The position numbers were made by a program, and so were the translations under genes. Below, piece after piece: positions 1 through 64,000 of a stretch of DNA of 64,000 nucleotides (positions are counted from its first letter, which is position 1; each line of letters opens with the position of its first letter). Origin of the DNA: Streptomyces sp. PCS3-D2 (GTDB lineage: Bacteria; Actinomycetota; Actinomycetes; Streptomycetales; Streptomycetaceae); contig NZ_CP097800.1 in assembly GCF_000612545.2 (NCBI RefSeq), forward strand, positions 3,697,001 through 3,761,000, in the 5' to 3' direction. The notes beneath the pieces were generated by a model. It was not told where the DNA came from and searched no databases. It saw nothing but the letters and a program-made list of their open reading frames with translations.

Positions 1-44
1 ACAGGCCAAGCACCTACGGACCGGGATGCACGTCAGTCCCGGGG

Positions 45-60
45 CGGCCCCTCGGGGCCG
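45..60 (+). terminator. Hairpin at the left edge, possible terminator
   Basis: Bases 45-51 and 54-60 form a perfect 7-bp G/C stem around two bases; a second 6-bp stem (21-26 with 37-42) lies just before it. There is no T-run, as is usual in streptomycetes. It could end a gene lying left of the window. Bases 1-151 contain no gene I can support. Confidence 0.3.
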
Positions 61-151
61 AACGGCGGGGAGCGGGAAGACCGCTGGACGCCGGGCGTAC
101 GGGTCCCAGTAGTACGGACTCCGTGTTCCCGAGTACCCGAAGGAAGACAGC

Positions 152-1069
152 ATGAGCAAGCACGTCCTGGCGCAGAACCAGTACGGCAAGGCCGAGAACC
201 GCATCGTGAAGGTCACCCGCAAGGGCAATGACGGTTCCTGGCACGAGATCCGCGACCTCAACGTCTCGGTCGCGCTCCGCGGTGAGTTCCGCGACGTCCA
301 CCTCACCGGCGACAACGCCAACTGCCTGCCGACCGACACCACCAAGAACACGGTGTACGCCTTCGGCAAGGAGCACGGCATCGAGTCCCCGGAGGCCTTC
401 GGCATCCTGCTCGCCAAGCACTTCGTGTCCTCGCAGGCGCCGATCCGCGAAGCCCAGATCCGCATCGAGGAATTCGCCTGGGAGCGCATCCCGGTCCCGA
501 CGCGGAAGGAGCAGCACTCCTTCGCGCTCAAGGGTCAGGAGGTGCGCACCGCGCAGATCACCTACAGCGAGACCACGGGTCTCCAGGTCATCTCGGGCCT
601 GAAGGACCTCACGGTGATGAATTCGACGAACTCCGAGTTCCACGGGTACATCAAGGACAAGTACACGACGCTCAAGGAGGCGTACGACCGGATCCTGGCG
701 ACCAAGGTCACCGCGCGCTGGGCGCACTCGGCGCTGGCCGCCGACGACCCCGGCCACGACTGGGACCAGGCGTACAAGAAGGTCCGCAAGAACATGCTGG
801 AGGCCTTCGCGGAGACCTACTCGTACTCCCTGCAGCAGACCCTGAACCAGATGGCCGAGCGGGTGCTCGACCACTGCCCCAGGGTCAACGAGGTGCGGCT
901 CAACCTCCCCAACAAGCACCACTTCCTGGTCGACCTGGAGCCCTTCGGCCTCAAGAACGACAACGAGGTCTACTTCGCGGCGGACCGCATGTACGGCCTG
1001 ATCGAGGGCACCGTCCACCGTGACGGGGTGCAGCCGGTGATCGCGACGTCCGACTGGATCGTGGCGTAG
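152..1069 (+). CDS. pucL: Urate oxidase (factor-independent urate hydroxylase)
   Basis: 305 aa, the normal length of cofactor-free uricase. It oxidises urate to 5-hydroxyisourate in purine catabolism, acting in the cytosol as a tetramer. Family motifs visible: QYGK near residues 10-13 (catalytic Lys), the threonine-rich LPTDTTKNTVYAF loop near 59-71 (catalytic Thr), and NKHHF near 254-258 (catalytic His region). The ATG is preceded by GAAGGAAG at a good distance. The downstream gene is convergent, so it is the last gene of any purine operon that lies to the left. The family assignment is confident; gene naming differs between genomes. Confidence 0.95.
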   Translation: MSKHVLAQNQYGKAENRIVKVTRKGNDGSWHEIRDLNVSVALRGEFRDVHLTGDNANCLPTDTTKNTVYAFGKEHGIESPEAFGILLAKHFVSSQAPIREAQIRIEEFAWERIPVPTRKEQHSFALKGQEVRTAQITYSETTGLQVISGLKDLTVMNSTNSEFHGYIKDKYTTLKEAYDRILATKVTARWAHSALAADDPGHDWDQAYKKVRKNMLEAFAETYSYSLQQTLNQMAERVLDHCPRVNEVRLNLPNKHHFLVDLEPFGLKNDNEVYFAADRMYGLIEGTVHRDGVQPVIATSDWIVA

Positions 1070-1132
1070 CCGGCCCGCACGGCCCGTGAGTCGGGCCCGG
1101 ACCGCGTCGCGGGGTCCGGGCCCGGTCTTCCG

Positions 1133-1597
1133 CTACGTGTGCGGCAGTTCGTCCTCGGGCCGGCCGACGAGGAGGTTCCAGCGACCGGCGCGCCCGGTCA
1201 GGGTGGTCACCCACTGCGGCCGTACGTCGAGCCGCCAGAAGGCCGCCGTCGGGAGCTCCAGGGCGTACACCACGGCCGCCCGTACGACCGCCTGCTCGAC
1301 CTCGGCCCGGTGTGTGCCCGGGGCCAGGCCGGCCAGCTCGGCGCCGACACGGGCGATCAGCGCGTCCACGGACTCGCCGCCCGGGGGTGCGTACCCGGGG
1401 TCCGTCAGCCAGGCGTGCAGGTCCTGCGGAGTCTCGGCCGCGACCTCCTCCAGGGTGCGTCCGGCCCACTGCCCGACGTCCGGCCCGCGCAGTCCCTCGT
1501 AGCCGGGACATGGCCGCGCGTGACCGAAACGGCCCTGACGGGCCGCTGTGTCCAAAGGGGGGCGCGCGAGGTGAACACGCACCAACTGACTCTTCAT
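1133..1597 (-). CDS. Histidine-phosphatase-like protein lacking catalytic histidines
   Basis: 154 aa. The middle and C-terminal parts look like the phosphoglycerate mutase-like superfamily: a PPGGESVDALIARVG block (the GGE(S/T) region) and an AVVRAAVVYAL helix. The family signature RHG near the N-terminus is absent (it reads VRVHLARPP) and the second catalytic His position, normally VSHGG.IRA, reads VEQAVVRA. It is therefore probably a non-catalytic member. It is divergent from cbtBA across the B12 riboswitch, a position that suggests a role linked to cobalamin or cobalt, but that is inference. No clear ribosome binding site is visible before the ATG, so the start could be leaderless or further in. 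Confidence 0.65.
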   Translation of the reverse strand: MKSQLVRVHLARPPLDTAARQGRFGHARPCPGYEGLRGPDVGQWAGRTLEEVAAETPQDLHAWLTDPGYAPPGGESVDALIARVGAELAGLAPGTHRAEVEQAVVRAAVVYALELPTAAFWRLDVRPQWVTTLTGRAGRWNLLVGRPEDELPHT

Positions 1598-1619
1598 AAG
1601 GGGAGCGTAAGCGCGGTAC

Positions 1620-1745
1620 CGTCACGAACGAGACAAGTCCATGACGACGGTACGACGGAAGCACCGGTGAGAATCCGGCACGGTCGCGCCACTGTGAAAC
1701 CTCCCCGAGGGGAGGCAAGTCAGACCCGCCACCGTCGTCGAGCGC
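1620..1745 (+). promoter_or_regulatory. Cobalamin (B12) riboswitch upstream of cbtB
   Basis: The conserved B12 box AGTCAGACC is at about 1718-1726. It follows the core elements GGTGAGAATCCGGCACGG and CGCCACTGTGA between 1665 and 1697. A P1-type closing stem pairs 1643-1651 with 1731-1739 perfectly, and an internal hairpin (about 1700-1716) sits between the core and the B12 box. It lies 40 bases before the cbtB ATG, with the GGAGG of cbtB at 1774-1778. Binding of adenosylcobalamin would be expected to shut off cbtBA. Confidence 0.92.
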
Positions 1746-1785
1746 ACCACTGACCGGGACGCGTGTTCCCTCTGGAGGTTCTGCA

Positions 1786-2001
1786 ATGGCCAACTCCGCC
1801 GTGCCCACGACGAACGCCCCCGCCATCGCCCCCATCTCGCTCTCCGCGCTCGCCCCCTGGGCGGTGTTCGTCGGCGTCCTGATGCTGGTCCTGCTCTACT
1901 TCGTCGGCGCCGAGCAGGGTGCCACCGCCCTCTTCGAGGGCGAAACCATCCACGAGTGGCTGCACGACGGCCGCCACCTGCTGGGATTCCCCTGCCACTG
2001 A
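1786..2001 (+). CDS. cbtB: CbtB, cobalt transporter small subunit
   Basis: 71 aa single-span membrane protein. A hydrophobic helix (about residues 20-42) is followed by the CbtB C-terminal signature: a histidine-containing tail HEWLHDGRHLLGFPCH at the extreme C-terminus, a plausible metal ligand set. CbtA and CbtB are proposed cobalt uptake proteins found behind B12 riboswitches. Here cbtB is the first gene behind the riboswitch, and cbtA starts 62 bases after its stop. GGAGG precedes the ATG. Confidence 0.93.
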   Translation: MANSAVPTTNAPAIAPISLSALAPWAVFVGVLMLVLLYFVGAEQGATALFEGETIHEWLHDGRHLLGFPCH

Positions 2002-2063
2002 CCCGTTTCCCCTGCCACCGACCACCCCTCGGCAAGGGATCCGTCTCAGCAAGGGAATCGAAC

Positions 2064-2813
2064 ATGAATTCCGCATCACCCCGCACCCTGCTCGTCCGCG
2101 GCATGCTCGCCGGCCTGCTGGCCGGCACGGCCGCCTTCCTCGTCGCGTACCTCCTGGGCGAGTCCGCGGTGGACGCGGCCATCGCCGTCGAAGAGGCCGC
2201 GGCCGGACACGACCACGGCGGGGAGGCTCCCGTCAGCCGGGCCCTCCAGGCCACGGCCGGTCTCGGTACCGGCGTCGTGCTCTACGGCGTCGCGCTCGGC
2301 GGTCTCGCCGCGCTCGTGTACTGCTTCGCGCTCGGCCGCATCGGCCGCTTCGGCCCGCGGGCCACGGCGGCCCTGGTCACCGCGGGCCTGTTCGTCGTCG
2401 TGACCCTGGTCCCCTTCTTCAAGTACCCCGCCAACCCCCCGGCCGTCGGAGACCCCGCCACCGCTGCCCGGCGGACCGCCCTCTACCTCCTGATGATCGT
2501 CCTGAGCGCGTTGCTGGCGGCGGCAGCGGTCATCCTCGGGCGCCGGCTCGCGCCCGGGCTCGGGAACGGGAACGCGTCGGTCGCCGCCGGTGCGGCCTTC
2601 GCCCTGCTCATCGGCATCTCGTACGCCGTCCTGCCCGGTGTGAGCGAGGTCCCGGCCGGGTTCCCCGCCGCACTGCTCTGGGAGTTCCGCCTCGCGTCCC
2701 TGGCCGTCCAGAGCACGTTGTGGACGACTTTCGGCCTGGCCTTCGGTTTTCTAGCCGACCGGGCCCTTGTGCCCGCTTCCGCACCCAAGGAGGCTGTGCA
2801 GCCGACGAATTGA
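2064..2813 (+). CDS. cbtA: CbtA, cobalt transporter membrane subunit
   Basis: 249 aa, about six hydrophobic segments. The N-terminal span (RGMLAGLLAGTAAFLVAYLLGE) is followed by an external loop with a metal-binding type GHDHGGE cluster, typical of CbtA. The ATG at 2064 is chosen because AAGGGA precedes it and the protein then begins with the family's MNS..RTLLVRGMLAG pattern; longer readings overlap cbtB. It is transcribed with cbtB and the following small gene under the B12 riboswitch. Cobalt as the substrate is inferred from the family and the riboswitch. Confidence 0.92.
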   Translation: MNSASPRTLLVRGMLAGLLAGTAAFLVAYLLGESAVDAAIAVEEAAAGHDHGGEAPVSRALQATAGLGTGVVLYGVALGGLAALVYCFALGRIGRFGPRATAALVTAGLFVVVTLVPFFKYPANPPAVGDPATAARRTALYLLMIVLSALLAAAAVILGRRLAPGLGNGNASVAAGAAFALLIGISYAVLPGVSEVPAGFPAALLWEFRLASLAVQSTLWTTFGLAFGFLADRALVPASAPKEAVQPTN

Positions 2814-2833
2814 CGATGAAAGGCCGATAGTCC

Positions 2834-3076
2834 ATGGCGACGGCGATCAGGGAGTGGCGGGGCTGGACGGGTGCCGCACCCTTCTGGCTGAACTCCTTCC
2901 TGCTGCTCCTGGCCCCCTGCTGCGCCGTCACCCTGTTCGGCCAGATCGGCATCATCGCCGCCCTGGCCGCGCTCGGCGGCCTGGCCCGCCACCTCTGGTA
3001 CGGCGACTACGGCCATCCGGCCGTGCACCTGGCCGCCGCGTTCATGGGGGCGGGCACGGCGGCCGTCGTCATGTGA
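2834..3076 (+). CDS. Small membrane protein in the cbt operon
   Basis: 80 aa with two or three hydrophobic stretches (about residues 20-35, 40-52 and 63-80). It starts 20 bases after cbtA with GAAAGG upstream, so it is very likely the third gene of the riboswitch-controlled unit. I do not recognise a named family. The one striking local feature is a PCC near residues 28-30. Guilt by association suggests a part in cobalt or cobalamin handling. Confidence 0.7.
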   Translation: MATAIREWRGWTGAAPFWLNSFLLLLAPCCAVTLFGQIGIIAALAALGGLARHLWYGDYGHPAVHLAAAFMGAGTAAVVM

Positions 3077-3307
3077 CACCCCGGGCGTCACCTCCGGCCA
3101 CCTCGCCCCTCACCCGTTGGGACGAATCCGCGCCACCCCCGGCCGACGGTGGACCGAACCGGCGCGAGCTGCGCAAACTCCCCGTTCGCGCGAAGACACG
3201 CCCGTGACTGCGCGTCAGTCCCTCGTGTTTCACGGTGTGCCGATGGGCAGAGGAAGTGTCCACTGCTCACATGACCCGGCCGCACGAGCCGGACAGGAGG
3301 GAATGCC

Positions 3308-3907
3308 ATGCCCCGCGCCAAGTGGGTCGTCGCGTCTCTGACGGTGGCTCTGCTGTGTACCACCGTGGTGGTGTTGCAGCGGACCGAGGGCGCCGCGCCC
3401 GCGGCCGCGGTCACCGACGACGCACTGCCCTCACGGGCGCTGGGACTGTCCGGCCACCGCCGCCTGGTGCGGGAGCTGGAACAGTCCGGCGAGAGCGACC
3501 GCGCGAGGGCGCCCCGACCGCAAGGGGCCGCGGCCGGGCCGCTGAGGACGGTCTCCGGCCCACTGCGCGCGGCCCGCCCCCTGCGGCTGCGCATCCCGAG
3601 CCTGGGCGTCGACGTGCCGTTGGGCGACGACGGCGAGGAGGCGTCCTGGGACTCCTCCGGTCCGACGCCGGGTGCCGCCGGGACCGCCGTGGTCACCGGA
3701 ACCGGTCTGCGGCTGGGGGAGTTGCGCCGGGGCCGGACGATCGAGATCCCGCGCGCGGACCGCCGTACGGCCGTGTTCACCGTCGTACGGATCTCCCCCG
3801 GCAGGGCGTCCGGGCCGCCGGAGACTCCCGACCGTGCCCAACTGCGGCTGATCGGCGGGGAGACCGCCGTACTGGCCCGGCTGACCGGTCACCGCAGCAG
3901 CAGCTGA
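3308..3907 (+). CDS. Sortase-fold protein without catalytic His and Cys
   Basis: 199 aa. The N-terminal signal-anchor (residues 7-22) and a Pro/Arg-rich linker are followed by a class F-like sortase domain from about residue 95: LRIPSLGVDVPL, a GPTPGAAGTAVVTG block and a final LRLIGGE block. In active enzymes these blocks read AGHVD (catalytic His) and TCGG (catalytic Cys). Here they read TGTGL and IGGE, so both residues are missing, and the domain is also shorter than usual. It is probably an extracytoplasmic pseudosortase. GGAGG lies just before the ATG. It stands alone, with no LPXTG-type substrate beside it. Confidence 0.7.
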   Translation: MPRAKWVVASLTVALLCTTVVVLQRTEGAAPAAAVTDDALPSRALGLSGHRRLVRELEQSGESDRARAPRPQGAAAGPLRTVSGPLRAARPLRLRIPSLGVDVPLGDDGEEASWDSSGPTPGAAGTAVVTGTGLRLGELRRGRTIEIPRADRRTAVFTVVRISPGRASGPPETPDRAQLRLIGGETAVLARLTGHRSSS

Positions 3908-4010
3908 GGTCTGGCGGACTGTCAGCCGAGGGAGGTGTCTTCGTCCTCCGGTCGGGCGCTTATCGGGGTCCGTCCGGGAGTCTTCCGGCGCGGCGGGGCA
4001 CACCCCTCGC

Positions 4011-4388
4011 ATGACCTGGAGGCGACACGCACACACGGGGCTGACGAGGGCGCTCACCGCGGCCTGCGTCGTGCTGCTGTGCGTGTTCGGTGCGGGTCCG
4101 GCCGGCGCGGACCCGGCGGAACACCGCCCCGCGTCATCGGCCCCCGTGGAACCAGCGGCTCCCGGCGAGCCCGGCGAACCCGTGGAGGGTCCGTCCGATC
4201 CCGCAGCGGATCCGGAGGCACGCGCCGCCGTACGGTCGGCAGCGCGCGGGGCCGCCTACGCCCAGCGGATCCCGCTCGCGGTGTTTCACGTGAAACAGGG
4301 CGGCCTCCCGGGGCGCGGCCCCCGCACGGGGGTGGCCGAACCGGACCTGTCCCTGCGGACCGTGCGGAGTGTGGTGCTGCGCTGCTGA
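4011..4388 (+). CDS. Small secreted protein of unknown function, containing parS
   Basis: 125 aa. A clear signal peptide (positive MTWRRHAHTGLTR, then a hydrophobic core ending in AGPAGA near residue 33) precedes a Pro/Glu/Ala-rich region without a recognisable domain. The exact parS palindrome at 4282-4297 falls in frame and is translated as VFHVKQ, so the codons there are fixed by the ParB site. This suggests either a dispensable protein or a weakly supported gene. Third-position G/C bias is good. Confidence 0.55.
   Translation: MTWRRHAHTGLTRALTAACVVLLCVFGAGPAGADPAEHRPASSAPVEPAAPGEPGEPVEGPSDPAADPEARAAVRSAARGAAYAQRIPLAVFHVKQGGLPGRGPRTGVAEPDLSLRTVRSVVLRC
4282..4297. promoter_or_regulatory. 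parS: parS, ParB-binding chromosome segregation site (copy 1)
   Basis: TGTTTCACGTGAAACA, a perfect 16-bp palindrome identical to the Streptomyces parS consensus. In this genus about twenty or more such sites lie around oriC and load ParB for chromosome segregation. This copy lies inside a coding region. Confidence 0.9.
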
Positions 4389-4443
4389 GCGGGCCGAGCC
4401 CCCAGCGCGTCCCCCCACCCTCCGAGCACCGCGAGGTTCCGCC

Positions 4444-4674
4444 ATGCCCATCGACCCGTACGCCGCACTGAACGCCATGCTCCGCGCCGAGGTCTCGCGC
4501 TTCGCGCCCGTCCGCCAGCCCGAGACGACCGCTCCGCCGAAGACCCCGGCCCCGTCCGTCGAGGACGAGGGCGATCCGCAGCGGGGCACCGCCGCGCAGG
4601 CGGCCGTCACCCCGCGGACCGTCACCCCGCGGTCGGCGGGCATCAGGACGGCGGCCGGCGACTCGGCCGCGTAG
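4444..4674 (+). CDS. Small hypothetical protein (MPIDPYAALNAMLRAE family)
   Basis: 76 aa. The ATG at 4444 follows GAGG. The N-terminus (MPIDPYAALNAMLRAEVSR) looks structured and helical, and similar short proteins occur in other streptomycetes. The rest is a disordered Pro/Thr/Ala tail. There is no signal peptide or membrane helix, and I do not know the function. It ends just before a strong bidirectional terminator. Confidence 0.6.
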   Translation: MPIDPYAALNAMLRAEVSRFAPVRQPETTAPPKTPAPSVEDEGDPQRGTAAQAAVTPRTVTPRSAGIRTAAGDSAA

Positions 4675-4692
4675 CGGCCGCGCCCGGACGTG

Positions 4693-4746
4693 CAGGGGCG
4701 CCGGCTCTCCCGCCCGCAGTCGGGGGCGGGGGAGCCGGCGCCCCTG
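4693..4746. terminator. Bidirectional terminator between convergent genes
   Basis: Arms 4693-4707 and 4732-4746 are perfect 15-bp complements, with a further G/C-rich inner pairing. It sits between the stop of the 76-aa gene and the convergent membrane-protein gene. Confidence 0.75.
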
Positions 4747-4771
4747 TGCAGGGCCGGCGGTGCGGGCGCGC

Positions 4772-5176
4772 TCAGTCCTCGTGCGTGTAGTAGCGGTAGA
4801 AGGCGGTGGCGCCGACGCCCACGGCGACCGCCAGGCCTATCACCACGGAGCTGAGGATGGACTCGTTGGTGAGGCTGTGCAGGTAGCCCACCGCGATGCC
4901 GCCGAAGGCTCCGTAGGCGGCGGCGTGGAGCTCGCGCATCATCTGCGGGCCGACCCTGGCCAGGACGAACATGATGCCCGCGAAGATCAGGCCGCAGAGG
5001 ATGCCGTAGAGGACGTTGGCCGCGGTGACCGGGCCCTGGTGACGGTCGATGAACGCGCACCAGACCCCGTAGACCGTTCCGAGGAGCAGCGGCCTCACGT
5101 AGGCGCCCTTGCTCAGGTGGGTCATGTCCGCCATCTGCCGGTGCTGCCGGGGGGCAGCGGGTGCCGCATGTGCCAT
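4772..5176 (-). CDS. Four-helix membrane protein of unknown function
   Basis: 134 aa. The ATG at 5176 is chosen because GAGGAG lies eight bases upstream. A short polar N-terminus precedes about four hydrophobic helices, ending in the charged YRYYTHED tail. It has no enzyme motif and I do not recognise the family. The even helix spacing and small size suggest a structural or channel-like inner membrane protein. Downstream is the strong terminator at 4693-4746. Confidence 0.75.
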   Translation of the reverse strand: MAHAAPAAPRQHRQMADMTHLSKGAYVRPLLLGTVYGVWCAFIDRHQGPVTAANVLYGILCGLIFAGIMFVLARVGPQMMRELHAAAYGAFGGIAVGYLHSLTNESILSSVVIGLAVAVGVGATAFYRYYTHED

Positions 5177-5242
5177 GACGGGCTCCTCTCTCCCATCATC
5201 CAGGGCACACCCGCCGTCTCCGACCGGCAAGTGGATCAGTGG

Positions 5243-5641
5243 TCAGGGCGTGCGCACCGCCACGGCGTCGATCTCGAAGAGCATGCCGGGCAGGGCCAGG
5301 GCGGCGACCCCGATGAGGGTCTGCGCGGGAAGCTCGGTGCCCCAGGTCGCGTGCAGGTGCTTCAGGAGCACCTCCAGCTTCCGCTGGTCGTGGTCGACGA
5401 CGTAGGTGCCGATGCGGACCACGTCGGCAGGACCGAGGTCGACCGCGGCGAGGGCGGTGCGGAGGTGGGCGAAGGCCCGTTCCACCTGCTCGGCGAAGTC
5501 GTCGGAGACGACGTGGCCGCTCTCGTCGGAGCCGTACTGGCCGGCTATGAAGACCTGCTCGCCGGGGGCGGAGACGATGTGGCTGTAGCCGAAGCCGGTC
5601 GGGGTGTGAAGTCCCGCCGGGTTGATGATGCTGCGCGTCAT
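5243..5641 (-). CDS. RidA/YjgF-type enamine-imine deaminase family protein
   Basis: 132 aa, the usual RidA length. N-terminal INPAGLHTPTGFGYSHIVSAPG and a central VFIAGQYG strand match the Rid superfamily; the later block LPAQTLIGVAALALPGMLFEIDAVAV is the conserved C-terminal half. The Arg expected near the C-terminal end of canonical RidA is not obvious, so this may belong to another Rid subgroup. It lies 61 bases downstream of the Rrf2 regulator on the same strand, so the two could be co-transcribed. Confidence 0.9.
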   Translation of the reverse strand: MTRSIINPAGLHTPTGFGYSHIVSAPGEQVFIAGQYGSDESGHVVSDDFAEQVERAFAHLRTALAAVDLGPADVVRIGTYVVDHDQRKLEVLLKHLHATWGTELPAQTLIGVAALALPGMLFEIDAVAVRTP

Positions 5642-5680
5642 GCCGAGCTCCCTGCTTCCGTGTCCGTACGTGCTGCGCCT

Positions 5681-5707
5681 GCTGTCACTGCTGTCACTGC
5701 TGTCACT
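5681..5707. repeat. Three tandem copies of a 9-bp unit across the Rrf2 stop codon
   Basis: GCTGTCACT is repeated exactly three times without a gap. The last copy overlaps the stop codon of the Rrf2 gene. The copies lie between this gene and ridA. Confidence 0.85.
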
Positions 5708-6191
5708 GCGCGGCGAGCCAGGCGCGGAGCCGCTGAGGGGCCTCGGGGGCCTGCCGCTCGGCCTGCTGCCGGATCTCGTCGAGGTTCTGGGCCGCGAGGG
5801 CCTTGCGCCAGGCCAGTTCGGCCCGGGTCATGGCGTGCGCGATGGCGCAGTCGGCGGCGGCCGCGCCCTCCGGCGCCGGTTCGCCCGCGCCGGGTCCCTG
5901 CCTACGGATCTCCGCGCACCGGAAGGCCTCCTCGGGCCCCTCGACTGCGGCGACCACGTCCATGAGCGAGACGGCGGCCAGCGGGCGGGCCAATTGGAAG
6001 CCGCCGCGCGGACCGGGGCTGGAGGTGAGGATGCCCGCCCGGACCAGCGCCTGCAGCTGCTTGTTGAGGTAGGCCGTGGGCAGGTCGTGCCAGGCGGCGA
6101 GGCGCGCCGCCGAGACCGCGCGGTCCGGTCCGCTCCAGGCCAGGTTGACGCAGCTGTGCAGCGCCCACTCGACGCCCTCACTCATCCTCAT
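5703..6191 (-). CDS. Rrf2-family regulator resembling RsrR
   Basis: 162 aa, with an N-terminal winged helix-turn-helix. The start at 6191 gives MRMSEGVEWALHSC, which places Glu at 8 and His at 12. These are the same positions as the unusual Glu/His cluster ligands of Streptomyces venezuelae RsrR as I recall that protein (MKLSGGVEWALH). Cysteines are at 14, 92 and 115; one Cys of the RsrR C-terminal pair appears replaced (EGA where RsrR has EKC). An 11-3-11 inverted repeat lies immediately upstream, so autoregulation is likely. The longer reading to 6275 has no ribosome binding site and runs through the operator. Confidence 0.85.
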   Translation of the reverse strand: MRMSEGVEWALHSCVNLAWSGPDRAVSAARLAAWHDLPTAYLNKQLQALVRAGILTSSPGPRGGFQLARPLAAVSLMDVVAAVEGPEEAFRCAEIRRQGPGAGEPAPEGAAAADCAIAHAMTRAELAWRKALAAQNLDEIRQQAERQAPEAPQRLRAWLAAQ

Positions 6192-6216
6192 ATTCTGGAT
6201 ATTAGATATCCAGAAT
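6192..6216. promoter_or_regulatory. 11-3-11 inverted repeat, candidate Rrf2 operator
   Basis: ATTCTGGATAT (6192-6202), three bases, then its exact complement ATATCCAGAAT (6206-6216). It abuts the Rrf2 start codon and lies upstream of the divergent membrane-protein gene, so it could control both. RsrR-type regulators are reported to use an 11-3-11 architecture. Confidence 0.85.
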
Positions 6217-6244
6217 AGCGAAGGCAAGGGTCCCGCGCCGTCCG

Positions 6245-7138
6245 GTGGCCCACCACCCGCCCGCAGCAACACCACTCGCGCCGCCGCCCGTCCCCGTTTT
6301 CCCTGGTGACGTGCGCACCATCCTGTCGGCGGTCCTCATCGTGCTCGTGGCACTCCTCGTGCCCGCGAGCGCCGTGGCGTACTGGGCCGACCGTGAGCTG
6401 GGCGACGCGGACCGCTACACCGCGGCCATGTCCCCCCTCGCGGAGAATCCGGCCGTACAGGAGGTCGTCGTCACGCACACCGCCCGTGCCCTCACCGGGC
6501 AGATCGACGCCGGCCCCTTCCAGGCCGGCGTCGATGCCCTGCTCGACGAAGCCCTGCACTCCTTCGCCGACACCCCCGCCTACCGGACGGCCTGGGACGC
6601 GGCCAACCGCGCCGCACACGCCGCCTTCCTCCACGCCCTCACCACGGGCCGCGGCAACGCCGTCACCATCGACCTCGCGCCGGTCGTCGAGCGGATCAAG
6701 AGCGAACTCGTGGCCGACCAGGTGCCCTTCGCGGACCGCATCCCGGTGACGCGGCTGTCCGTGGAAGTCATGGAGTACGACAACCTCGGCGCACTCCGGA
6801 AGGGGTTCCGCATGCTCCAGATCGCCGGCGTCTGGCTCCCGGCACTGACCCTGGTCCTGGCCGTGTCGGCCGTGGCGGTCGCCGTCCGGCGGCGGCGCGC
6901 CGTCATCGCCACCGGACTGGGCCTGGCCGTCGGGGCCGGCCTGCTGTGGCTCACGGTGGACGTGTGCCGCCGCCTCACCCTCGACGATCTGCCCGCCGAC
7001 ATCGACCGCGCCGCGGCCGGCGCGGTGTACGACGCCCTCACCGCGTTCCTGCGGACCACCGCCTGGGTCGTGCTGCTGATCGGACTGGCGGCGGCGCTGT
7101 CCGCCTGGGTGACGGGCCGACTGCGCCGCACCCCATAA
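6245..7138 (+). CDS. Membrane protein divergent from the Rrf2 regulator
   Basis: 297 aa from the GTG at 6245. Family-like proteins start near the GTG at 6311 (VRTILSAVLIVLVALLVP), which would give 275 aa. One N-terminal helix, a roughly 140-residue external domain starting WADRELGDADRYTAAMSPLAENPAVQ, then three C-terminal helices (about 195-212, 218-236 and 268-288). This architecture is common in streptomycetes, but no function is known to me. Its promoter region contains the 11-3-11 Rrf2-type operator, so redox-responsive control is plausible. Confidence 0.75.
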   Translation: MAHHPPAATPLAPPPVPVFPGDVRTILSAVLIVLVALLVPASAVAYWADRELGDADRYTAAMSPLAENPAVQEVVVTHTARALTGQIDAGPFQAGVDALLDEALHSFADTPAYRTAWDAANRAAHAAFLHALTTGRGNAVTIDLAPVVERIKSELVADQVPFADRIPVTRLSVEVMEYDNLGALRKGFRMLQIAGVWLPALTLVLAVSAVAVAVRRRRAVIATGLGLAVGAGLLWLTVDVCRRLTLDDLPADIDRAAAGAVYDALTAFLRTTAWVVLLIGLAAALSAWVTGRLRRTP

Positions 7139-7218
7139 GCTCGGAAGGCACAACACGCGCAGAACACCTCAGAAGAACACAGAAGAACCGATTCGCGAGC
7201 GGCGGCACGGAAACGGGA

Positions 7219-9213
7219 ATGAGCACCGAACCCACCGAACACATAGCGCCGCGGCGGGCCCGGCACCATCCGCTGGCGCCACCCGACTGGCTGCTCCAGG
7301 GGCTGAAGCCGACCACCGCACCCGTCCCCTGGCCCGCCACCGTACGAGCGGCGGTGGCCCTGTCCGTCCCGCTCGCCGTCGGCTTCGCGCTGAACGAGCC
7401 CGAATACGGCGCGCTCGCCTCCATGGGCGCCCTCTCCGGAGTGATCGGCGACACCGCCGACGCCTACCGGATGCGCGTCCTGAACATCGCCGTCCCACAG
7501 GTCTTCGGCGCCGTCGGCGTGGCCCTGGGCACCCTCGTCTACGGCCACGGCTGGGTGGCCGTCGGCGCACTCACCCTCATCGCCCTGCTCTCCGGGATGA
7601 TCTCCTCCATCGGCACGGTCGCCTCCGTGTCCGGTCTGCTGCTCCTGCTCAACGCCGTGGTCGGGGCCGGTCTCCCGATGCCACGGCCCTGGTGGATCGC
7701 CCCGCTGCTGCTGAGCGCGGGCGGGCTCTTCGTCCTCGTCCTGACCCTGCTGGGCTGGCCGCTGCACGGCCGCCGACCGGAACGGACCGCGGTCGCCGCC
7801 ACCTACCGGGCCCTGGCGGACACCCTGGAAGCCGCCGGCGGCCCCGGCGACATCTACGACGAGCGGCGCCGCCGGGTCACCCGGGAACTCAACCGGGCCT
7901 ATGACCTGATCCTGGGCCGCCGGGCCCGCGTGCACGGGCGCAGCCCGTCGCTCGTCCGCATGCTCGCGCAGCTCAACGTGGTGATCCCGCTGGTGGAGGC
8001 CGCACCCGCCGCCCACCTGCGCGGGCGGCCGCTGCCTGCCGAGATCCCCGCGGCCGTACGGGAGCTCGCGGCGGCCGTCGAGGAGGGCCGCACCACAGCA
8101 CCCGCGCTCGACCTGCCCGAAGCCCGTACTCCCGCCGAACGGGCCGTGGACGCCGCACTGCGGCACGCCGCGTCGGTCGTCCACCTCGCCGAACCGGACC
8201 CGCACAACGTGGACGACCGCCTCGGCCGCCCCGCCGCGCTGACCGTGCGCACCCGGCGGGCGGTGCGCGACATGATGCTGTCCGAGGCCTCCTGGCGCTA
8301 CGGGCTGCGGCTCGCACTGTGCATCGGCCTCGCGCAGTCCCTCGTGTCGGTGGTCGAGCTCGAACGGTCCTACTGGATCGCGCTGACCGTCACCTTCGTC
8401 CTCAAACCGGACTTCGGCTCGGTGTTCTCCCGGGCCCTGCTGCGCGCCCTCGGCACCGCGATCGGGCTGGTCGTCGCCGCCGCCGTGCTCGCCGAAGTAC
8501 CGCGCGGCTGGTGGGACGTACCGGTCATGATGGTGCTCGGCGCGCTGATCCCGGTCTTCTCCGCCAAGGGCTACGCCTTCCAGACCGCCGCGATCACCCC
8601 GGTGATCCTGCTGCTCTCGGACCTGCTCAACCACCAGGGCTTCGACCTGATCCGCCCCCGGCTGCTGGACAGCCTGATCGGCTGCGCCATCACCCTGACC
8701 GCCGGATACCTGCTGTGGCCGGAGAGCTGGCACACCCGCATCGGGGACCGGCTCGCCGACACCGTGGACGACGCCGCCCGTTACGTGGAACGGGCCTTCG
8801 CACCGGCCGCGGACGACGCGGCCCTCGCGGCGGCCAGGACCACCCGCCTCCAGGCCCGGCGGCGGCTGTACCGCGACCTGTCGGGCGTACGCAGCGAGTT
8901 CCAGCGGGCGCTGACCGAGCCCCCGCCGACCGGCACCCGGGCCGCCGCCTGGTGGCCGCTGGTGGTCGCCGTCGAGCGGATCGTGGACGCGTCCACCGCC
9001 GCCCGGGTCCGCGTCAACCACGGCGCCCCGCCGCCCGCGGCCGAGGAGGTGGCGGCCGTCGCGCGACAGCTGCGGGAACTGGCCGGCCGGGTGCGCAGCA
9101 GCACCGTCCCGGTCCGGGTCGAGGGCGAACCGGAGGGCGACCAGTCGGGCGTCCTGGCCCCCGTCCACCAAGAGCTCGCGGCCGCCCGCGCCATCACCCG
9201 GCCGGAGCGCTGA
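7219..9213 (+). CDS. FUSC-family inner membrane protein
   Basis: 664 aa. Two membrane blocks (about residues 45-180 and 345-500), each followed by a cytoplasmic helical domain, are the FUSC/aromatic acid exporter layout. The second block carries the recognisable YWIALTVTFVLKPDFGSVFSRALLRALGT run of the FUSC_2-type domain. The ATG at 7219 follows AACGGGA. It probably exports small organic or aromatic compounds; the substrate is unknown. It may be co-transcribed with the lipoprotein and sensor kinase that follow (gap of 37 bases). Confidence 0.88.
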   Translation: MSTEPTEHIAPRRARHHPLAPPDWLLQGLKPTTAPVPWPATVRAAVALSVPLAVGFALNEPEYGALASMGALSGVIGDTADAYRMRVLNIAVPQVFGAVGVALGTLVYGHGWVAVGALTLIALLSGMISSIGTVASVSGLLLLLNAVVGAGLPMPRPWWIAPLLLSAGGLFVLVLTLLGWPLHGRRPERTAVAATYRALADTLEAAGGPGDIYDERRRRVTRELNRAYDLILGRRARVHGRSPSLVRMLAQLNVVIPLVEAAPAAHLRGRPLPAEIPAAVRELAAAVEEGRTTAPALDLPEARTPAERAVDAALRHAASVVHLAEPDPHNVDDRLGRPAALTVRTRRAVRDMMLSEASWRYGLRLALCIGLAQSLVSVVELERSYWIALTVTFVLKPDFGSVFSRALLRALGTAIGLVVAAAVLAEVPRGWWDVPVMMVLGALIPVFSAKGYAFQTAAITPVILLLSDLLNHQGFDLIRPRLLDSLIGCAITLTAGYLLWPESWHTRIGDRLADTVDDAARYVERAFAPAADDAALAAARTTRLQARRRLYRDLSGVRSEFQRALTEPPPTGTRAAAWWPLVVAVERIVDASTAARVRVNHGAPPPAAEEVAAVARQLRELAGRVRSSTVPVRVEGEPEGDQSGVLAPVHQELAAARAITRPER

Positions 9214-9250
9214 CCGGGCCGGGGGAAGGCGGACGGGAGAGCATCGGACC

Positions 9251-9943
9251 ATGTACCGCGCCCCGGCCGTCCTGGCCCTCGCTCTGGCCCTGGCGGGGTG
9301 CGCCGACGTGGAGGGGCTGCACAGCGAGGGCGACCTGGGCACGGTGCACGCCCCGCAGAGCCTGTGGAAGGACATCCGCCCCGACCCGCCCCCGAAGCCG
9401 GGCACGTCCTCCGTGGTCCCGGGCCTGCCCGTGGTGCCGGGCCTCAGCATGCGCGCGGTGAACCCGGTGGGCGTCGTACGCGCCGACGTCACCTCCGCCA
9501 CCGAGGAGGACGGCGGCACGGGCCGGCTGGTCGACCAGCGGGCCGCCCAGCGGCTCGCGCTCTGCACACAGGCTGTGGACGGCGGCCCCGACTGCCCGGT
9601 GCGCCCCGCGGTCTTCCACGATCTGACGGGCAACGGCCGGGAGGAGCTGATCACCGCCCTGGACATCGACGGCCGGCTCAGCGAGCTGCGCGTCTACACC
9701 GTCCGGGACGACGGGAGGATCGCCCGGATCCTGTCCCGGCGAGCGGTGCTGGAGGGGGTGGAGGTGGCCGCCGGACACCTGGCCGTCCGCGAGCCGACCT
9801 CGAACCCCGCCTACGTCGCCGTCGCCGACTACGTCTGGGACCCGAAGGGCGGGCTCATGAACCTCAGCCAGCTCACCCTCGACGACTGCCCCGCCCTCAC
9901 CGGCGTTCCGCTCGGCACGGACGAGCAGCGATGCACGCGCTGA
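9251..9943 (+). CDS. Lipoprotein coupled to a sensor kinase
   Basis: 230 aa. Signal peptide with lipobox LAGC (Cys near residue 17), so the mature protein is tethered outside the membrane. A Pro-rich linker precedes a domain with FHDLTGNGREELITALDIDG, similar to FG-GAP/VCBS-like beta-propeller blades. Its last 13 bases overlap the kinase gene, which implies translational coupling. A lipoprotein paired with a histidine kinase is likely an accessory sensor, as CseA is for CseBC; this is inference. Confidence 0.8.
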   Translation: MYRAPAVLALALALAGCADVEGLHSEGDLGTVHAPQSLWKDIRPDPPPKPGTSSVVPGLPVVPGLSMRAVNPVGVVRADVTSATEEDGGTGRLVDQRAAQRLALCTQAVDGGPDCPVRPAVFHDLTGNGREELITALDIDGRLSELRVYTVRDDGRIARILSRRAVLEGVEVAAGHLAVREPTSNPAYVAVADYVWDPKGGLMNLSQLTLDDCPALTGVPLGTDEQRCTR

Positions 9944-11199
9944 GCAGCCTCCGCTGGAAGATCGCCCTGACCACCACGGCGGTGTGCTGCGCGGTCGCCG
10001 CCGTGCTCGGGGTGCTGGTGCACAACGTGGTCGCGGCGCAGATCGTCGGCGAGGTCCGCAAGGACGCGGACACGGCCCTGGAGCACGCCCTCAGCCACTA
10101 CGAGTACGGCACCACGCACGGCGACGTGAACATCGTCCTCGACCCGCCCCAGCTCCCCCGCCCGCTGCGCGAGCTGGTCGCCGGCGGCGACACCGGCAGC
10201 ATGGTCGGCGCGTACGGGGGCAAGCCCGTCATGTGGGCCGCCGCGCCCGCCGACCAGCAGGCCCTCGCCGTGTGGATCCCCTTCGGGGACACCCGCGAAC
10301 GGTTGCGGGACATCGACGCCGCGATCCTCGCCTCGGCCGCACTGGCCGCCGGGGTGGTGGCACTGGCCGGCCTCTTCCTCGCCGACCGGATCAGCCGGCG
10401 GCTCTCGAAGACCGCCGCCGTGGCCCGCCGGATCAGCGCCGGGGACCTGGACGCCCGGGTGGGGTTCCCCACCCGCGCGGACGACCGGCGGCCGGGCCGC
10501 CGCTCCCGGGACCGGGACGAGGTACGGGACGTGGCGCAGGCACTGGACCTGATGGCCGGGTCGCTCCAGGAACGGCTGGAGGCCGAGAAGCGCTTCACGG
10601 CGGACGTGGCGCACGAGCTGAGGACCCCGCTCACCGGCTCGCTGGCCGCGGCGGCCCTGCTGCCGGAGGGCCGCCCCAAGGAGATGATCAACGACCGACT
10701 GAAGGCGCTGCACCTGCTGACCGAGGACCTGCTGGAGATCTCCCGGCTCGAATCGGGCGTGGAACGGGCCGACCTCGCGCGGGTGGAACTCGGCAGGGCG
10801 GTGGGACGGGCCGTGGCGGGAGCCGGACCCGCCGTCTCGGTACGGGTGATCCGCGACGCGGCGGTGCTCACCGACCGGCGGCGCCTCGACCGGATCCTGG
10901 CCAACCTGCTGGCCAACGCCCACAAGCACGGCAGGCCGCCGATCGAGGTGACCGTGGACGGCCCGGTGGTCACGGTCCGCGACCACGGGCCCGGCTACCC
11001 GCCGGAGCTGATCGAGCAGGGCCCCCAGCGCTTCCGCACGGGAGACCCGGGGCGCGGGCGCGGCCACGGTCTGGGGCTGACGATCGTGGCGGGGCAGGCG
11101 GCGGTCCTGGAGATCACACTGAGCTTCGCCAACGCCCCGGACGGGGGCGCGTTGACGACGCTCAGGTTCCCCGTCGGACGCCTGCCGGGCGGGGATTGA
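9931..11199 (+). CDS. Orphan membrane sensor histidine kinase
   Basis: 422 aa. TM1 about 12-35, an external sensor loop of about 95 residues, TM2 about 130-151, HAMP about 152-215, HisKA with FTADVAHELRTPLTG (phospho-acceptor His 228) and a HATPase domain with an N-box (ANLLANAHKHG), RDHGPGYPP and RGHGLGLT. The start ATG at 9931 lies inside the upstream lipoprotein gene. No response regulator is adjacent: upstream is a lipoprotein and downstream a convergent gene. The regulator partner must be encoded elsewhere. Confidence 0.92.
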   Translation: MHALSSLRWKIALTTTAVCCAVAAVLGVLVHNVVAAQIVGEVRKDADTALEHALSHYEYGTTHGDVNIVLDPPQLPRPLRELVAGGDTGSMVGAYGGKPVMWAAAPADQQALAVWIPFGDTRERLRDIDAAILASAALAAGVVALAGLFLADRISRRLSKTAAVARRISAGDLDARVGFPTRADDRRPGRRSRDRDEVRDVAQALDLMAGSLQERLEAEKRFTADVAHELRTPLTGSLAAAALLPEGRPKEMINDRLKALHLLTEDLLEISRLESGVERADLARVELGRAVGRAVAGAGPAVSVRVIRDAAVLTDRRRLDRILANLLANAHKHGRPPIEVTVDGPVVTVRDHGPGYPPELIEQGPQRFRTGDPGRGRGHGLGLTIVAGQAAVLEITLSFANAPDGGALTTLRFPVGRLPGGD

Positions 11200-11205
11200 T
11201 CGCGC

Positions 11206-11237
11206 GGGCCCGGTGTTTCACGTGAAACACCGGGCCC
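11206..11237. promoter_or_regulatory. parS: parS (copy 2) embedded in a 32-bp perfect palindrome
   Basis: The 16-bp parS TGTTTCACGTGAAACA at 11214-11229 is extended by GGGCCCGG/CCGGGCCC on both sides, making a perfect palindrome of 32 bp. It lies between the convergent kinase and phosphatase genes. The transcript could fold into a long G/C-capped hairpin, so the site may double as a bidirectional terminator. Confidence 0.92.
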
Positions 11238-11254
11238 CACACGGGCGATGCCGC

Positions 11255-13342
11255 TCAGACGCCGATGTTCTTGCCGTCCTTGCGCCAGACCGAGACGACG
11301 GCCGGGCGGACGATCTTGCCGGGACCGTCGGGCCACACCGACTGCGGCTTCTCGACGGACGCGCCGTCGATCTCGCCCGGGTGCTGGACGGCCACCAGGA
11401 CGCGCTTGTCCTGGATCAGCGGGCCGCAGGTCTCGGCACCGCGCGGCACGGTCAGGAACTGCTTCAGCTCGCCGCGGCGTTCACCGCTGGTGGCGACGCC
11501 GAACAGGCCGTCGTGGGAGCCGAGCTGGTTGCCGTCGGTGGAGATCCACAGGTTGCCGTGCGGGTCGAAGGCCACGTTGTCGGGGCAGGAAATCGGGCTG
11601 ACCTTGTCCTTCGGGAAGCCGGCGAAGTAGGTCGCCGGATCGTTCGGGTCGCCGGCGACCAGGAAGAGCCGCCAGGCGAAGCCGTCGCCGGCCGGGTCGT
11701 CGAAGTTCTCGGCGAGCTCCAGGATCTGGCCGTGCTTGTTCAGGTTGCGCGGGTTGGCCTCGGTGGCGCCTTCCTTGCCGGGCTTGCCGCGGTCGGTGTT
11801 GTTGGTGAGCGCGATGTAGACGCGGCCGGTGCGCGGCGAGGGCTCGACATCCTCGGGGCGGTCCATCTTGGTGGCGCCCACCTTGTCGGCGGCCTGGCGC
11901 GTGAAGACGTACACCTCCTCGGCGGTCATGCCCTCGACGTGCGAGACGTTGCCGGTGGCCAGCTTGATCCAGACGCCGGAGCCGTCGAACTCGCCGTCGG
12001 AGGGGATCGTGCCGGTGCCGTCGATCTCAGCGGCCGGGCTGTCACCGGTGAGCTTGGCGACGTAGAGCGTGCCCTCGTCGAGCAGCGTGAGGTTGTGCTC
12101 CTTCGCCGCGCGCGAATTGCCCTTCTTCATCTGCTTCGACGAAACGAACTTGTAGAAGTAGTCGAAGCGCTCGTCGTCGCCCATGTAGACGACCGGGCGG
12201 CCGTCCTCGGTCAAACGCGGCTGCGCGGCCTCGTGCTTGAAGCGGCCCAGCGCGGTGCGCTTGCGCGGGACGGAGTTCGGGTCGTACGGGTCCAGCTCGA
12301 CGACCCAGCCGAAGCGGTGCGACTCGTGGGGCTCCTGGGCCACGTCGAAGCGCTTGTCGAAGCGCTCCCACTTGCGCTCGGTGGCGCCGGAGGTCACGCC
12401 GTAGCGCTTCAGGCGGGCGGCGGCAGCAGGGTCGGTGACCTGGCCGGCGTTGCCGAAGTACTGGTTGAAGTTCTCCTCACCGTGGAGCGTGGTGCCCCAC
12501 GGGGTGGTGCCGCCGGCGCAGTTGTTGAGGGTGCCGAGCACCTTGGTGCCGGTCGGGTCGACGGAGGTCTTGAGCAGGGCGCTGCCCGCGGCCGGACCGG
12601 TCATCCGGAACTCGCTGGTGGCCGTCAGGCGGCGGTTCAGCTGGTGGCGGGAGACGGCGGTCAGCTTGCCGCTGCGGTGGTCCTCCTGGACGACGACCAC
12701 CGACAGGCCGTGCGCGGCCCAGGCGATCTCGACCTGCTCGCGGGTCGGGTTGGCCGGATCGTACGCCTTGAACATCAGGACTTCGTCCGTGTACTCGTGG
12801 TTGGCCACGAGCAGCTGCTGGCGTTCGTAGCCCCCGCCGAGCGGCAGAAGGCTCAGGAAGTCGTTGTTGTAGCCGAACTGGCCGGCCTGTGCAGCGGCGG
12901 TCTGCTTGTCGGCGTTGAAGCCCGGGGCGCCCTTGATGATCGGGTCGCCCCAGCGGATGACCACGTTCTGCTCATGGCCCTCGGGGACGGTGACCTTGTC
13001 GTCGGTGTTCGGCGCGACGGACGTGAAGCGCAGGCCGCGGGCGGCTTCGCCGCGCCGGCCCGCACCGGCGGCCGCGGCGTCGGCGACGGGAGCCGCGCTG
13101 GCGGTCTGGCCCGACGCACTGAGCGCGACGGCGGAACCGGCCGCGGTGGCGACCGTCACGACGGCGGCGGAGCGGAGCATCGCGCGGCGGGAGTAGGCGC
13201 GGGCTATCACATCGCCCGCGTACTCGTTGTCGCTCGTGTTCGGCACCTCGTGGAAGCAGGCGTCACCACAGCGGTAACGACAGGTGAGAGCGGAACGGCC
13301 GCTCCCATGCGGGTTGCCGATGAACGGCAGGAGCTTGCGCAC
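11255..13342 (-). CDS. phoX: PhoX-family alkaline phosphatase (DUF839), Tat-exported
   Basis: 695 aa. The GTG at 13342 is preceded by GGAGGA seven bases upstream and begins VRKLLPFIGNPHG. A Cys-rich leader (CRYRCGDACFHEVPNTSDNEY) comes before the twin-arginine motif SRRAMLRS (Arg 52-53) and a hydrophobic run to ASAAP near 85. The mature part is a PhoX/DUF839 beta-propeller: GDDERFDYFYKFVS, FPKDKVSPISCPDNVAFDPHGNLWISTDG. PhoX enzymes are Ca/Fe-dependent phosphomonoesterases released under phosphate starvation. A PHO box at 13434-13455 supports PhoP control. Confidence 0.9.
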   Translation of the reverse strand: MRKLLPFIGNPHGSGRSALTCRYRCGDACFHEVPNTSDNEYAGDVIARAYSRRAMLRSAAVVTVATAAGSAVALSASGQTASAAPVADAAAAGAGRRGEAARGLRFTSVAPNTDDKVTVPEGHEQNVVIRWGDPIIKGAPGFNADKQTAAAQAGQFGYNNDFLSLLPLGGGYERQQLLVANHEYTDEVLMFKAYDPANPTREQVEIAWAAHGLSVVVVQEDHRSGKLTAVSRHQLNRRLTATSEFRMTGPAAGSALLKTSVDPTGTKVLGTLNNCAGGTTPWGTTLHGEENFNQYFGNAGQVTDPAAAARLKRYGVTSGATERKWERFDKRFDVAQEPHESHRFGWVVELDPYDPNSVPRKRTALGRFKHEAAQPRLTEDGRPVVYMGDDERFDYFYKFVSSKQMKKGNSRAAKEHNLTLLDEGTLYVAKLTGDSPAAEIDGTGTIPSDGEFDGSGVWIKLATGNVSHVEGMTAEEVYVFTRQAADKVGATKMDRPEDVEPSPRTGRVYIALTNNTDRGKPGKEGATEANPRNLNKHGQILELAENFDDPAGDGFAWRLFLVAGDPNDPATYFAGFPKDKVSPISCPDNVAFDPHGNLWISTDGNQLGSHDGLFGVATSGERRGELKQFLTVPRGAETCGPLIQDKRVLVAVQHPGEIDGASVEKPQSVWPDGPGKIVRPAVVSVWRKDGKNIGV

Positions 13343-13433
13343 GAGTGTCCTCCGAGTGGCTGCGTGGGCGCCGACAACGTGTCGGAACAATCCAGCCGCG
13401 ACGGTAGGCCCGGGTTGCGCCGAAGCGGCGGCG

Positions 13434-13455
13434 TGGGGATGAACGATGGGTGAAC
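13434..13455 (-). promoter_or_regulatory. PHO box (PhoP direct-repeat site) upstream of phoX
   Basis: Read on the minus strand: GTTCACCCATC followed directly by GTTCATCCCCA, two units of the streptomycete PhoP direct repeat (GTTCACC core) with exactly 11-bp spacing. It lies about 92 bases upstream of the phoX GTG. The rest of 13343-13636 shows no gene. Confidence 0.8.
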
Positions 13456-13636
13456 CCGGCACGTCGGAGCGGCAGTTCAGGAGCGGCATGATCACCTCAG
13501 GGAGCCGGGCGCCACGAAGGGCGCCCCTGCCGAAGATCCAGCCGGGCGGCCGATAACCTTACGTGTCCACTCTGGGCAGGGATCAACCGCGCAGCACGGA
13601 CAAATGACGCACGCACTCATGCGAAAGGCCTGGCCC

Positions 13637-15043
13637 ATGGGTATTCGGAGCTTGTTGCGCAAGGTGTTCGGACGGTCTGCGGAACCGGTTCCGGAAACCA
13701 CCGACGCCACCTCGGCCGCTGTCCCGAACCAGGCGGAACGCACCCCTCTGGATGCGGCCGCCGACCTCGTGGCGGCGTCCTTCGACAATCCGACGGTTCC
13801 CCCGCAGTCCTCGCCGCGGGACCCGGAGCCCGGTACGGTCCTGACGGTCCCCGCCACGGCAGCGGACCCCACGGTCCCGGAGGCCCGCCGCCCGTCTTCC
13901 TCCTCGAAGCCCGACCAGGAACCCCCCGCCCCGGCGGAGCCGGCGACCGCCGAAGCCGATGGCGATGGCGATGCCGCCGCCGCGCAGGCACAGGCCCCCG
14001 TCACGGCGGAACCGCAGGACGAGCAGCCCGAGGCGCCCGCGCCGCAGGCGGAACCCGCCGAGGCGCAGGTCGCAACCGAGGCGCCCGCGCCGCAGGCCGA
14101 AGCCGAAGCCGAAGCCGAAGCCGAAGCTCACAACGAGCAGCCCGCAGCCGAAGCCCCGGCCCCCCTCACCGAACAACCCGACACCACCGCCCCCGCGGAG
14201 CCGGCGACCGCCGAAGCCGATGGCGATGGCGATGCCGCCGCCGCGCAGGCACAGGCCCCCGTCACGGCGGAACCGCAGGACGAGCAGCCCGAGGCGCCCG
14301 CGCCGCAGGCGGAACCGCAGGCTCACGCCGAGCAGCCCGCAGCGGACGCGCCGCCGGCAGCGGCGGAGGCCGAACCGCAGGCGGGGCCCGCGTATGCGGC
14401 GGCCGTCGTGCGGAAGCGGGCGCCCGGGGTGTCCGCCGCGTACAAGGCCGCCGGAACGGTGCTCCGCGGCAAGGGGAAGGCCGGCGCCCGCGCCACGGTC
14501 TACCTCGTCCTCGACCGCTCCGGTTCGATGCGCGGCTTCTACAAGGACGGCAGCGCCCAGCACCTCGCCGACCACGCCCTCGCCCTCGCCGCGCACCTCG
14601 ACGACGAGGCGACCGTGCACACCGTGTTCTTCTCCACGGAGGTGGACGGCACCGCCGACCTGACCCTCGACAGCCACTACGGCTCCTGGGTCGAGGGCCG
14701 CCACGCCGAGCTCGGCCGGATGGGCCGCACCAGCTACCACGTGGCCGTGGAGGCCGTCGTGGAGCACTACCTCAAGGGCGGCGGCGAGGGCCCGGCCCTG
14801 GTCGTCTTCCAGACGGACGGCGCCCCCGACAACCGCCAGCCCGCCCGGCAGGCGCTGGCCGAGGCCGCCACCCGGGCCCCCGGCATCCACTGGCAGTTCG
14901 TGGCCTTCGGCGACCACGACTCCAAGGCCTTCGACTTCCTGCGCAAGCTGGACGCCGAGAACGCCGGCTTCTTCCACGCCGGTCCCGCCCCCGCCGAGCT
15001 GACCTCCTCGGCCCTCCTCAAGGGCGTCCTGGAGAAGTTCTGA
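13637..15043 (+). CDS. VWA-domain protein (TerF-like) with a duplicated acidic linker
   Basis: 468 aa from the ATG at 13637, which has GAAAGG upstream and the [13 protein letters not shown] start typical of this family. Residues about 20-260 are a low-complexity Ala/Pro/Glu/Gln region that includes two identical copies of a 40-residue block. The C-terminal 200 residues are a von Willebrand A domain with an intact MIDAS (VLDRSGSM, later FQTDGAPDN) of the tellurite-resistance TerF type. It is probably cytosolic; the function in streptomycetes is unsettled. No ter genes are nearby. Confidence 0.85.
13934..14316 (+). repeat. 122-bp perfect in-frame direct repeat inside the VWA gene
   Basis: Bases 13934-14055 and 14195-14316 are identical. 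The offset is 261 bases (87 codons), so recombination between them would delete or add 87 codons without a frameshift. Confidence 0.92.
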
Positions 15044-15050
15044 GCACAAC

Positions 15051-15083
15051 GGAAGGGCCCGGGGGCAGCCCCCGGGCCCTTCC
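15051..15083. terminator. Bidirectional terminator between VWA gene and aspS
   Basis: Perfect 15-bp stem (15051-15065 with 15069-15083) around a 3-base loop, between convergent genes. Confidence 0.85.
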
Positions 15084-15112
15084 GCACGGCTACACCGCTA
15101 CCCGGCCACCGC

Positions 15113-16930
15113 TCAGCGCGCGGCGTCGGGGTGCACCGACTCCGCGATCGGCTTGGCGTCGGACGCCTTCGTCTCGACCGGCTTGCGCAGCGCGATGTTC
15201 AGCTCGCGCAGACGGGCCTCCTCCAGGACCGTCGGCGCGCCCATCATCAGGTCCTGCGCGTTGCCGTTGAGCGGGAAGGCGATGGTCTCGCGGATGTTCG
15301 GCTCGTCGGCCAGCAGCATCACGATGCGGTCCACGCCCGGGGCGATGCCGCCGTGCGGCGGGGCGCCGAGGCGGAAGGCGCGCAGCATGCCCGCGAACTC
15401 GCGCTCGACGGTCTCGGCCTCGTAGCCCGCGATCTCGAAGGCCTTCAGCATGACCTCGGGCTCGTGGTTGCGGATGGCGCCGGAGGACAGCTCGATGCCG
15501 TTGCAGACGATGTCGTACTGCCACGCCAGGATGTCGAGCGGGTCCTTCTCCTCCAGGTCCTTCATGCCACCCTGCGGCATGGAGAACGGGTTGTGGGAGA
15601 AGTCGATCTTGCCGGTCTCCTCGTCCTTCTCGTACATCGGGAAGTCGACGATCCAGCAGAAGCGGAAGACGTTGTCCTCGAAGTGGCCGGCGCGCTTGGC
15701 CGCCTCGACCCGGACCGGCCCCATGATCTTGGAGACCTCGTCGAACTCGCCGGCGCCGAAGAACACGGCGTGGCCGGGGACCAGACCCAGGCGCTCGGTG
15801 AGGACCTTGACGTTCTCCTCGGTGAGGAACTTGGCGATCGGGCCGGACAGCGAACCGTCCTCGCCCACGCGCACCCAGGCCAGGCCCTTCGCGCCCAGCG
15901 AGACCGCGTAGTCGCCGAGGCCGTCGAAGAACTTGCGCGGCTGGGCGGCGGTGTCCGGGACGGCCAGGGCACGCACGTGCTTGCCGGCGAACGCCTTGAA
16001 CTCCGAGCCCTCGAACACGTCGGTGATGTCGACGAGCTCCAGCTTGGCACGCAGGTCGGGCTTGTCGTTGCCGTACTTCAGCATCGACTCGCGGAACGGG
16101 ATCCGCGGGAACGGCGAGGTGACCTCGCGGCCGCCGCCGAACTCGGTGAAGAGCTCGGTCATCAGGCGCTCGATCGGCTGGAAGACGTCCTCCTGCTCGA
16201 CGAACGACATCTCGACGTCGAGCTGGTAGAACTCGCCCGGCGAGCGGTCGGCGCGGGCGTCCTCGTCGCGGAAGCAGGGTGCGATCTGGAAGTACCGGTC
16301 GAAGCCGGAGATCATCAGCAGCTGCTTGAACTGCTGCGGGGCCTGCGGCAGGGCGTAGAACTTGCCCGGGTTCAGGCGGGACGGCACCACGAAGTCACGG
16401 GCGCCCTCGGGGGAGGTCGCGGTGAGGATCGGGGTCGCCATCTCGTTGAAGCCGAGGGCCACCATCTTCGACCGGATCGAGGCGATGACCGCCGAGCGCA
16501 GCATGATGTTGCGGTGCATGCGCTCGCGGCGCAGGTCGAGGAAGCGGTACTCCAGACGCCGCTCCTCGTTCACGCCGTCGTCGGTGTTGATGGTGAACGG
16601 CAGCGGGGCGGCGGCGCCGAGCACCTCGACCTCGGCGACCTCGATCTCGATCTCGCCGGTCGGCAGGTCGGGGTTCACGTTGTCCGCGCCGCGGGAGACG
16701 ACCTTGCCGTCGATGCGGACCACGGTCTCCTTGGACACGCTGCTGAGGGCCTCGTTCGCCGCGGTGCCGGGGCGGGCGACCAGCTGCGTGATGCCGTAGT
16801 GGTCACGCAGATCGATGAAGAGGATGCCGCCCAGGTCTCGACGGTTGTGCAGCCAGCCGCTCAGTCGGACGTCGGCGGCGACGTCAGAGGCGCGGAGCTC
16901 GCCGCAGGTGTGGGACCTGTACCGATGCAT
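15113..16930 (-). CDS. aspS: Aspartyl-tRNA synthetase
   Basis: 605 aa, full bacterial length. N-terminal OB-fold anticodon domain ([21 protein letters not shown]), class II catalytic core with motif 2 ([25 protein letters not shown]), the bacterial GAD insertion in between, and motif 3 ([14 protein letters not shown]). It charges tRNA-Asp with aspartate; in organisms using GatCAB this enzyme can be non-discriminating, which cannot be told here. ATG start at 16930. Divergent from the SpoIIE-type gene across 135 bases. Confidence 0.97.
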
Positions 16931-17065
16931 CAGTCATCCAGTTCTACGCGATACCAGGGTGGATTCAACCGTCCCAAGGTTACCGTCCGGGGCGACGGCG
17001 GGGCGGGCAGTATCGCTCGCCTGCGCAAATGCGCGCGACAGGCACCGAAGAGGCACGTAACGGAT

Positions 17066-19264
17066 ATGACCTGTCAAGATGACCGAGTGCGTACCGAGGA
17101 TGTCCTGGCCGCCGTCGCGACGGGTCTGTGGCGATGGGACAACGCCTCCGGGACGGTCTCCCTGGACGGGGAGGCCGCCCGGCTGCTCGGGCTGCCCGCC
17201 GAACCAGTGGAGCTGCCGGAGGCCGCCGTACGGTCGCGCTTCCACCCCGTGGATTGGAACGAGGTCAACGGGATCGTGAACCTGGCCGTCGCCGAGGGCA
17301 CCCTCGCCGAGGCTCGACTGCGGATCATGGACGTGGACGGACGGGTCATGCGGACCGTGCGCAGCCGCTCCAAACCGCTGGAGCGGTGGTCGGCCGACGG
17401 CAGCCTGGACTACGAGCTGATCGGCACCATCCAGGAGGTCGCCGAGCCGCAGCCGGGCACCACCGCCGTGCACACGCCCATCACCGGCGACTGGCGGCGT
17501 TCCCGCGAGGCCTTCCTGCTGGACGCCGGCCGGGCGCTGGCGGAGGCCCGGTCCACGGCGGAGGTGCTGCGGGTCGCGGCCTCGCTGTCCATGCCGGGCT
17601 TCAACCCCGACGGGCTGGCCGTCTTCGGCGTGGCCGGGGACCGGCTGTCGGTCATCGGGCACCACGGGCACGACGCCGGGGACGAGGGGCCCTTCACGGA
17701 CATGGCGCTGGAGACGGACTACCCGGCCGCGGAGGTCGTCCGTACGGGCCGGGCGATCTACCTGCCGACCCCGGAGGACTACAGACGGCGCTTCCCGGCC
17801 ACCTGGCCGCTCGCGCAGCGCTTCGATCGGGTGTCCTGGGCCTTCCTGCCGCTGATCGTGGCCGGGCGGACCATGGGCGCGTGGATGGCCGCCTTCAGGC
17901 AGCCCGCCTCCTTCTCGCCCGACGAGCGGTCCGTCCTGACGACCGTGGCCAGGATGCTCGCCCAGGCCCTCCAGCGGGCCGGGGTGGCCGAATCCGAGCG
18001 GGAACTCACCACCGGCCTGCAACGGTCGATGATGCCCCAGCTCGGCCCGGAGATCCCCGGCATGCGGATCGCCGCCCGCTACGTCCCCACGGGTGGCGGT
18101 CTCCAGGTCGGCGGCGACTGGTACGACATGATCCCGCTGCCGTCGGGCCGGTTCGCACTGGTCATCGGTGACGTCCAGGGCCATGACGTCCGGGCGGCCG
18201 GGCTGATGGGCCAGCTGCGGATCGCCGTACGGGCGTACGCGTCCGAGGGACACCGGCCGGACGCGGTGCTCTCGCGCGCCTCCCGCTTCCTCGCCGGGCT
18301 GTGCGCCTCGCAGGACCCCCACACCGGGGACGGCGCCGACGACGACGCCGACGCCCGGAGCCCGCGGTTCGCGACCTGCCTCTACGTGGAGTGCGACCCT
18401 CGGACCGGAACGCTGGAGGTGGCCCGCGCCGGCCATCCCGACCCCGCGGTCCGGATGACCGACGGCACCGTCCTGACGCGGCCCACCGCCGGCGGGCTGC
18501 CCCTCGGGATCGTCCCCGACACCGACTACCCGACCACCCGATTCACCCTGGAGCCCGGCGAGACGATGATGCTCTGCACCGACGGGCTCATCGAGACCGG
18601 CGGCCACGACCTGGACACCGGCTGGGCCCGGCTGCGCGCCGTCCTGGAGGCCGACACGCACGAGGCCGGGGGCCATGAGGGCGGGCATCTCGAAGTGCTC
18701 GCCGACCTGCTGGTCCGGGCCGTGCACGGACCGTCCTCGCACCACACCACCGGCCCGCTGGCTGACCGCCGCGAGGACGACATAGCCGTGGTGCTGCTGT
18801 GCCGCGAGGGCGGCGGCTGCGGCTGCGGCACTCCGGTGGCGCACCCGGCCCGCCCCGTCCGCCGCACGATGCTGACCGTGGCCCAGGCGGAACCGGAACG
18901 CATCGCCGGCGCCCGCCGGCAGGTCCGGGAGCTGCTGCACGACTGGGCCGACGAGGAGCAGCTCGACGCGGTGGTGCTGATGGTCTCCGAGATGGTGACC
19001 AACGTCCTGGTGCACACCGACGGCGACGCCCTGCTGGTGGCGGAGGCCGCCGGCGAGCTGGGCGAGCGCCGGCTGCGCGTGGAGGTCACCGACTCCAGCG
19101 ACGAGCTCCCGCACAAGCGGCACCCCGGCGAGATGGCCTCCAGCGGGCGCGGGGTGCTGCTGATGGAGATGCTGGCCGACGCGTGGGGCGTGGACCCGCG
19201 CGGCGAGGGCAAGTCGATCTGGTTCGAGCTGTACGAGCAGTCGAAGCAGCCGGACACCCCCTAG
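17066..19264 (+). CDS. PAS-GAF-SpoIIE phosphatase-HATPase multidomain regulator
   Basis: 732 aa. Domain order: PAS-like (about 8-115), GAF (about 145-290), PP2C/SpoIIE phosphatase (about 320-575; VGGDWYDMIPLPSG, VIGDVQGHDVRAAGLM, LCTDGLIE, REDDIAVV) and an RsbW/SpoIIAB-type ATPase (about 610-730; EMVTNVLVHT, SSGRGVLLMEML). Such proteins can both dephosphorylate anti-anti-sigma factors and act as anti-sigma-like kinases, so this is a partner-switching regulator; targets are unknown. ATG 17066 has GAAGAGG upstream; the in-frame GTG at 17087 is an alternative start. Confidence 0.88.
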   Translation: MTCQDDRVRTEDVLAAVATGLWRWDNASGTVSLDGEAARLLGLPAEPVELPEAAVRSRFHPVDWNEVNGIVNLAVAEGTLAEARLRIMDVDGRVMRTVRSRSKPLERWSADGSLDYELIGTIQEVAEPQPGTTAVHTPITGDWRRSREAFLLDAGRALAEARSTAEVLRVAASLSMPGFNPDGLAVFGVAGDRLSVIGHHGHDAGDEGPFTDMALETDYPAAEVVRTGRAIYLPTPEDYRRRFPATWPLAQRFDRVSWAFLPLIVAGRTMGAWMAAFRQPASFSPDERSVLTTVARMLAQALQRAGVAESERELTTGLQRSMMPQLGPEIPGMRIAARYVPTGGGLQVGGDWYDMIPLPSGRFALVIGDVQGHDVRAAGLMGQLRIAVRAYASEGHRPDAVLSRASRFLAGLCASQDPHTGDGADDDADARSPRFATCLYVECDPRTGTLEVARAGHPDPAVRMTDGTVLTRPTAGGLPLGIVPDTDYPTTRFTLEPGETMMLCTDGLIETGGHDLDTGWARLRAVLEADTHEAGGHEGGHLEVLADLLVRAVHGPSSHHTTGPLADRREDDIAVVLLCREGGGCGCGTPVAHPARPVRRTMLTVAQAEPERIAGARRQVRELLHDWADEEQLDAVVLMVSEMVTNVLVHTDGDALLVAEAAGELGERRLRVEVTDSSDELPHKRHPGEMASSGRGVLLMEMLADAWGVDPRGEGKSIWFELYEQSKQPDTP

Positions 19265-19322
19265 AGCCGGATGCCCCCCTGCAGCCGGGAGCCGCCTCAG
19301 GGCCCCGTGGTTGGATGACGGC

Positions 19323-20408
19323 GTGCCGAACTCCCTGCTCCCCGAACCGGTGCGGCGGCTCGCCGCCTGGTGCGCCGTCGCCCTGCTGGCCGCTGCCGTC
19401 CTCGCCGTCGGCGTATGGCTGTGCACCGTCCTCCAGACCGTCGTCACGCCCGTCCTGCTGGCCGTGCTGGGCACGGCCCTGCTCGGGCCGATGCACCGGC
19501 GCCTGGTGGGCATGGGGGCGAACCGCTCACTGGCCGCGGCGCTGACCTGCCTCGCCGTGGTCGCCGTCGTCGGCGGAGCCTCCTACATCGTGGTCCTCGC
19601 GCTCATCGAGACCGGCGACCAGATCGTCGACTCGCTGCGGCGGGCCGGCCGGATGCTCGCCGAGCACTTCGGGGCGGTGGGCACCTCGCTGGAGGACATC
19701 ACCGCGAACTCCAAGGACCTGCTGGCGAAGTTCGGCGGCACAGCCGCGTCCGGCGTGGTCGCCGGGCTCAGCGTGGTGGGTTCGATGCTGGCGATGGTCC
19801 TGCTCGCGATGGTGCTGATCTTCTTCTTCCTGCGCGACTCCGACCGGGCCGTCGACACGCTGCGCTCGATCGTGCCGAGCCGTTCCGGCGACCTGATGGA
19901 GGCGATGGGGCGGCGCGCCTTCGAGGCCGTGGAGGGCTTCATGCGCGGCACCACCTTCGTGGCCCTGATCGACGGCGTGCTGATCGGCGCGGGTCTGCTG
20001 ATCCTCGACGTGCCAGGGGCACTGGGCCTGGCCGCCCTGGTCTTCGTGACCGCCTACATCCCCTACCTCGGCGCGATCCTCTCGGGCGCCGTCGCGGTCC
20101 TGGTCGCCTTCGCCGACCGCGGGTGGGTGATCGGCCTGTGGGCGCTCGGCCTGGTGCTGCTGGTCCAGATGATCGAGGGGTACGTGCTGCAGCCCGTGGT
20201 GCAGAGCCGCACGGTGCAGATGCACCCGGCCGTGGTCATGCTGGCCATCACCGCCGGGGCCAGCGTCGCCGGGATTCTCGGCATGCTCCTCGCGGTGCCG
20301 CTGACCGCGGCGGTCTTCGGCGTCGCGTCGGAGCTCCGCGCCCGCTATGCCGCGGCGGAGCCGGAGCCCGAGCCGGAGGCACAGCCGCAGCCCGCGGGGC
20401 ACGCCTGA
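19323..20408 (+). CDS. AI-2E family transporter (UPF0118)
   Basis: 361 aa, about seven to eight transmembrane segments. The conserved C-terminal block of the family is present: AYIPYLGAILSG..AVLVAF, then GYVLQPVVQSRTVQMHPAVVMLAI and GILGMLLAVPLTAAV. The GTG at 19323 is chosen; a TTG at 19311 is possible. Family members are exporters or ion antiporters of mostly unknown substrate, and the AI-2 name should not be taken as function. The gene ends in an acidic Pro/Glu tail. Confidence 0.88.
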   Translation: MPNSLLPEPVRRLAAWCAVALLAAAVLAVGVWLCTVLQTVVTPVLLAVLGTALLGPMHRRLVGMGANRSLAAALTCLAVVAVVGGASYIVVLALIETGDQIVDSLRRAGRMLAEHFGAVGTSLEDITANSKDLLAKFGGTAASGVVAGLSVVGSMLAMVLLAMVLIFFFLRDSDRAVDTLRSIVPSRSGDLMEAMGRRAFEAVEGFMRGTTFVALIDGVLIGAGLLILDVPGALGLAALVFVTAYIPYLGAILSGAVAVLVAFADRGWVIGLWALGLVLLVQMIEGYVLQPVVQSRTVQMHPAVVMLAITAGASVAGILGMLLAVPLTAAVFGVASELRARYAAAEPEPEPEAQPQPAGHA

Positions 20409-20429
20409 CCGGACTCCGGTACGACGACC

Positions 20430-20463
20430 GCGGGCCGCGCCCCCTTCCCGGGGCGCGGCCCGC
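20430..20463. terminator. Bidirectional terminator
   Basis: Perfect 14-bp G/C stem, 20430-20443 with 20450-20463, between convergent AI-2E transporter and pirin genes. Confidence 0.85.
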
Positions 20464-20486
20464 AGTCGTGTCACGGCCTCACGCCG

Positions 20487-21482
20487 TCAGTCCTCCTCCG
20501 CCCGTCCCGCCCCGCGGTGGCCGAGACCGGTGCGGGCGGTGGTGGGGATGCGGCCCAGCCGGCCCGCCTGGAAGTCGTCGAAGGCCTGCTGGAGCTCGTG
20601 CCTGCTGTTCATGACGAACGGGCCGTAGTGCGCCATCGGCTCCCGGATCGGACGCCCGCCGAGGAGGACGATCTCCAGGTCGGGTGCATTGGAGTCCTGC
20701 GACTCGTCCGCCCGGACCGTGAGCGATCCGCCCTCGCCGAAGACCGCCGTCTGCCCGGTGTGGACGGGCCTGCGGTCCTCGCCGACCGACCCGCGGCCGG
20801 CCATCACGTACGCCAGGGCGTTGAAGTCCTCGCGCCACGGCAGGGTGATCTGCCCACCCGGCGCGACGGTCGCGTGGATCATCGTGATGGGCGTGTGGGT
20901 GATCCCCGGGCCCTCGTGGCCGTCCAGCTCACCGGCGATCACCCGGAGCAGGGAGCCGCCGTCCGGGGTGGACAGCAGGGTGACCTTGCCGCCGCCGATG
21001 TCCTGGTAGCGCGGGGGCATCATCTTGTCCGAGGCCGGCAGGTTCACCCACAGCTGGAGGCCGTGGAAGAGCCCGCCGCTGACGACGAGCGACTCCGGCG
21101 GGGCCTCGATGTGCAGCAGGCCCGAACCGGCGGTCATCCACTGGGTGTCGCCGCCGTTGATGACTCCGCCGCCGCCGTTGCTGTCCTGGTGGACGAAGGT
21201 GCCGTCGATCAGGTACGTGACGGTCTCGAAGCCGCGGTGCGGGTGCCACGGGGTGCCCTTCGGCTCGCCCGGCGCGTACTCCACCTCGCCCATCTGGTCC
21301 ATCATGATGAACGGGTCCAGGTACTGGTAGTTGATCCCGGCGAACGCGCGGCGCACCGGGAATCCCTCACCCTCGAACCCACTCGGTGCGGTGACGACGG
21401 CCAGCACCTTGCGCGGGACGGCGGCCTGGGGCTGGGCCACGCGCGGAAGCGTCAACGGGTTCTCAACAGTCACTGCGGGCAT
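20487..21482 (-). CDS. Pirin family protein
   Basis: 331 aa bicupin. The metal-site cupin motif is WHPHRGFETVTYLIDG.FVHQDS, followed by TAGSGLLHIEAP; the second cupin carries the PITMIHATVAPGG and LPWREDFNALAYVM blocks. Bacterial pirins are Fe-binding and act as quercetinases or redox regulators. The ATG at 21482 has a very strong AAGGAGGT upstream. A palindrome 22 bases before the start suggests control by a small repressor (MarR-like by appearance). Confidence 0.9.
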   Translation of the reverse strand: MPAVTVENPLTLPRVAQPQAAVPRKVLAVVTAPSGFEGEGFPVRRAFAGINYQYLDPFIMMDQMGEVEYAPGEPKGTPWHPHRGFETVTYLIDGTFVHQDSNGGGGVINGGDTQWMTAGSGLLHIEAPPESLVVSGGLFHGLQLWVNLPASDKMMPPRYQDIGGGKVTLLSTPDGGSLLRVIAGELDGHEGPGITHTPITMIHATVAPGGQITLPWREDFNALAYVMAGRGSVGEDRRPVHTGQTAVFGEGGSLTVRADESQDSNAPDLEIVLLGGRPIREPMAHYGPFVMNSRHELQQAFDDFQAGRLGRIPTTARTGLGHRGAGRAEED

Positions 21483-21503
21483 GGTCAGGACCTCCTTCTG
21501 ATC

Positions 21504-21522
21504 CGAGTTTAGTTGAAACTCG
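21504..21522. promoter_or_regulatory. Inverted repeat in the pirin promoter
   Basis: CGAGTTT (21504-21510), five bases, then AAACTCG (21516-21522). The overlapping AGTTTAGTTGAAACT pattern resembles MarR-family operators. It lies just upstream of the pirin ribosome binding site. The remainder of 21523-21743 shows no gene. Confidence 0.65.
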
Positions 21523-21743
21523 AACTTTCTGCCACCGGTCAGAACGCGGACCCCCCGTCCTCCATTCCCGGAGCGGCAACCCGCCCCGGCGACACACGGT
21601 CCGTGACACGCAACCGACACAGGGTGGCCTGAAGATCACGATCCACTTCCGGCACCCGATGCCTCGCCCTTCACACCCGCACACCTTGATAGAACTGACG
21701 TCCACGGCGACACGACGATCTCGAAGACACCACGGGGGAGACG

Positions 21744-22196
21744 ATGGGTTTCGACGAGGAATGGGCCCAACTGCGCGCGGAGGCGACGGAGCGTCAGAAC
21801 CCCGCCATGCGTCTGAACCAGCTCGCCGCACCGGACGGCGGAGGCGGAGGCGGCGGCTCGGCCGACTTCGGCAGCGACGAGTCGAAGAAGAAGATCGCAT
21901 CCGGAAAGCTCGGCGGCGAGGTCAGGACGCAGACGGAGACCGCCGCCAAGAAGGCCGACGAGGAGACGGCCTCCGCCATCACCGCCTTCTCAGGCTGGGA
22001 CACGGCGGCGGGCCTGAAGACGGTCGAGACGACCTGGGACAACCAGGTCAAGAACCTGCTGAGCCGCCTGGCCACGGAGTCCCACAACCTGGCCGTCACA
22101 CGGCGGATGTTCCTGGGTCAGGACAACGAGATCTACAACGGCTTCCGCCCGCTGCTGAAGCCCGCGCCCGAGCCGGGCGTCGAGGCATACCGCTGA
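21744..22196 (+). CDS. Small helical protein, partner of the WXG protein
   Basis: 150 aa, charged and mostly helical, with a Gly-run (about 32-38) that separates an N-terminal helix (MGFDEEWAQLRAEATERQN) from a longer helical region. There is no signal peptide or membrane segment. GGGGGAG-type Shine-Dalgarno precedes the ATG. It is followed after 17 bases by the large WXG-containing gene, so the two form a unit. Size and helical character fit an ESX-type partner or chaperone, but no WXG motif is present here, so this is only a suggestion. Confidence 0.65.
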   Translation: MGFDEEWAQLRAEATERQNPAMRLNQLAAPDGGGGGGGSADFGSDESKKKIASGKLGGEVRTQTETAAKKADEETASAITAFSGWDTAAGLKTVETTWDNQVKNLLSRLATESHNLAVTRRMFLGQDNEIYNGFRPLLKPAPEPGVEAYR

Positions 22197-22213
22197 GAGG
22201 GGAGCAGTAGACC

Positions 22214-24571
22214 ATGGGACTCACCTACAAGAAGGTCATGTCGACCCAGTACGACAAGCTCACCGCCGCGGCGAAGGCCTGGGACGACATGGCGAGCGAC
22301 TTCAAGAAGGCGGAATCGGCCTACGCGGCGGCCACCCAGGGGCTGGCGCAGGGCAACACCACCTGGCAGGGCATAGCCCAGGGTGCCGCCTACACGAACT
22401 TCGCGGGCACGCAGTACGAGTACGGGGCCGCGCAGACGCAGGCGAAGGCCGTCGCAAACCTGCTGCGGGACGCGCACGGGCAGTTCACGGAGCTGAAGCA
22501 GCGACTGGAGTCGGTGGTCGCGGACGCCCGCAAGGCGAAGATGGCCGTCGACGACGAGGGCAACGTCCGCCCCGACCTGACCGCCCAGGAACGCTACGCG
22601 TACGTCCACGACCCCGACGGCCAGAAGCTGCTCGGGGAGTGGAACAAGGCGGCCAACGACTGGGCCGACCAGATCAAGAAGTACGTCAAGGCCTTCGAGG
22701 ACGCCGACGCCGGCGTGAAGCTGGCCCTCGCGGGCGCCGTGAAGGACAGCAACAAGGACGCCATCACGGGCAAGGACGCCACGCGGAACGGCTTCAACGC
22801 GGACGCCAAGAGCGACATCGAGGAATACGAGCTGGAGTACGTCAAGGACGTCGCCACCCGGCTCAACAGCGGCGCGCCCGTACCGAACGCCGACGTCGAG
22901 GCGTTCAACCGCATCATGCGCGACAACAGCAACCCGGCTTTCAAACACCACACGGAGTTCGGCCGGGACTTCGTGGGCGTGCTGGGCGCCGAAGGCACGA
23001 TCAAGCTGGCCAACACGCTCAACAACGTCGCGCACTCGGGTGATTCCGGCCGCAAGGGCCTCTACGGCGACACCAACAAGTCACTGGCCAACACCCTCGC
23101 CAACGCCACACAGATGGTCTTCGTCGAAGGGCAGAAGAACCCTGCCTACGGCACCAAGGAGTACCAGCAGGCGTTCGAGAAGTGGTCGAAGACCCCGGAC
23201 GCGAAGTTCTACAACGACTTCATGGCCGACCTGAAGAAGGCGGGACTCGACAGGTTCGACCTGGACGTAGCGGCCGACAAGGCCCCCATGACCCGCGGCC
23301 AGGGCCAGGAGATCCGCGGCTACCAGGGACTGGTCACCCTCATGCAGCAGGGTGACGGCTACTCGCCCCAGTTCCTCGGCGACCTCACGGACCAGATGAT
23401 CGACGCCGAGAAGAAGGACAAGGACGTCTGGGACCTGCACGGCAAGTTCGAGGGCAGCAAGGACGGCTGGTTCAAGAACGATCCGGTCGACGCAACGCTG
23501 GGGATCATGAGCCGCAACCCGGAGGCTGCGACCGGCTACCTCGACCCCGCGAACGACGGCGACAAGAACCGCCTCGAGTACCTGACGACGAAGCGGGACT
23601 GGGACGTCGTCAACACCGTCGACTGGCGCGGCAACATGGAGATCTCCGGCTCCGACACCTTCGACAAGGACGCCCGCACCGGCCTCGGCCTGGCCATCGA
23701 GGCCGCCACGACGGGCCGCGCGGCCGGCTCGCCAGGCGCGGAACTCGGCCGCCACAGCGAGGCCCAGGCCCGCATCATGCACGACACGATCAACCTCCTC
23801 GACTACGGCAGCGCCACCGGCAGGGACGGCGACGACTCGAAGGCGAACGGCGACAACCTGCTCAAGGAGCCGGGCTACGCGAGCATGCGCGGCTCCCTCG
23901 CAAGGGCACTGGCCTCGTACACGCCGGACATGGTGGACACGATCGTCGGCGATGGCACCATGAGCGGTCAGCCCGGTTCCGGTTCCGACGGAAACGAATC
24001 CCGGATCCAAAACAGCCGGAGCAGCATGCTCCGCATCATGCGCGGCGTCTCCGAGGACCCCGAGAACTTCTTCCTCCTGCACGAGGCCGAGCGCCGCTAC
24101 ACGGCACATCAGCTCACCACACAGGACCTGTCCGACCCCGAGGCCGTCAAAAACCTCGCCGCGAAGATCGGCGAGGCCAACGGCGCGTACAACGCGGTCG
24201 GCGGCGACGTGCATTTGGGCGAGCGGGATTCCAAGCTGAGTGCCGCCGGCGACCAGCGCGTCTACGGCTACCACGTCATCGGCGGTGCCATCACCGGCAT
24301 CCCGGTCGTCGGGGACATGGCCCAGCGAGTCGTCGACGGCTACTGGAACGAGTGGCTCAAGGGCGTCACCGCGGAACAGGGCCTGCTGGCCCGGGACCGC
24401 ATCAGCTCCGGCAACGACGCTGCCCAGGACGACCTCAACCGCATCTTCGACAGCTGGGGCACGCAGACGCGGCAGTCGGAGACCATGATCGACGCCGCCC
24501 AGCGAGAAGCACGGCAGAGCTACACGAGCGGGCGCGAGAGCGCCTACGACGCACTGCGGGAACGGAAGTAA
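22214..24571 (+). CDS. Large WXG-motif protein, putative type VII secretion substrate
   Basis: 785 aa. The first 110 residues form a predicted helical hairpin with a WQG motif at residues 51-53 (NTTWQGIAQGAAYTNF), the hallmark of WXG100/LXG-type substrates. The remaining long region is Asp/Lys-rich and globular, with a conserved-looking GLGLAIEAATTG block and a hydrophobic GAITGIPVVGDMAQRV segment near 695. There is no N-terminal signal peptide and no recognised toxin active site. AGGGGAGCAG precedes the ATG. It sits in an apparent operon with the 150-aa protein and the lipoprotein that starts 3 bases after its stop. Confidence 0.75.
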   Translation: MGLTYKKVMSTQYDKLTAAAKAWDDMASDFKKAESAYAAATQGLAQGNTTWQGIAQGAAYTNFAGTQYEYGAAQTQAKAVANLLRDAHGQFTELKQRLESVVADARKAKMAVDDEGNVRPDLTAQERYAYVHDPDGQKLLGEWNKAANDWADQIKKYVKAFEDADAGVKLALAGAVKDSNKDAITGKDATRNGFNADAKSDIEEYELEYVKDVATRLNSGAPVPNADVEAFNRIMRDNSNPAFKHHTEFGRDFVGVLGAEGTIKLANTLNNVAHSGDSGRKGLYGDTNKSLANTLANATQMVFVEGQKNPAYGTKEYQQAFEKWSKTPDAKFYNDFMADLKKAGLDRFDLDVAADKAPMTRGQGQEIRGYQGLVTLMQQGDGYSPQFLGDLTDQMIDAEKKDKDVWDLHGKFEGSKDGWFKNDPVDATLGIMSRNPEAATGYLDPANDGDKNRLEYLTTKRDWDVVNTVDWRGNMEISGSDTFDKDARTGLGLAIEAATTGRAAGSPGAELGRHSEAQARIMHDTINLLDYGSATGRDGDDSKANGDNLLKEPGYASMRGSLARALASYTPDMVDTIVGDGTMSGQPGSGSDGNESRIQNSRSSMLRIMRGVSEDPENFFLLHEAERRYTAHQLTTQDLSDPEAVKNLAAKIGEANGAYNAVGGDVHLGERDSKLSAAGDQRVYGYHVIGGAITGIPVVGDMAQRVVDGYWNEWLKGVTAEQGLLARDRISSGNDAAQDDLNRIFDSWGTQTRQSETMIDAAQREARQSYTSGRESAYDALRERK

Positions 24572-24574
24572 TCC

Positions 24575-25627
24575 ATGCCCATACGCACACGAGGTACGCG
24601 CCCCGGGCGGGCGGTCGCCGTACTGGCCGCAGTGGCCGCCCTGGCCGGCTGCGCCGGGCTGTTCACCTGGTGGAACACAGATGCCCTGGGTCCGGACCAC
24701 TTCTGCGCCGGCGCCCTCCCCTCGTCCGAGGCGGGTTCCGTGCTCTCCGGCCCCGGCCGGATCGTCCAGAAGAGCCTGCAGGACGGGTCGGACCCGTACT
24801 ACTCGTTCTCGTGCAAGGTGCAGCGCACGAACAAGTTCCTGAGCGAGGACCAGCCCGGTCTAGAAGCCGAGCTGTCCTTCGACAGCGCAGACTTCGCCTG
24901 GGCCGGCTCCGCGCTGTGGAAGGACGCCTCCGCCTTCTCCTACTTCGTCGGTGGGGCGACCGGTGCGGCCTCCGAGACGCAGGCATGGGTCCTGCTTCCG
25001 GGCGGCTGCCCCGGCGCGGTGCGGCCCAACTCCAAGGAATCCGAGGTCTCGGTCCTCAAGGTGAACCTGGCACAGGGCCGCACCACACCCGAGGCGCTCG
25101 CCCGTGTCGCGATGTCCGGGGCCCGGCACGTGGCCGACGGCCTCGGCTGCAAGGACACGGGCGCCTTGAAGGACCCCGCCCGCCTGCAGGGGCCGGCCGG
25201 TGCGCCGAAGCCCACCGACCCGGCCAACGCATGCGGTATTCCGGGGTTCCGGCTGCCGGAAGCGGCTCTGGTCCAGGGCAAGGCGGAGCAGGGCACGGAG
25301 CGCGTCACCGGCAAGGAGTCCCGAACCCGGGTGTGCAGCCTCGACCTGCAGGGGTCCGGAGCACCGCGGATCGACTTCGCGGTCAGCGACGATCCCGTGG
25401 TGACCCAGGGGGTACGCCAGGACAAGGCTGCCACCCGCGAGCGCAGCCGGACCGTCACCACCTGCAAGGACGGCGATCTGTACCTGGGTATGAGCCTCAA
25501 CGACGCCTACAGCGACCTGCTCCTCGACGAGGGAATGGACAAGGCGTCGCAGGCCCGCACGGAACTCTTCGAAGCCTTCGCCAACGCCGTGACCGCGGAG
25601 CGCGGCTGCGGGACGCCGAAGAGCTGA
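24575..25627 (+). CDS. Lipoprotein of the WXG operon
   Basis: 350 aa. Lys/Arg-rich start, hydrophobic helix and lipobox LAGC (Cys about 28), so membrane-anchored outside. The mature part contains eight to ten cysteines, including HFCAG, FSCKV, GCPGAV, LGCKD, NACGIP, RVCSLD and ERGCG. This is many for a streptomycete lipoprotein and suggests disulfide bonding. The start lies three bases after the WXG gene stop, so it is tightly coupled. The family is not recognised; a surface factor acting with the WXG protein is a reasonable guess. Confidence 0.75.
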   Translation: MPIRTRGTRPGRAVAVLAAVAALAGCAGLFTWWNTDALGPDHFCAGALPSSEAGSVLSGPGRIVQKSLQDGSDPYYSFSCKVQRTNKFLSEDQPGLEAELSFDSADFAWAGSALWKDASAFSYFVGGATGAASETQAWVLLPGGCPGAVRPNSKESEVSVLKVNLAQGRTTPEALARVAMSGARHVADGLGCKDTGALKDPARLQGPAGAPKPTDPANACGIPGFRLPEAALVQGKAEQGTERVTGKESRTRVCSLDLQGSGAPRIDFAVSDDPVVTQGVRQDKAATRERSRTVTTCKDGDLYLGMSLNDAYSDLLLDEGMDKASQARTELFEAFANAVTAERGCGTPKS

Positions 25628-25852
25628 CGGCGGAAGGGCAGGCTCTTCGGCGGGAAGCCGTTGGAGATCGAGACGCGGACCGGGCCGCATGAGCCGGACT
25701 TCGCGTTCCCGCCCGAGGCCTGGAAGAACCCGTCCGCCATGGCGTACGTCCCGGACGGCGCGTCACCGGTACCGGGACGTGCTCGACGCCGGGGGCTGCG
25801 CCGCGCCACAGCAGATTTTCCAGACCTTCGTCGACGCAGCCGGCAAGCGGTA
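25628..25852 (+). pseudogene. Frameshifted remnant of a C-terminal coding segment
   Basis: Directly after, and in frame with, the stop of the lipoprotein gene, the sequence reads as good protein (FAFPPEAWKNPSAMAYVPDG) to about 25765. It then continues in another frame as RYRDVLDAGGCAAPQQIF and ends at a stop at 25850-25852. It has no start codon or ribosome binding site of its own. The pieces look like the tail of a lost or fused gene that decayed by deletion and frameshift. The rest of the gap to 25974 shows nothing else. Confidence 0.6.
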
Positions 25853-25974
25853 GCCGTGCCCTCGGTGCGGCTTCCGCACGGCTGACGACTGCATGGGGTG
25901 CGGGGTGGACCGGATTCTCGGCCTCCCCCGCACGCCCTGCCCACCGGCGACCAACCGAACCGTCAAGGAGAAAC

Positions 25975-26358
25975 ATGACTGCCGACGCCCCCGCCGAGCA
26001 CACGCCCGATCCCGCGGCCGCCCCACCGGCGCGCTCCGAGGAGCCGCGCCGGGCAGGACGTATCGAGGGGTGGTCGATCGCTTGGATGCTCCTGGCCATG
26101 GCCGTCTGGGGATGGTTCCTCTTCCTGATGCTCGCCGACTACGGCCCCGAGTACGGGGGCCGACCCGAGTGCCGGGGCCCGCTGGTCGGCCCGCTGTCCG
26201 AGGACCGCTCGTGCCGCGACGCACTGCGTGAGTGGCCCGCACTGCTGGGGATCCTCGCGCTGGCCTCCATAGCGACCGTCGTCGCAGCGGCGACCACGGT
26301 GTACGCCAAGGTCCTCTCCCGCCTGGAGGGCCGCGACTGGACCAGCGGACGGCCATAG
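25975..26358 (+). CDS. Two-helix membrane protein
   Basis: 127 aa. Disordered Pro/Ala/Glu N-terminus, TM1 about 33-53, an external loop with two cysteines (PECRGPL..RSCRDAL) that could form a disulfide, TM2 about 86-106, and a short charged tail. AAGGAG precedes the ATG. Family unknown. The convergent gene at 26394 has the same two-helix layout with a Cys-containing loop, so the pair may be related in function. Confidence 0.7.
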   Translation: MTADAPAEHTPDPAAAPPARSEEPRRAGRIEGWSIAWMLLAMAVWGWFLFLMLADYGPEYGGRPECRGPLVGPLSEDRSCRDALREWPALLGILALASIATVVAAATTVYAKVLSRLEGRDWTSGRP

Positions 26359-26393
26359 GGCTCCAGTCTCCGGCGGAGCGATGCGGTGGCCCG

Positions 26394-26864
26394 TCACGGC
26401 AGGCGGCGGGCGCTCATCCCCACCGGCTGGTCCGCCCCCTGCGGACTCCGCAGCAGGGGGCGCAGGGCGACCGTGCCCAGCGCGACCAGACTCGCGGTCA
26501 AGGCCAGGAGCAGGAGCGCGTCGAGCGCGTCCTCCTTCTGGTGGACGCCCAGCACGGTCGTCCGTACGTGCTTCGTCGCACCCTCCGTGCCGCGCGGCCA
26601 GTCGACGCTCACCGCCTCGGGGAGCACGTGCCGGTCGTCCGGGACGAACGTGCTGTAGCAGCTCGTGGTCACTCCCTTGCCCGTGGCCCGCTCGTGACAG
26701 CTCACGGCGGTCAGCAGGCCGGGGGTCCCCGTCCAGCCCAGGGCGGCGGTGGCAAGTACGCCGGTGAGGGGCGCCGTCAAGAAGGACACCAGGGCGCAGA
26801 CGACGCACAGTACGCGCCCCTGCCACGGCCACTCCGCTGCCGTACGGCTGCCCAATCCGGCCAT
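26394..26864 (-). CDS. Two-helix membrane protein with Cys-containing loop
   Basis: 156 aa. TM1 about 17-42, a loop of about 65 residues with two cysteines (SCHERATGKGVTTSCYSTF), TM2 about 113-133, then a short basic tail. GGAGG precedes the ATG. No family recognised. It is convergent with the preceding gene with only 35 bases between the stops. Bases 26865-27036 to the right contain no gene I can support. Confidence 0.7.
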   Translation of the reverse strand: MAGLGSRTAAEWPWQGRVLCVVCALVSFLTAPLTGVLATAALGWTGTPGLLTAVSCHERATGKGVTTSCYSTFVPDDRHVLPEAVSVDWPRGTEGATKHVRTTVLGVHQKEDALDALLLLALTASLVALGTVALRPLLRSPQGADQPVGMSARRLP

Positions 26865-27036
26865 CGCCCACCTCCGCCGATCCCGCCCGCAGCCGGATCC
26901 TCGCAGGGCGGCGGATACGGGGACGCTGCCGGGTACCGGCAGTCTTCGGCGTCCGTGGCGGCCACGCGGGCCTACGTGCGGATGCGGACCGGGCGGCCGG
27001 CCGGACGGCTCCCGGCCGTCGGCGCAGCCAGGGCGT

Positions 27037-27504
27037 CTAGCCGTACATGCGGCGCATCGCGAAGTCGACCATCTGCTCGACCGCCTTCGCGTCGAAGACC
27101 ATCCGGTGGTCGCCCTCCATGTCGAGGACGAAGCCGTACCCGGTCGGCAGCAGGTCGATCACCTCTGCGCCGGTGATCACGAAGTACTTGGACTCCTTGC
27201 CGGCGTACCGGCGCAGCTCCTTCAGCGTGGAGAACATGGGGATGACCGGGTGCTGCGTGTTGTGCAGTGCCAGGAAGCCCGGGGTTTCACCGCGCGGGCA
27301 GTAGACCTTCGACGTCGCGAAGATCTGCTGGAAGTCCTCGGCGGCGAGCTGACCGGTGGTGAAGGCACGCACGGCGTCCGTGAGTGACGGCGGGGACGGC
27401 TCCGGGTACAGCGGCGGCGTCTGCTGCGCGTAGCCCTGCTGCGGCGGAGGCTGCTGCGCGTAGCCCTGCTGCTGGGCGCCCGGGTTCTGGTCGTAGCCGT
27501 ACAT
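27037..27504 (-). CDS. SseB-domain protein with Gln/Pro-rich N-terminus
   Basis: 155 aa from the ATG at 27504. The first 40 residues contain YAQQ/PPQQGYAQQ repeats. Residues about 45-150 match the SseB N-terminal domain common in actinobacteria, with PVIPMFSTLKELRRYAG and TGYGFVLDMEGDHRMVFDA. In actinobacteria such domains often occur near type VII secretion genes; here the WXG operon is 2.5 kb away. A GTG at 27513 is a possible alternative start. Confidence 0.8.
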   Translation of the reverse strand: MYGYDQNPGAQQQGYAQQPPPQQGYAQQTPPLYPEPSPPSLTDAVRAFTTGQLAAEDFQQIFATSKVYCPRGETPGFLALHNTQHPVIPMFSTLKELRRYAGKESKYFVITGAEVIDLLPTGYGFVLDMEGDHRMVFDAKAVEQMVDFAMRRMYG

Positions 27505-27572
27505 GCGGCCCACCCTACCGAGCGGCCGAAGCCGTACCGGCCGGTACCGGCCACGGCTTCCCGGCGGGGGCC

Positions 27573-27788
27573 TCAGCCGGGCAGGTCCCCCGCCTTCAGC
27601 GCCCGTACGAACGGGGCCCAGGCCGATGCCGCGACGGTGACGACCGCGCCGTCGCGCCGCTTCGAGTCACGCACGGGGACGACCCCGGCGAGACCGTCGG
27701 CCACTTCGACGCAGTCGCCGCCGGTGCCGTTGCTGTAGCTGCTCTTGCGCCAGGTCGCGGCGCTCAGGTCAGTTCCGCTGCTTGCCAT
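27573..27788 (-). CDS. DUF397 domain protein
   Basis: 71 aa, the whole protein being one DUF397 domain: WRKSSYSNGTGGDCVEVADG, VPVRDSKRRDGAVV and WAPFVRALK are the three family blocks. DUF397 proteins are small partners of Scr1-type helix-turn-helix regulators in streptomycete developmental modules of the whiJ/abaA type. Its start overlaps the end of the regulator gene by 20 bases, so the two are translationally coupled. Confidence 0.93.
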   Translation of the reverse strand: MASSGTDLSAATWRKSSYSNGTGGDCVEVADGLAGVVPVRDSKRRDGAVVTVAASAWAPFVRALKAGDLPG

Positions 27789-28620
27789 GTCGGTAATCCT
27801 CTGCCGCGGCGTCGAGGAGGGCCAGGGACGCCTCCGGCGGCAAAGCGGCGGCCCTCAACAGATCGTAGGACCTGCGGTACTCCTTCACGAGGGCCGGAAA
27901 GTCGATGAGTTGGCCGCTGTGCAGGCTCTCCACGTAGACCACGGGCGGCGCGTCCGGGAAGGTCATCAGCTTCGCCATCCCCATCATGAGGGCGTGGGCG
28001 GCGGTCGTTTCCGGGACGACTTGCAGAATGGACCTGGTCCGGCGGACCACGGCCGCGATGTGCTCCAGCAACTCCGCCATCTGCGCGGATGGCAGGGCCG
28101 GGCGGCGGATCACCGACTCGTCCAGCACGGCCCAGAAGTCGGGCGGGCACTCTCCGCCGAAGAGCTTCGCCCGCCCCATCCGGGCGGCCACCAGCTTCTC
28201 GATCGTCTCGTCGGCCGCCCGGGGCATGGCGGCACGGCTGATCGCCCGTGCGTAGGCGGGGGTCTGGAGCAGCCCCGGTACGAGCATCGGGGCCCACTCC
28301 TCGATGGTCTCGGCGAACGGCTCCATCTCCGCCACGTCCGCGAAGTACTCGGCGTGGCCCGACTGCCTCGCGCGGCGCGCGTCCTCACAGCGGCGCTCGA
28401 AGAACCCGTCCGTCCCCAGCCGCGCGTCCACGTGCCGGGCCAGGTCCAGCGGCATCCGCCGCTCCCCGCGCTCGATCTGGCTCAGGAACGGCACGCCCCT
28501 GAAGCTGCCCTCGGCCAGCTGGTCGAGCGTGAGCCCGGCGGCCTCCCGCTTGTAGCGGAGTTCCGCTCCGTAGAACGACGGCACGTTCGCCGATGCGTCC
28601 GGGTCCTTGCGAGCCGGCAC
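27769..28620 (-). CDS. Scr1/WhiJ-type helix-turn-helix regulator (DUF5753)
   Basis: 283 aa from the GTG at 28620, the usual length of the family. N-terminal XRE helix-turn-helix about 17-60 (LRYKREAAGLTLDQLAEGS..FLSQIERGERRMP), then the DUF5753 domain (VPGLLQTPAYARAISRA, ESVIRRP, ILQVVPETTAAHALM, FPDAPPVVYVESLHSGQL). The reading from 28737 is longer, but the region before the GTG lacks the family pattern. Together with the DUF397 gene and the divergent RsbW-like gene it makes a complete whiJ-like module. Confidence 0.9.
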   Translation of the reverse strand: MPARKDPDASANVPSFYGAELRYKREAAGLTLDQLAEGSFRGVPFLSQIERGERRMPLDLARHVDARLGTDGFFERRCEDARRARQSGHAEYFADVAEMEPFAETIEEWAPMLVPGLLQTPAYARAISRAAMPRAADETIEKLVAARMGRAKLFGGECPPDFWAVLDESVIRRPALPSAQMAELLEHIAAVVRRTRSILQVVPETTAAHALMMGMAKLMTFPDAPPVVYVESLHSGQLIDFPALVKEYRRSYDLLRAAALPPEASLALLDAAAEDYRHGKQRN

Positions 28621-28735
28621 AACCCACCACCGCCATTTGCCACTTGTCCAGCGCAACCGGAAACCCTTCCCAAGGTACGCGGCAGGGCGCCAGCCTGTGA
28701 GGGCTTCGTCACACTCCGCCACGAAAGGGTCTGCC

Positions 28736-28942
28736 ATGAGCGACCACCCCCACGACCGCGAGGCCTTCGCGGCCCTCGACGCACTGCGCGGCGCGCTCGC
28801 CGCGCACGGGATCACCCTGCCCTCGCTGGACCTGCACCTGCCCTCCTACGCCGGGCGCTACGGGACGCCGCCACTGATCACCCTCGGCAACTGCAGCGCC
28901 GCCACCGCGCAGCGGATCGCCTCCGCACTGGCGAAGCGGTGA
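28736..28942 (+). CDS. Small protein preceding an RsbW-like ATPase
   Basis: 68 aa, ending in a GTGA overlap with the next gene (translational coupling). It has no transmembrane segment. The pattern ALRGALAAHGITLPSLDL..LITLGNCSAATAQRIASAL suggests a compact helical protein. Similar small genes accompany anti-sigma-like ATPases in these modules. Its start region overlaps, on the opposite strand, the longest possible reading of the regulator gene. Confidence 0.75.
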   Translation: MSDHPHDREAFAALDALRGALAAHGITLPSLDLHLPSYAGRYGTPPLITLGNCSAATAQRIASALAKR

Positions 28943-29346
28943 ACGAACTCATCATCCGGCTGCTCGCTACGCCCCAGGCGGCCCCCGTGCTGCGGCACGC
29001 CGTGCGCGAGCACCTCGGGCCCGAGGGGCACCCCGACGCCGAGCTGTGCGTCACCGAGCTGCTGGCCAACGTCGTCCGCCACCTCGGCGAGGGCACGCCC
29101 GTCACCCTGCGGATCAGCGGAAGGGCAACCCGTACGCGGGTCGAGCTCACCGATCCCGCACCGGCGGCCCGGCCCGTACGACGGGAGGCTGCCGGGGACG
29201 AGGAGTCCGGGCGCGGGCTCGCCCTGCTCGACGCCCTGGCCGCGCGATGGGGGGTCACGCAGGGGCACGGCACCAAGACGGTGTGGTGCGAGCTTGACCC
29301 TGGTCACAGTCGACTCGGAAGGGTTGCCGTTATTACCGGCGGGTAG
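28939..29346 (+). CDS. RsbW-like ATP-binding protein (anti-sigma factor type)
   Basis: 135 aa single HATPase_c domain: N-box [16 protein letters not shown]1-like [12 protein letters not shown], and G2 [18 protein letters not shown] followed by the C-terminal strand TKTVWCEL. It resembles AbaA/RsbW-type regulators, which bind anti-sigma antagonists or act with Scr1/DUF397 partners. GTG start overlaps the previous stop. Its 3' end contains the first of two candidate operators of the acyl-CoA dehydrogenase gene. Confidence 0.88.
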
Positions 29347-29369
29347 CATCATGTTGTTACCGATTGGTA
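29334..29369. promoter_or_regulatory. Paired TACC-N4-GGTA palindromes upstream of acyl-CoA dehydrogenase
   Basis: TACC-GGCG-GGTA at 29334-29345 and TACC-GATT-GGTA at 29358-29369, with 24 bp between their starts. They lie 45-80 bases before the ATG at 29414. Two identical half-site sets on nearly the same helix face suggest a TetR-type fatty-acid or CoA-ester regulator. Confidence 0.65.
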
Positions 29370-29413
29370 TGTACGAGGAACCTGTCTCCCCGAGCCTTAA
29401 CGGAGCCGTCGCC

Positions 29414-31240
29414 ATGGGGCACTACAAGTCGAATCTCCGCGACATCGAGTTCAACCTCTTCGAGGTGCTCGGCCGCGACCAGCACTACGGCACCGGTCCG
29501 TTCGAGGAGATGGACACCGAGACCGCCAAGAGCGTCCTGTCCGAGATAGCCCGCCTCGCCGAGAACGAGCTGGCCGAGTCCTTCGCGGACGCCGACCGCA
29601 ACCCGCCCGTCTTCGACCCGGAGACCAACACGGCGCCGGTCCCGGCCTCCTTCAAGAAGAGCTACCAGGCCTTCATGGACTCCGAGTACTGGCGTCTGGG
29701 CATCCCGGAGGAGATCGGCGGCACCGTCTCCCCGCGCTCCCTCGTCTGGGCCTACGCGGAGCTCCTGCTCGGCTCGAACCCGGCCGTGTGGATGTACTCC
29801 TCCGGCCCGGCCTTCGCCGGCGTCCTCCACGAGGAGGGCAACGAGGCGCAGAAGAAGATCGCCCAGATCGCCGTCGAGAAGCGCTGGGGCTCCACCATGG
29901 TCCTCACCGAGCCGGACGCCGGTTCGGACGTGGGCGCCGGCCGCACCAAGGCCATCCAGCAGGAGGACGGCTCCTGGCACATCGAGGGCGTGAAGCGCTT
30001 CATCACCTCCGGTGAGCACGACATGGAGGAGAACATCCTCCACTACGTCCTCGCCCGCCCCGAGGGCCACGGCCCCGGCACCAAGGGCCTGTCCCTCTTC
30101 CTCGTCCCGAAGTTCCACTTCGACTGGGAGACCGGCGAGCTGGGCGAGCGCAACGGCGTCTACGCCACGAACGTCGAGCACAAGATGGGCCTCAAGGCCT
30201 CCAACACGTGCGAGATGACCTTCGGCGACCAGCACCCCGCCAAGGGCTGGCTGATCGGCGACAAGCACGACGGCATCCGCCAGATGTTCATGATCATCGA
30301 GTTCGCCCGCATGATGGTCGGCACGAAGGCCATCGCGACGCTCTCGACGGGCTACCTGAACGCCCTGGAGTACGCCAAGGAGCGCGTGCAGGGCCCGGAC
30401 CTGGCGAACTTCATGGACAAGACCGCGCCCAAGGTCACCATCACCCACCACCCCGACGTGCGCCGCTCGCTGATGACGCAGAAGGCGTACGCCGAGGGCA
30501 TGCGCGCCCTCGTCCTCTACACCGCGACCGTCCAGGACGAGATCCAGGTCAAGCAGGCCGCGGGCGAGGACGCCTCCTCCCTCGTCGGCCTGAACGACCT
30601 GCTCCTGCCGATCGTCAAGGGCTACGGCTCGGAGAAGTCCTACGAGCAGCTCGCACAGTCCCTGCAGACCTTCGGCGGCTCCGGCTACCTGCAGGAGTAC
30701 CCGATCGAGCAGTACATCCGCGACGCCAAGATCGACACCCTGTACGAGGGCACCACGGCCATCCAGGGCCAGGACTTCTTCTTCCGGAAGATCGTCCGCG
30801 ACCAGGGCGCCTCGCTGAACATCCTCTCCGAGACGATCAAGAAGTTCCTGGCCGAGGCCGTCGGGGGCGAGGAGCTGGCCGGCGCCCGCGACGCGCTCGC
30901 CAAGGCCGCCGTGGACCTGGAGGCCATCGTCGGCCAGATGATCGTCGACCTCACCGCCACCGGCGAGGACGTCAAGAACATCTACAAGGTCGGCCAGAAC
31001 ACCACCCGCCTGCTGATGGCCTCCGGCGATGTGGTCGTCGGATACCTCCTGCTCAAGGGCGCCGCCGTGGCCGCCGAGAAGCTCGCGACGGCCTCCGCCA
31101 AGGACGTCCCCTTCTACACCGGCAAGATCGCCGCCGCGAAGTTCTTCGCCGCCGAGGTCCTCCCGGGCGTCTCCGTCCAGCGCCAGCTGGCCGAGGCCGT
31201 CGACAACTCCCTGATGGAGCTCGACGAGGCCGCCTTCTAA
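29414..31240 (+). CDS. Acyl-CoA dehydrogenase (long, FadE5-like)
   Basis: 608 aa, the extended form with a C-terminal extra domain. ATG at 29414 gives [19 protein letters not shown], typical of this group. FAD/acyl motifs: [12 protein letters not shown] near residue 168, FITSGEH, and the catalytic Glu in [20 protein letters not shown]. It catalyses alpha,beta-dehydrogenation of acyl-CoA in beta-oxidation, with electrons going to ETF. It is a single gene followed by a strong terminator. The upstream operators suggest repression when fatty acids are absent. Confidence 0.95.
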
Positions 31241-31277
31241 GGCGCCCCGCCCGCGGCACCACTGCGCCGCACCCGCA

Positions 31278-31313
31278 CAGCGGCCGGGTCCCCGCACGGG
31301 GACCCGGCCGCTG
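31278..31313 (+). terminator. Strong terminator after acyl-CoA dehydrogenase
   Basis: Perfect 16-bp G/C stem, 31278-31293 with 31298-31313, around a GCAC loop. Confidence 0.88.
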
Positions 31314-31392
31314 CCGCGTGCACGGGCACCGCCACAGGGGCCCTGTACTGCGGCTTTCCCCGATGTCAGTCGTTCATGGGACGCTCGTAGGC

Positions 31393-32121
31393 ATGAGTCC
31401 ACAGGATCAGCACGGCAGCAGGGGGTACTCCGTCCCCACCGGGCGGCCGTACGCCCTCAAGGAGCTGCAGGCGAGCCTGGGCAGCCTCGGCGACCACCTG
31501 CGCGAGCTCTACGACGGCGCCCACCCCGCCGAGTACGACACCATCGCCGACGCGCTGTACGTGGCCTTCCAGACGGCCGCCGGACTCGCCCCCGCCAAGA
31601 GCTACACCGGCTGCCCCGAACACCCCAACGGCGCCCTCGACCCCGAGGCCCCCGAGGGCTGGGGCCGCTGCCTCATCTGCAACGACCGCCGGCGCCTCGG
31701 ACAGCGCCACCGCGGCGGACCCGGCGCCGCCCCCGCCGCCGAGCAGCGCCGCCTGGGCTACCCCGTACCAGACGGCCCGTACACGCTGCACGCCCTGCGC
31801 ACCCACCTGCGCACCGTCGAGGACCAGCGGTTCCACCTGGGCCTGTCCTCACCCGCCGAGGACTTCGTCCGCATCGCCGACGACCTCCACCGCGCCTTCA
31901 TCGTCGCCCGCGAGCTGTCCCGCCCCCGCAACGCCTCCGGCTGCTCCGAACACCCCGGCGCACCGATCGACCCCGACGCACCTCCCGGCGAAGCCTGTAT
32001 CTTCTGCGCCGGACGCCGAAGGCGCGCGCAGCGCTCCCCGCAGACCCCGGAGATGCTCCCGCGCATCCGCCGGGGCGAGCGCAGGCAACTGCAGCGCAGA
32101 TTCGAGCGTCCGCCGGGCTGA
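31393..32121 (+). CDS. Protein of two tandem zinc-ribbon-like repeats
   Basis: 242 aa. Two copies of about 105 residues each: PYALKELQASLGSLGDHLRELY..IADALYVAF..GCPEHPNGALDPEAPEGWGRCLICNDRRR, and PYTLHALRTHLRTVEDQRFHLG..IADDLHRAF..GCSEHPGAPIDPDAPPGEACIFCAGRRR. Each ends in a C-x2-H ... C-x2-C set able to bind zinc, next to a basic stretch. The layout suggests a nucleic-acid or protein-binding role. I do not recognise a named family. Only GTAGG precedes the ATG. Confidence 0.7.
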   Translation: MSPQDQHGSRGYSVPTGRPYALKELQASLGSLGDHLRELYDGAHPAEYDTIADALYVAFQTAAGLAPAKSYTGCPEHPNGALDPEAPEGWGRCLICNDRRRLGQRHRGGPGAAPAAEQRRLGYPVPDGPYTLHALRTHLRTVEDQRFHLGLSSPAEDFVRIADDLHRAFIVARELSRPRNASGCSEHPGAPIDPDAPPGEACIFCAGRRRRAQRSPQTPEMLPRIRRGERRQLQRRFERPPG

Positions 32122-32199
32122 GCACGCACGGGAACGCGGACCCCCGCGGACACGGAACCGTTCCCCCGGCGACCCGCCCGGTCCGGCCATGACGAACAG

Positions 32200-32565
32200 G
32201 AACCCGACCCTCGTTAAGGTGAACCACCTGGTTTCCTCCCCTCCCCGGCGGGAGGGGCTGCCCACACTCACGAGTGGGCCTGTTTCGCCACGGACCGCCC
32301 CGACCGAGAGGAGGACCTCCCGTGGACCGTTCGCACACACCCGGACGCCCAGGACCGCTCCCCGGCCTGCGCGTCCGTCGGATAGAAACGGTAGGTGAAC
32401 GACCGCTTCGCGGAAGGGAACCCCGCACCGCGGAGGGCGCGGTCGGTCATGATCCGAACACAAGCACAGGTCACAGCCTGACGCTGCGGCGCTCCGCCGC
32501 AACGAGGCTCCGAGCCGGAACTGCGTTTCCTCACCCGGCTGAAGCCGGGGGCTTCCACACAAGGG
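32200..32565 (-). mobile_element. Decayed IS200/IS605-type element with tnpB start
   Basis: On the minus strand, from about 32410 down, the protein FTYRFYPTDAQAGERSWASGCVRTVHGRS is readable; this matches the N-terminal signature of TnpB (YRFYPT..Q...... FGCVR.VYN). The rest of TnpB is missing. Both flanks carry hairpins of the kind found at IS605-family ends: 32534-32549 (7-bp stem) and 32238-32257 (8-bp stem), plus 32260-32279. The remnant is a deletion derivative. It fills the 450-base gap before the aminopeptidase gene. Confidence 0.65.
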
Positions 32566-32572
32566 AAATACG

Positions 32573-33865
32573 ATGAGCTCTCCCGCCCGCTTCGACCGCG
32601 GCCACACCGACGATCTGATGACCTTCCTGACGGCCAGTCCGACGCCGTACCACGCCGTGGCCAACGCGGCCGAGCGGCTGGAGAAGGCCGGCTTCAGGCA
32701 GCTGTCGGAGACGGACGCATGGGACTCGGGCAGCGGAGGCAGGTTCGTGCTCCGCGGCGGCGCGCTCATCGCCTGGTACGTCCCCGAAGGCGCCTCGGCA
32801 CACACCCCGTTCCGCATCGTCGGCGCCCACACCGACTCACCGAACCTGCGGGTCAAGCCCCTCCCCGACATGGGCTCGCAGGGCTGGCGGCAGATCGCGG
32901 TCGAGATCTACGGCGGCACCCTGCTCAACACCTGGCTGGACCGGGACCTGGGCCTGGCCGGACGGCTGACACTGCACGACGGCACCGAGCGACTCGTGAA
33001 CATCGACCGGGCGCTGCTGCGCGTGCCCCAACTGGCCGTGCACCTGGACCGATCGGTGAACAGCGACGGCCTCAAGCTCGACAAGCAGCGGCACATGCAG
33101 CCGATCTGGGGTCTGGGCGATCCGCACGAGGGCGACCTCATCGCCTTCCTGGAGGAGGAAGAGGGCCTGGAACACGGCTCGGTGGCCGGCTGGGACCTGA
33201 TGGTCCACTCGATCGAGCCGCCCGCCTACCTGGGCCGGGACCGCGAACTCGTGGCCGGCCCCCGGATGGACAACCTGCTGTCCGTACACGCCGGGGTCGC
33301 CGCGCTCGCCGCCGTCTCCGGTGCGCAGAAGCTCGACCACATCCCCGTGCTGGCCGCCTTCGACCACGAGGAGAACGGCTCGCAGTCGGACACCGGCGCG
33401 GACGGCCCGCTGCTGGGGAACGTGCTGGAACGTTCAGTCTTCGCCCGCGGGGGTACCTACGAGGACCGCGCCCGAGCCTTCGCCGGCACCATCTGCCTGT
33501 CCTCCGACACCGGGCACGCCGTGCACCCCAACTACGGTGAGCGACACGACCCGACGCACCACCCGCGTGCCAATGCCGGCCCGATCCTGAAGGTCAACGT
33601 CAACCAGCGGTACGCCACCGACGGCAGCGGGCGCGCGGTGTTCGCCGCCGCGTGCCAGCGCGCCGGCGTCCCGTGGCAGACCTTCGTCTCCAACAACGCG
33701 ATGCCGTGCGGCACGACGATCGGCCCGATCACGGCCGCCCGCCACGGCATCCAGACCGTGGACATCGGCGTCGCGATCCTCTCGATGCACAGCGCGCGCG
33801 AACTGTGCGGCGCGGACGACCCCTACCTCCTGGCCAACGCCCTGGTCGCCTTCCTGGAGAGCTGA
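32573..33865 (+). CDS. apeB: M18 family aminopeptidase (aspartyl aminopeptidase type)
   Basis: 430 aa, full length for M18. Metal ligands are visible: HTDSPNLRVKP (His), AFDHEENGSQSDTGADG (Asp/Glu pair) and IAILSMHSARE (final His), with SDTGHAVHPNY between. It removes N-terminal acidic or neutral residues from peptides and is a cytosolic dodecameric zinc enzyme. AAGGGA precedes the ATG. The IS relic directly upstream may have replaced or carried part of its promoter. Confidence 0.93.
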   Translation: MSSPARFDRGHTDDLMTFLTASPTPYHAVANAAERLEKAGFRQLSETDAWDSGSGGRFVLRGGALIAWYVPEGASAHTPFRIVGAHTDSPNLRVKPLPDMGSQGWRQIAVEIYGGTLLNTWLDRDLGLAGRLTLHDGTERLVNIDRALLRVPQLAVHLDRSVNSDGLKLDKQRHMQPIWGLGDPHEGDLIAFLEEEEGLEHGSVAGWDLMVHSIEPPAYLGRDRELVAGPRMDNLLSVHAGVAALAAVSGAQKLDHIPVLAAFDHEENGSQSDTGADGPLLGNVLERSVFARGGTYEDRARAFAGTICLSSDTGHAVHPNYGERHDPTHHPRANAGPILKVNVNQRYATDGSGRAVFAAACQRAGVPWQTFVSNNAMPCGTTIGPITAARHGIQTVDIGVAILSMHSARELCGADDPYLLANALVAFLES

Positions 33866-33884
33866 GCCCGCGGGCCGGGCCCGA

Positions 33885-33916
33885 AGGCCGCCCCCCAGGA
33901 AGGCGGGGAGCGGCCT
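33885..33916. terminator. Hairpin between convergent aminopeptidase and NHL-thioredoxin genes
   Basis: AGGCCG (33885-33890) pairs with CGGCCT (33911-33916), with G/C-rich inner pairing that is imperfect. It lies in the 50 bases between two converging stops. Confidence 0.4.
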
Positions 33917-35760
33917 CAGCCCTCCTCGTCCATCCCGGCCAGGACGAGGGGGAGCCGGGCGGCGCCGTCGGCCGTGACCCGGACGGGCACGCCCCAGTCC
34001 TGCTGGTGGACGTGGCAGGCCGGGTACTCGTTGGCCGGGTCGTCGTCGCAGGACGCCGCCATCGCCGAGACGTGCAGCACGCCCTCGGTGAGGTCGGGGT
34101 TCAGCTCCAGTTCCCGGAACAGGTCGGTCCCCGCGCCCTCCCCCGACGTCAGCAGCTCGGGCGGGGTCGAGGAGACCAGCAGGCGGGTGGAGGGCCCGTA
34201 GCGGGTATCGAGCTTCTGCCCGCTCGGGGCCCGGAAGACCACGTCGAGGCGCAGCGTGCCGGGCGCCACCTCGGTGGCGGCCCGCTGGGTGCGGTGGGCG
34301 ACCGCGTCCACCCGTACCGCCTCCTCCGGGAGCCGCAGCCGGGTCAGGCGGTGCCGCGCGGACTCGACGACCACGATGTCCTCTCCGACCAGGACGGCAT
34401 CGCTGGGCTCGCGCAGGTCGGTCGCCAGGGTCGAGACCTGCCCGGTAGCCGGGTCGTAGCGGCGCAGCGCGTGGTTGTAGGTGTCGCACACCGCGACCGA
34501 GCCGTCCGGCAGGGCCGTCACCCCGAGCGGGTGCTGGAGCAGGGCCTGGGCCGCGTCCCCGTCCCGGTGCCCGAAGTCGAACAGGCCGGTGCCGACGGCG
34601 GACGTGACGGCGTAGCCGGAGTCGGTGGCGTGCACATAGCGCAGGGCGCTGGTCTCGGAGTCGGCGATCCACAGCCGGTCCCCGGCGGCGGCGAGCCCGG
34701 ACGGCTGGGCGAACCAGGCCTCCGCGGCCGGCCCGTCGTGCAGCCCCTCGTTGGTGGTGCCGGCGGCCACCTCGACGGTCCCCTCCGCCGGGTCCCAGGT
34801 CCACAACTGGTGGACACCGGCCATGGCGATCCACACCTTGCCCTGCCACCAGGCCACGTCCCACGGCGAGGACAGATCCACCTCAAGGGCCGGGCCGGAG
34901 GTCGGCGAGCCCTGCCACCACTGCCGTCCGGTGCCGGCGACCCTCTCGACCGCCCCGGTCTCCAGGTCGAGGACGCGCAGCGCGTGGTTGACGGTGTCGG
35001 CGACGACCACCCGCCGCCCGTCGGGCAGCAGCGCCAGCCCCTGCGGCTCGCTGAAGCTGTCCCCGGTGAAGCCGCGCTCGCCGCTGCCGATGCGGCGTAC
35101 GACGCTCTCCCCGTCGGCGGCCAACTCGACCAGCTGGTGCCGCGTCGAGTCCGAGACCAGCAGGTTCCCGCTGGGCAGGAGCAGCGCCTTCCCGGGGAAG
35201 CGCAGGTCGCTCGCGACGGGCTCGGGCGCCACGTACGGCCCGTCCCCGCGCCGCAGGGTGCCCTTGGCCTGGTGCTCGGCCTCCAGCTCCTCGACCAGCT
35301 TCGCGATGGCGTGCGCATGCCCCTCGCCGGCGTGCTGGGCGACGATGTACCCCTCGGGGTCGATCACGACGAGCGTGGGCCACGCGCGCACGGCGTACTG
35401 CTTCCAGGTGGCGAGCTCGGGGTCGTCCAGGACGGGGTGGTGCACCTCGTAGCGCTCGACGGCGTCGACGACGGCCGCGTGGTCGGCCTCGTGCACGAAC
35501 TTCGGCGAGTGCACGCCGACGATCACGACGGTGTCGCTGTGCTTCTCCTCCAGCTCGCGCAGCTCGTCGAGGACGTGCAGGCAGTTGATGCAGCAGAAGG
35601 TCCAAAAATCGAGGATCAATGTGCGACCTCGGAAGTCGGCCAGCTTCAGATCTTTGCCGCCGGTGTTGATCCATCCACCCTTGCCGATCAGCTCGGGGGC
35701 ACGGACACGGGCACGGCGGGGTGCGGGCGCAGGGGTGGGCGCCGAGGCAGCATCGTTCAT
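33916..35760 (-). CDS. NHL-repeat protein with N-terminal thioredoxin domain
   Basis: 614 aa. Residues about 20-160 are a thioredoxin/TlpA-like domain with the active-site region DFWTFCCINCLHVLDEL and the cis-Pro region AWPTLVVIDPEG; the remainder is an NHL beta-propeller (LPSGNLLVSDSTRHQL, LPDGRRVVVADTVNHALR, LPDGSVAVCDTYNHALR). No signal peptide is seen. The first roughly 53 codons and the upstream sequence were probably supplied by the integrative element: a diverged second copy lies at 40035-40202. The integration point coincides with the DFW codons. Confidence 0.9.
   Translation of the reverse strand: MNDAASAPTPAPAPRRARVRAPELIGKGGWINTGGKDLKLADFRGRTLILDFWTFCCINCLHVLDELRELEEKHSDTVVIVGVHSPKFVHEADHAAVVDAVERYEVHHPVLDDPELATWKQYAVRAWPTLVVIDPEGYIVAQHAGEGHAHAIAKLVEELEAEHQAKGTLRRGDGPYVAPEPVASDLRFPGKALLLPSGNLLVSDSTRHQLVELAADGESVVRRIGSGERGFTGDSFSEPQGLALLPDGRRVVVADTVNHALRVLDLETGAVERVAGTGRQWWQGSPTSGPALEVDLSSPWDVAWWQGKVWIAMAGVHQLWTWDPAEGTVEVAAGTTNEGLHDGPAAEAWFAQPSGLAAAGDRLWIADSETSALRYVHATDSGYAVTSAVGTGLFDFGHRDGDAAQALLQHPLGVTALPDGSVAVCDTYNHALRRYDPATGQVSTLATDLREPSDAVLVGEDIVVVESARHRLTRLRLPEEAVRVDAVAHRTQRAATEVAPGTLRLDVVFRAPSGQKLDTRYGPSTRLLVSSTPPELLTSGEGAGTDLFRELELNPDLTEGVLHVSAMAASCDDDPANEYPACHVHQQDWGVPVRVTADGAARLPLVLAGMDEEG
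35601..35610. other. Candidate attL core inside the thioredoxin motif
   Basis: TCCAAAAATC on the plus strand (DFW codons on the minus strand). It aligns with TCCAGAAATC at 40043-40052, where the homology between the two gene copies stops. It marks the left end of the integrative element. Confidence 0.6.
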
Positions 35761-35814
35761 GTTTCAAGCTTGCCATCCGCGTGTGAAGGCGGGATCCCGC
35801 CCGTACGAAGCGAC

Positions 35815-36045
35815 TCAGGGCACCCGCTCCACCACGGCGACTTCCGAGAACTCCCGGAGGAAGGTCATGTGACCGGTCCGGCCGGTGTGCTGTATGCACA
35901 TGTCGGTGCACACGTCAGCGTTCCCGGTCGGCTCGGAGGTCCACTGGCAGTCCGGGTTCAGGCACCGCGCGGTTGCCGTGGTCTCGGCCGATGGGTGGCG
36001 GCGCATGACGTAGCTCACGTATCGCATCACGGCTTTCACGCTCAC
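35815..36045 (-). CDS. Small Cys/His-containing protein at the element's left end
   Basis: 76 aa from a GTG that overlaps the previous stop as GTGA. It has paired cysteines (ARCLNPDCQWTSEP), another Cys pair (DVCTDMC) and HTGRTGHMTFLREF, so a small zinc-binding fold is likely. Similar short proteins (DUF7848-like by appearance) are frequent in streptomycete elements next to Scr1 regulators. A second, truncated copy of the last 38 codons is at 40262-40376. Confidence 0.75.
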   Translation of the reverse strand: MSVKAVMRYVSYVMRRHPSAETTATARCLNPDCQWTSEPTGNADVCTDMCIQHTGRTGHMTFLREFSEVAVVERVP

Positions 36046-36266
36046 GTCGACTCCCCGGGGTGCGGGTGGTTCCGGAGCTCCACGTTGCAGTCACTGACCA
36101 CGGAGCCGTCGCCTTCGAGGCGGGCCTCTCGACGCTGCGCAACCAGGGCGGCGCAGACTCCGCAGCCGGCTGCCGGTACGGGCTCCGGATCCGTTCGCAG
36201 CGGCAGCTCTACTGCGGGCTGCGCATAGGTGATCGGCTTCACGGCCCGATCTCGTGTCGTCCGCAT
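36042..36266 (-). CDS. Small hypothetical protein of the element
   Basis: 74 aa from the ATG at 36266 (MRTTRDRAVKPITYAQPAVELPL). It includes a C-x2-C (GCGVCAAL) and basic residues. No clear ribosome binding site, so it may be leaderless. A longer reading begins at 36314 without better support. It ends in a GTGA overlap with the next gene and follows the regulator gene after 63 bases. Function unknown. Confidence 0.65.
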   Translation of the reverse strand: MRTTRDRAVKPITYAQPAVELPLRTDPEPVPAAGCGVCAALVAQRREARLEGDGSVVSDCNVELRNHPHPGEST

Positions 36267-36329
36267 GGTGACCACGCTAGGAACGCCGAGGTCGCACTCG
36301 CCATGAGATTGCATGAGGTTGCACGGCTA

Positions 36330-37178
36330 TCACCGCAGGGTCTGAATGACGCTCGTGATCAGCGCTCGGGCCTTCGCTCCGTAGACCGCCATGTCAGCCA
36401 GCTCCCTGAACGTGTCCGCGTAAGCGGCAACCTCACTGGGCTGGGTCAGCGTGAGGTAGCCCGAGACCAGCTCGACGTTGACCTGTCCGGTGTCGAAGAT
36501 CCAGAACCCTTCCACCGGCATCCGGGAGCGTTCGGTTCGTGTGGGGACCACGCCCAGGCTGACGCTGGGCAAAGAGCCGACCGTGAGGAGGTGGCAGAGC
36601 TGTTCCTCCTGTACCTCCGCCCCACCGAGCCCGTTCCGCAAGACCGATTCCTCAACCAGGAACGCAAACCGCCGATCACCCTTGTAGAGCACGCGCTGAC
36701 GCTCCATGCGGACGGCGACCGCATCGGCAACGTCGTCCACTTCGACCCGTCTGCGCTGGACCGCGCGCAAGACGGCTTCCGTGTAACCGTAGGTCTGGAT
36801 CAGGCCCGGAACGAACCACGAGGAGTACGCGCGGAACCGGCGGGTTCGCTCGAAGAGCGGGAGACGGGCTTCCTGGGCCTGCTTGAGCCCGGCGCGCTCC
36901 ATGCGCCGCCACCCGACCCACATGCCTTCGGCGGTACGCAGCGAGGCCAAGAGGTCTTCCGTCTGATCTTCCGACCCGCACGCCTGGCACCAAGCCCGGA
37001 TGTCGTCAGGGGACGGGGGCGTGCGCGCGTTCATGATCCGTGACGACTTGGACGGATGCCAGGAGCACAGACGGGCGATGTCCCGTCCGGTGAGGCCGGC
37101 ATCCCGGCACAGCTCAGCAAGTCGATTCGCCAGAGCCTGCCGGGCCTGCTGTGCGCTTGATGAGGGTGAGACGGCCAT
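36330..37178 (-). CDS. Scr1-type XRE regulator (DUF5753) of the element
   Basis: 282 aa. Helix-turn-helix at about 14-60 (LANRLAELCRDAGLTGRDIARLCSWHPSKSSRIMN), followed by DUF5753 (VPGLIQTYGYTEAVLRAVQRRR, LVEESVLRNGLGGAEVQEEQL, VPVEGFWIFDTGQVNVELVSGYLTL in part). It is a distant paralogue of the regulator at 27769-28620. It probably regulates the element's cargo operon and is co-transcribed with the DUF6879 gene 12 bases upstream. Confidence 0.88.
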   Translation of the reverse strand: MAVSPSSSAQQARQALANRLAELCRDAGLTGRDIARLCSWHPSKSSRIMNARTPPSPDDIRAWCQACGSEDQTEDLLASLRTAEGMWVGWRRMERAGLKQAQEARLPLFERTRRFRAYSSWFVPGLIQTYGYTEAVLRAVQRRRVEVDDVADAVAVRMERQRVLYKGDRRFAFLVEESVLRNGLGGAEVQEEQLCHLLTVGSLPSVSLGVVPTRTERSRMPVEGFWIFDTGQVNVELVSGYLTLTQPSEVAAYADTFRELADMAVYGAKARALITSVIQTLR

Positions 37179-37190
37179 GGTGGTGACAGC

Positions 37191-37709
37191 TCAGCGCGGT
37201 CGGTACTGCTCGTGCGGGACGGCCCGTTGCCAGGCTGCTTCGAACGCAACGGCGCACAGCTTCACCCGCTCGGGCTCGTCCGTGTACTCCCGCCCGTCCT
37301 GGTCGAGCTGCCCGTTCCCGGTGAAGTGGTGGAACAGCGCCTGCGTGCTGTCGAACAGCCAGAAATCGGTACCCGGCAAGGCCAAGTCCGTCGTCTGCCG
37401 CCGTGGCAGCCACCGGACCAGTTCGCCCGCCGCGATGTTCGTGAAGGTGCAGTCGTACTCGTACCGCACGTAGTCGCTGATCGGCTCCGACACGATCCGA
37501 AGCCGCCGGACCACGACCCCTCGGGCCGTCGCTTCGCTTACCGCATCGTGCCAGCCGCCCCACCACGAAGACCGGTCAGCGGGGTCGAGGCGCTTCCCCT
37601 GCTGCCACGCGATGAACTCGGGATCACCGAGCATGTAGCTGTCACGCAACTCAAGGTGCACCGCCGAGTGCTTTGCTCGTGCGAGTGCATGACGGGCGGG
37701 TGGCTGCAC
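37191..37709 (-). CDS. DUF6879 family protein
   Basis: 172 aa. Family pattern visible: HLELRDSYMLGDPEFIAWQQGKR, WWGGWHDAVSEATARGVVVRRLRIVSEPISDYVRYEY, then LPGTDFWLFDSTQALFHHFTGNG. Proteins of this family sit beside Scr1-type regulators, both in chromosomal modules and in mobile elements; their biochemical role is not known to me. GTG start. Gaps to both neighbours are about ten bases, so they form one operon. Confidence 0.85.
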   Translation of the reverse strand: MQPPARHALARAKHSAVHLELRDSYMLGDPEFIAWQQGKRLDPADRSSWWGGWHDAVSEATARGVVVRRLRIVSEPISDYVRYEYDCTFTNIAAGELVRWLPRRQTTDLALPGTDFWLFDSTQALFHHFTGNGQLDQDGREYTDEPERVKLCAVAFEAAWQRAVPHEQYRPR

Positions 37710-37719
37710 GGCCTGCCTC

Positions 37720-37962
37720 TCAGTTGTCGTCCGGGCGCGGGATGTACTTCAGCATCACCGCGGGCAGCCGGATGATCGTCTCGTGGTCCGGAACGTCCGT
37801 GGAGTGACCCGGGATCGAACCGATCTCCTGGCACGCCTTCACCTCGTCCTCCGTCGCCTTGTACGACTGGATCAGAAGGTCGCCGGTCTCCTCGTGGAGC
37901 CAGATCGTCGGAGACTCGTCAGTCGGCGTGTTCGGGATGATGCCGAGGAACTTTAGGGTCAT
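37720..37962 (-). CDS. Small protein, first gene of the element's cargo operon
   Basis: 80 aa from the ATG at 37962 with GGGAG upstream. The pattern MTLKFLGIIPNTPTDESPTIW..TGDLLIQSYKAT..IPDHETIIRLPAVML resembles the short protein that commonly precedes DUF6879/Scr1 pairs in streptomycetes; I know no function. Acidic, no membrane segment. The operon promoter should lie in 37963-38350. Confidence 0.75.
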   Translation of the reverse strand: MTLKFLGIIPNTPTDESPTIWLHEETGDLLIQSYKATEDEVKACQEIGSIPGHSTDVPDHETIIRLPAVMLKYIPRPDDN

Positions 37963-38350
37963 GGTCGCTCCCGCCGTCGAGTGCCTTGCACCGGCGTGCA
38001 CGAGCCTCACCCTGGCGGCTGAGCCGCGCAAGAGGGCCTTTGCACAAGGCGGTTGGGCTGCAATCGAACGGACCAAAGCCCCCGCACCCCCGCACCCACC
38101 GCACCCATCGGGGCCGACGAGCACGGGCCCATGGTGTTCCAAGGCCCGCCGGGTGGCTTCGTGGGGCCTGCGGCGGGATTTGCAGGGCGTCAACTGTGCC
38201 GCTCTCGCGCCTTCGGTGATCGATATGCGCTGGTCAGAGCCACCGTGGGCCCGAAAAACGGAGTCACACCCAGCGTGCGCCTTCCGAGCTGGGGCCGGGG
38301 TCGGGATGGCGACCACAGGGCAACTTCGCACCGACGCTCGGGCCGCCCCA

Positions 38351-38453
38351 GTGACGAAGTGACGGAATGACGTTTAGTTCTATTCCATCCATAGAGACTC
38401 AGAACATCTCTTAAGGAGGTAATGGACTTCGACCGTCATTTCGTCACTTCGTC
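38351..38453. repeat. Inverted arrays of three 8-bp iterons downstream of the integrase
   Basis: Arm 1 (38351-38372) and arm 2 (38432-38453) are complementary at 21 of 22 positions. Each arm is itself built from three tandem TGACGRAR-type units (TGACGAAG, TGACGGAA or TGACGAAA, TGACG). The 59 bases between them are AT-rich. Arm 2 overlaps the integrase stop codon. The 473-base gap 37963-38435 holds no gene I accept. Confidence 0.75.
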
Positions 38454-40001
38454 ACCCGCCGGCTCCTCCCCAACACCGTCTCTCGACGCCCAGACGATCC
38501 GGCAGCGCTCGTCGCCGTCGAACCTCACGCCCACCCTGCCTCGCCGGACTTCCACTCGATCGATTGCGAGGCCAAGGCGCTCACGTCTTCCGGCCGCATC
38601 GTCGGCTTCCCAAGCTTCACGAAGCAGGCCCGCATCCAGGAGAGGAGAGATGTCCACGGAAGGGGTCGGCATCCGCAGTAGGTCCGCGCGCAGCCCCTCG
38701 ATCCGGGTACGAAGTCGTCCGGCGAGCCGGTTGTACCGGTCGATCGCGTCTGCGCCGGTGAACTCGCCACGGACGTACCTGGCCTCCTCCAGGTCCGCCA
38801 GACGGGCCCCCTCGTCCGCGATCTCCGCCTCGATCGCGTCCCGCTTCGCGAAAACCTCCGGGTCCTCCCTCTGTACCCAGCGATCGGCGATCACGGCGAG
38901 CAGCGGGTCCTGGGGCTCCAGGGACGGCAGGCGTGAGAGGAATGCCCGGGTTACGTAGTCGTCGATGCTCTCCACCCGAACCGAGACGCCGGAGCATCCT
39001 CGCCCCATCCGGTGGCTGGAGCACTGGTACGACGTGCCGGCCTTGCTCATCCGGGCCCCACAGAGCCCACAGCGCGCTATCCCGGTGAGCAGCGACTTCC
39101 CTTGCTTGTGACCGTGCCGCTTCCCCGCCAGAGGAAACGTGCGCGCTTCGAGCTGGCGGAGGATGAGCTCACGCTCCCCGACCGTGATGATCCCCTCACC
39201 GATGCTCACGGTCTCCAGCGTCTTTGGGTCCCGGTAGGGGGAGACCCGGTTCATGTACTTGCGGGTCCCGTCCGGCTGCTCCTCGTACTCGGTCTGCGGC
39301 ATGAGTCCGGCGAAGGCCGGTGAGCGAAGGAGCTGCATGACACTGGACGAGTTCCACTCGCCTCCGCGGGCCGACTCCACCCCGTGCTCGTTCAGCAGTC
39401 GGGCGATGTGGACGAGGGCCTTCCCGGACAGTGCTTCGTCGGCGATCAGGCGGGCGTAGACGGCGGTCTCGGGGTCGTGGACGAGCTTCTTCGTCTCCGG
39501 GTCCACCAGCAGCCCGTAAGGCGGCTGTCCGCCGATCCACTGGCCCCGCTGCCGTAGGTACCGCTTGGCGTTGCCGACGCGCATCCCAAGGTTGCGGGAC
39601 TCGTTGCGCGCCAGTTCCGCCAGCATCGCGATGGTGACCCGGGCGCTGTCGTTCTTCGTGTCGAGGCCGTCCATGACGGAGACCAGCCGTCCGCCGACCC
39701 GGCCTATGTCGTCCAGCGCCTTGCCCACCTCGCCGATGCCCTTGCGGGACAGGCGGTCGAGCTTCCAGACGATCAGAACGCCCACGACGCCGGCCGTGGC
39801 TGCTGTGATCGCCGCATCGAACCCCTTGCGGCTGACGTTCTTGTAACCGGAACGTCCACGGTCGATGTGGACCTTGCGGACGGTCAGTCCGTTGCGCTCC
39901 GCCCACGCACGGCAGTCGGCTTCCTGCCGGTCGATCGCGGTCTTGCCTTCCCGGTCAAGGGACAGGCGCAAGTACAGGTCAGCAGTGATGTGTTGGTGCA
40001 C
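38436..40001 (-). CDS. Large serine recombinase (integrase)
   Basis: 521 aa. Resolvase domain about 6-150 with catalytic Ser 14 in YLRLSLDR, RQEADCRAW, KLDRLSRKG and ARNESRNLGMRV; recombinase domain about 165-290; zinc ribbon CGLCGARMSKAG..QC...RGC near 330; coiled coil about 395-470 (EAEIADEGARLADLEEARY). The GTG at 40001 is the only start before the catalytic Ser. It lies about 40 bases from the right att site, as expected for a phage- or ICE-type integrase. Confidence 0.93.
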   Translation of the reverse strand: MHQHITADLYLRLSLDREGKTAIDRQEADCRAWAERNGLTVRKVHIDRGRSGYKNVSRKGFDAAITAATAGVVGVLIVWKLDRLSRKGIGEVGKALDDIGRVGGRLVSVMDGLDTKNDSARVTIAMLAELARNESRNLGMRVGNAKRYLRQRGQWIGGQPPYGLLVDPETKKLVHDPETAVYARLIADEALSGKALVHIARLLNEHGVESARGGEWNSSSVMQLLRSPAFAGLMPQTEYEEQPDGTRKYMNRVSPYRDPKTLETVSIGEGIITVGERELILRQLEARTFPLAGKRHGHKQGKSLLTGIARCGLCGARMSKAGTSYQCSSHRMGRGCSGVSVRVESIDDYVTRAFLSRLPSLEPQDPLLAVIADRWVQREDPEVFAKRDAIEAEIADEGARLADLEEARYVRGEFTGADAIDRYNRLAGRLRTRIEGLRADLLRMPTPSVDISPLLDAGLLREAWEADDAAGRRERLGLAIDRVEVRRGRVGVRFDGDERCRIVWASRDGVGEEPAGDEVTK

Positions 40002-40034
40002 GTCCCCACGCTAGCGAGGAGTGCGCACATTGAT

Positions 40035-40202
40035 TCAGGAAATCCAGAAATCTACAACAACGCACTTACCTCGCAGGTCGGCGAGGGTGAGCTCTTTGCC
40101 TCCGGTATTGAGCCAACCGCCCTTGCCGATCAGCTCGGGAGCGCGGACACGGGCACGGCGGGGCGCGGGCGCAGGGGTGGGCGCCGGGGCAGCATCGTTC
40201 AT
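40035..40202 (-). pseudogene. Truncated second copy of the NHL-thioredoxin 5' end
   Basis: Reads MNDAAPAPTPAPAPRRARVR.., nearly the same as the intact gene's N-terminus, to LRGKCVVVDFW. It then runs into IS and a stop where the element begins (55 codons). It differs from the intact copy at many third positions and several residues, so it is not a recent duplication. It shows that the gene was cut at the DFW codons. Confidence 0.8.
40043..40052. other. Candidate attR core
   Basis: TCCAGAAATC. It differs from the left core by one base, and similarity between the two gene copies ends here. About 40 bases from the integrase start. Confidence 0.6.
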
Positions 40203-40261
40203 CCTCACAGCTTGCCATCCGCCCGTGGACGACCCATCACGCCCGTACGAAGCGCCTGCTC

Positions 40262-40376
40262 AGGGCATGCGCTCCAGCACGGCGACTTCCGAAAACTCCC
40301 GGAGGAAGGTCATGTGACCGGTCCGGCCGGTGTGCCGGATGCACAGGGCGGTGCACACGTCCGCGTTCCCAGTCGG
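40262..40376 (-). pseudogene. Fragment of a second copy of the element's 76-aa gene
   Basis: On the minus strand TGNADVCTALCIRHTGRTGHM..VAVLERMP then stop is readable, matching the last 38 codons of the gene at 35815-36045 with a few differences. Similarity ends abruptly at about 40377. Because this gene belongs to the element, its presence outside the element suggests an older integration at the same place. Confidence 0.7.
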
Positions 40377-40448
40377 GACCGGTCCCGACGCCGACGGGCT
40401 CCGGCCGCCCGCTGCGAAGGCCGGGGAAGGCGAGGCGCCGCCGTATGG

Positions 40449-41036
40449 CTACGCCGGCCCGAACAGGGCGCTCAGGCGCGGCAGCCTGGTTGCCAGTTCG
40501 GCATCGTCGTCGAAGTCGAAGTCCCAGGCGGGATCCAGAGGCGGGTAGCCGATCGTGAAGGACTCCGCCGGGAGCTCGCGGCCCGTGGCGCTCTCGTACG
40601 CGGTCCACGCGATGGAGAGGGCCTCCTCGTCCCACAGCTCCAGGCCCTCCGCCGCCGCCTCCCGGACCGCCGGGTGCTCCGCGAGGGAGTCCGGGTCGGC
40701 CACGGCGGCGTCGAAGACCGCCCGGCCCTGCGTGAGGAGCCAGCCGCGGAAGTAGTCGAAACCGTCGTCCGAGCAGCCGCCGTTGATCATGTAGGCCGCT
40801 GCCCAGAGCGGGCTGCGGTAGGACTCCGCGAGCAGGTCCCACAGCACCTGCTGGGCCGCGGCCACCTCCGCCTGCGGGCGCGCCGCGAGCAGCTCCGCGG
40901 CGCGCCGCGCCACCGCGCTCTCCGCTTCGCCCGTGCCCGCCGTCGGCGCCGCCGCCGCGTCCGCGCGGGCCGTCTCGATCAACTGCCAGAACGTCTGCTG
41001 GTCCATGGGGAGAAGCCTGGCACCCGGCACTGACAT
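40449..41036 (-). CDS. DUF4240 domain protein
   Basis: 195 aa. DUF4240 blocks: MDQQTFWQLIETARADA, LLAESYRSPLWAAAYMINGGCSDDGFDYFRGWLLTQGR, then YESATGRELP near the C-terminus. The ATG at 41036 overlaps the stop of the upstream ATP-grasp gene as TGATG, so translation is coupled; an internal ATG at 41006 is the start by family comparison. Cytosolic; function unknown. Confidence 0.88.
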   Translation of the reverse strand: MSVPGARLLPMDQQTFWQLIETARADAAAAPTAGTGEAESAVARRAAELLAARPQAEVAAAQQVLWDLLAESYRSPLWAAAYMINGGCSDDGFDYFRGWLLTQGRAVFDAAVADPDSLAEHPAVREAAAEGLELWDEEALSIAWTAYESATGRELPAESFTIGYPPLDPAWDFDFDDDAELATRLPRLSALFGPA

Positions 41037-41836
41037 CAGCCCAGGAACGAGCGCAGGGATGCCGTGAGCGAGGTGACGAAGGCATCCTGGACCTCCGCCG
41101 GGAGCAGGCCGAGGGACAGGTACGGGTTGAGGTCCTCCAGTTCGACGAGGAGCAGTTCGCCGGAGGGCGCACGACAGGCGTCCACGCGCTGGATGCCGTG
41201 GGAGAGGGTGTTCCACTCGACGAAGGCGCGGGCGAACGCCAGGTCCTCGCCGGTCGGTTCGTACCGGCGCAGCTCCCAGCGGCGGGCCGGGTCCGGGGCG
41301 TGGAGCGCGTACTGGAAGGTGTCGTCGACGAAGTAGAAGGAGACCTCGTACGCGAAGTCGATGCGCGGCTGGATCAGCACGGCCCCGGCCTCACCGCCCG
41401 GTGTCGCGGTGAAGGTGAGGCCGATGGAGTCGGCGCCCTGCTTCGGCTTGACCACGTACTCGGGCACCTGCGGCAGCTCGGCGAGCCGGGCCGGGTCGTC
41501 GATCGTGGGGATGACCGGGTGGCCGGCGGCCGTGAGGTCGAGGAGGTACTGCTTGCCGGCCATGTCGGCGCGGCCGGTGAGGGGGTTGTAGACGGGCGTG
41601 CCGGCGGCGAGGGCGGCGGCCCGGAAGGCGTCGTACTCCTCCTGGTAGTGCAGGACCGGGCCGCTGTTGCGGACGATCACCGCGTCGAAGCCGGGCATCA
41701 GGGTGCGGGCGTCGGCGGGATGGCACAGGGCCAGGTCGAAGTGCTCGCGCAGGCGCGAGGTGAGGAATATGTCCTCGTCGCAGTAGCGGCGGCCGCGTGC
41801 GGGGTACGCCAGGTCGGTCACGTAGAGCAGGGGCAT
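41036..41836 (-). CDS. ATP-grasp domain protein
   Basis: 266 aa. The central and C-terminal ATP-grasp pattern is visible: YVVKPKQGADSIGL (ATP-binding Lys), VLIQPRIDFAYEVSFYFVDD, and the metal-binding end LLLVELEDLNPYLSLGLL. The N-terminal part resembles glutathione-synthetase-like pre-ATP-grasp folds (DAVIVRNSGPVLHYQEEY). It should ligate a carboxylate to an amine or thiol; the substrate is unknown. Coupled to the DUF4240 gene by a TGATG overlap. A divergent gene starts 33 bases away. Confidence 0.82.
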   Translation of the reverse strand: MPLLYVTDLAYPARGRRYCDEDIFLTSRLREHFDLALCHPADARTLMPGFDAVIVRNSGPVLHYQEEYDAFRAAALAAGTPVYNPLTGRADMAGKQYLLDLTAAGHPVIPTIDDPARLAELPQVPEYVVKPKQGADSIGLTFTATPGGEAGAVLIQPRIDFAYEVSFYFVDDTFQYALHAPDPARRWELRRYEPTGEDLAFARAFVEWNTLSHGIQRVDACRAPSGELLLVELEDLNPYLSLGLLPAEVQDAFVTSLTASLRSFLG

Positions 41837-41868
41837 GAGGGCAACCTATCGCGGGCACTGATGAGGGC

Positions 41869-42372
41869 ATGAAATACCTCGTTCGGGACAAAATGCTTGC
41901 CATTGGGGACGACTACTGGATCGAGGACGAGGACGGGCGGCACGCCTTCCTCGTCGACGGGAAGGCACTGCGGTTCCGGGACACGCTGGAGCTGAAGGAC
42001 CCGGACGGTCGGATCCTGATCACGCTGCGGGAAAGGCTCTTCGGGTTCCGCGACGCGATGACCCTGGAGCGGGACGAGCAGCGGCTCGCGGTGATCCGCA
42101 GGAAGCGCTTCTCGCTGCTGCGCAACCACTTCCGGGTGACGCTGGTCGAGGGCACGGAGCTCGATGTGAGCGGGCGGATCCTGGACCGGGAGTTCAAGGT
42201 CGAGTACGAGGGCGAGCTGCTCGCGCTGGTCTCCCGGCAGTGGTACCGGGTGCGGGAGACGTACGCGGTGGACGTGGTCCGGGAGGACGCGGACGCGGCG
42301 CTGCTGGTCGCGGTCGCGGTGTGCGTGATCCGGATGGCGGAGAAGGAGCGGGAGGACTCCCCGCAGGACTGA
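41869..42372 (+). CDS. LURP-one-related family protein
   Basis: 167 aa. The Tubby-like/LURP-one fold is recognisable by MKYLVRDKMLAIGDDYWIEDEDGRHAF, ALRFRDTLELKDPDGRIL and the final helix ALLVAVAVCVIRMAEKE. Bacterial members (YxjI type) are small phospholipid-scramblase-like beta-barrel proteins of unknown role. It ends in an acidic tail. Divergent from the ATP-grasp gene. Confidence 0.88.
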   Translation: MKYLVRDKMLAIGDDYWIEDEDGRHAFLVDGKALRFRDTLELKDPDGRILITLRERLFGFRDAMTLERDEQRLAVIRRKRFSLLRNHFRVTLVEGTELDVSGRILDREFKVEYEGELLALVSRQWYRVRETYAVDVVREDADAALLVAVAVCVIRMAEKEREDSPQD

Positions 42373-42487
42373 GCGGACGTGAGTACGCGACCCATCGGAG
42401 ACTGAGCATCCGCGCTCATGCCGGGGCGGCAGCCGGCGGCGAGGATCGTGGGCGTCCCCCCTCGGCAACCACGGAAGGAACCCCACG

Positions 42488-42861
42488 GTGCGCCCTGACG
42501 CCTACGCGGCCCTCTACGGGCGGTGGCAGCCCGCGCAGCAGGTCCACGTCCCCGTCGGCAGGGATCGGCCCGGCGTCGTCGCGCTCGCGGCCCTGGTGTG
42601 GGCGGTCACCGTCCTGTCGGTCGCCTGGGTGGGCGGCCTGCTGTCGGTCGCGCTGGTCTGGGGGCGGCGGCGGGGCAGCCGATCGGCGAGCTGCTCCTGT
42701 GGTTCCTTCCCCTCCCGGCGGGCGCCCTCGGGCTCACCGCGCTGGCCCGCGCGCCCGGTGTCCGCAGGCTGACCGGGTCCGCGCGGGTGCTCCTGCTCGG
42801 TGCGCTGGCCTGCCCCGTCCCCACCGTCCTCGCGGTGTGGCTGTGGTTCCTCACCGGCTGA
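42488..42861 (+). pseudogene. Membrane protein gene interrupted by a frameshift in a G-run
   Basis: The first frame starts with GTG at 42488 and reads MRPDAYAALYGRW..VVALAALVWAVTVLSVAWVGGLLSVALVWG; it then loses hydrophobicity after GGGGG (42660-42664). In the plus-one frame the protein continues naturally as GELLLWFLPLPAGALGLTALA.. to ..TVLAVWLWFLTG and stops at 42861. One extra G in the run would restore a 124-aa four-helix membrane protein. Cause: sequencing error, recent mutation or phase variation. Confidence 0.75.
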
Positions 42862-42877
42862 CCCGCCGGGGCGACCG

Positions 42878-43657
42878 TCAGCGGCCCAGGCGGCGGTCCT
42901 TGAGCGCAGGGAACTGCGCGCGGGTGTCGGCGACCCTGGCCGGGTCCAGGTCCACCGTGAGGACCTCCTCGCCGGGGCCGGCCTCCGCCAGGACCTCGCC
43001 CCACGGGTCCACGACCAGGCTGTGTCCGGCCTGCTCGACACCCGCGTGGGTGCCGGCCAGCCCGCAGGCCAGGACGTAGGACTGGTCCTCGACGGCGCGC
43101 GCCCGGTTCAGCAGCGTCCAGTGCGAGCGCCGGCGGGCGGGCCAGCCGGCGGCGACGACCATCGTGGTGGCCCCGGCGTCAACCAGGCCGCGGAACAGTT
43201 CCGGGAAGCGCAGGTCGTAGCAGGTGGCGATGCCGAGGGTCTGTTCCGGCAGCTCCACCGTGGTCAGGGAGTCCCCGGCGGACATGAGGACCGCCTCGCC
43301 CTGGTCGAAGCCGAATCGGTGGATCTTGCGGTAGGTGGCGGCCAGCTCGCCGGCCGGGGAGAGGACCAGGGCGGTGTTGTAGAGGGAGCCGTCGCCCGCG
43401 CGCTCCACGAGCGAGCCCGCGTGCAGCCAGACCCCGGCATCGTGCGCGGCCTTGGACAGGGCCTCGAAGGTCGGCCCGTCCAGTGGTTCGGCCTCGGTCT
43501 CGAACTGCTCGTACGCGAAGGCGCCGACCGTCCACAGCTCGGGCAGCACGACGAGGTCCGACTCCTCCTGCTCCCGTACGAGATCGGCCACGCGGGCGCG
43601 TCGGGAAGACACCGACTCGCCCTCGTTCACTGCGATTTGGATCAGCGAGGCGCGCAC
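42878..43657 (-). CDS. Carbon-nitrogen hydrolase (nitrilase family)
   Basis: 259 aa. Catalytic triad regions are all present: Glu in DLVVLPELW, Lys in ATYRKIHRFG and Cys in IATCYDLRFPELFR. Ends of the family pattern: SYVLACGLAGTHAG..GHSLVVDPWGEVLAEAG. It hydrolyses amides, possibly omega-amidase-like or deaminated glutathione amidase-like; the substrate cannot be read from the sequence. GTG start. Divergent from the mycothiol-dependent gene. Confidence 0.92.
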   Translation of the reverse strand: MRASLIQIAVNEGESVSSRRARVADLVREQEESDLVVLPELWTVGAFAYEQFETEAEPLDGPTFEALSKAAHDAGVWLHAGSLVERAGDGSLYNTALVLSPAGELAATYRKIHRFGFDQGEAVLMSAGDSLTTVELPEQTLGIATCYDLRFPELFRGLVDAGATTMVVAAGWPARRRSHWTLLNRARAVEDQSYVLACGLAGTHAGVEQAGHSLVVDPWGEVLAEAGPGEEVLTVDLDPARVADTRAQFPALKDRRLGR

Positions 43658-43819
43658 ATTACCACCGTCCTGGTGTTCAAGCCGTCAACTCGGCCTATGA
43701 ATCGTCACACGAAAGCACTGCCGGGGTGCTCACGGGCAGCGTAGTTTTGGAAACTGAGTCCACCGCTTCCGAAACGCGCCACTGAACGACGCCACTGAAC
43801 AGCACCGCGAGGGGTCCCG

Positions 43820-44650
43820 TTGACCGTCCATCCGCATCCCAGTCTTCAGCCCTATACCGACGCGTGGACGCACTCGATCGAGGCGATATCCGAGCTGGTC
43901 CTCCCCCTGGCGGAGGGCGAGTGGAACCGGGCGACCCCGTGCCCCGGATGGTCGGTCCGTGACGTCGTCTCCCACATCATCGGCATCGAGTGCGAGCAGC
44001 TCGGGGACCCCCGGCCGATCCACACCGTGGCGCGGGACCTGCGGCACGTGGTGGACGAGTTCAGCCGGTACATGGAGGTCCAGGTCGACGTACGGCGCCA
44101 CCACACCGCGCCGGAGATGACCTCGGAGCTGGAGTACACGGTCATCCGCCGCGCGCGGCAACTGCGCAACGAGAAGCGGGATCCCGGCACGATGGTGCGG
44201 GGGCCGTTGGGCGACCAGGTGACGCTGGAGCAGGCGCTGCGGCTGCGGGCCTTCGACGTGTGGATCCACGAGCAGGACCTGCGCTGGGCGCTGGGTGCGC
44301 CGGGGAACTGGGACTCGCCGGGCGCGTACGTGGCGCAGGACCTCCTGCTGGCCGGGCTGCCGAAGGTGGTGGCGAAGCGTGCGGGTGCCCCGGCGGGCTC
44401 GGCCGTGGTGATCGACGTGCACGGTCAGCTGGAGTTCATGCGGACCGTTCGGGTGGACGCGGACGGCCGCGGCACGATGGACAAGTCCCCCTCGCTCGGT
44501 CCGGCGGTGACGCTGGCCCTGGACTGGGAGACCTACGTCCGGCTCGCGGCGGGCCGGGTGCGGGCGCACGCGGTCGCCGACCGGGTGAAGGTGGAGGGCG
44601 ACGCTCAGTTGGCGGAGGCCATCCTGACCCAGTTCGCCGTGACCCCGTGA
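43820..44650 (+). CDS. Maleylpyruvate isomerase family mycothiol-dependent enzyme
   Basis: 276 aa from a TTG start with GAGGGG just upstream. DinB-like metal-binding N-terminal domain: WNRATPCPGWSVRDVVSHIIGIECEQLGD, and the two later ligands in RLRAFDVWIHEQDLRWALG. The C-terminal MDMPI-type domain follows (VVIDVHGQLEFMRTVRVD). The family uses mycothiol as thiol cofactor; the substrate is unknown. A 13-bp direct repeat (CGCCACTGAAC) sits in its leader at about 43778-43801. Confidence 0.88.
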   Translation: MTVHPHPSLQPYTDAWTHSIEAISELVLPLAEGEWNRATPCPGWSVRDVVSHIIGIECEQLGDPRPIHTVARDLRHVVDEFSRYMEVQVDVRRHHTAPEMTSELEYTVIRRARQLRNEKRDPGTMVRGPLGDQVTLEQALRLRAFDVWIHEQDLRWALGAPGNWDSPGAYVAQDLLLAGLPKVVAKRAGAPAGSAVVIDVHGQLEFMRTVRVDADGRGTMDKSPSLGPAVTLALDWETYVRLAAGRVRAHAVADRVKVEGDAQLAEAILTQFAVTP

Positions 44651-44690
44651 GCCGGGCCCCACTGCCCCTGCAAACCCCTGCCCCCCTGAT

Positions 44691-44744
44691 CCCCTGACTC
44701 CCCGACCCCCTGACTCCCCGACCCCCGGACTCCCCGACCCCCGG
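44691..44744. repeat. Tandem 16-bp C-rich repeat (3.4 copies)
   Basis: Units CCCCTGACTCCCCGAC at 44691-44706 and 44707-44722, a variant with CGG at 44723-44738, then six more bases. It lies between the convergent isomerase-family and MFS genes, so it is likely to vary in length between strains. Confidence 0.92.
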
Positions 44745-44751
44745 AAGCGGC

Positions 44752-46173
44752 CTACGACGTCTCGCGCGCCGTCGTCCCCGGCAGCGGACACACGGCGGAC
44801 CACGGCCGCGGGTCCGCCTCCGGCCCGCTCGCCTGCGCGGGAACGGCGACGCGGCCGCGGGCCGCTTCCCGGAAGAGCGCGCGCCTGCGCAGGCTCAGGA
44901 TCCGGGTGACGCCGATCGCTTCGAGCACGAAGACCGTGGAGAAGGCGATGCGGTAGTCGTCACCGGTGGCGTCCAGCAGGACGCCCACCGTCAGCAGGGT
45001 CGTCATCGAGGCGATGAAGCCGCCCATGTTGGTGATCCCGGAGGCGGTGCCCTGGCGTTCGGCCGGGTTGGCCGGGCGGGCGAAGTCGAAGCCGATCATC
45101 GATGCCGGGCCACAGCCGCCCAGCACCACGCACAGGGTGATCAGCAGCCACATCGGCGCGTGCCCGCCCGGATACGCGAGGACCGCCCCCCACATGAGGG
45201 CCGTCAGGCCCACCGTCCCCAGGGCGAGCGGTATCCGCGCGGCCTGGCGGCGGCCGATGATCTGGCCGTAGACCAGCCCGAGCGCCATGTTCGAGGCGAC
45301 GACCAGGGTCAGCAGCCCGCCCGCCGTGCTCCGCGTCAGCCCCTGCGCCTCGATGAGGAAGGGCATGCCCCACAGCAGCAGGAAGACCATCGCCGGGAAC
45401 TGCGTGGTGAAGTGCACCCACAGCCCGAGCCGGGTGCCCGGTTCGCTCCAGGAGGCCTTGATCTGGCGGCGCACGAAGCCCGCGCCGCCGCTGCGGGCCG
45501 CCGCCGGTGGCGGCTCGTGCCCCTCGGGGTGGTCGCGCAGGAACAGCACCAGCGGCAGCAGGACCACCAGCCCGGCCGCCGCGCTGCCGGCGAAGGCCGC
45601 GGTCCAGCCGACCCCGTGCAGCACGGGGGCGAGCACGAGGGTGGAGACGAGGTTGCCCGCCATGCCGACCAGACCCGCGAGCTGCGCCATCAACGGCGCG
45701 CGCCGGGCCGGGAACCAGCGGGTGCCGAGCCGCAGCACGGAGATGAAGGTCATCGCGTCGCCGCAGCCGAGCAGCGCCCGGGCGGCGAGGGCCGTCTCGT
45801 ACGAGGGGGAGAGCGCGAAGCCGAGCTGCCCCGCGGTGAAGAGCACCGCGCCCAGCGTCAGCACCTTCTTGGTGCCGAGCCGGTCCACCATCAGGCCGAC
45901 GGGGACCTGCATGCCCGCGTAGACGAGGAGTTGGAGCAGGGAGAAGGTGGCGAGGGCCGAGGCGTTGACGTGGAAGCGGTCCGCCGCCTCCAGACCGGCC
46001 ACGCCCAGGCTGGTGCGGAAGATCACGGCCACGAAGTAGACGGCGACGCCGATGCCCCAGACGGCGACGGCCCTCCCGCCGCCCGGCGGGTCCCCGGGCC
46101 CGGCGCTCCGGGCCCCCGCCGCCCCGGTGGCCCCCGCCGCCCCCGGCGTCGTGCTCGACGGGCCGGCGCTCAC
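44752..46173 (-). CDS. MFS transporter
   Basis: 473 aa, 12 transmembrane helices. The MFS loop motif is present as GLMVDRLGTKKVLTLGAVLFTAGQLG, with ISVLRLGTRWFPARRAPLMAQLAGLVGMAGN in the first half. The GTG at 46173 overlaps the GntR stop as GTGA; readings that continue further upstream are shadows of the regulator. Substrate unknown. It is probably controlled by the GntR regulator with which it is co-transcribed. Confidence 0.9.
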   Translation of the reverse strand: MSAGPSSTTPGAAGATGAAGARSAGPGDPPGGGRAVAVWGIGVAVYFVAVIFRTSLGVAGLEAADRFHVNASALATFSLLQLLVYAGMQVPVGLMVDRLGTKKVLTLGAVLFTAGQLGFALSPSYETALAARALLGCGDAMTFISVLRLGTRWFPARRAPLMAQLAGLVGMAGNLVSTLVLAPVLHGVGWTAAFAGSAAAGLVVLLPLVLFLRDHPEGHEPPPAAARSGGAGFVRRQIKASWSEPGTRLGLWVHFTTQFPAMVFLLLWGMPFLIEAQGLTRSTAGGLLTLVVASNMALGLVYGQIIGRRQAARIPLALGTVGLTALMWGAVLAYPGGHAPMWLLITLCVVLGGCGPASMIGFDFARPANPAERQGTASGITNMGGFIASMTTLLTVGVLLDATGDDYRIAFSTVFVLEAIGVTRILSLRRRALFREAARGRVAVPAQASGPEADPRPWSAVCPLPGTTARETS

Positions 46174-46820
46174 CGGCCCGGCCCCCGCACCAGTGACTCG
46201 ACGCGGCCGATGTGCCCGCGCACCGCGGCTGCGGCCGCGGCTGCGTCCCCGGCCCGCAGCGCGTCCAGGATCTCGGCGTGCTCGGCCAGCGTCCGCTCCA
46301 GCCGGTCGGGGTGGGCGTGCAGCAGAGCCACGCCCATCCTCAGCTGCCGGTCGCGGAGTTGGTCGTAGAGCCGGCTCAGGATCTGGTTGCCGGCATTGCG
46401 CACGATCTCGGCGTGGAAGCCCCGGTCGGCCGCCATCACCGCGGCGAGATCGCCTGCGGCGGCGTGCCGGCGCTGTTCGCCGAGCAGCGCCTCCAGCCGG
46501 TCCAGCAGGCCGGGGGGCGCGGGCACGGCCCTGCGCACGGTGAACTCCTCGACGAGCAGGCGGGTTTCGAGGACGTCGCTGATCTCCTGCGCGGAGACCG
46601 CCAGGACCAGCGCACCCTTCTTCGGGTACAGCTTCAGCAGCCCCTCGGTCTCCAGGCGCAGCAGCGCCTCGCGGACCGGGGTCCGGGACACCCCCACCGC
46701 CTCGGCGAGTTCGCCCTCGGTGAGGAGGGTGCCTCCTTCGTAGTGCCGGTCGAGCACACCGTGCTTGACGTGCCGGTAGACGCGTTCGGCGGCGGTCGCG
46801 GTGCTGGTGACGGCAGGCAT
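46170..46820 (-). CDS. GntR-family regulator (FCD/FadR subfamily)
   Basis: 216 aa. Winged helix-turn-helix at about 10-75 (GTLLTEGELAEAVGVSRTPVREALLRLETEGLL), then an all-helical FCD effector domain with metal-site type residues (DRGFHAEIVRNAGN and LAEHAEILDALRAGD..VRGHI). ATG at 46820; no ribosome binding site is visible and a TATGCT lies a few bases upstream, so the transcript may be leaderless. Its stop is coupled to the MFS gene. Typical ligands are carboxylic acids. Confidence 0.92.
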   Translation of the reverse strand: MPAVTSTATAAERVYRHVKHGVLDRHYEGGTLLTEGELAEAVGVSRTPVREALLRLETEGLLKLYPKKGALVLAVSAQEISDVLETRLLVEEFTVRRAVPAPPGLLDRLEALLGEQRRHAAAGDLAAVMAADRGFHAEIVRNAGNQILSRLYDQLRDRQLRMGVALLHAHPDRLERTLAEHAEILDALRAGDAAAAAAAVRGHIGRVESLVRGPGR

Positions 46821-47049
46821 GCGCACAGCATAGATACAACAGGGGTGCAGCCAGTGGACCGGTCCGGGATATGGACCTCCCGGCGAGGAGGACCGCTGCG
46901 AGGAGGACCGCTGCGGGACATCCGCCCCGGGCAGGAGGCCGCAGCGGCCCGTCTCCGACCCCGCCCGGTACCGCCTGCACCGAAGGATGTACGGCGTCTT
47001 CGTCCGGCCGCAGGACGTACCCGGTCCGCCGCGCCGGAAGCCTGGAGTC

Positions 47050-48240
47050 ATGGCCGACACCCTCGCCCCGGTGGTCCGCACGACCACCCGGCTCCCCCTG
47101 CTCGACATCCTGCGCGGCGCCGCCATCCTCGGCACGCTGATGACCAACGTCTGGATCTTCGCCTCCCCCGGCTCGGAGTGGAGCGTGCTCCAGGGCGGCA
47201 TGAAGGCGCCCGACGCCCTCGCCGACCCCTCCGCCGCCACCCTCGCCGAGGCCGTCTTCCGCTTCCTCGCGGACGGCAAGTTCCTGGCTCTGCTCACGGT
47301 CCTGTTCGGGGTCGGCCTGGCCATCCAGTTCGATGCCGCCGCCCGGCGCGGCGAGCGGTGGCCCGGCCGCTACCCGAAGCGCGCCGCCTTCCTCTTCGTC
47401 GAGGGAACCGTCCACTTCGTCCTCGTCTTCGCCTGGGACGTGCTGATGGGGTACGCCGTGACCGCCCTGCTCGTCGCCTGGCTGCTGGCTCGCTCGGAGA
47501 AGGTCCGGCGGGCGGCCCTGTGGACGGCGGCCGGGATGCACCTGGCGCTCGTCGGCCTGCTGACCCTCGACGCGTTGAGCCGGCCGGACGGCGCGCCGAA
47601 GGCCCCGGACCCGGCGGCCGTCGATCTGTACGCCCACGGGAGCTGGCCGGCGCAGGCCGCCTTCCGCCTGGAGCACGTCGCCGCCCTGCGCATCGAGCCC
47701 GTCATCTCCTTCGGGCTGCTGGTCTTCCTCTTCCTCCTCGGTGTACGGCTCCACCGCGCGGGCGCCTTCACCGCCACCGCCGAGGGCCGCCGCATCAGGA
47801 TCCGGCTGGCCGGCTGGGGCCTGGGCCTCGGACTGCCGCTGAACTGCGCGACCACCCTCGGCGGCGGCGACTTCTACCTCCTGGGCCGCTACGGAGCGGC
47901 GCCGCTGCTCGCCCTCGGCTACATCGGCCTGATCGGCATCGCCCTGGACCGGCTGTGGGTCCCCGCACCCGTGACCCGCGCCCTCGGCCGCATCGGCCGC
48001 ACCGCCCTGTCCTGCTACGTCGCCCAGAACCTCCTCTGCGTGCTGCTCTGCTACGGCTTCGGGCTGGGCCTGGCCGCCCGGCTCGGCGGCAGCGGCCCCT
48101 GGTGGGTGATGGGCCTGTGGGCGGGCGTGAGCCTGACGCTGGCCGCCGGGTCGTGGCTGTGGCTGCGCCGCTTCGACCGCGGCCCCCTGGAGGGCTTGCA
48201 GCACGCGGTACTCAGCCCGCGCCGCCGCTCCCCGGCGTGA
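47050..48240 (+). CDS. DUF418 domain membrane protein
   Basis: 396 aa. About ten helices. The N-terminal RLPLLDILRGAAILGTLMTNVWIFA and the C-terminal DUF418 block (GRIGRTALSCYVAQNLLCVLLCYGFGLG) are the typical signatures. ATG at 47050 with GGAG upstream. Function of the family is unknown, possibly transport. Its last 29 bases overlap the end of the convergent inhibitor gene. Confidence 0.92.
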   Translation: MADTLAPVVRTTTRLPLLDILRGAAILGTLMTNVWIFASPGSEWSVLQGGMKAPDALADPSAATLAEAVFRFLADGKFLALLTVLFGVGLAIQFDAAARRGERWPGRYPKRAAFLFVEGTVHFVLVFAWDVLMGYAVTALLVAWLLARSEKVRRAALWTAAGMHLALVGLLTLDALSRPDGAPKAPDPAAVDLYAHGSWPAQAAFRLEHVAALRIEPVISFGLLVFLFLLGVRLHRAGAFTATAEGRRIRIRLAGWGLGLGLPLNCATTLGGGDFYLLGRYGAAPLLALGYIGLIGIALDRLWVPAPVTRALGRIGRTALSCYVAQNLLCVLLCYGFGLGLAARLGGSGPWWVMGLWAGVSLTLAAGSWLWLRRFDRGPLEGLQHAVLSPRRRSPA

Positions 48241-48535
48241 CCTCGACCTCCAGCAGGAATTCGTCGTACGGCGCCTCGTCCGGGTAGGGCGGCCTGACCT
48301 GGGCGAAGCGGATCCCCGCCCGGCCGCCGCCCGGGGGCAGGGCCCTGACGACGTAGCTCAGCTCCACCGCCGCCCCGGGCGTCGCGGCGCCCGCGACGGT
48401 CGGCCCCGGCGCCACCGACACCGCGTCCGTGTCGCCCGTGACCTGCCAGGTCCACACGTATCCGCGCGCCCCTCGCCCGGTGAGCCGCAGCTCGTAGCGC
48501 TCACCGGGGCCCAGCACGACCCTGCGTACCTCCAC
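48212..48535 (-). CDS. Chagasin-like (I42) protease inhibitor
   Basis: 107 aa, single immunoglobulin-like domain. The three chagasin loops can be aligned: TGRGARGYVWTW (NPTTGY.W loop), ALPPGGGRAGI (G.GG loop) and QVRPPYPDE (RPW loop). Inhibitors of this family bind papain-type proteases. It starts 16 bases after the stop of exactly such a protease gene on the same strand, so it is likely its cognate inhibitor. It has no signal peptide, and neither has the protease. GTG start with GAGAGGA upstream. Confidence 0.72.
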   Translation of the reverse strand: MEVRRVVLGPGERYELRLTGRGARGYVWTWQVTGDTDAVSVAPGPTVAGAATPGAAVELSYVVRALPPGGGRAGIRFAQVRPPYPDEAPYDEFLLEVEVTPGSGGAG

Positions 48536-48550
48536 GCCCGCCCGGTCCTC

Positions 48551-50452
48551 TCAGACGGGGCCGATCACCGGCCCTTCGTGCCAGCCCGCGCCGTCGCGCC
48601 AGTAGTGCTGCAAGCGGCGGTCGGTGCGCAGGACGACGACTTCCAGGTTGAACCCGAAGCTGCCCTGGAGCATCCCGGTGACCGCGGTGACGTCGTGGCC
48701 GAAGACCGCGCTGCGCCGCCAGGGGGAACCGCCCGCGTTGCCGCGCCACCAGTGCTCCACCTGCCCGCCGGCCACGGCCACGCACAGTTCGTAGTTCCCG
48801 GCGGTGTCCTCGTCCGCGGCTCCGTACTGCCCCTCGATCAGGCAGGGCGCGGAGGTGGCCGGCGCACCGCTGCCGAAGACCTCCCCGGCCCGCCAGACGA
48901 AGCCGTTGGGGTCGTCGCGCCACCACAGCTGCATGCGGCCGTCGGTACGGGCGGCGACCAGGTCGAGGTGACGGGAGCGGGTCTGGACGAGGGCCGGGCC
49001 GTAGTGGGCGATGCCGGAGGCGAAGCGGCCGCCGTCGTTCCAGGTCCAGGGGGCGCCGTTGATCCGCCACCAGTGGTTGAGCCGGCCGTCGGCGGTGCGG
49101 ACGACCACCTCGAAGTTGCCGGGCTTGCCGTAGTCGCTCTGGATGAACGCCGGGGTCGAGCCGACGGCCGCGTCCCCCGGCCCGAAGACGCCGCCGTCGC
49201 GCCACACCCCGGCCGACTGCTCGTAGTACCAGTGGCGCAGCCTGCCGCCCGTGGTCACGTGCAGGGATTCCATGTTCCGGTTGTAGGTGGTCCCGGTGAA
49301 CGCCGGCTGGCCCGAGGCGTCGCCCGCGAACGTGCCCGCGCGGGCCCAGGCGAAGGGCGCGTCGCCCTCGCGCCACCAGTGCTGGAGGCGGGCGCCCGTG
49401 GTCGTCGCGAGGAGCTCGAAGTTGCGGTGGGCGCGGCCGTTGCCGCTCTCGTAGACGTTGCCGGTGTGCAGGCGGCGCTTGGTCCACGGATCGGGGTTGG
49501 TGCCGCGCAGTCCGCACTTGGCCCAGTGGTCGACGTTCACCTCGCCGTAGGCGATCCGGCCGTAGCCGCCGACGTGGTAGCCGGTGCCCCAGGAGTTCTT
49601 GAACAGCCAGCAGCCCGCCGCGTCGTCGTAGCCGACGACCAGGACGCAGTGGCCGCCCGCGAGGCGGTCGCTCGTGCGGTGGTAGACCCCGGCGCCGAGG
49701 CCGAAGAAGTCGTCGTACACGTCGAAACAGGCGGTCAGCGGGCCGACCGTGTCCAGCCACACCTTCTGCTGCTCCACGTCGCCGAGCCGGACGTAGTCGG
49801 AGATCCGGACGGTCCGGCCGGACCGGTCCCAGCTGGGCCTGTACTCGGCGCGCCAGGCGTCCCGGCGGGCGGCCGGCAGCCCGGCGGGCGGGGTGCTGTA
49901 CGGCCAGCAGTCCGGGTCGGCGAGCCCGCCGTTGGCCTTGATCCAGTCGAGGGCGGTCTCCGGATTGCTGCCCTGGCCGCAGGTGAAGCGCAGGCCGTCG
50001 TGGACGTCCCCCTCGGAGCGCTCCGCCCACACGTCGTGCTCGATGCGGGTCATGGACTCCACCAGGCCGGTGGCGCCGAAGGCCCAGCAGGAACCGCACG
50101 GGTTCTGGTCCTTGACCTTGGTGATCCAGGGCAGGCCCCAGCGGTTGCGCCAGTCCACGGCGGCCGGCCTCGCCCGGCGGGCCGGTTCCCCTGCCGGGGC
50201 CCCGGCCAGCAGTCCGTGGGCGGCCCGGCGCCGGGTCAGGTGCGGGTTGCCGCTGGGGTGTTCGATGATCCCCCGCAGGTCGATCGTGCCCACGTCCTCG
50301 GCGGGCGTCAGGTTCGCCCCCGGCTCCAGACCGAGTGCCGGCCGCGGCACCGGCTCCTCGTCGGCCAGGTCCTCCAGGACCGACCAGCGCGCCCCCTGCG
50401 CGATCAGCTGCGCTCGCAGCTCCCCCACCGTCTGAACGGACTCCTGCGGCAT
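48551..50452 (-). CDS. Papain-like C1 peptidase with lectin-like C-terminal repeats
   Basis: 633 aa. Residues 1-98 are a putative pro-region. The C1 catalytic domain spans about 99-320 with oxyanion Gln 116 and catalytic Cys 122 in DQNPCGSCWAFGA, His 268 in GGHCVLVVGYDD and Asn 286 in FKNSWGTGYH. Residues about 325-633 hold about six repeats with HWWR/HWYY motifs of a beta-propeller lectin-like type. Papain-like enzymes are rare in streptomycetes. No signal peptide or Tat motif is seen. ATG at 50452 with GGGGGG upstream. Confidence 0.9.
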   Translation of the reverse strand: MPQESVQTVGELRAQLIAQGARWSVLEDLADEEPVPRPALGLEPGANLTPAEDVGTIDLRGIIEHPSGNPHLTRRRAAHGLLAGAPAGEPARRARPAAVDWRNRWGLPWITKVKDQNPCGSCWAFGATGLVESMTRIEHDVWAERSEGDVHDGLRFTCGQGSNPETALDWIKANGGLADPDCWPYSTPPAGLPAARRDAWRAEYRPSWDRSGRTVRISDYVRLGDVEQQKVWLDTVGPLTACFDVYDDFFGLGAGVYHRTSDRLAGGHCVLVVGYDDAAGCWLFKNSWGTGYHVGGYGRIAYGEVNVDHWAKCGLRGTNPDPWTKRRLHTGNVYESGNGRAHRNFELLATTTGARLQHWWREGDAPFAWARAGTFAGDASGQPAFTGTTYNRNMESLHVTTGGRLRHWYYEQSAGVWRDGGVFGPGDAAVGSTPAFIQSDYGKPGNFEVVVRTADGRLNHWWRINGAPWTWNDGGRFASGIAHYGPALVQTRSRHLDLVAARTDGRMQLWWRDDPNGFVWRAGEVFGSGAPATSAPCLIEGQYGAADEDTAGNYELCVAVAGGQVEHWWRGNAGGSPWRRSAVFGHDVTAVTGMLQGSFGFNLEVVVLRTDRRLQHYWRDGAGWHEGPVIGPV

Positions 50453-50586
50453 GGCGGCCCCCCGGCTGCACCCGTGCGGATCAGAGATCCGGGGAGCTTC
50501 CCTCCGCCGCCGGGGACCGTCAAGGGGGTCCGCACGGTCGCGCGGTGGCACGAGGGGGCGTTCCCACAGAGGTCGCCCCCTACCGG

Positions 50587-50859
50587 TCAGTCGTCGGCGA
50601 GGGCCGCTCTGATCCGGGCCAGCGACGGGTTCACCATCGGCGGGTGGTCCGCGACGACCACCGTCGGGACGGTCTCGTTGCCGTCGGCCACGCCGCGGAC
50701 GAAGGCCGCCGCGTCCGGGTCCCGCCAGATGTCGACCTTCCGGTAGGGGATCCGCGCCAGCCGGAGCTGGGTGAAGAGCTTGATGCAGAAGACGCATCCG
50801 GGCCGCCAGTACACGGTGACGGCACCACGGCCGGACCCCTTCGAAACGAACCTCTCCAT
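50587..50859 (-). CDS. Mycoredoxin/glutaredoxin-like protein
   Basis: 90 aa. Thioredoxin-fold redox protein with active-site C-x2-C in VYWRPGCVFCIKLFTQL and the NETVPTVVV cis-Pro block. This fits mycoredoxin, which reduces mycothiol mixed disulfides. AAAGGGG precedes the ATG at 50859. It stands alone in the 500 bases between the peptidase and DUF1266 genes. Confidence 0.88.
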   Translation of the reverse strand: MERFVSKGSGRGAVTVYWRPGCVFCIKLFTQLRLARIPYRKVDIWRDPDAAAFVRGVADGNETVPTVVVADHPPMVNPSLARIRAALADD

Positions 50860-50974
50860 GTCACAACCCCTTTGACCGACCCCCGCCCGACCCCCGCCCG
50901 ACCCGGACGACAGTACCCGCGGGAAGGCAGAACGGGCCGGCTCGCCCGCCGGGGGGTCCGTATAGGGTCCCCGT

Positions 50975-52180
50975 ATGGGCACCTGGATCGCGCCGAGCGT
51001 CATCGAGAGAGAGCTGTACGAGGCCAAGGGCGCCGGGGACTGGACCGCGTACTTCGAGGTGCTCGCACGCTCCCAGCTCTACCTGGTGCAGCCCCGCGTG
51101 CAGTCCGACGCGCACCCCGATGCGGTCTTCTTCCACCCCACCGCGAACCGCATGCTCGTCGTCCTCACCGCCGGGATGCTGCCCGCGCCCAGCCCGGAGA
51201 CGGTCTTCGAGTCCCGCAGCCTGGGCTGGTTCTCCAAGGTGTGGGCCGCCGACGACCCCGCCTTCCTCGCCGTGAACCCGGGCTCCCCCGCCGAGGCGTA
51301 CCTCACCACCACCCCCGCCGACCTGGCCCGCTGGCGCGCGCACGCGGACGCCGCACCGCACTACGGCCTGCCCGAGGGACGGGTCCACGCCCTCTTCACC
51401 GGCGGGCCGCTGCACGGCGACATCGCCCACGGGCTCGCCGTCGGCGGGCATCTCGCCGTCACGAACGGCGAGTTCTGGAACGCCCTCGCCTACCACGGCA
51501 GCGGCTACCGGCACGAGCGCCGCCGCGTCGCGAAGAGCTGGGGCATCACCGACCGGGCCGACTGGCTCGCCGTCCTGGAAGAGCTGCTGAGCACCTCGGT
51601 CGTCAGCCCCGTCTGGGAATTCGCGCTCCGGGTCCGCCGCGTCCTCGCCTCCGACTTCGCGGGGCCCGTCGACGTCGAGCACTGGCGGCACGCCGCCGAG
51701 GCGAGCCTGCGCCGCAACGCCGAACGCTCCGCCGAACCGCAGCTCACCCCGGACGGCGTCACCGTCGCCCGGCCGCGCCCGAGCGCCGAGGTCGAGGGGG
51801 AGATAGCCGGCGTCAAGCGCCTCATTGGCCGGATCGCCCGCTACGAACAGCGCTTCCGGGCCGACGGCCTCCTCCCCGAGGACGGCTGGGTCCGCTCGGT
51901 CGAGGCCTGGGACCTCGGCCGCGCCTCCCAGATGGCCCGCTGGGGCATCGGCTGCCGCTACGGCACCCTGCACGAGGCGGAGAGGGCCGTGCTCCGCGCC
52001 GGGGAGGCCGCCCGCGAGACCTACCGCTCGTGGCAGGAGTTCTCCGCGGGGTACGTCCTCGGCCGGTGCCTGCACTTCGACGAGGAGGAGTTCGGCACCT
52101 GGTACACGGGCGCCCTCGCCGCCCACGTCACGCTGACCACCGACCCCGCCAGCCCCTGGCGCAACATCCCGTGGAAGTGA
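50975..52180 (+). CDS. DUF1266 domain protein
   Basis: 401 aa. An N-terminal part of about 120 residues resembles an SseB-like fold (YFEVLARSQLYLVQPRV, PDAVFFHPTANRMLVVLTAGM). The C-terminal DUF1266 block is WDLGRASQMARWGIGCRYGTLHEAE..SWQEFSAGYVLGRCLHFDEE, seen also in enterobacterial homologues. Function unknown; cytosolic. Related to the SseB-domain protein at 27037 only by the N-terminal fold. Confidence 0.85.
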   Translation: MGTWIAPSVIERELYEAKGAGDWTAYFEVLARSQLYLVQPRVQSDAHPDAVFFHPTANRMLVVLTAGMLPAPSPETVFESRSLGWFSKVWAADDPAFLAVNPGSPAEAYLTTTPADLARWRAHADAAPHYGLPEGRVHALFTGGPLHGDIAHGLAVGGHLAVTNGEFWNALAYHGSGYRHERRRVAKSWGITDRADWLAVLEELLSTSVVSPVWEFALRVRRVLASDFAGPVDVEHWRHAAEASLRRNAERSAEPQLTPDGVTVARPRPSAEVEGEIAGVKRLIGRIARYEQRFRADGLLPEDGWVRSVEAWDLGRASQMARWGIGCRYGTLHEAERAVLRAGEAARETYRSWQEFSAGYVLGRCLHFDEEEFGTWYTGALAAHVTLTTDPASPWRNIPWK

Positions 52181-52253
52181 GCGACCTCGGGTAGTCGGCG
52201 GCCCGGCCGACATCCGCCCGCGGACCGCACCCGGCCGAACTAGCCTCGTTCCC

Positions 52254-52670
52254 ATGACTGTCGAGATGAACGAAACCGTGCGCGGGCTGCTCGACGCACC
52301 GCACCCCGCCGTCCTGTCGACCATCAACCCGGACGGGAGCCCGCAGAGTTCCGTGATCTGGGTGACCCGTGACGGCGGCGACCTGCTGATCTCCACCGAG
52401 CAGGGCCGCCGCAAGGAGCGCAACATCGTCCGCGACGGCCGGGTCGGGCTGACCGTCTTCGACCTGGCCAACCCCTTCCTGTACGCGGAGATCCGCGGCA
52501 CCGCCACGGTCACCGAGGACGCCGGCCGCGCGGTGGCCGTCCGCATCGCCGAGGAGTACATGGGACCGGGCGCCGGCAAGGAGTACCAGGACGCCCCGCC
52601 CGAGAACGTCCGCGTGGTCGTCCGCATCACCCCGACCAGGGTCCTCGGCAACGCCGCCCGCCAGGGCTGA
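52254..52670 (+). CDS. F420-dependent PPOX-class oxidoreductase
   Basis: 138 aa split-beta-barrel flavin/deazaflavin protein. Signature: LLDAPHPAVLSTINPDGSPQSSVIWVTRDGGDLLISTEQGRRKERNIVRDGRVGLTVFD. Family members use coenzyme F420 to reduce varied organic compounds; the physiological substrate is unknown. ATG start. It is a single-gene unit. Confidence 0.9.
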   Translation: MTVEMNETVRGLLDAPHPAVLSTINPDGSPQSSVIWVTRDGGDLLISTEQGRRKERNIVRDGRVGLTVFDLANPFLYAEIRGTATVTEDAGRAVAVRIAEEYMGPGAGKEYQDAPPENVRVVVRITPTRVLGNAARQG

Positions 52671-52729
52671 ACGCCGGCGTACGGAAGGCCGCGCCGGCCC
52701 GCGATACGTGCGGGCCGGGGCTGCGCCGC

Positions 52730-53494
52730 CTACGGAAGCAGGGGCCTGACCCGGGTCCAGGCGTCGACCGCGGTCGCCGCGGGGGTGCCGTCCGGCAGGT
52801 GGCGGCGCAGGGACGTCAGCCACGGGATCAGCGCCTTGATACGGCGCAGGTGGCGGATGCGGTGGTGCGGGAGGTCGCGCCAGACGCGGCCCTGGGCCGC
52901 CGCCTGCTCCGGGGTCAGGTCGATCAGCGCGAACAGGTCCCGGCACAGGGCGGCCGGGTCACCGCCGCGGTCCGGGCCGAACTGTTCGATCAAGTAGGCC
53001 CGCACACAGGCCAGTTCGGGGGCACGGACCAGCTCCGCCGTGTCTTCGGCCGCCGCGCAGCGGTAGGTGGCGGCCAGTGCCACCCGGCCCCAGCGCAGCC
53101 GGATCCCGTCCGGCAGCCGTTCGTCGCGCATCCGCACCCCGGCCAGAACGCGCAGCGTCCGCGGATGGGGTTCGTCCCGCAGCGGCGGGTCAGCGGCCAG
53201 CCAGGCCTCCAGATCCTCCAGCGCGTGCCCGCCGGGCGGCACGGAGGTCAGCACCTGTCCGCGGGAGAGCAGTGCGACGATGGCGCCGCTGAAGTGGACC
53301 TTCGCCGTGTGACCGGCGTCGAAGGAGCCGACGGTCCGTCCGTACCGCTCGATGTGGCGCAGGCCCATCCGCGACGCCCCGACGGCGTAGACCTGCCCCG
53401 CGCGGGCCACCCCGCCGATGCAGCGGACCACGCACACGCCACCGGTGACGTCGGCCTCCTCGACGGAGTAGACCTGCAGTTCGGCGATGGACAC
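52730..53494 (-). CDS. Protein with EF-Tu domain 2-like N-terminal barrel
   Basis: 254 aa from a GTG. Residues 1-85 read like the second domain of translational GTPases: GGVCVVRCIGGVARAGQVYAV, HIERYGRTVGSFDAGHTAKVHFSG, then LLSRGQVLTS, without any GTPase domain. The remainder is Arg-rich and helical (EDLEAWLAADPP, LPHHRIRHLRRIKALIPWLTSLRRHLP). I do not know a function. The fold assignment is by pattern only. Confidence 0.6.
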   Translation of the reverse strand: MSIAELQVYSVEEADVTGGVCVVRCIGGVARAGQVYAVGASRMGLRHIERYGRTVGSFDAGHTAKVHFSGAIVALLSRGQVLTSVPPGGHALEDLEAWLAADPPLRDEPHPRTLRVLAGVRMRDERLPDGIRLRWGRVALAATYRCAAAEDTAELVRAPELACVRAYLIEQFGPDRGGDPAALCRDLFALIDLTPEQAAAQGRVWRDLPHHRIRHLRRIKALIPWLTSLRRHLPDGTPAATAVDAWTRVRPLLP

Positions 53495-53585
53495 CCCGGC
53501 CCCCTTCCCCGGGCGGCAGGTTACCCCTCGGGGAAGGGAGCCGTACCCACCCCGGCGCGCCCCGGTGCTCGCGGGCCGGCCCGGT

Positions 53586-54521
53586 TCACCGCCCCGGCGC
53601 TTCCAGAACGAGGCGGATCTCGGTGACCTCGTAGCCGGCGCGGTCGAAGGCCGCGGCCATCGGCTTGTTCACGGTGTCCGTGGTCGCGGTGATCCGCTCG
53701 GCGCCCTGCGAGGCGTGGAAGCGGGTGATCTCGGCGAGGATCTCGTCGATCAGCCCCCGGCCGCGCTGTTCCGGTACGACGCCCAGGTAGCCGACGTTGC
53801 GGTGGTACGGGGTCGCCGAGGGCACGGCCAGACCGGCGAGGCGGCCGTCCGGCAGATGGGCGAGGCGCCACCAGGAGCGCTCGCCGGGGCAGTCGAAGTA
53901 GAAGTCGAAGTCCTCGCGGGCCAGCTGCTCGGCGTCCATCACCTCCAGTTCGTGCCGGGTGGCGAGGTCGAGGCTGCCCCGGGACAGCCGGGCGAAGGCG
54001 TCCAGCATTTCCTCGTCGGTGCCCTCGCGGAAGACGAGCCGGTCGGTGGGCGCGGGCATCCCGGCGGCCGGGGTCCACTCGTAGCGCAGGCGCTCGATCT
54101 CGCGGGTCAGTCCCGTGCGGTACGCGGCCTCCTGGCGCCAGCCGACCGCCGCGGCCAGCTCCGGGGCGTCCCGCCAGCCCCGGGGCAGGGAGATGGTGTA
54201 GCCGGGGAGCCCGCCGAAGGCCTTGTGTCCGGCGTCCAGCAGCCCGGCGGCGACCCCGGCCGGGTCGGCCACGCCGGCGGCCACCTGGAGGCAGTCGAGC
54301 GCGATGGGCCGCTCGCTGTCGGCCCGCCCCCACCACAGGGCGCGGGCCAGGATCCGCCCGCCCTCGTCCTCGGCGGTCCAGATCCACTCGGGGCGGATGC
54401 GGTTCCCGGCGAGCTCCTCGCGGATCCTTCCGGCGGTGAGGGCGGGGACGGGGCCGGCCGCAGGGTGGGCGACGGCACGGGCCAGGTCTGCGGGACCTGC
54501 GGTGGCGGCACGGAAAAGCAT
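53586..54521 (-). CDS. GNAT family N-acetyltransferase
   Basis: 311 aa, twice the usual size, so probably two tandem GNAT folds with the first degenerate. The second carries the acetyl-CoA motif VGYLGVVPEQRGRGLIDEIL and the following ITATTDTVNKPMAAAFDRAGYEV. ATG at 54521 (MLFRAAT); the longer reading from 54551 adds no conserved residues. Substrate unknown. It is read in the same direction as the upstream gene at 52730 but with 91 bases between them. Confidence 0.85.
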   Translation of the reverse strand: MLFRAATAGPADLARAVAHPAAGPVPALTAGRIREELAGNRIRPEWIWTAEDEGGRILARALWWGRADSERPIALDCLQVAAGVADPAGVAAGLLDAGHKAFGGLPGYTISLPRGWRDAPELAAAVGWRQEAAYRTGLTREIERLRYEWTPAAGMPAPTDRLVFREGTDEEMLDAFARLSRGSLDLATRHELEVMDAEQLAREDFDFYFDCPGERSWWRLAHLPDGRLAGLAVPSATPYHRNVGYLGVVPEQRGRGLIDEILAEITRFHASQGAERITATTDTVNKPMAAAFDRAGYEVTEIRLVLEAPGR

Positions 54522-54589
54522 GCGCAGATGATCACACGGGGCGCAGGGCACGGCCAGGGGTTTGCCGCCCGTGGAGGCGGGCGCAGAAG

Positions 54590-54628
54590 GCCGACGGCCG
54601 GCCTCCTCGGGGGAGACCGGCCGTCGGC
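54590..54628. terminator. Terminator after the keto acid dehydrogenase operon
   Basis: Perfect 12-bp stem (54590-54601 with 54617-54628) around a 15-base loop, 17 bases after the stop of the E2 gene on the minus strand. Confidence 0.75.
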
Positions 54629-54644
54629 TTCGTCCTCGTGTCCG

Positions 54645-56099
54645 CTACGACCAGGTGATCAGCCGGCGGGGGTGCTCCAGCACCGCCGCGATGTCGGCGA
54701 GGAACTTCGAGCCGAGCTCACCGTCGATGAGGCGGTGGTCGAAGGACAGCGCCAGCGTGGTGACCTGGCGCGGCTTGACCTTGCCCTTGTGGACCCACGG
54801 CTGGAGCTTGATCGCGCCGACCGCGAGGATCGCGGACTCGCCCGGGTTCAGGATGGGCGTACCGGTGTCGACGCCGAAGACGCCGACGTTGGTGATGGTG
54901 ATGGTGCCGTTCTGCATGTCGGCCGGGGAGGTCTTGCCGTCGCGGGCCGTGGCGACCAGCGAGGACAGGGACTCCGACAGCTCGCCCAGGGTCTTGGCGT
55001 GGGCGTCCTTGATGTTCGGGACGATCAGCCCGCGGGGGGTGGCCGCCGCGATGCCCAGGTTGACGTAGTGCTTGAGCACGATCTCCTGGGCCGCCTCGTC
55101 CCAGGACGCGTTGACGTCCGGATTGCGACGGATGGCCACCAGGACGGCCTTCGCGATCAGGAGCAGCGGGTTGATCCGCAGACCGGCGAGGTCCGGGTCG
55201 TCCTTGAGCTCCTGGACCAGCTTCATGGTGCGCGTCACGTCGAGGGTGATGAACTCGGTGACGTGCGGCGCGGTGAAGGCCGAGCCGACCATGGCCTGGG
55301 CGGTGACCTTGCGTACACCCTTGACCGGGATACGGGTCTCCCGCGCCGACGGCTCGGCCAGCGCGACGGTGGACACCGCCGCGACGGCCTCGGCCGCCGG
55401 GGCCTGGGCCGCGGCGGGGGCCGCGGCCGCGGGGGCGGCCTGCGGGGCGATCGCCGCGGCGGCCGCCGCGTGGACGTCCTCCCGGGTCACCACGCCGCCG
55501 TCACCGGTCGGCACCACGGAGGCCAGGTCGATACCCAGGTCCTTGGCGAGCTTGCGCACCGGCGGCTTGGCCAGCGGACGCTCACCGGTCGGCTGCGCCG
55601 GGACCGCGGGCTGCACCGGCGCGGCCGGAGCCGCGGGGGCGGCGGGGGCGGCGGGCGCCGCCGCGGGCGCTGCGGTGCCGTTCTGCGCGGCGACGGCGGG
55701 AGCCGGCGCGGCCTTGCGGGGGCGCCGCTTGGTGGACGACTCGGCGACGCCGTAGCCCACCAGGACGGGCTGGCGGGCCGCCGGGGCGGCCTCCTCGGCG
55801 GCGGGGGCGGTGGCCGCCGGAGCGGCCTCGGCGGCGGCCGGGGCCTCGGCGCCGGCGTCACCGGTCTGCACCGAGATGATCACCTGGCCGACGTCGACGG
55901 TGGTGCCCTCGTCGAAGAGGAGGGCGTGCACGACACCGTCGAACGGGATCGGCAGCTCGACGGCGGCCTTGGCCGTCTCGACCTCGCAGACGACCTGGCC
56001 GTCGGTGACGGTGTCACCCGGCTGGACGTACCACTTGAGGATCTCGGCCTCGGTGAGGCCCTCGCCCACATCGGGCATCTTGAATTCGCGGATGGTCAT
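54645..56099 (-). CDS. bkdC: Branched-chain keto acid dehydrogenase E2 (dihydrolipoyl acyltransferase)
   Basis: 484 aa. Lipoyl domain 1-80 with the modified Lys in VCEVETAKAAVELP; long Ala/Pro linker; E3/E1-binding domain about 175-210 (KPPVRKLAKDLGIDL); catalytic domain about 255-484 with LSFDHRLIDGELGSKFL (active His). It carries acyl groups from E1 to CoA. No E3 gene is in the operon, so lipoamide dehydrogenase must come from elsewhere. It is the last of three genes, 13 bases after E1beta. Confidence 0.92.
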   Translation of the reverse strand: MTIREFKMPDVGEGLTEAEILKWYVQPGDTVTDGQVVCEVETAKAAVELPIPFDGVVHALLFDEGTTVDVGQVIISVQTGDAGAEAPAAAEAAPAATAPAAEEAAPAARQPVLVGYGVAESSTKRRPRKAAPAPAVAAQNGTAAPAAAPAAPAAPAAPAAPVQPAVPAQPTGERPLAKPPVRKLAKDLGIDLASVVPTGDGGVVTREDVHAAAAAAIAPQAAPAAAAPAAAQAPAAEAVAAVSTVALAEPSARETRIPVKGVRKVTAQAMVGSAFTAPHVTEFITLDVTRTMKLVQELKDDPDLAGLRINPLLLIAKAVLVAIRRNPDVNASWDEAAQEIVLKHYVNLGIAAATPRGLIVPNIKDAHAKTLGELSESLSSLVATARDGKTSPADMQNGTITITNVGVFGVDTGTPILNPGESAILAVGAIKLQPWVHKGKVKPRQVTTLALSFDHRLIDGELGSKFLADIAAVLEHPRRLITWS

Positions 56100-56112
56100 G
56101 GAACGTGGCTCC

Positions 56113-57093
56113 TCAGTACGCCAGCGAGCGGTCGACGGCGTCGAGCACCCGGTCCAGGCCCGGCAGGTACTCGTCCTCCAGGCGGGCCGGCGGGTACGGG
56201 GCGTGGAAGCCGCCCACGCGCAGTACCGGCGCCTCCAGGTGGTAGAAGCACCGCTCCGTGATGCGGGCGGCGATCTCCGATCCCACGCCGAGGAAGACCG
56301 GCGCCTCGTGGACGACGACGAGCCGGCGGGTCCGCTCCACGGACGCCTGGATCCCGTCGAAGTCGACCGGGGACATCGAGCGCAGGTCCAGGACCTCGAC
56401 CGACTTGCCCTCCTCGGCGGCCGCGGCGGCCGCCTCCAGGCAGACCTTCACCATCGGGCCGTAGGCGGCCAGGGTGAGGTCGGTGCCCTCGCGCACCACG
56501 CGCGACGTGTGCAGCTCGCCGGGGATGGCCTCGGTGTCGACCTCGCCCTTGTCCCAGTAGCGGCGCTTCGGCTCGAAGAAGATCACCGGGTCGTCGCTGA
56601 GGATCGCCTGCTGGAGCATCCAGTAGGCGTCGGCGGCGTTCGACGGGGAGACCACCTTCAGGCCCGCGACGTGCGCGAACAGCGCCTCCGGGGACTCCGA
56701 GTGGTGCTCGACCGCGCCGATGGCACCGCCGTAGGGGATGCGCACGACGACCGGCAGCTTGATCTTGCCCAGGGCGCGCGCGTGCATCTTCGCGAGCTGC
56801 GTGACGATCTGGTCGTACGCGGGGAAGACGAAACCGTCGAACTGGATCTCCACGACCGGCCGGTAGCCGCGCAGGGCCAGGCCGATGGCGGTGCCGACGA
56901 TGCCCGACTCGGCCAGCGGGGTGTCGATGACCCGCTCCTCGCCGAAGTCCTTCTGCAGGCCGTCGGTGATCCGGAAGACACCGCCCAGCTTGCCGACGTC
57001 CTCGCCCATGATCAGGACCTTCGGGTCCTGCTCCAGGGCCTTGCGCAGCGACTCGTTGAGCGCCTTCGCGATCGACATCTTCTGGGCAGCCAT
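56113..57093 (-). CDS. bkdB: Branched-chain keto acid dehydrogenase E1 beta
   Basis: 326 aa transketolase-like beta subunit: LIMGEDVGKLGGVFRITDGLQ, DTPLAESGIVGTAIGLALRGYRPVVEIQF, HHSESPEALFAHVAGLKVVSPS and the C-terminal PYPPARLEDEYLP. With E1alpha it forms the ThDP-dependent decarboxylase of the complex that makes branched acyl-CoA primers for fatty acids and polyketides. ATG at 57093 overlaps the E1alpha stop as TGATG. Confidence 0.94.
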   Translation of the reverse strand: MAAQKMSIAKALNESLRKALEQDPKVLIMGEDVGKLGGVFRITDGLQKDFGEERVIDTPLAESGIVGTAIGLALRGYRPVVEIQFDGFVFPAYDQIVTQLAKMHARALGKIKLPVVVRIPYGGAIGAVEHHSESPEALFAHVAGLKVVSPSNAADAYWMLQQAILSDDPVIFFEPKRRYWDKGEVDTEAIPGELHTSRVVREGTDLTLAAYGPMVKVCLEAAAAAAEEGKSVEVLDLRSMSPVDFDGIQASVERTRRLVVVHEAPVFLGVGSEIAARITERCFYHLEAPVLRVGGFHAPYPPARLEDEYLPGLDRVLDAVDRSLAY

Positions 57094-58301
57094 CAGTGAC
57101 CCTCCTCGGCCGACTCGAAGGACGCGAGGTAGGCGGCGAACTGGGCGCGCTCCTCGTCGACGAGCGCGTGCCCGTCCGCGTAGACGTTCTCGAAGATCGC
57201 CATGGTGTCCGGGTCGGGCATGGCGCGCACGGCCTCGCGCACGCGCTTGCCCATGGCCTCGCTCTCGGCCTCCAGCTCGGCGAAGAACGCCTCGTCGGCG
57301 CCGCCGGTGGCCAGCAGGTGGGCCTTCAGGCGCTGGATCGGGTCCTTGGACTCCCAGGCCGCCGTCTCCTCGTCCCGCCGGTACTTCGTCGGGTCGTCGG
57401 AGGTGGTGTGCGCGCCCATGCGGTACGTGTACGCCTCGACGAGGGTCGGGCCCTCGCCCCGGCGCGCCCGGTCCAGTGCCCAGCGGGTCACGGCCAGGCA
57501 GGCCAGGACGTCGTTGCCGTCGACACGGACACCGGGGAAGCCGAAGCCCTGCGCGCGCTGGTAGAGCGGCACGCGCATCTGGCGCTCGGTCGGCTCGGAG
57601 ATCGCCCACTGGTTGTTCTGGCAGAAGAACACCACGGGGGAGTTGTAGACGGCGGAGAAGTTGAAGGCCTCCATCACGTCGCCCTGGCTCGACGCGCCGT
57701 CGCCGAAGTAGGCGATCACGGCCGCGTCCGCGCCGTCCTTGGCCACACCCATCGCGTACCCGGTCGCGTGGAGCGTCTGCGAGCCGATGACGATCGTGTA
57801 GAGGTGGAAGTTGTTGAGGTTGGGGTCCCAGCCGCCGTGGTTCACACCGCGGAACATCCCGAGCAGGTTGGTCGGGTCGACCCCGCGGCACCAGGCGACG
57901 CCGTGCTCGCGGTAGGTCGGGAAGACGTAGTCCGCGTCGTTCAGCGCCCGGCCGGAGCCGATCTGCGCGGCCTCCTGGCCGAGGAGCGAGGCCCACAGCC
58001 CCAGCTCGCCCTGGCGCTGCAGGGCGGTCGCCTCACCGTCGAAGCGGCGGGTCATGACCATGTCGCGGTACAGGCCGCGCAGGTCCTCTGTGGTGATGTC
58101 TGCGACGAAGGGGGCGAACTCCGCGTTCTCCGCGTTGTCGACCCGCTCCCCTTGGGGCGTCAGCAGCTGTACGAGCTGAGGTTCAGCGTCCTGCGTCTGC
58201 GCGGTGGCAGCGGCGGGCTTGGCGGCGCTCGCCGCACCTGCCGCCCGCTTGGTGCCGCTGCTGCGTCGCGGCTTGCGCGCGGCAGTGCTCTCCACGGTCA
58301 C
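57093..58301 (-). CDS. bkdA: Branched-chain keto acid dehydrogenase E1 alpha
   Basis: 402 aa. Ala/Lys/Arg-rich N-terminus, then the ThDP-binding fold: GDGASSQGDVMEAFNFSAVY..FFCQNNQWAISEP, and the phospho-loop region MGAHTTSDDPTKYR. GTG start at 58301. First gene of the bkdABC unit (this naming follows S. avermitilis usage). A pyruvate-type alpha subunit is hard to exclude by eye, but the branched-chain pattern NNFHLYTIVIGSQTLHATG fits better. Confidence 0.9.
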   Translation of the reverse strand: MTVESTAARKPRRSSGTKRAAGAASAAKPAAATAQTQDAEPQLVQLLTPQGERVDNAENAEFAPFVADITTEDLRGLYRDMVMTRRFDGEATALQRQGELGLWASLLGQEAAQIGSGRALNDADYVFPTYREHGVAWCRGVDPTNLLGMFRGVNHGGWDPNLNNFHLYTIVIGSQTLHATGYAMGVAKDGADAAVIAYFGDGASSQGDVMEAFNFSAVYNSPVVFFCQNNQWAISEPTERQMRVPLYQRAQGFGFPGVRVDGNDVLACLAVTRWALDRARRGEGPTLVEAYTYRMGAHTTSDDPTKYRRDEETAAWESKDPIQRLKAHLLATGGADEAFFAELEAESEAMGKRVREAVRAMPDPDTMAIFENVYADGHALVDEERAQFAAYLASFESAEEGH

Positions 58302-58498
58302 TTGTGCTCCTCCGTCGGTCCGGCACCCGGGTTCTCCGGGGTCCAGTGCGGCTCACCTGCGTCCGTGACGAGCGCACGGGGTGGGTGCGCATCGCGTTCG
58401 GGATTCAGGCGTGACAGGCGTCCCGGCGAGTGCCCTGCGCAATGCACGTTACCCAGTGCGCCGCATAACTGCGAAACCCCGTTTGACCTGCGTTTTTG

Positions 58499-58512
58499 CT
58501 TGGATTTCCAAG
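58499..58512. promoter_or_regulatory. CTTGGA-TT-TCCAAG palindrome between bkdA and the response regulator gene
   Basis: A perfect 6-bp inverted repeat with 2-bp centre, about 200 bases upstream of the bkdA start and 115 bases upstream of the divergent start. Its size and sequence fit an Lrp/AsnC-type (BkdR-like) operator. The whole gap 58302-58627 has no gene; it also holds two copies of GGGAACAAC (about 58527 and 58562). Confidence 0.55.
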
Positions 58513-58627
58513 TAAATCCGCAGGAGCGGGAACAACCACTGGTCACAGCCTTGCAGGGGCCGGGAACAACGGCACGTTATCCCGGGTAACTCCGGCAGGG
58601 AAGGGGTTGGTGTGTGAAACTGACTTC

Positions 58628-59287
58628 GTGCGCGAAGACGGAAAAATCAAGGTATTCCTCCTGGACGACCACGAAGTGGTCCGTCGGGGCGTCCACGAGC
58701 TGCTGTCGGTCGAAGAGGACATCGAGATCGTCGGCGAGGCCGGCACGGCCGCCGACGCACTGGTCCGGATCCCCGCGACCCGCCCCGACGTGGCCGTCCT
58801 GGACGTCCGGCTGCCGGACGGCAGCGGGGTGGAAGTGTGCCGCGAGGTCCGCTCGCAGACCGAGGACGTCAAGTGCCTGATGCTGACCTCGTTCGCCGAC
58901 GACGAGGCCCTCTTCGACGCGATCATGGCCGGTGCCTCCGGCTACGTCCTGAAGGCGATCCGCGGGAACGAGCTGCTCAACGCCGTGCGTGACGTCGCCG
59001 CCGGCAAGTCGCTGCTGGACCCGGTGGCCACTGCCCGGGTGCTGGAGCGGCTGCGCGACGGCAAGGGGGGCAGGGGCGACGACCGCCTCGCCAACCTGAC
59101 CGAGCAGGAGCGCAAGATCCTCGACCTGATCGGCGAGGGCCTGACCAACCGGGTCATCGGCGAGCGGCTGCACCTGGCCGAGAAGACGATCAAGAACTAC
59201 GTCTCCAGCCTGCTGTCCAAGCTGGGCATGGAGCGCCGCTCCCAGGCCGCCGCCTACGTCGCCCGCCTCCAGGCCGAGAAGCGCTAG
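58628..59287 (+). CDS. NarL/FixJ-family response regulator
   Basis: 219 aa. Receiver 1-120 with phospho-acceptor Asp in VAVLDVRLPDGSG, conserved Lys in YVLKAI, then LuxR-type helix-turn-helix (NLTEQERKILDLIGEGLTNRVIGERLHLAEKTIKNYVSSLLSKLGM). Similar to DevR/DosR. GTG at 58628 gives VREDGKIKVFLLDD; the GTG at 58610 has GAAGGGG upstream and is an alternative. No kinase is adjacent; it lies divergent from bkdABC. Confidence 0.9.
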   Translation: MREDGKIKVFLLDDHEVVRRGVHELLSVEEDIEIVGEAGTAADALVRIPATRPDVAVLDVRLPDGSGVEVCREVRSQTEDVKCLMLTSFADDEALFDAIMAGASGYVLKAIRGNELLNAVRDVAAGKSLLDPVATARVLERLRDGKGGRGDDRLANLTEQERKILDLIGEGLTNRVIGERLHLAEKTIKNYVSSLLSKLGMERRSQAAAYVARLQAEKR

Positions 59288-59477
59288 GGCGGGCGGGCAA
59301 TTTCAATTCCCCTTATGCCCGGGTCCGGTCGGTTCGCTTCGGTTCGCCACAGCGGGGCGTTCGACTCCGCCCCCACGCGAATCGAACTCCCGGCTCAGAA
59401 CGGTTAGCCCGCTCGCCGAGAACCCGAATCCCGACCGCCCCCGCCGGCCCGCCCGCTGACGGGGCATCCATGCGAAA

Positions 59478-59508
59478 GGGCCCGGCGGAAGTCGATTCCG
59501 CCGGGCCC
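59478..59508. terminator. Bidirectional terminator between response regulator and kinase
   Basis: Perfect 13-bp stem (59478-59490 with 59496-59508) around GTCGA, flanked on the minus-strand side by CCTTTCG. It separates converging genes. The rest of 59288-59477 shows no gene. Confidence 0.8.
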
Positions 59509-59528
59509 GTTGCGTCTTCGCCCCGCGC

Positions 59529-61127
59529 TCACTCCGCGCTGTCGGGGCCCGGCGGCGGCGCGGACTTGGTCGCCGTCGCGGTCGCCGTGGCCGTCTTCGT
59601 CGCCGTGGCGGTGGCGGTGGCGGTGGCGCTCTTGGTCGCCGTGGGAGTCGGCGACTGCGTCGCCGTCGCCGTGGGGGACTGGCTGGCGGTCTGTGTGCGG
59701 GTACGGACCGGCTGCGGCTGGGTCTCGTTGCTCGTCGGCGTGTTGTCCGTGGGCTGGCGCGAGTGCGTCGGGTCCGGCGAGTCGGACGCGCTCGGCTTGT
59801 CGCTGGGGACGGTCTGGGTCGTTCCCGGGTCCTGCTTCTCGCCGCCCTTGCCGCCGCCCACGCCGTTGACCGCGTAGGCCACGCCGCCCGCGATCGCGAC
59901 GATGGCGAGGACCGCGAACAGCCACATCTTCCAGCGGCCGCCGCCGTTGCCGCGCCGGTCGTCGTAGACCTCGTAGCCGCCGCTGTGACCGCCGGAGTGG
60001 CCTCCCGGGGCGCCGGGGAAGGCCGCGCCGTCGTCCGGGTTCAGCGGCGGCACCATCGGCTGCTGGAACTGCGAGGTCGAGGCGTTCGAGCCGTAGCGCG
60101 GCCCGCCGCCGTTTCCGCCCACCGGCGGCATGGCCGTGGTGGCGGCGACGCCGCCGCGACCGTGCGGCAGCGACATGGTGATCGGGCCGGTGTTCCAGGT
60201 ACCGGTGTTCGGGCCCTGGTCGTGCAGCATCTGCAGTGCGTACTGGACCAGCCCGCGCATCTCCTCGGCGCTCTGGAACCGGTCGTCCGGGTCCTTGGCG
60301 AGGGAGCGCATGACGAGCCCGTCGAGCTCCTGCGGGATGTGGTGGCCCTCCGGCAGCTGCGAGGGCGGCACGGGCGCGTCCTGGACGTGCTGGTAGACCA
60401 CGGAGAGCGGGGTCTCGCCGGTGAACGGGGGTCGCAGCGCGAGGAGTTCGTAGAGCAGGCAGCCGGTCGCGTACAGGTCGCTGCGGTGGTCCACCGCCTT
60501 GCCGAGAGCCTGTTCGGGCGACAGGTACTGCGGGGTGCCCATGACCATGCCGGTCTGGGTCATCGTCGCCTGACCGCCGTGCAGGGCGCGGGCGATGCCG
60601 AAGTCCATCACCTTCACCGCGCCGGCGTCGGTGATGATGACGTTCGCCGGCTTGATGTCGCGGTGGACGATGCCGTGCTGGTGCGAGTACGCGAGGGCCT
60701 CCAGCACGCCCGAGACGATGATGAGCGCCTGCTCGGGGCCCGGGGCCTCGGCGCTGATCAGCAGGTCCCGGATGGTGCGGCCCTCGACCAGCTCCATGAC
60801 GATGTACGGGACGGTGTTCGGGCCGACCCGGTCCTCGCCCGAGTCGTACACGGCCACGACGGCGTGGTGGTTGAGCCCGGCGACGGACTGCGCCTCGCGG
60901 GTGAAGCGGGCTTTGGACACCGGGTCCTCGGCGAGGTCCGCGCGCAGCAGCTTCACCGCGACGGTGCGGCCCAGCCGCACGTCCTCGGCGGCGAACACCT
61001 CCGCCATGCCGCCGCGGCCCAGCCGGTGCGTCAGCCGGTAACGGCCGTCGCCCACCAGGCCGCCGTCGCCCCAGTGCTCAGGACCGTCGGTCATCCCGGC
61101 GCCGTTTCCCTCGGGTTCGGGTGCCAT
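59529..61127 (-). CDS. Membrane Ser/Thr protein kinase with Thr/Ala-repeat tail
   Basis: 532 aa. Kinase domain about 30-290 with GRGGMAEVF (glycine loop), AVKLL (Lys), HRDIKPANVII, DFGIAR and GTPQYLSPEQAL (activation loop). Then a Gly/Pro-rich linker, one transmembrane helix about 398-418, and an extracellular tail of Thr/Ala/Lys repeats (TATATATATK type). No PASTA domain. Homologous to the divergent kinase at 61359. Likely a PknF-type sensor of cell-envelope state; the ligand is unknown. Confidence 0.93.
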   Translation of the reverse strand: MAPEPEGNGAGMTDGPEHWGDGGLVGDGRYRLTHRLGRGGMAEVFAAEDVRLGRTVAVKLLRADLAEDPVSKARFTREAQSVAGLNHHAVVAVYDSGEDRVGPNTVPYIVMELVEGRTIRDLLISAEAPGPEQALIIVSGVLEALAYSHQHGIVHRDIKPANVIITDAGAVKVMDFGIARALHGGQATMTQTGMVMGTPQYLSPEQALGKAVDHRSDLYATGCLLYELLALRPPFTGETPLSVVYQHVQDAPVPPSQLPEGHHIPQELDGLVMRSLAKDPDDRFQSAEEMRGLVQYALQMLHDQGPNTGTWNTGPITMSLPHGRGGVAATTAMPPVGGNGGGPRYGSNASTSQFQQPMVPPLNPDDGAAFPGAPGGHSGGHSGGYEVYDDRRGNGGGRWKMWLFAVLAIVAIAGGVAYAVNGVGGGKGGEKQDPGTTQTVPSDKPSASDSPDPTHSRQPTDNTPTSNETQPQPVRTRTQTASQSPTATATQSPTPTATKSATATATATATKTATATATATKSAPPPGPDSAE

Positions 61128-61358
61128 CAGTCCTCGCCGTCGTCTCTCTCGGCCGCCGCTCAGCGGTAGTCCTCTTTATTGGTGCTCCGGTGAACGCTAC
61201 AGCCTCGGAACCGGTCACCGTTCGGACAAGGCCACCCTGTGCACGTGTGGTCACGGAACGGGCACCCGGCTTGACGTGTGCTTGCCCTGGGGCAGACTGG
61301 GCGCCACATGCGCCCGGCCGGAGGCGTGGAAGGCACATTCCGAGGGGAAGCAACAGTC

Positions 61359-63035
61359 ATGAGCCAGGACGGCACTCAGGGCCAGTACGCGGGCGGCTCT
61401 CTGGCCGGTGGCCGTTACCAGCTAAGGGACTTGCTGGGTGCCGGCGGCATGGCCTCCGTGTACCTCGCGTACGACTCCGCCCTCGACCGGCAGGTGGCCA
61501 TCAAGACCCTGCACAGCGACCTCGGCCGGGAACAGTCCTTCCGCGAGCGTTTCCGCCGCGAGGCCCAGGCTGTAGCGAAACTGTCGCACACGAACATCGT
61601 CTCGGTCTTCGACACCGGTGAGGGCGAGGTGACGTTCGGCGGCGGCCGCCCGGACGACGGTGCCGTGATGCCGTACATCGTCATGGAGTACGTGGAGGGC
61701 AAGCCGCTCGGCTCGGTGCTGGACGCGGACATCCGGCAGTACGGCGCGATGCCCGCGGAGAAGGCGCTGAAGGTGACGGCCGACGTACTGGCCGCCCTGG
61801 AGACCAGCCACGAGATGGGCCTGGTCCACCGCGACATCAAGCCCGGCAACGTGATGGTGAACAAGCGCGGCGTGGTCAAGGTGATGGACTTCGGCATCGC
61901 CCGCGCCATGCAGTCGGGGGTCACCTCGATGACCCAGACCGGCATGGTCGTCGGCACCCCGCAGTACCTCTCGCCCGAACAGGCCCTCGGGCGCGGCGTC
62001 GACGCCCGCTCCGACCTGTACTCCGTGGGCATCATGCTGTTCCAGCTGCTGACGGGACGGCTGCCGTTCGACGCGGACTCGCCGCTCGCCATCGCGTACG
62101 CCCACGTGCAGGAGGAGCCGGTCGCGCCGTCCTCCATCAACCGGTCGGTGACCCCGGCGATGGACGCGCTGGTGGCGCGGGCGCTGAAGAAGAACCCGAA
62201 CGAGCGCTTCCCCACGGCAGCGGCCATGGGCGACGAGGTCGCGCGGGTGCTGGGCTCCGGGCAGACCGGGGCTCCGGTCATCGTGCCGGGCCAGGGGCCG
62301 CTGAGCAGCGGCGCGGGGGTGTCCTCCGCCGTGTTCCCGCCGGTGGAGTCCGGTTTCCAGGCCCCGCCGCAGTCGGTGCAGCAGCCGTACCAGGCTCCGC
62401 ACGCCCCGACGCCCGCCCCGCACGCCCCGACGCCCGCCCCGTACGCCCCGACGCCGGCCCCGCAGCCGCACGCGCAGGGCGGCTACGCCTACCCGCACGC
62501 GGCCCCGCCGCAGCAGGGCTACGCGCCGCAGACGCCGCCCCCGTACACGATCTCCCCGGCGGGCGGGGCGGGCGCGTCCGGCTCCGGTGGCGGCGGCAAG
62601 CGGAACACGCCCGTGGTCGTGGGGGCGATCGCGGTGGCGGTGCTGGCCGTCGGCGGCCTGATCGCGGCGATCTCGATGAACGGGGACGACAAGGGCGGCA
62701 CCACCGCCGATCCGGGCAGCTCGGCGTCCGCGTCCGCGAAGGCCGGCTACAAGGGCCCCGACGTCACCCGCACGATCGACCCGAAGAAGTGCTCGGAGCC
62801 CACGAAGCACTACAGCGAGGCAGGCAAGTACCAGGCGCCGGACCTCAAGTACAAGAACGTGTTGTCCGTGAAGGCCTGCATCCAGGCCTCGGGTGGCAAG
62901 TACACGATCGTCGAGAAGGACGAGGCCGTGTACGGCAAGGACACGGTGCTCAGCCAGTCCCCGGCCGCCGGCGACAAGATCGACAAGGAGGGCACGGAGT
63001 ACACGCTCACCGTGTCCACCGGCAATCCGGAGTAG
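61359..63035 (+). CDS. Membrane Ser/Thr protein kinase with PASTA domain
   Basis: 558 aa. Kinase domain about 20-290 (GAGGMASVYLA, AIKTL, HRDIKPGNVMV, DFGIAR, GTPQYLSPEQALG), a Pro-rich linker containing three HAPTPAP-type repeats, TM about 425-447, and one extracellular PASTA-like domain (YKGPDVTRTIDPKKC to the end, with two Cys). PASTA domains bind muropeptides. Divergent from its paralogue at 59529 across 231 bases. Start ATG with GAGGGGAAG upstream. Confidence 0.93.
   Translation: MSQDGTQGQYAGGSLAGGRYQLRDLLGAGGMASVYLAYDSALDRQVAIKTLHSDLGREQSFRERFRREAQAVAKLSHTNIVSVFDTGEGEVTFGGGRPDDGAVMPYIVMEYVEGKPLGSVLDADIRQYGAMPAEKALKVTADVLAALETSHEMGLVHRDIKPGNVMVNKRGVVKVMDFGIARAMQSGVTSMTQTGMVVGTPQYLSPEQALGRGVDARSDLYSVGIMLFQLLTGRLPFDADSPLAIAYAHVQEEPVAPSSINRSVTPAMDALVARALKKNPNERFPTAAAMGDEVARVLGSGQTGAPVIVPGQGPLSSGAGVSSAVFPPVESGFQAPPQSVQQPYQAPHAPTPAPHAPTPAPYAPTPAPQPHAQGGYAYPHAAPPQQGYAPQTPPPYTISPAGGAGASGSGGGGKRNTPVVVGAIAVAVLAVGGLIAAISMNGDDKGGTTADPGSSASASAKAGYKGPDVTRTIDPKKCSEPTKHYSEAGKYQAPDLKYKNVLSVKACIQASGGKYTIVEKDEAVYGKDTVLSQSPAAGDKIDKEGTEYTLTVSTGNPE
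62397..62462 (+). repeat. Three 21-bp tandem repeats coding HAPTPAP in the kinase linker
   Basis: CAC/TAC-GCC-CCG-ACG-CCx-GCC-CCG units repeated three times in frame, encoding the Pro-rich juxtamembrane linker of the PASTA kinase. Copy number could vary between strains. Confidence 0.8.
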
Positions 63036-63091
63036 GCCCGCGGCAACCGCGGGACAACCGGCCCGCACGACGACCGCCCGCACGACACACC

Positions 63092-63132
63092 GGCATCCCG
63101 AGCACCCACCAGGGCGCCCGGGATGCCGTTTT
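63092..63132 (+). terminator. Rho-independent terminator with T-run after the PASTA kinase
   Basis: GGCATCCCG (63092-63100) pairs with CGGGATGCC (63119-63127), followed by GTTTTTG. It is a classical T-tailed terminator, uncommon in this G+C-rich sequence. Confidence 0.88.
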
Positions 63133-63209
63133 TGCCCCACTATGTAAATCTGAGCGCGTATCGCTGACCCCAGCGAGCACGCCGGCGCTCGGGACGGGAG
63201 GGGCTCCCC

Positions 63210-63770
63210 GTGATCCAAGGCTTCCGTCCTTCGCGCTGGCTGGCGTGCGCCGCGCTGGCCGCCGCCGCCCTCGCACCCGCCGCCTCCGCGTACGCAGGCC
63301 CGCCCGCCCCGGCCCACCCCGACCGCACCCCCGTCCACCGCACGCCCGTCCACCGTGTCGCACCGTCCACGGACCGGGCGGCGCACCTCGCGGCCGCCCG
63401 GACCGAGGAGGCCGACGGGGGCGACGACGCCCGCGAGGAGCTTGCGGGGAGCGCCGCCGGGGTCGGCCGCGAACGGCCCGGCCGGCCGGCCGGAGAGCCC
63501 GCCGACCCGGAGCTGCTGATCGCCTCCCGGCCGCTGCCGGTGCACCCCCGCACCGAGCCCACGCCGCCGGCGCCGCCCCCGCCCTCGCCGCCCGTGCCGC
63601 CACGCCCCACCGCCGCCCCGACAGCGCGTGACGCCGTCACCGCCCTCGGCACCGAACCCAATGACCGCGCCGCCGACCTGGCCGCGCACATACTGCCGCT
63701 GGGCACCGGATTCGCCCTGATGGGGCTGGGGCTGGGATATCTGGGCGTGCGGCTGCGGCGGGGAGCGTAG
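63210..63770 (+). CDS. Secreted, C-terminally anchored protein
   Basis: 186 aa from a GTG. Signal peptide (RPSRWLACAALAAAALAPAASAYA, cleavage near 29), a long Pro/Arg/Ala-rich external region with TPVHRTPVHR, and a hydrophobic C-terminal helix (LPLGTGFALMGLGLGYLGVRL) ending in RRGA. The layout resembles a sortase substrate's tail, but no LPXTG motif is visible; it is probably simply membrane-anchored. Function unknown. Confidence 0.7.
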   Translation: MIQGFRPSRWLACAALAAAALAPAASAYAGPPAPAHPDRTPVHRTPVHRVAPSTDRAAHLAAARTEEADGGDDAREELAGSAAGVGRERPGRPAGEPADPELLIASRPLPVHPRTEPTPPAPPPPSPPVPPRPTAAPTARDAVTALGTEPNDRAADLAAHILPLGTGFALMGLGLGYLGVRLRRGA

Positions 63771-63831
63771 CGCCGTCCTCCTTCCGCCGTCCCCCTTCCG
63801 GCGTACGCCCCGGGATGGTTGCCCACCGTGA

Positions 63832-63859
63832 ACATACTCGGTATATATACCGAGTATGT
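63832..63859. promoter_or_regulatory. 28-bp perfect palindrome over the padR start codon
   Basis: ACATACTCGGTATATATACCGAGTATGT reads the same on both strands. It is shown here as 9+10+9 bases: ACATACTCG, GTATATATAC, CGAGTATGT. It covers the ATG of the PadR gene, so binding would block both transcription and translation start. Autorepression is expected. Confidence 0.9.
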
Positions 63860-64000
63860 CGATCCGTCACGGGCTGCTCGCCCTCCTGGAACGGGGCCCT
63901 CGGTACGGCTCCCAGCTGCGCACCGAGTTCGAATCCCGGACCGGCTCCACCTGGCCCCTCAACGTCGGGCAGGTCTACACGACCCTGGCCCGGCTCGAAC
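63856..64000 (+). CDS. PadR-family regulator (truncated by the window edge)
   Basis: Only the first 48 codons are present: MSIRHGLLALLERGPRYGSQLRTEFESRTG.. VGQVYTTLARLE, the PadR winged helix-turn-helix start (normally RHGLLALL..GP.YGYEL). No ribosome binding site is visible in front of the ATG, so it may be leaderless. Its start lies in the 28-bp palindrome. Confidence 0.9.
   Translation, partial: MSIRHGLLALLERGPRYGSQLRTEFESRTGSTWPLNVGQVYTTLARLE

Follow-up and report, generated by a model that had tools for sequence, protein, structure and literature searches.

A serine-integrase element that probably replaces the 5′ end of a thioredoxin-NHL gene repeatedly in Streptomyces

The locus and the element

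The window, a stretch of 64,000 nucleotides from Streptomyces sp. PCS3-D2 (NZ_CP097800.1), contains a gene for a 614-aa thioredoxin-like protein with NHL repeats (33916..35760), which lies on the minus strand, as do all features described below. Pfam and PDB matches mark the protein as NHLRC2/SOQ1-like (7djj, E 1.6e-89; 6gc1, E 4.6e-70), and it is matched in 360 of 393 genomes of the genus when weak partial matches are counted (E ≤ 0.001). At codon 53 of the gene, the W of DFW, sits a 4,442-bp element (35604-40045), whose ends were placed by crossover mapping and refine the bounds given in an earlier sequence-only reading. That reading held that the gene stays intact since the element supplies roughly its first 53 codons and upstream sequence, which agrees with what is found: codons 1-52 of the window's gene are element-borne and in frame. 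This 5′ end and about 48 bp upstream of it (35604..35808) repeat a displaced copy on the far side of the element.

The element encodes a large serine recombinase of 521 aa (38436..40001, the type A integrase) that is composed of Resolvase (PF00239), Recombinase (PF07508), and Zn_ribbon_recom (PF13408) domains. This is the phiC31-type layout of catalytic, Recombinase, and zinc-ribbon domains, and the serine integrase named in the sequence-only reading is thereby identified. The protein matches the integrase family phrog_95 (E 1.2e-84) and the integrase chain 9u2s (E 1.4e-17). It would presumably carry out attP × attB integration in vivo.

Five cargo genes complete the element. They encode a 76-aa DUF7848 protein (35815..36045; PF25232, E 2.6e-9), a 90-aa hypothetical protein that is kept in related elements (36042..36314), an HTH_31/DUF5753 regulator (36330..37178; Pfam, phrog_9908), a DUF6879 protein (37191..37709; PF21806, E 2.3e-53), and an 80-aa hypothetical protein that is 98-99% identical in four further loci (L107, L108, L109, and L076; 37720..37962). 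Neither hypothetical protein matches a family in Pfam, NCBIfam, PADLOC, or PHROG. Searches of the six element proteins against Pfam, NCBIfam, and PHROGs return no relaxase, TraB, or Rep, which sets the element apart from ICEs, IMEs, and AICEs. It is not a recognizable prophage either, as no phage structural or replication genes are found and PHROG matches are limited to the regulator and the integrase. Defense cargo was considered and rejected, with no PADLOC match for any of the six proteins. A phage or plasmid origin was likewise rejected: all 860 matching phage records lie below 60% identity (the top-ranked one at 32% over 89%), as do all 138 matching plasmid records, none of which covers 80% of the integrase. 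A pattern scan of IMG/VR, which detects close relatives only, found none.

Crossover and attachment sites

The two boundary motifs, TCCAAAAATC (35601-35610) and TCCAGAAATC (40043-40052), lie in DFW codons exactly where the sequence-only reading had put them. Base-level mapping of attL and attR, which it had recommended, gives one dinucleotide for both ends and a symmetric attP. On sequence grounds TG of the minus strand is the best position for the crossover, at 35604-35603 in attL (the first two bases of codon W53) and at 40046-40045 in attR, each coinciding with the peak of attP symmetry. The left arm of attP (35604..35640, ...GACTTCCGAGGTCGCACATTGATCCTCGATTTT) is coding and reads DFRGRTLILDF; its GC content is 51%, compared with 72% for the window. 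The right arm (40012..40044, GATTTCCTGAATCAATGTGCGCACTCC...) is the dyad partner of this coding arm.

For 18 loci attP was reconstructed by joining the arms of attL and attR, and dyad symmetry was scored per position. A single maximum (12-17 of 25) falls on TG in 17 of these loci, which are related and not independent and in which the attR core of odd cases was fixed by self-written rules; L078 lacks a unique peak. Shuffled sequences reach means of 6.0-8.8. The observed symmetry exceeds all 300 shuffles in 11 loci and is matched or beaten by at least one of them in the other seven. Short att sites, a central dinucleotide, and dyad arms, as are typical of large serine recombinases, are thus all present.

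The displaced copy and an earlier element

Outside the right end lie a second, diverged 5′ part of the thioredoxin gene and codons of a second DUF7848 gene, which the sequence-only reading had located at 40035-40202 and 40262-40376. Both are seen as direct repeats, 35626-35815/40068-40257 with 84% identity and 35814-35931/40259-40376 with 92% identity, and the observation is confirmed. The repeats are not due to chance, because other genomes carry the same truncated 5′ copy beside the integrase start. The first part is the displaced previous 5′ end (40046..40202), which is of class B (GKCVVVDFW); the window's two 5′ copies fall in different arm classes. The second (40262..40376) comprises codons 39-76 of DUF7848 and shares 87% protein identity with the element's own gene. 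Together they match the complete type-B element of genome G250 at 88.7% over 337 nt, compared with 85.8% over 309 nt for the window's own element copy; the G250 element, DUF7848 end included, is the best-scoring match. Given its type-B arm and this best match, the outside copy is most readily read as the remnant of a type-B element, which supports the earlier interpretation that an element gene outside the element implies a related, partly deleted predecessor, and gives this predecessor a type.

The same B-then-A succession, with the older element outermost, is found in the window, L109, and L152. In L081 (genome G025), a type-B integrase stands with a class-A N-terminus and the gene order suggests stacking, which is considered probable; a search for the expected middle (type-B) junction did not find it. 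Extra stacked thioredoxin copies in genome G104 (six matches) were rejected, as five are partial, 31-39% identical, and about 4.8 Mb away.

Reading of 27 loci identified a recognizable displaced 5′ copy in 16 (three of them frameshifted), vestiges of a few codons in eight, and none in three. By eye, 12 of the 16 are native-like, three are class B beside an A-type integrase, and one (L112) is A-like beside an A-type integrase. With such numbers, the near-absence of same-type displaced copies (1/16) is suggestive, not statistical, for the protection by scars considered below. The short form L066 carries a DUF7848 vestige. Type-G integrases (L085-L087) also sit at the thioredoxin locus but have no adjoining displaced copy. 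The supply of an in-frame 5′ end, with the old end left on the far side, characterizes a 5′-end-replacing element, and both are seen here.

Distribution across the genus

Integrases with at least 54% identity (E ≤ 1e-60) are patchily distributed, occurring in 25 of 393 genomes, and in all 25 the gene lies at the thioredoxin locus. The proposed search for the integrase beside NHL-thioredoxin genes thus succeeds in 24 of 24 genomes other than the window's own. It stands upstream of the thioredoxin gene on the same strand in 22 loci (match > 400 residues, thioredoxin gene present). As had been claimed, attB appears to be used repeatedly, and by at least two integrase types.

An empty site, also asked for by the sequence-only reading, is provided by G042, the nearest relative among the compared genomes (thioredoxin body 95% identical; SH-aLRT 100 in a quick tree). 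It carries no match to the integrase or the cargo at this position, and its native N-terminus (RITILDFW) is of a third kind. Homology to G042 stops at 35808 in the element-borne copy and at 40250 in the displaced copy. The window's in-frame copy is 70% identical to G042 at positions -36 to -9 before the crossover and matches it after the crossover. Eleven hand-picked pairs of near sisters that differ in class are 52-74% identical at -36 to -9 and 92-100% identical across the crossover.

The crossover lies just ahead of the CCINC active-site codons. Codons 1 to about 30 are nearly alike across the N-terminal classes, so the real change amounts to some 15-20 codons directly ahead of the active site. 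The claim that each event swaps the N-terminus therefore stands as to the exchange itself, which is seen, and shrinks to this short stretch as to its effect.

The N-terminal class appears to follow the integrase (Mantel r 0.76, p 0.0002, n=22) more than the gene body (r 0.22, p 0.05); integrase and gene body agree at r 0.17 (p 0.08). A sliding-window control gives r 0.21-0.35 for N-terminal and 0.18-0.57 for body windows, in the expected direction with large overlap. On a body tree of 115 loci, in which the sample was partly picked for class diversity and labels are regex-based, the class changes 35 times, and the starred branches require a minimum of 21 changes for A and 15 for B. Shuffled labels give a mean of 53.5 changes; the labels are thus clustered, and vertical inheritance also plays a part. 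Two labelled loci, L126 and L170, are GC-rich, ameliorated forms.

Proposed mechanism and alternatives

The most probable reading (about 0.88) is a site-specific integrative element that repeatedly replaces the thioredoxin 5′ end through at least two integrase types, B and then A in the window. The serine integrase would recombine attP with attB inside the thioredoxin-NHL gene at T^G of codon 53. The left arm of attP encodes protein in the frame of the target gene, so integration exchanges the first 52 codons together with the start region and pushes the old 5′ end beyond the integrase. Comparison of loci shows that this has occurred many times in Streptomyces, through types A and B, which differ in their arms but share an attB, and that the arm persists as a scar when elements decay. 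Type B came first in the window, where it left its arm and the DUF7848 fragment, before a type-A element took the same site. Integrase excision would bring back the old 5′ end; full loss may instead proceed mainly via homologous recombination between the two 5′ copies. The hybrid gene is presumably expressed and functional.

Direct repeats 4,442 bp apart could also stem from a plain segmental duplication of the 5′ region in which the integrase had no part. This is ruled out by the recurrent junction: many loci have a duplicate that stops at the same core and is fused to the same integrase-proximal arm, and the window's copies belong to different arm classes. That the integrase has been domesticated into the thioredoxin operon and is not mobile is very improbable: in 6 of 22 loci no more than about 320 nt separate the end of its match from the thioredoxin start, and it is always co-oriented, but its presence is patchy, it agrees little with the gene body, and displaced 5′ copies also occur beside the short forms L114 and L066. 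Joint arrival of the B remnant and the A element as one composite is somewhat less far-fetched, though still improbable. Tandem elements can move together (PMC5704250); in L109 and L152, however, an A-type element has displaced a B-like scar and no DUF7848 is found outside it, and arms without integrase are common, so a scarred target is easily available.

A stronger contender, still unlikely as the main route, is that the integrase only introduced the classes, which then spread by homologous recombination between the thioredoxin alleles of strains. Class A arms occur in 41 and class B arms in 23 of the 393 genomes, and 46 of these 64 (30/41 and 16/23) have no integrase match at E ≤ 1e-60. The 5′ edge of the scar is gradual; gene conversion between the two 5′ copies, which was looked for here, would be masked by the conservation of codons 1 to about 30 across the classes. 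Among 35 scar loci, the upstream DNA resembles that of native neighbors in several, matches nothing in seven, and matches only element ends in some. Against this, the tract's 3′ edge coincides with the crossover core in the pairs that were compared, and element debris persists upstream in several genomes lacking an intact integrase (L149, L157, L171, L142, L152, and L158). Such recombination would supplement integration, not replace it.

Beyond repeated integration, the element family might form a genus-wide engine of change in one conserved redox protein, rewriting again and again the strand that precedes its active site, with scars driving the alternation of types (B then A). This extension is tentative and rather doubtful. 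The attP arm would then be under double constraint, as integrase half-site and as protein strand. A leftover arm makes attB attL-like, so a scar may protect against the same integrase type and leave the gene open to another.

Relation to known systems

Replacement of a 5′ end upon integration is already known from dusA-associated islands, whose integrases are tyrosine-type. The present element falls outside that family, with a serine recombinase and a thioredoxin-NHL target. As in the islands described in PMC4482086, an in-frame 5′ end is supplied and a remnant old end is left at the far side; the example deleted there spans tens of kb, compared with about 1.9-5 kb here. Unlike those islands, the element has a serine integrase, an attP arm that encodes residues beside the active site, and scars and a succession that can be traced. 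The SXT/R391 ICEs, which use prfC, differ in being conjugative, with a tyrosine recombinase and nearly identical attP and attB (PMC2791158).

Serine-integrase IMEs share the recombinase type, a site within a gene, and accretion with decayed elements, but are said in PMC5704250 to disrupt the target, which here stays in frame; no relaxase is found here in Pfam, NCBIfam, or PHROGs. A serine-integrase prophage of M. abscessus likewise integrates close to the start of a protein gene, its site being codon 6 of a gene for a SpoU-like methyltransferase. Whether expression is reconstituted there is called unclear by the authors (PMC10654092), whereas in the present locus the replaced 5′ end can be seen and keeps the frame. 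The integrase resembles those of phiC31-type phages in domain layout and sequence, but no phage genes accompany it. Streptomyces AICEs (PMC9513070) also accumulate several elements, decay, and remnants per site; they use mostly tRNA sites and are defined by integrase, Rep, and TraB, the latter two being absent here. No report of an integrative element in a thioredoxin-NHL gene was found in the open-licence PMC literature. The serine integrase, the coding attP arm, and the genus-wide turnover are new.

A site-specific mobile element can thus recurrently create N-terminal mosaicism in a conserved gene, and the trace of it can outlive the element. From the locus come at least two types of candidate serine integrase, for which attP is defined and the Streptomyces attB is conserved. 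It also opens to test how integrase half-sites evolve that must encode a protein strand as well, whether scars confer immunity to re-integration, and to what extent elements account for mosaic N-termini in other conserved genes.

The element and its target gene

The Trx gene (33916-35760, minus strand), located in a Streptomyces genome of 7.63 Mb, codes for a protein in which NHL repeats come after a thioredoxin-like domain, and the nearest solved structures to this protein are plant SOQ1 and human-type NHLRC2. It was matched in 360 of 393 genus genomes (E≤0.001), some of the matches being weak and partial only. The sequence-only reading had described two core decamers and two repeat blocks at this locus; all lie where it put them, and the blocks are 84% and 92% identical. 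Six minus-strand genes between the decamers encode a large serine recombinase, an 80-aa protein, DUF6879, an HTH/DUF5753 regulator, a 90-aa protein, and DUF7848. None of the six proteins has a family match to relaxase, TraB, Rep, or phage structural proteins.

Attachment sites

On the coding strand, attL reads ...CGCACATTGATCCTCGATTTTTG/GACCTTC and attR reads ...GTTGTTGTAGATTTCTG/GATTTCCTGAATCAATGTGCGC. For base-level mapping, a candidate attP was built by joining the attL left arm to the attR right arm, and its symmetry was scored over 25 positions in 18 of the 25 loci of the integrase/N-terminal distance set (L108, L111, L116, L152, and three loci of the more distant type G are excluded). 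In 17 of the 18 loci, a single highest score lies precisely at the T/G step of TG, which in the window belongs to codon 53 (the W of DFW), with no unique peak in L078. The score at TG is 12-17 matches, compared to shuffle means of 6.0-8.8, and it exceeds all 300 shuffles in 11 loci but not in the other 7; the loci are related, and a few odd ones have an attR core set by author-made rules. With the crossover at TG, the element spans 35604-40045 (4,442 bp). The left attP arm lies in coding sequence immediately 5′ of the active-site codons and encodes R-T-L-I-L-D-F in type A, the type of the window's integrase, or K-C-V-V-V-D-F in type B. CGCACATTGAT is common to type-A arms, and type-B arms read GTGC...TGTTGT at equal spacing.

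Integrase at the Trx locus

The integrase is located at the Trx locus in all 25 genus genomes with a match (≥54% identity, E≤1e-60, fragments counted; next matches ≤43%), namely the window's own and 24 others. An integrase group of 55-68% identity (type-G loci L085, L086, and L087) is at the Trx gene too, and the sequence before it differs (TTACCTT..GACTC...GTTCGTTCACAG). Reading by eye the sequence that precedes the integrase 5′ end at 27 loci, the displaced Trx 5′ end was recognizable in 16 (three frameshifted) and cut down to a few codons in 8; none was seen at the remaining 3, all type G (L085-L087). In L111, L116, and L078, the leftover codons directly follow the stop of a neighbor gene that ends in ...ALKDRVLGR. 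Losing the displaced copy may stabilize the element, since the repeat is removed.

The Trx gene is mostly missing in 2 of the 25 integrase genomes (G104 and G159). Beside the integrase, it is reduced to the displaced 5′ end alone in L075 (G104) and to the last 56 codons in L079 (G159). Deletions adjoining the integrase thus occur, and from the near-complete loss in these two loci the gene seems dispensable.

Cargo

The window's gene set is found again in S. lilacinus (L107), S. huiliensis (L108), and Streptomyces sp. H27-S2 (L109), and in G250 (L076) it is combined with a class-B 5′ end and a type-B integrase, 70% identical. An alternative cargo, a 165-aa protein plus a methyltransferase, lies at 7612-8879 of L105 and similarly in L068 and L152, and also in L081 beside a type-B integrase. 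The L105-type methyltransferase aligns with positions 285-421 of the 492 in PADLOC mad2, its methyltransferase part (E 6.1e-23), and the pair is possibly modification or defense cargo. A small resolvase is the cargo of L071 and L072 and is truncated in L073. L106 carries a HEAT-repeat gene (12365-13135; a weak match, at the Pfam threshold), and similar DNA stands directly upstream of Trx in L078, L142, L150, L155, and L166, in A- and B-type loci alike, with or without integrase. Of the 22 loci with an integrase match of >400 residues, 6 have at most ~320 nt between the end of that match and the Trx start, so that the element is hardly more than integrase and 5′ end; in Kitasatospora paracochleata (L112) this gap is ~448 nt.

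N-terminal class, integrase, and gene body

The N-terminus tracks the integrase more than the gene body. Across 22 loci, distances measured in the 72 nt leading up to DFW show a Mantel correlation of r 0.76 (p 0.0002) with those of the integrase and a weak one of r 0.22 (p 0.05) with those of the gene body. Together with the coding arm, this agrees with the earlier claim that the element swaps the N-terminus. Sliding-window correlations along the gene point in the same direction, the N-terminus not being separated from all body windows. On the integrase tree, N-terminal class needs 2 changes, because of L081. A quick gene-body tree of 115 loci sampled partly for class diversity (47 A, 42 native, 22 B, and 4 G) needs 35, and its well-supported branches alone require at least 21 (A) and at least 15 (B). 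Shuffled labels need more (average 53.5), and vertical inheritance is therefore also at work. Eleven hand-picked near-sister pairs of unlike class share 52-74% identity immediately 5′ of the crossover and 92-100% over the crossover itself, and in eight like-class pairs with distant bodies (81-85%) the arms are 93-100% identical.

Succession in the window

G042, the nearest relative among the genomes compared, has a gene body 95% identical, a native 5′ end, and no element match. Its locus (L089) holds ~1.3 kb between DUF4240 and Trx (8961-10300) missing from the window; this stretch may have disappeared together with the first element, or G042 may have acquired it. The displaced copy (40046-40376) bears a B arm and scores highest against the complete type-B element in G250 (88.7% over 337 nt), compared with 85.8% over 309 nt against the window's own A copy. 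Arm and match thus indicate B first, then A at one site: a B element arrived and decayed until its 5′ end and 38 terminal DUF7848 codons were left, and the B-scarred site was later entered by an A element. The partly deleted earlier element of the sequence-only reading is thereby recognized. The same order occurs in L109 and, decayed and beside an integrase fragment, in L152, which along with the 35 class changes supports repeated use of one attB. In L081, three layers seem to be stacked, namely a cargo fragment, a B integrase, and A-type cargo with the A arm; the expected middle junction was searched for and not found.

Scars

A functional A-type arm pattern is present in 41 of 393 genomes and a B-type pattern in 23; both patterns are degenerate and may include a few look-alikes (e.g., G043 and G073). 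Reversed control patterns had no match in the 393 genomes. An integrase match (E≤1e-60) accompanies the arm in just 11 of the A-arm and 7 of the B-arm genomes, leaving 46 of 64 arm-bearing genomes without one at this threshold. Among these, element debris (DUF7848, cargo, or integrase pieces) is kept in L149, L157, L171, L142, L152, and L158. Upstream DNA was compared for 35 loci that have an A or B arm but lack any match to the integrase, DUF7848, or the 90-aa gene. In several it resembles native neighbors (L098 with L096, 84% over 657 nt; L032 with L020, 83% over 638 nt; L167 with L138, 88% over 869 nt); in 7 it had no match, and some loci matched element ends only.

Excision by the integrase would bring back the old 5′ end, and scars must therefore arise in some other way. 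The simplest would be for the two 5′ copies to recombine with each other, and allele exchange between strains is possible.

Relation to known systems

The sequence-only observation is borne out, and its interpretation is supported by att mapping, locus specificity, and the G042 comparison. The mechanism of 5′-end replacement is already known in kind. In published cases, an island replaces the 5′ end of dusA (PMC4482086), SXT integrates using the prfC 5′ end (PMC2791158), and islands often reconstitute the genes they enter (PMC12884075). The dusA islands share 5′-end replacement with the Trx element, whereas the serine integrase is the latter's feature. Serine-integrase IMEs are said to disrupt the gene they target (PMC5704250), and where a serine integrase uses codon 6 of a mycobacterial gene, reconstituted expression is left open (PMC10654092). 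Accretion and decay are likewise described for IMEs (PMC5704250) and Streptomyces AICEs (PMC9513070). Our search of open-license PMC papers returned no report of a Trx-NHL gene as integration site. Judged from sequence, the new features are the serine integrase, the dual-use coding arm, two integrase types sharing a site, their clear succession, and apparently integrase-less arms in 46 of 393 genomes. Serine integrases reportedly recombine only attP with attB unless a phage-encoded factor is present (PMC3783163), and on this restriction rests the idea of scar immunity, by which an arm left in the gene would block re-integration by a like integrase type.
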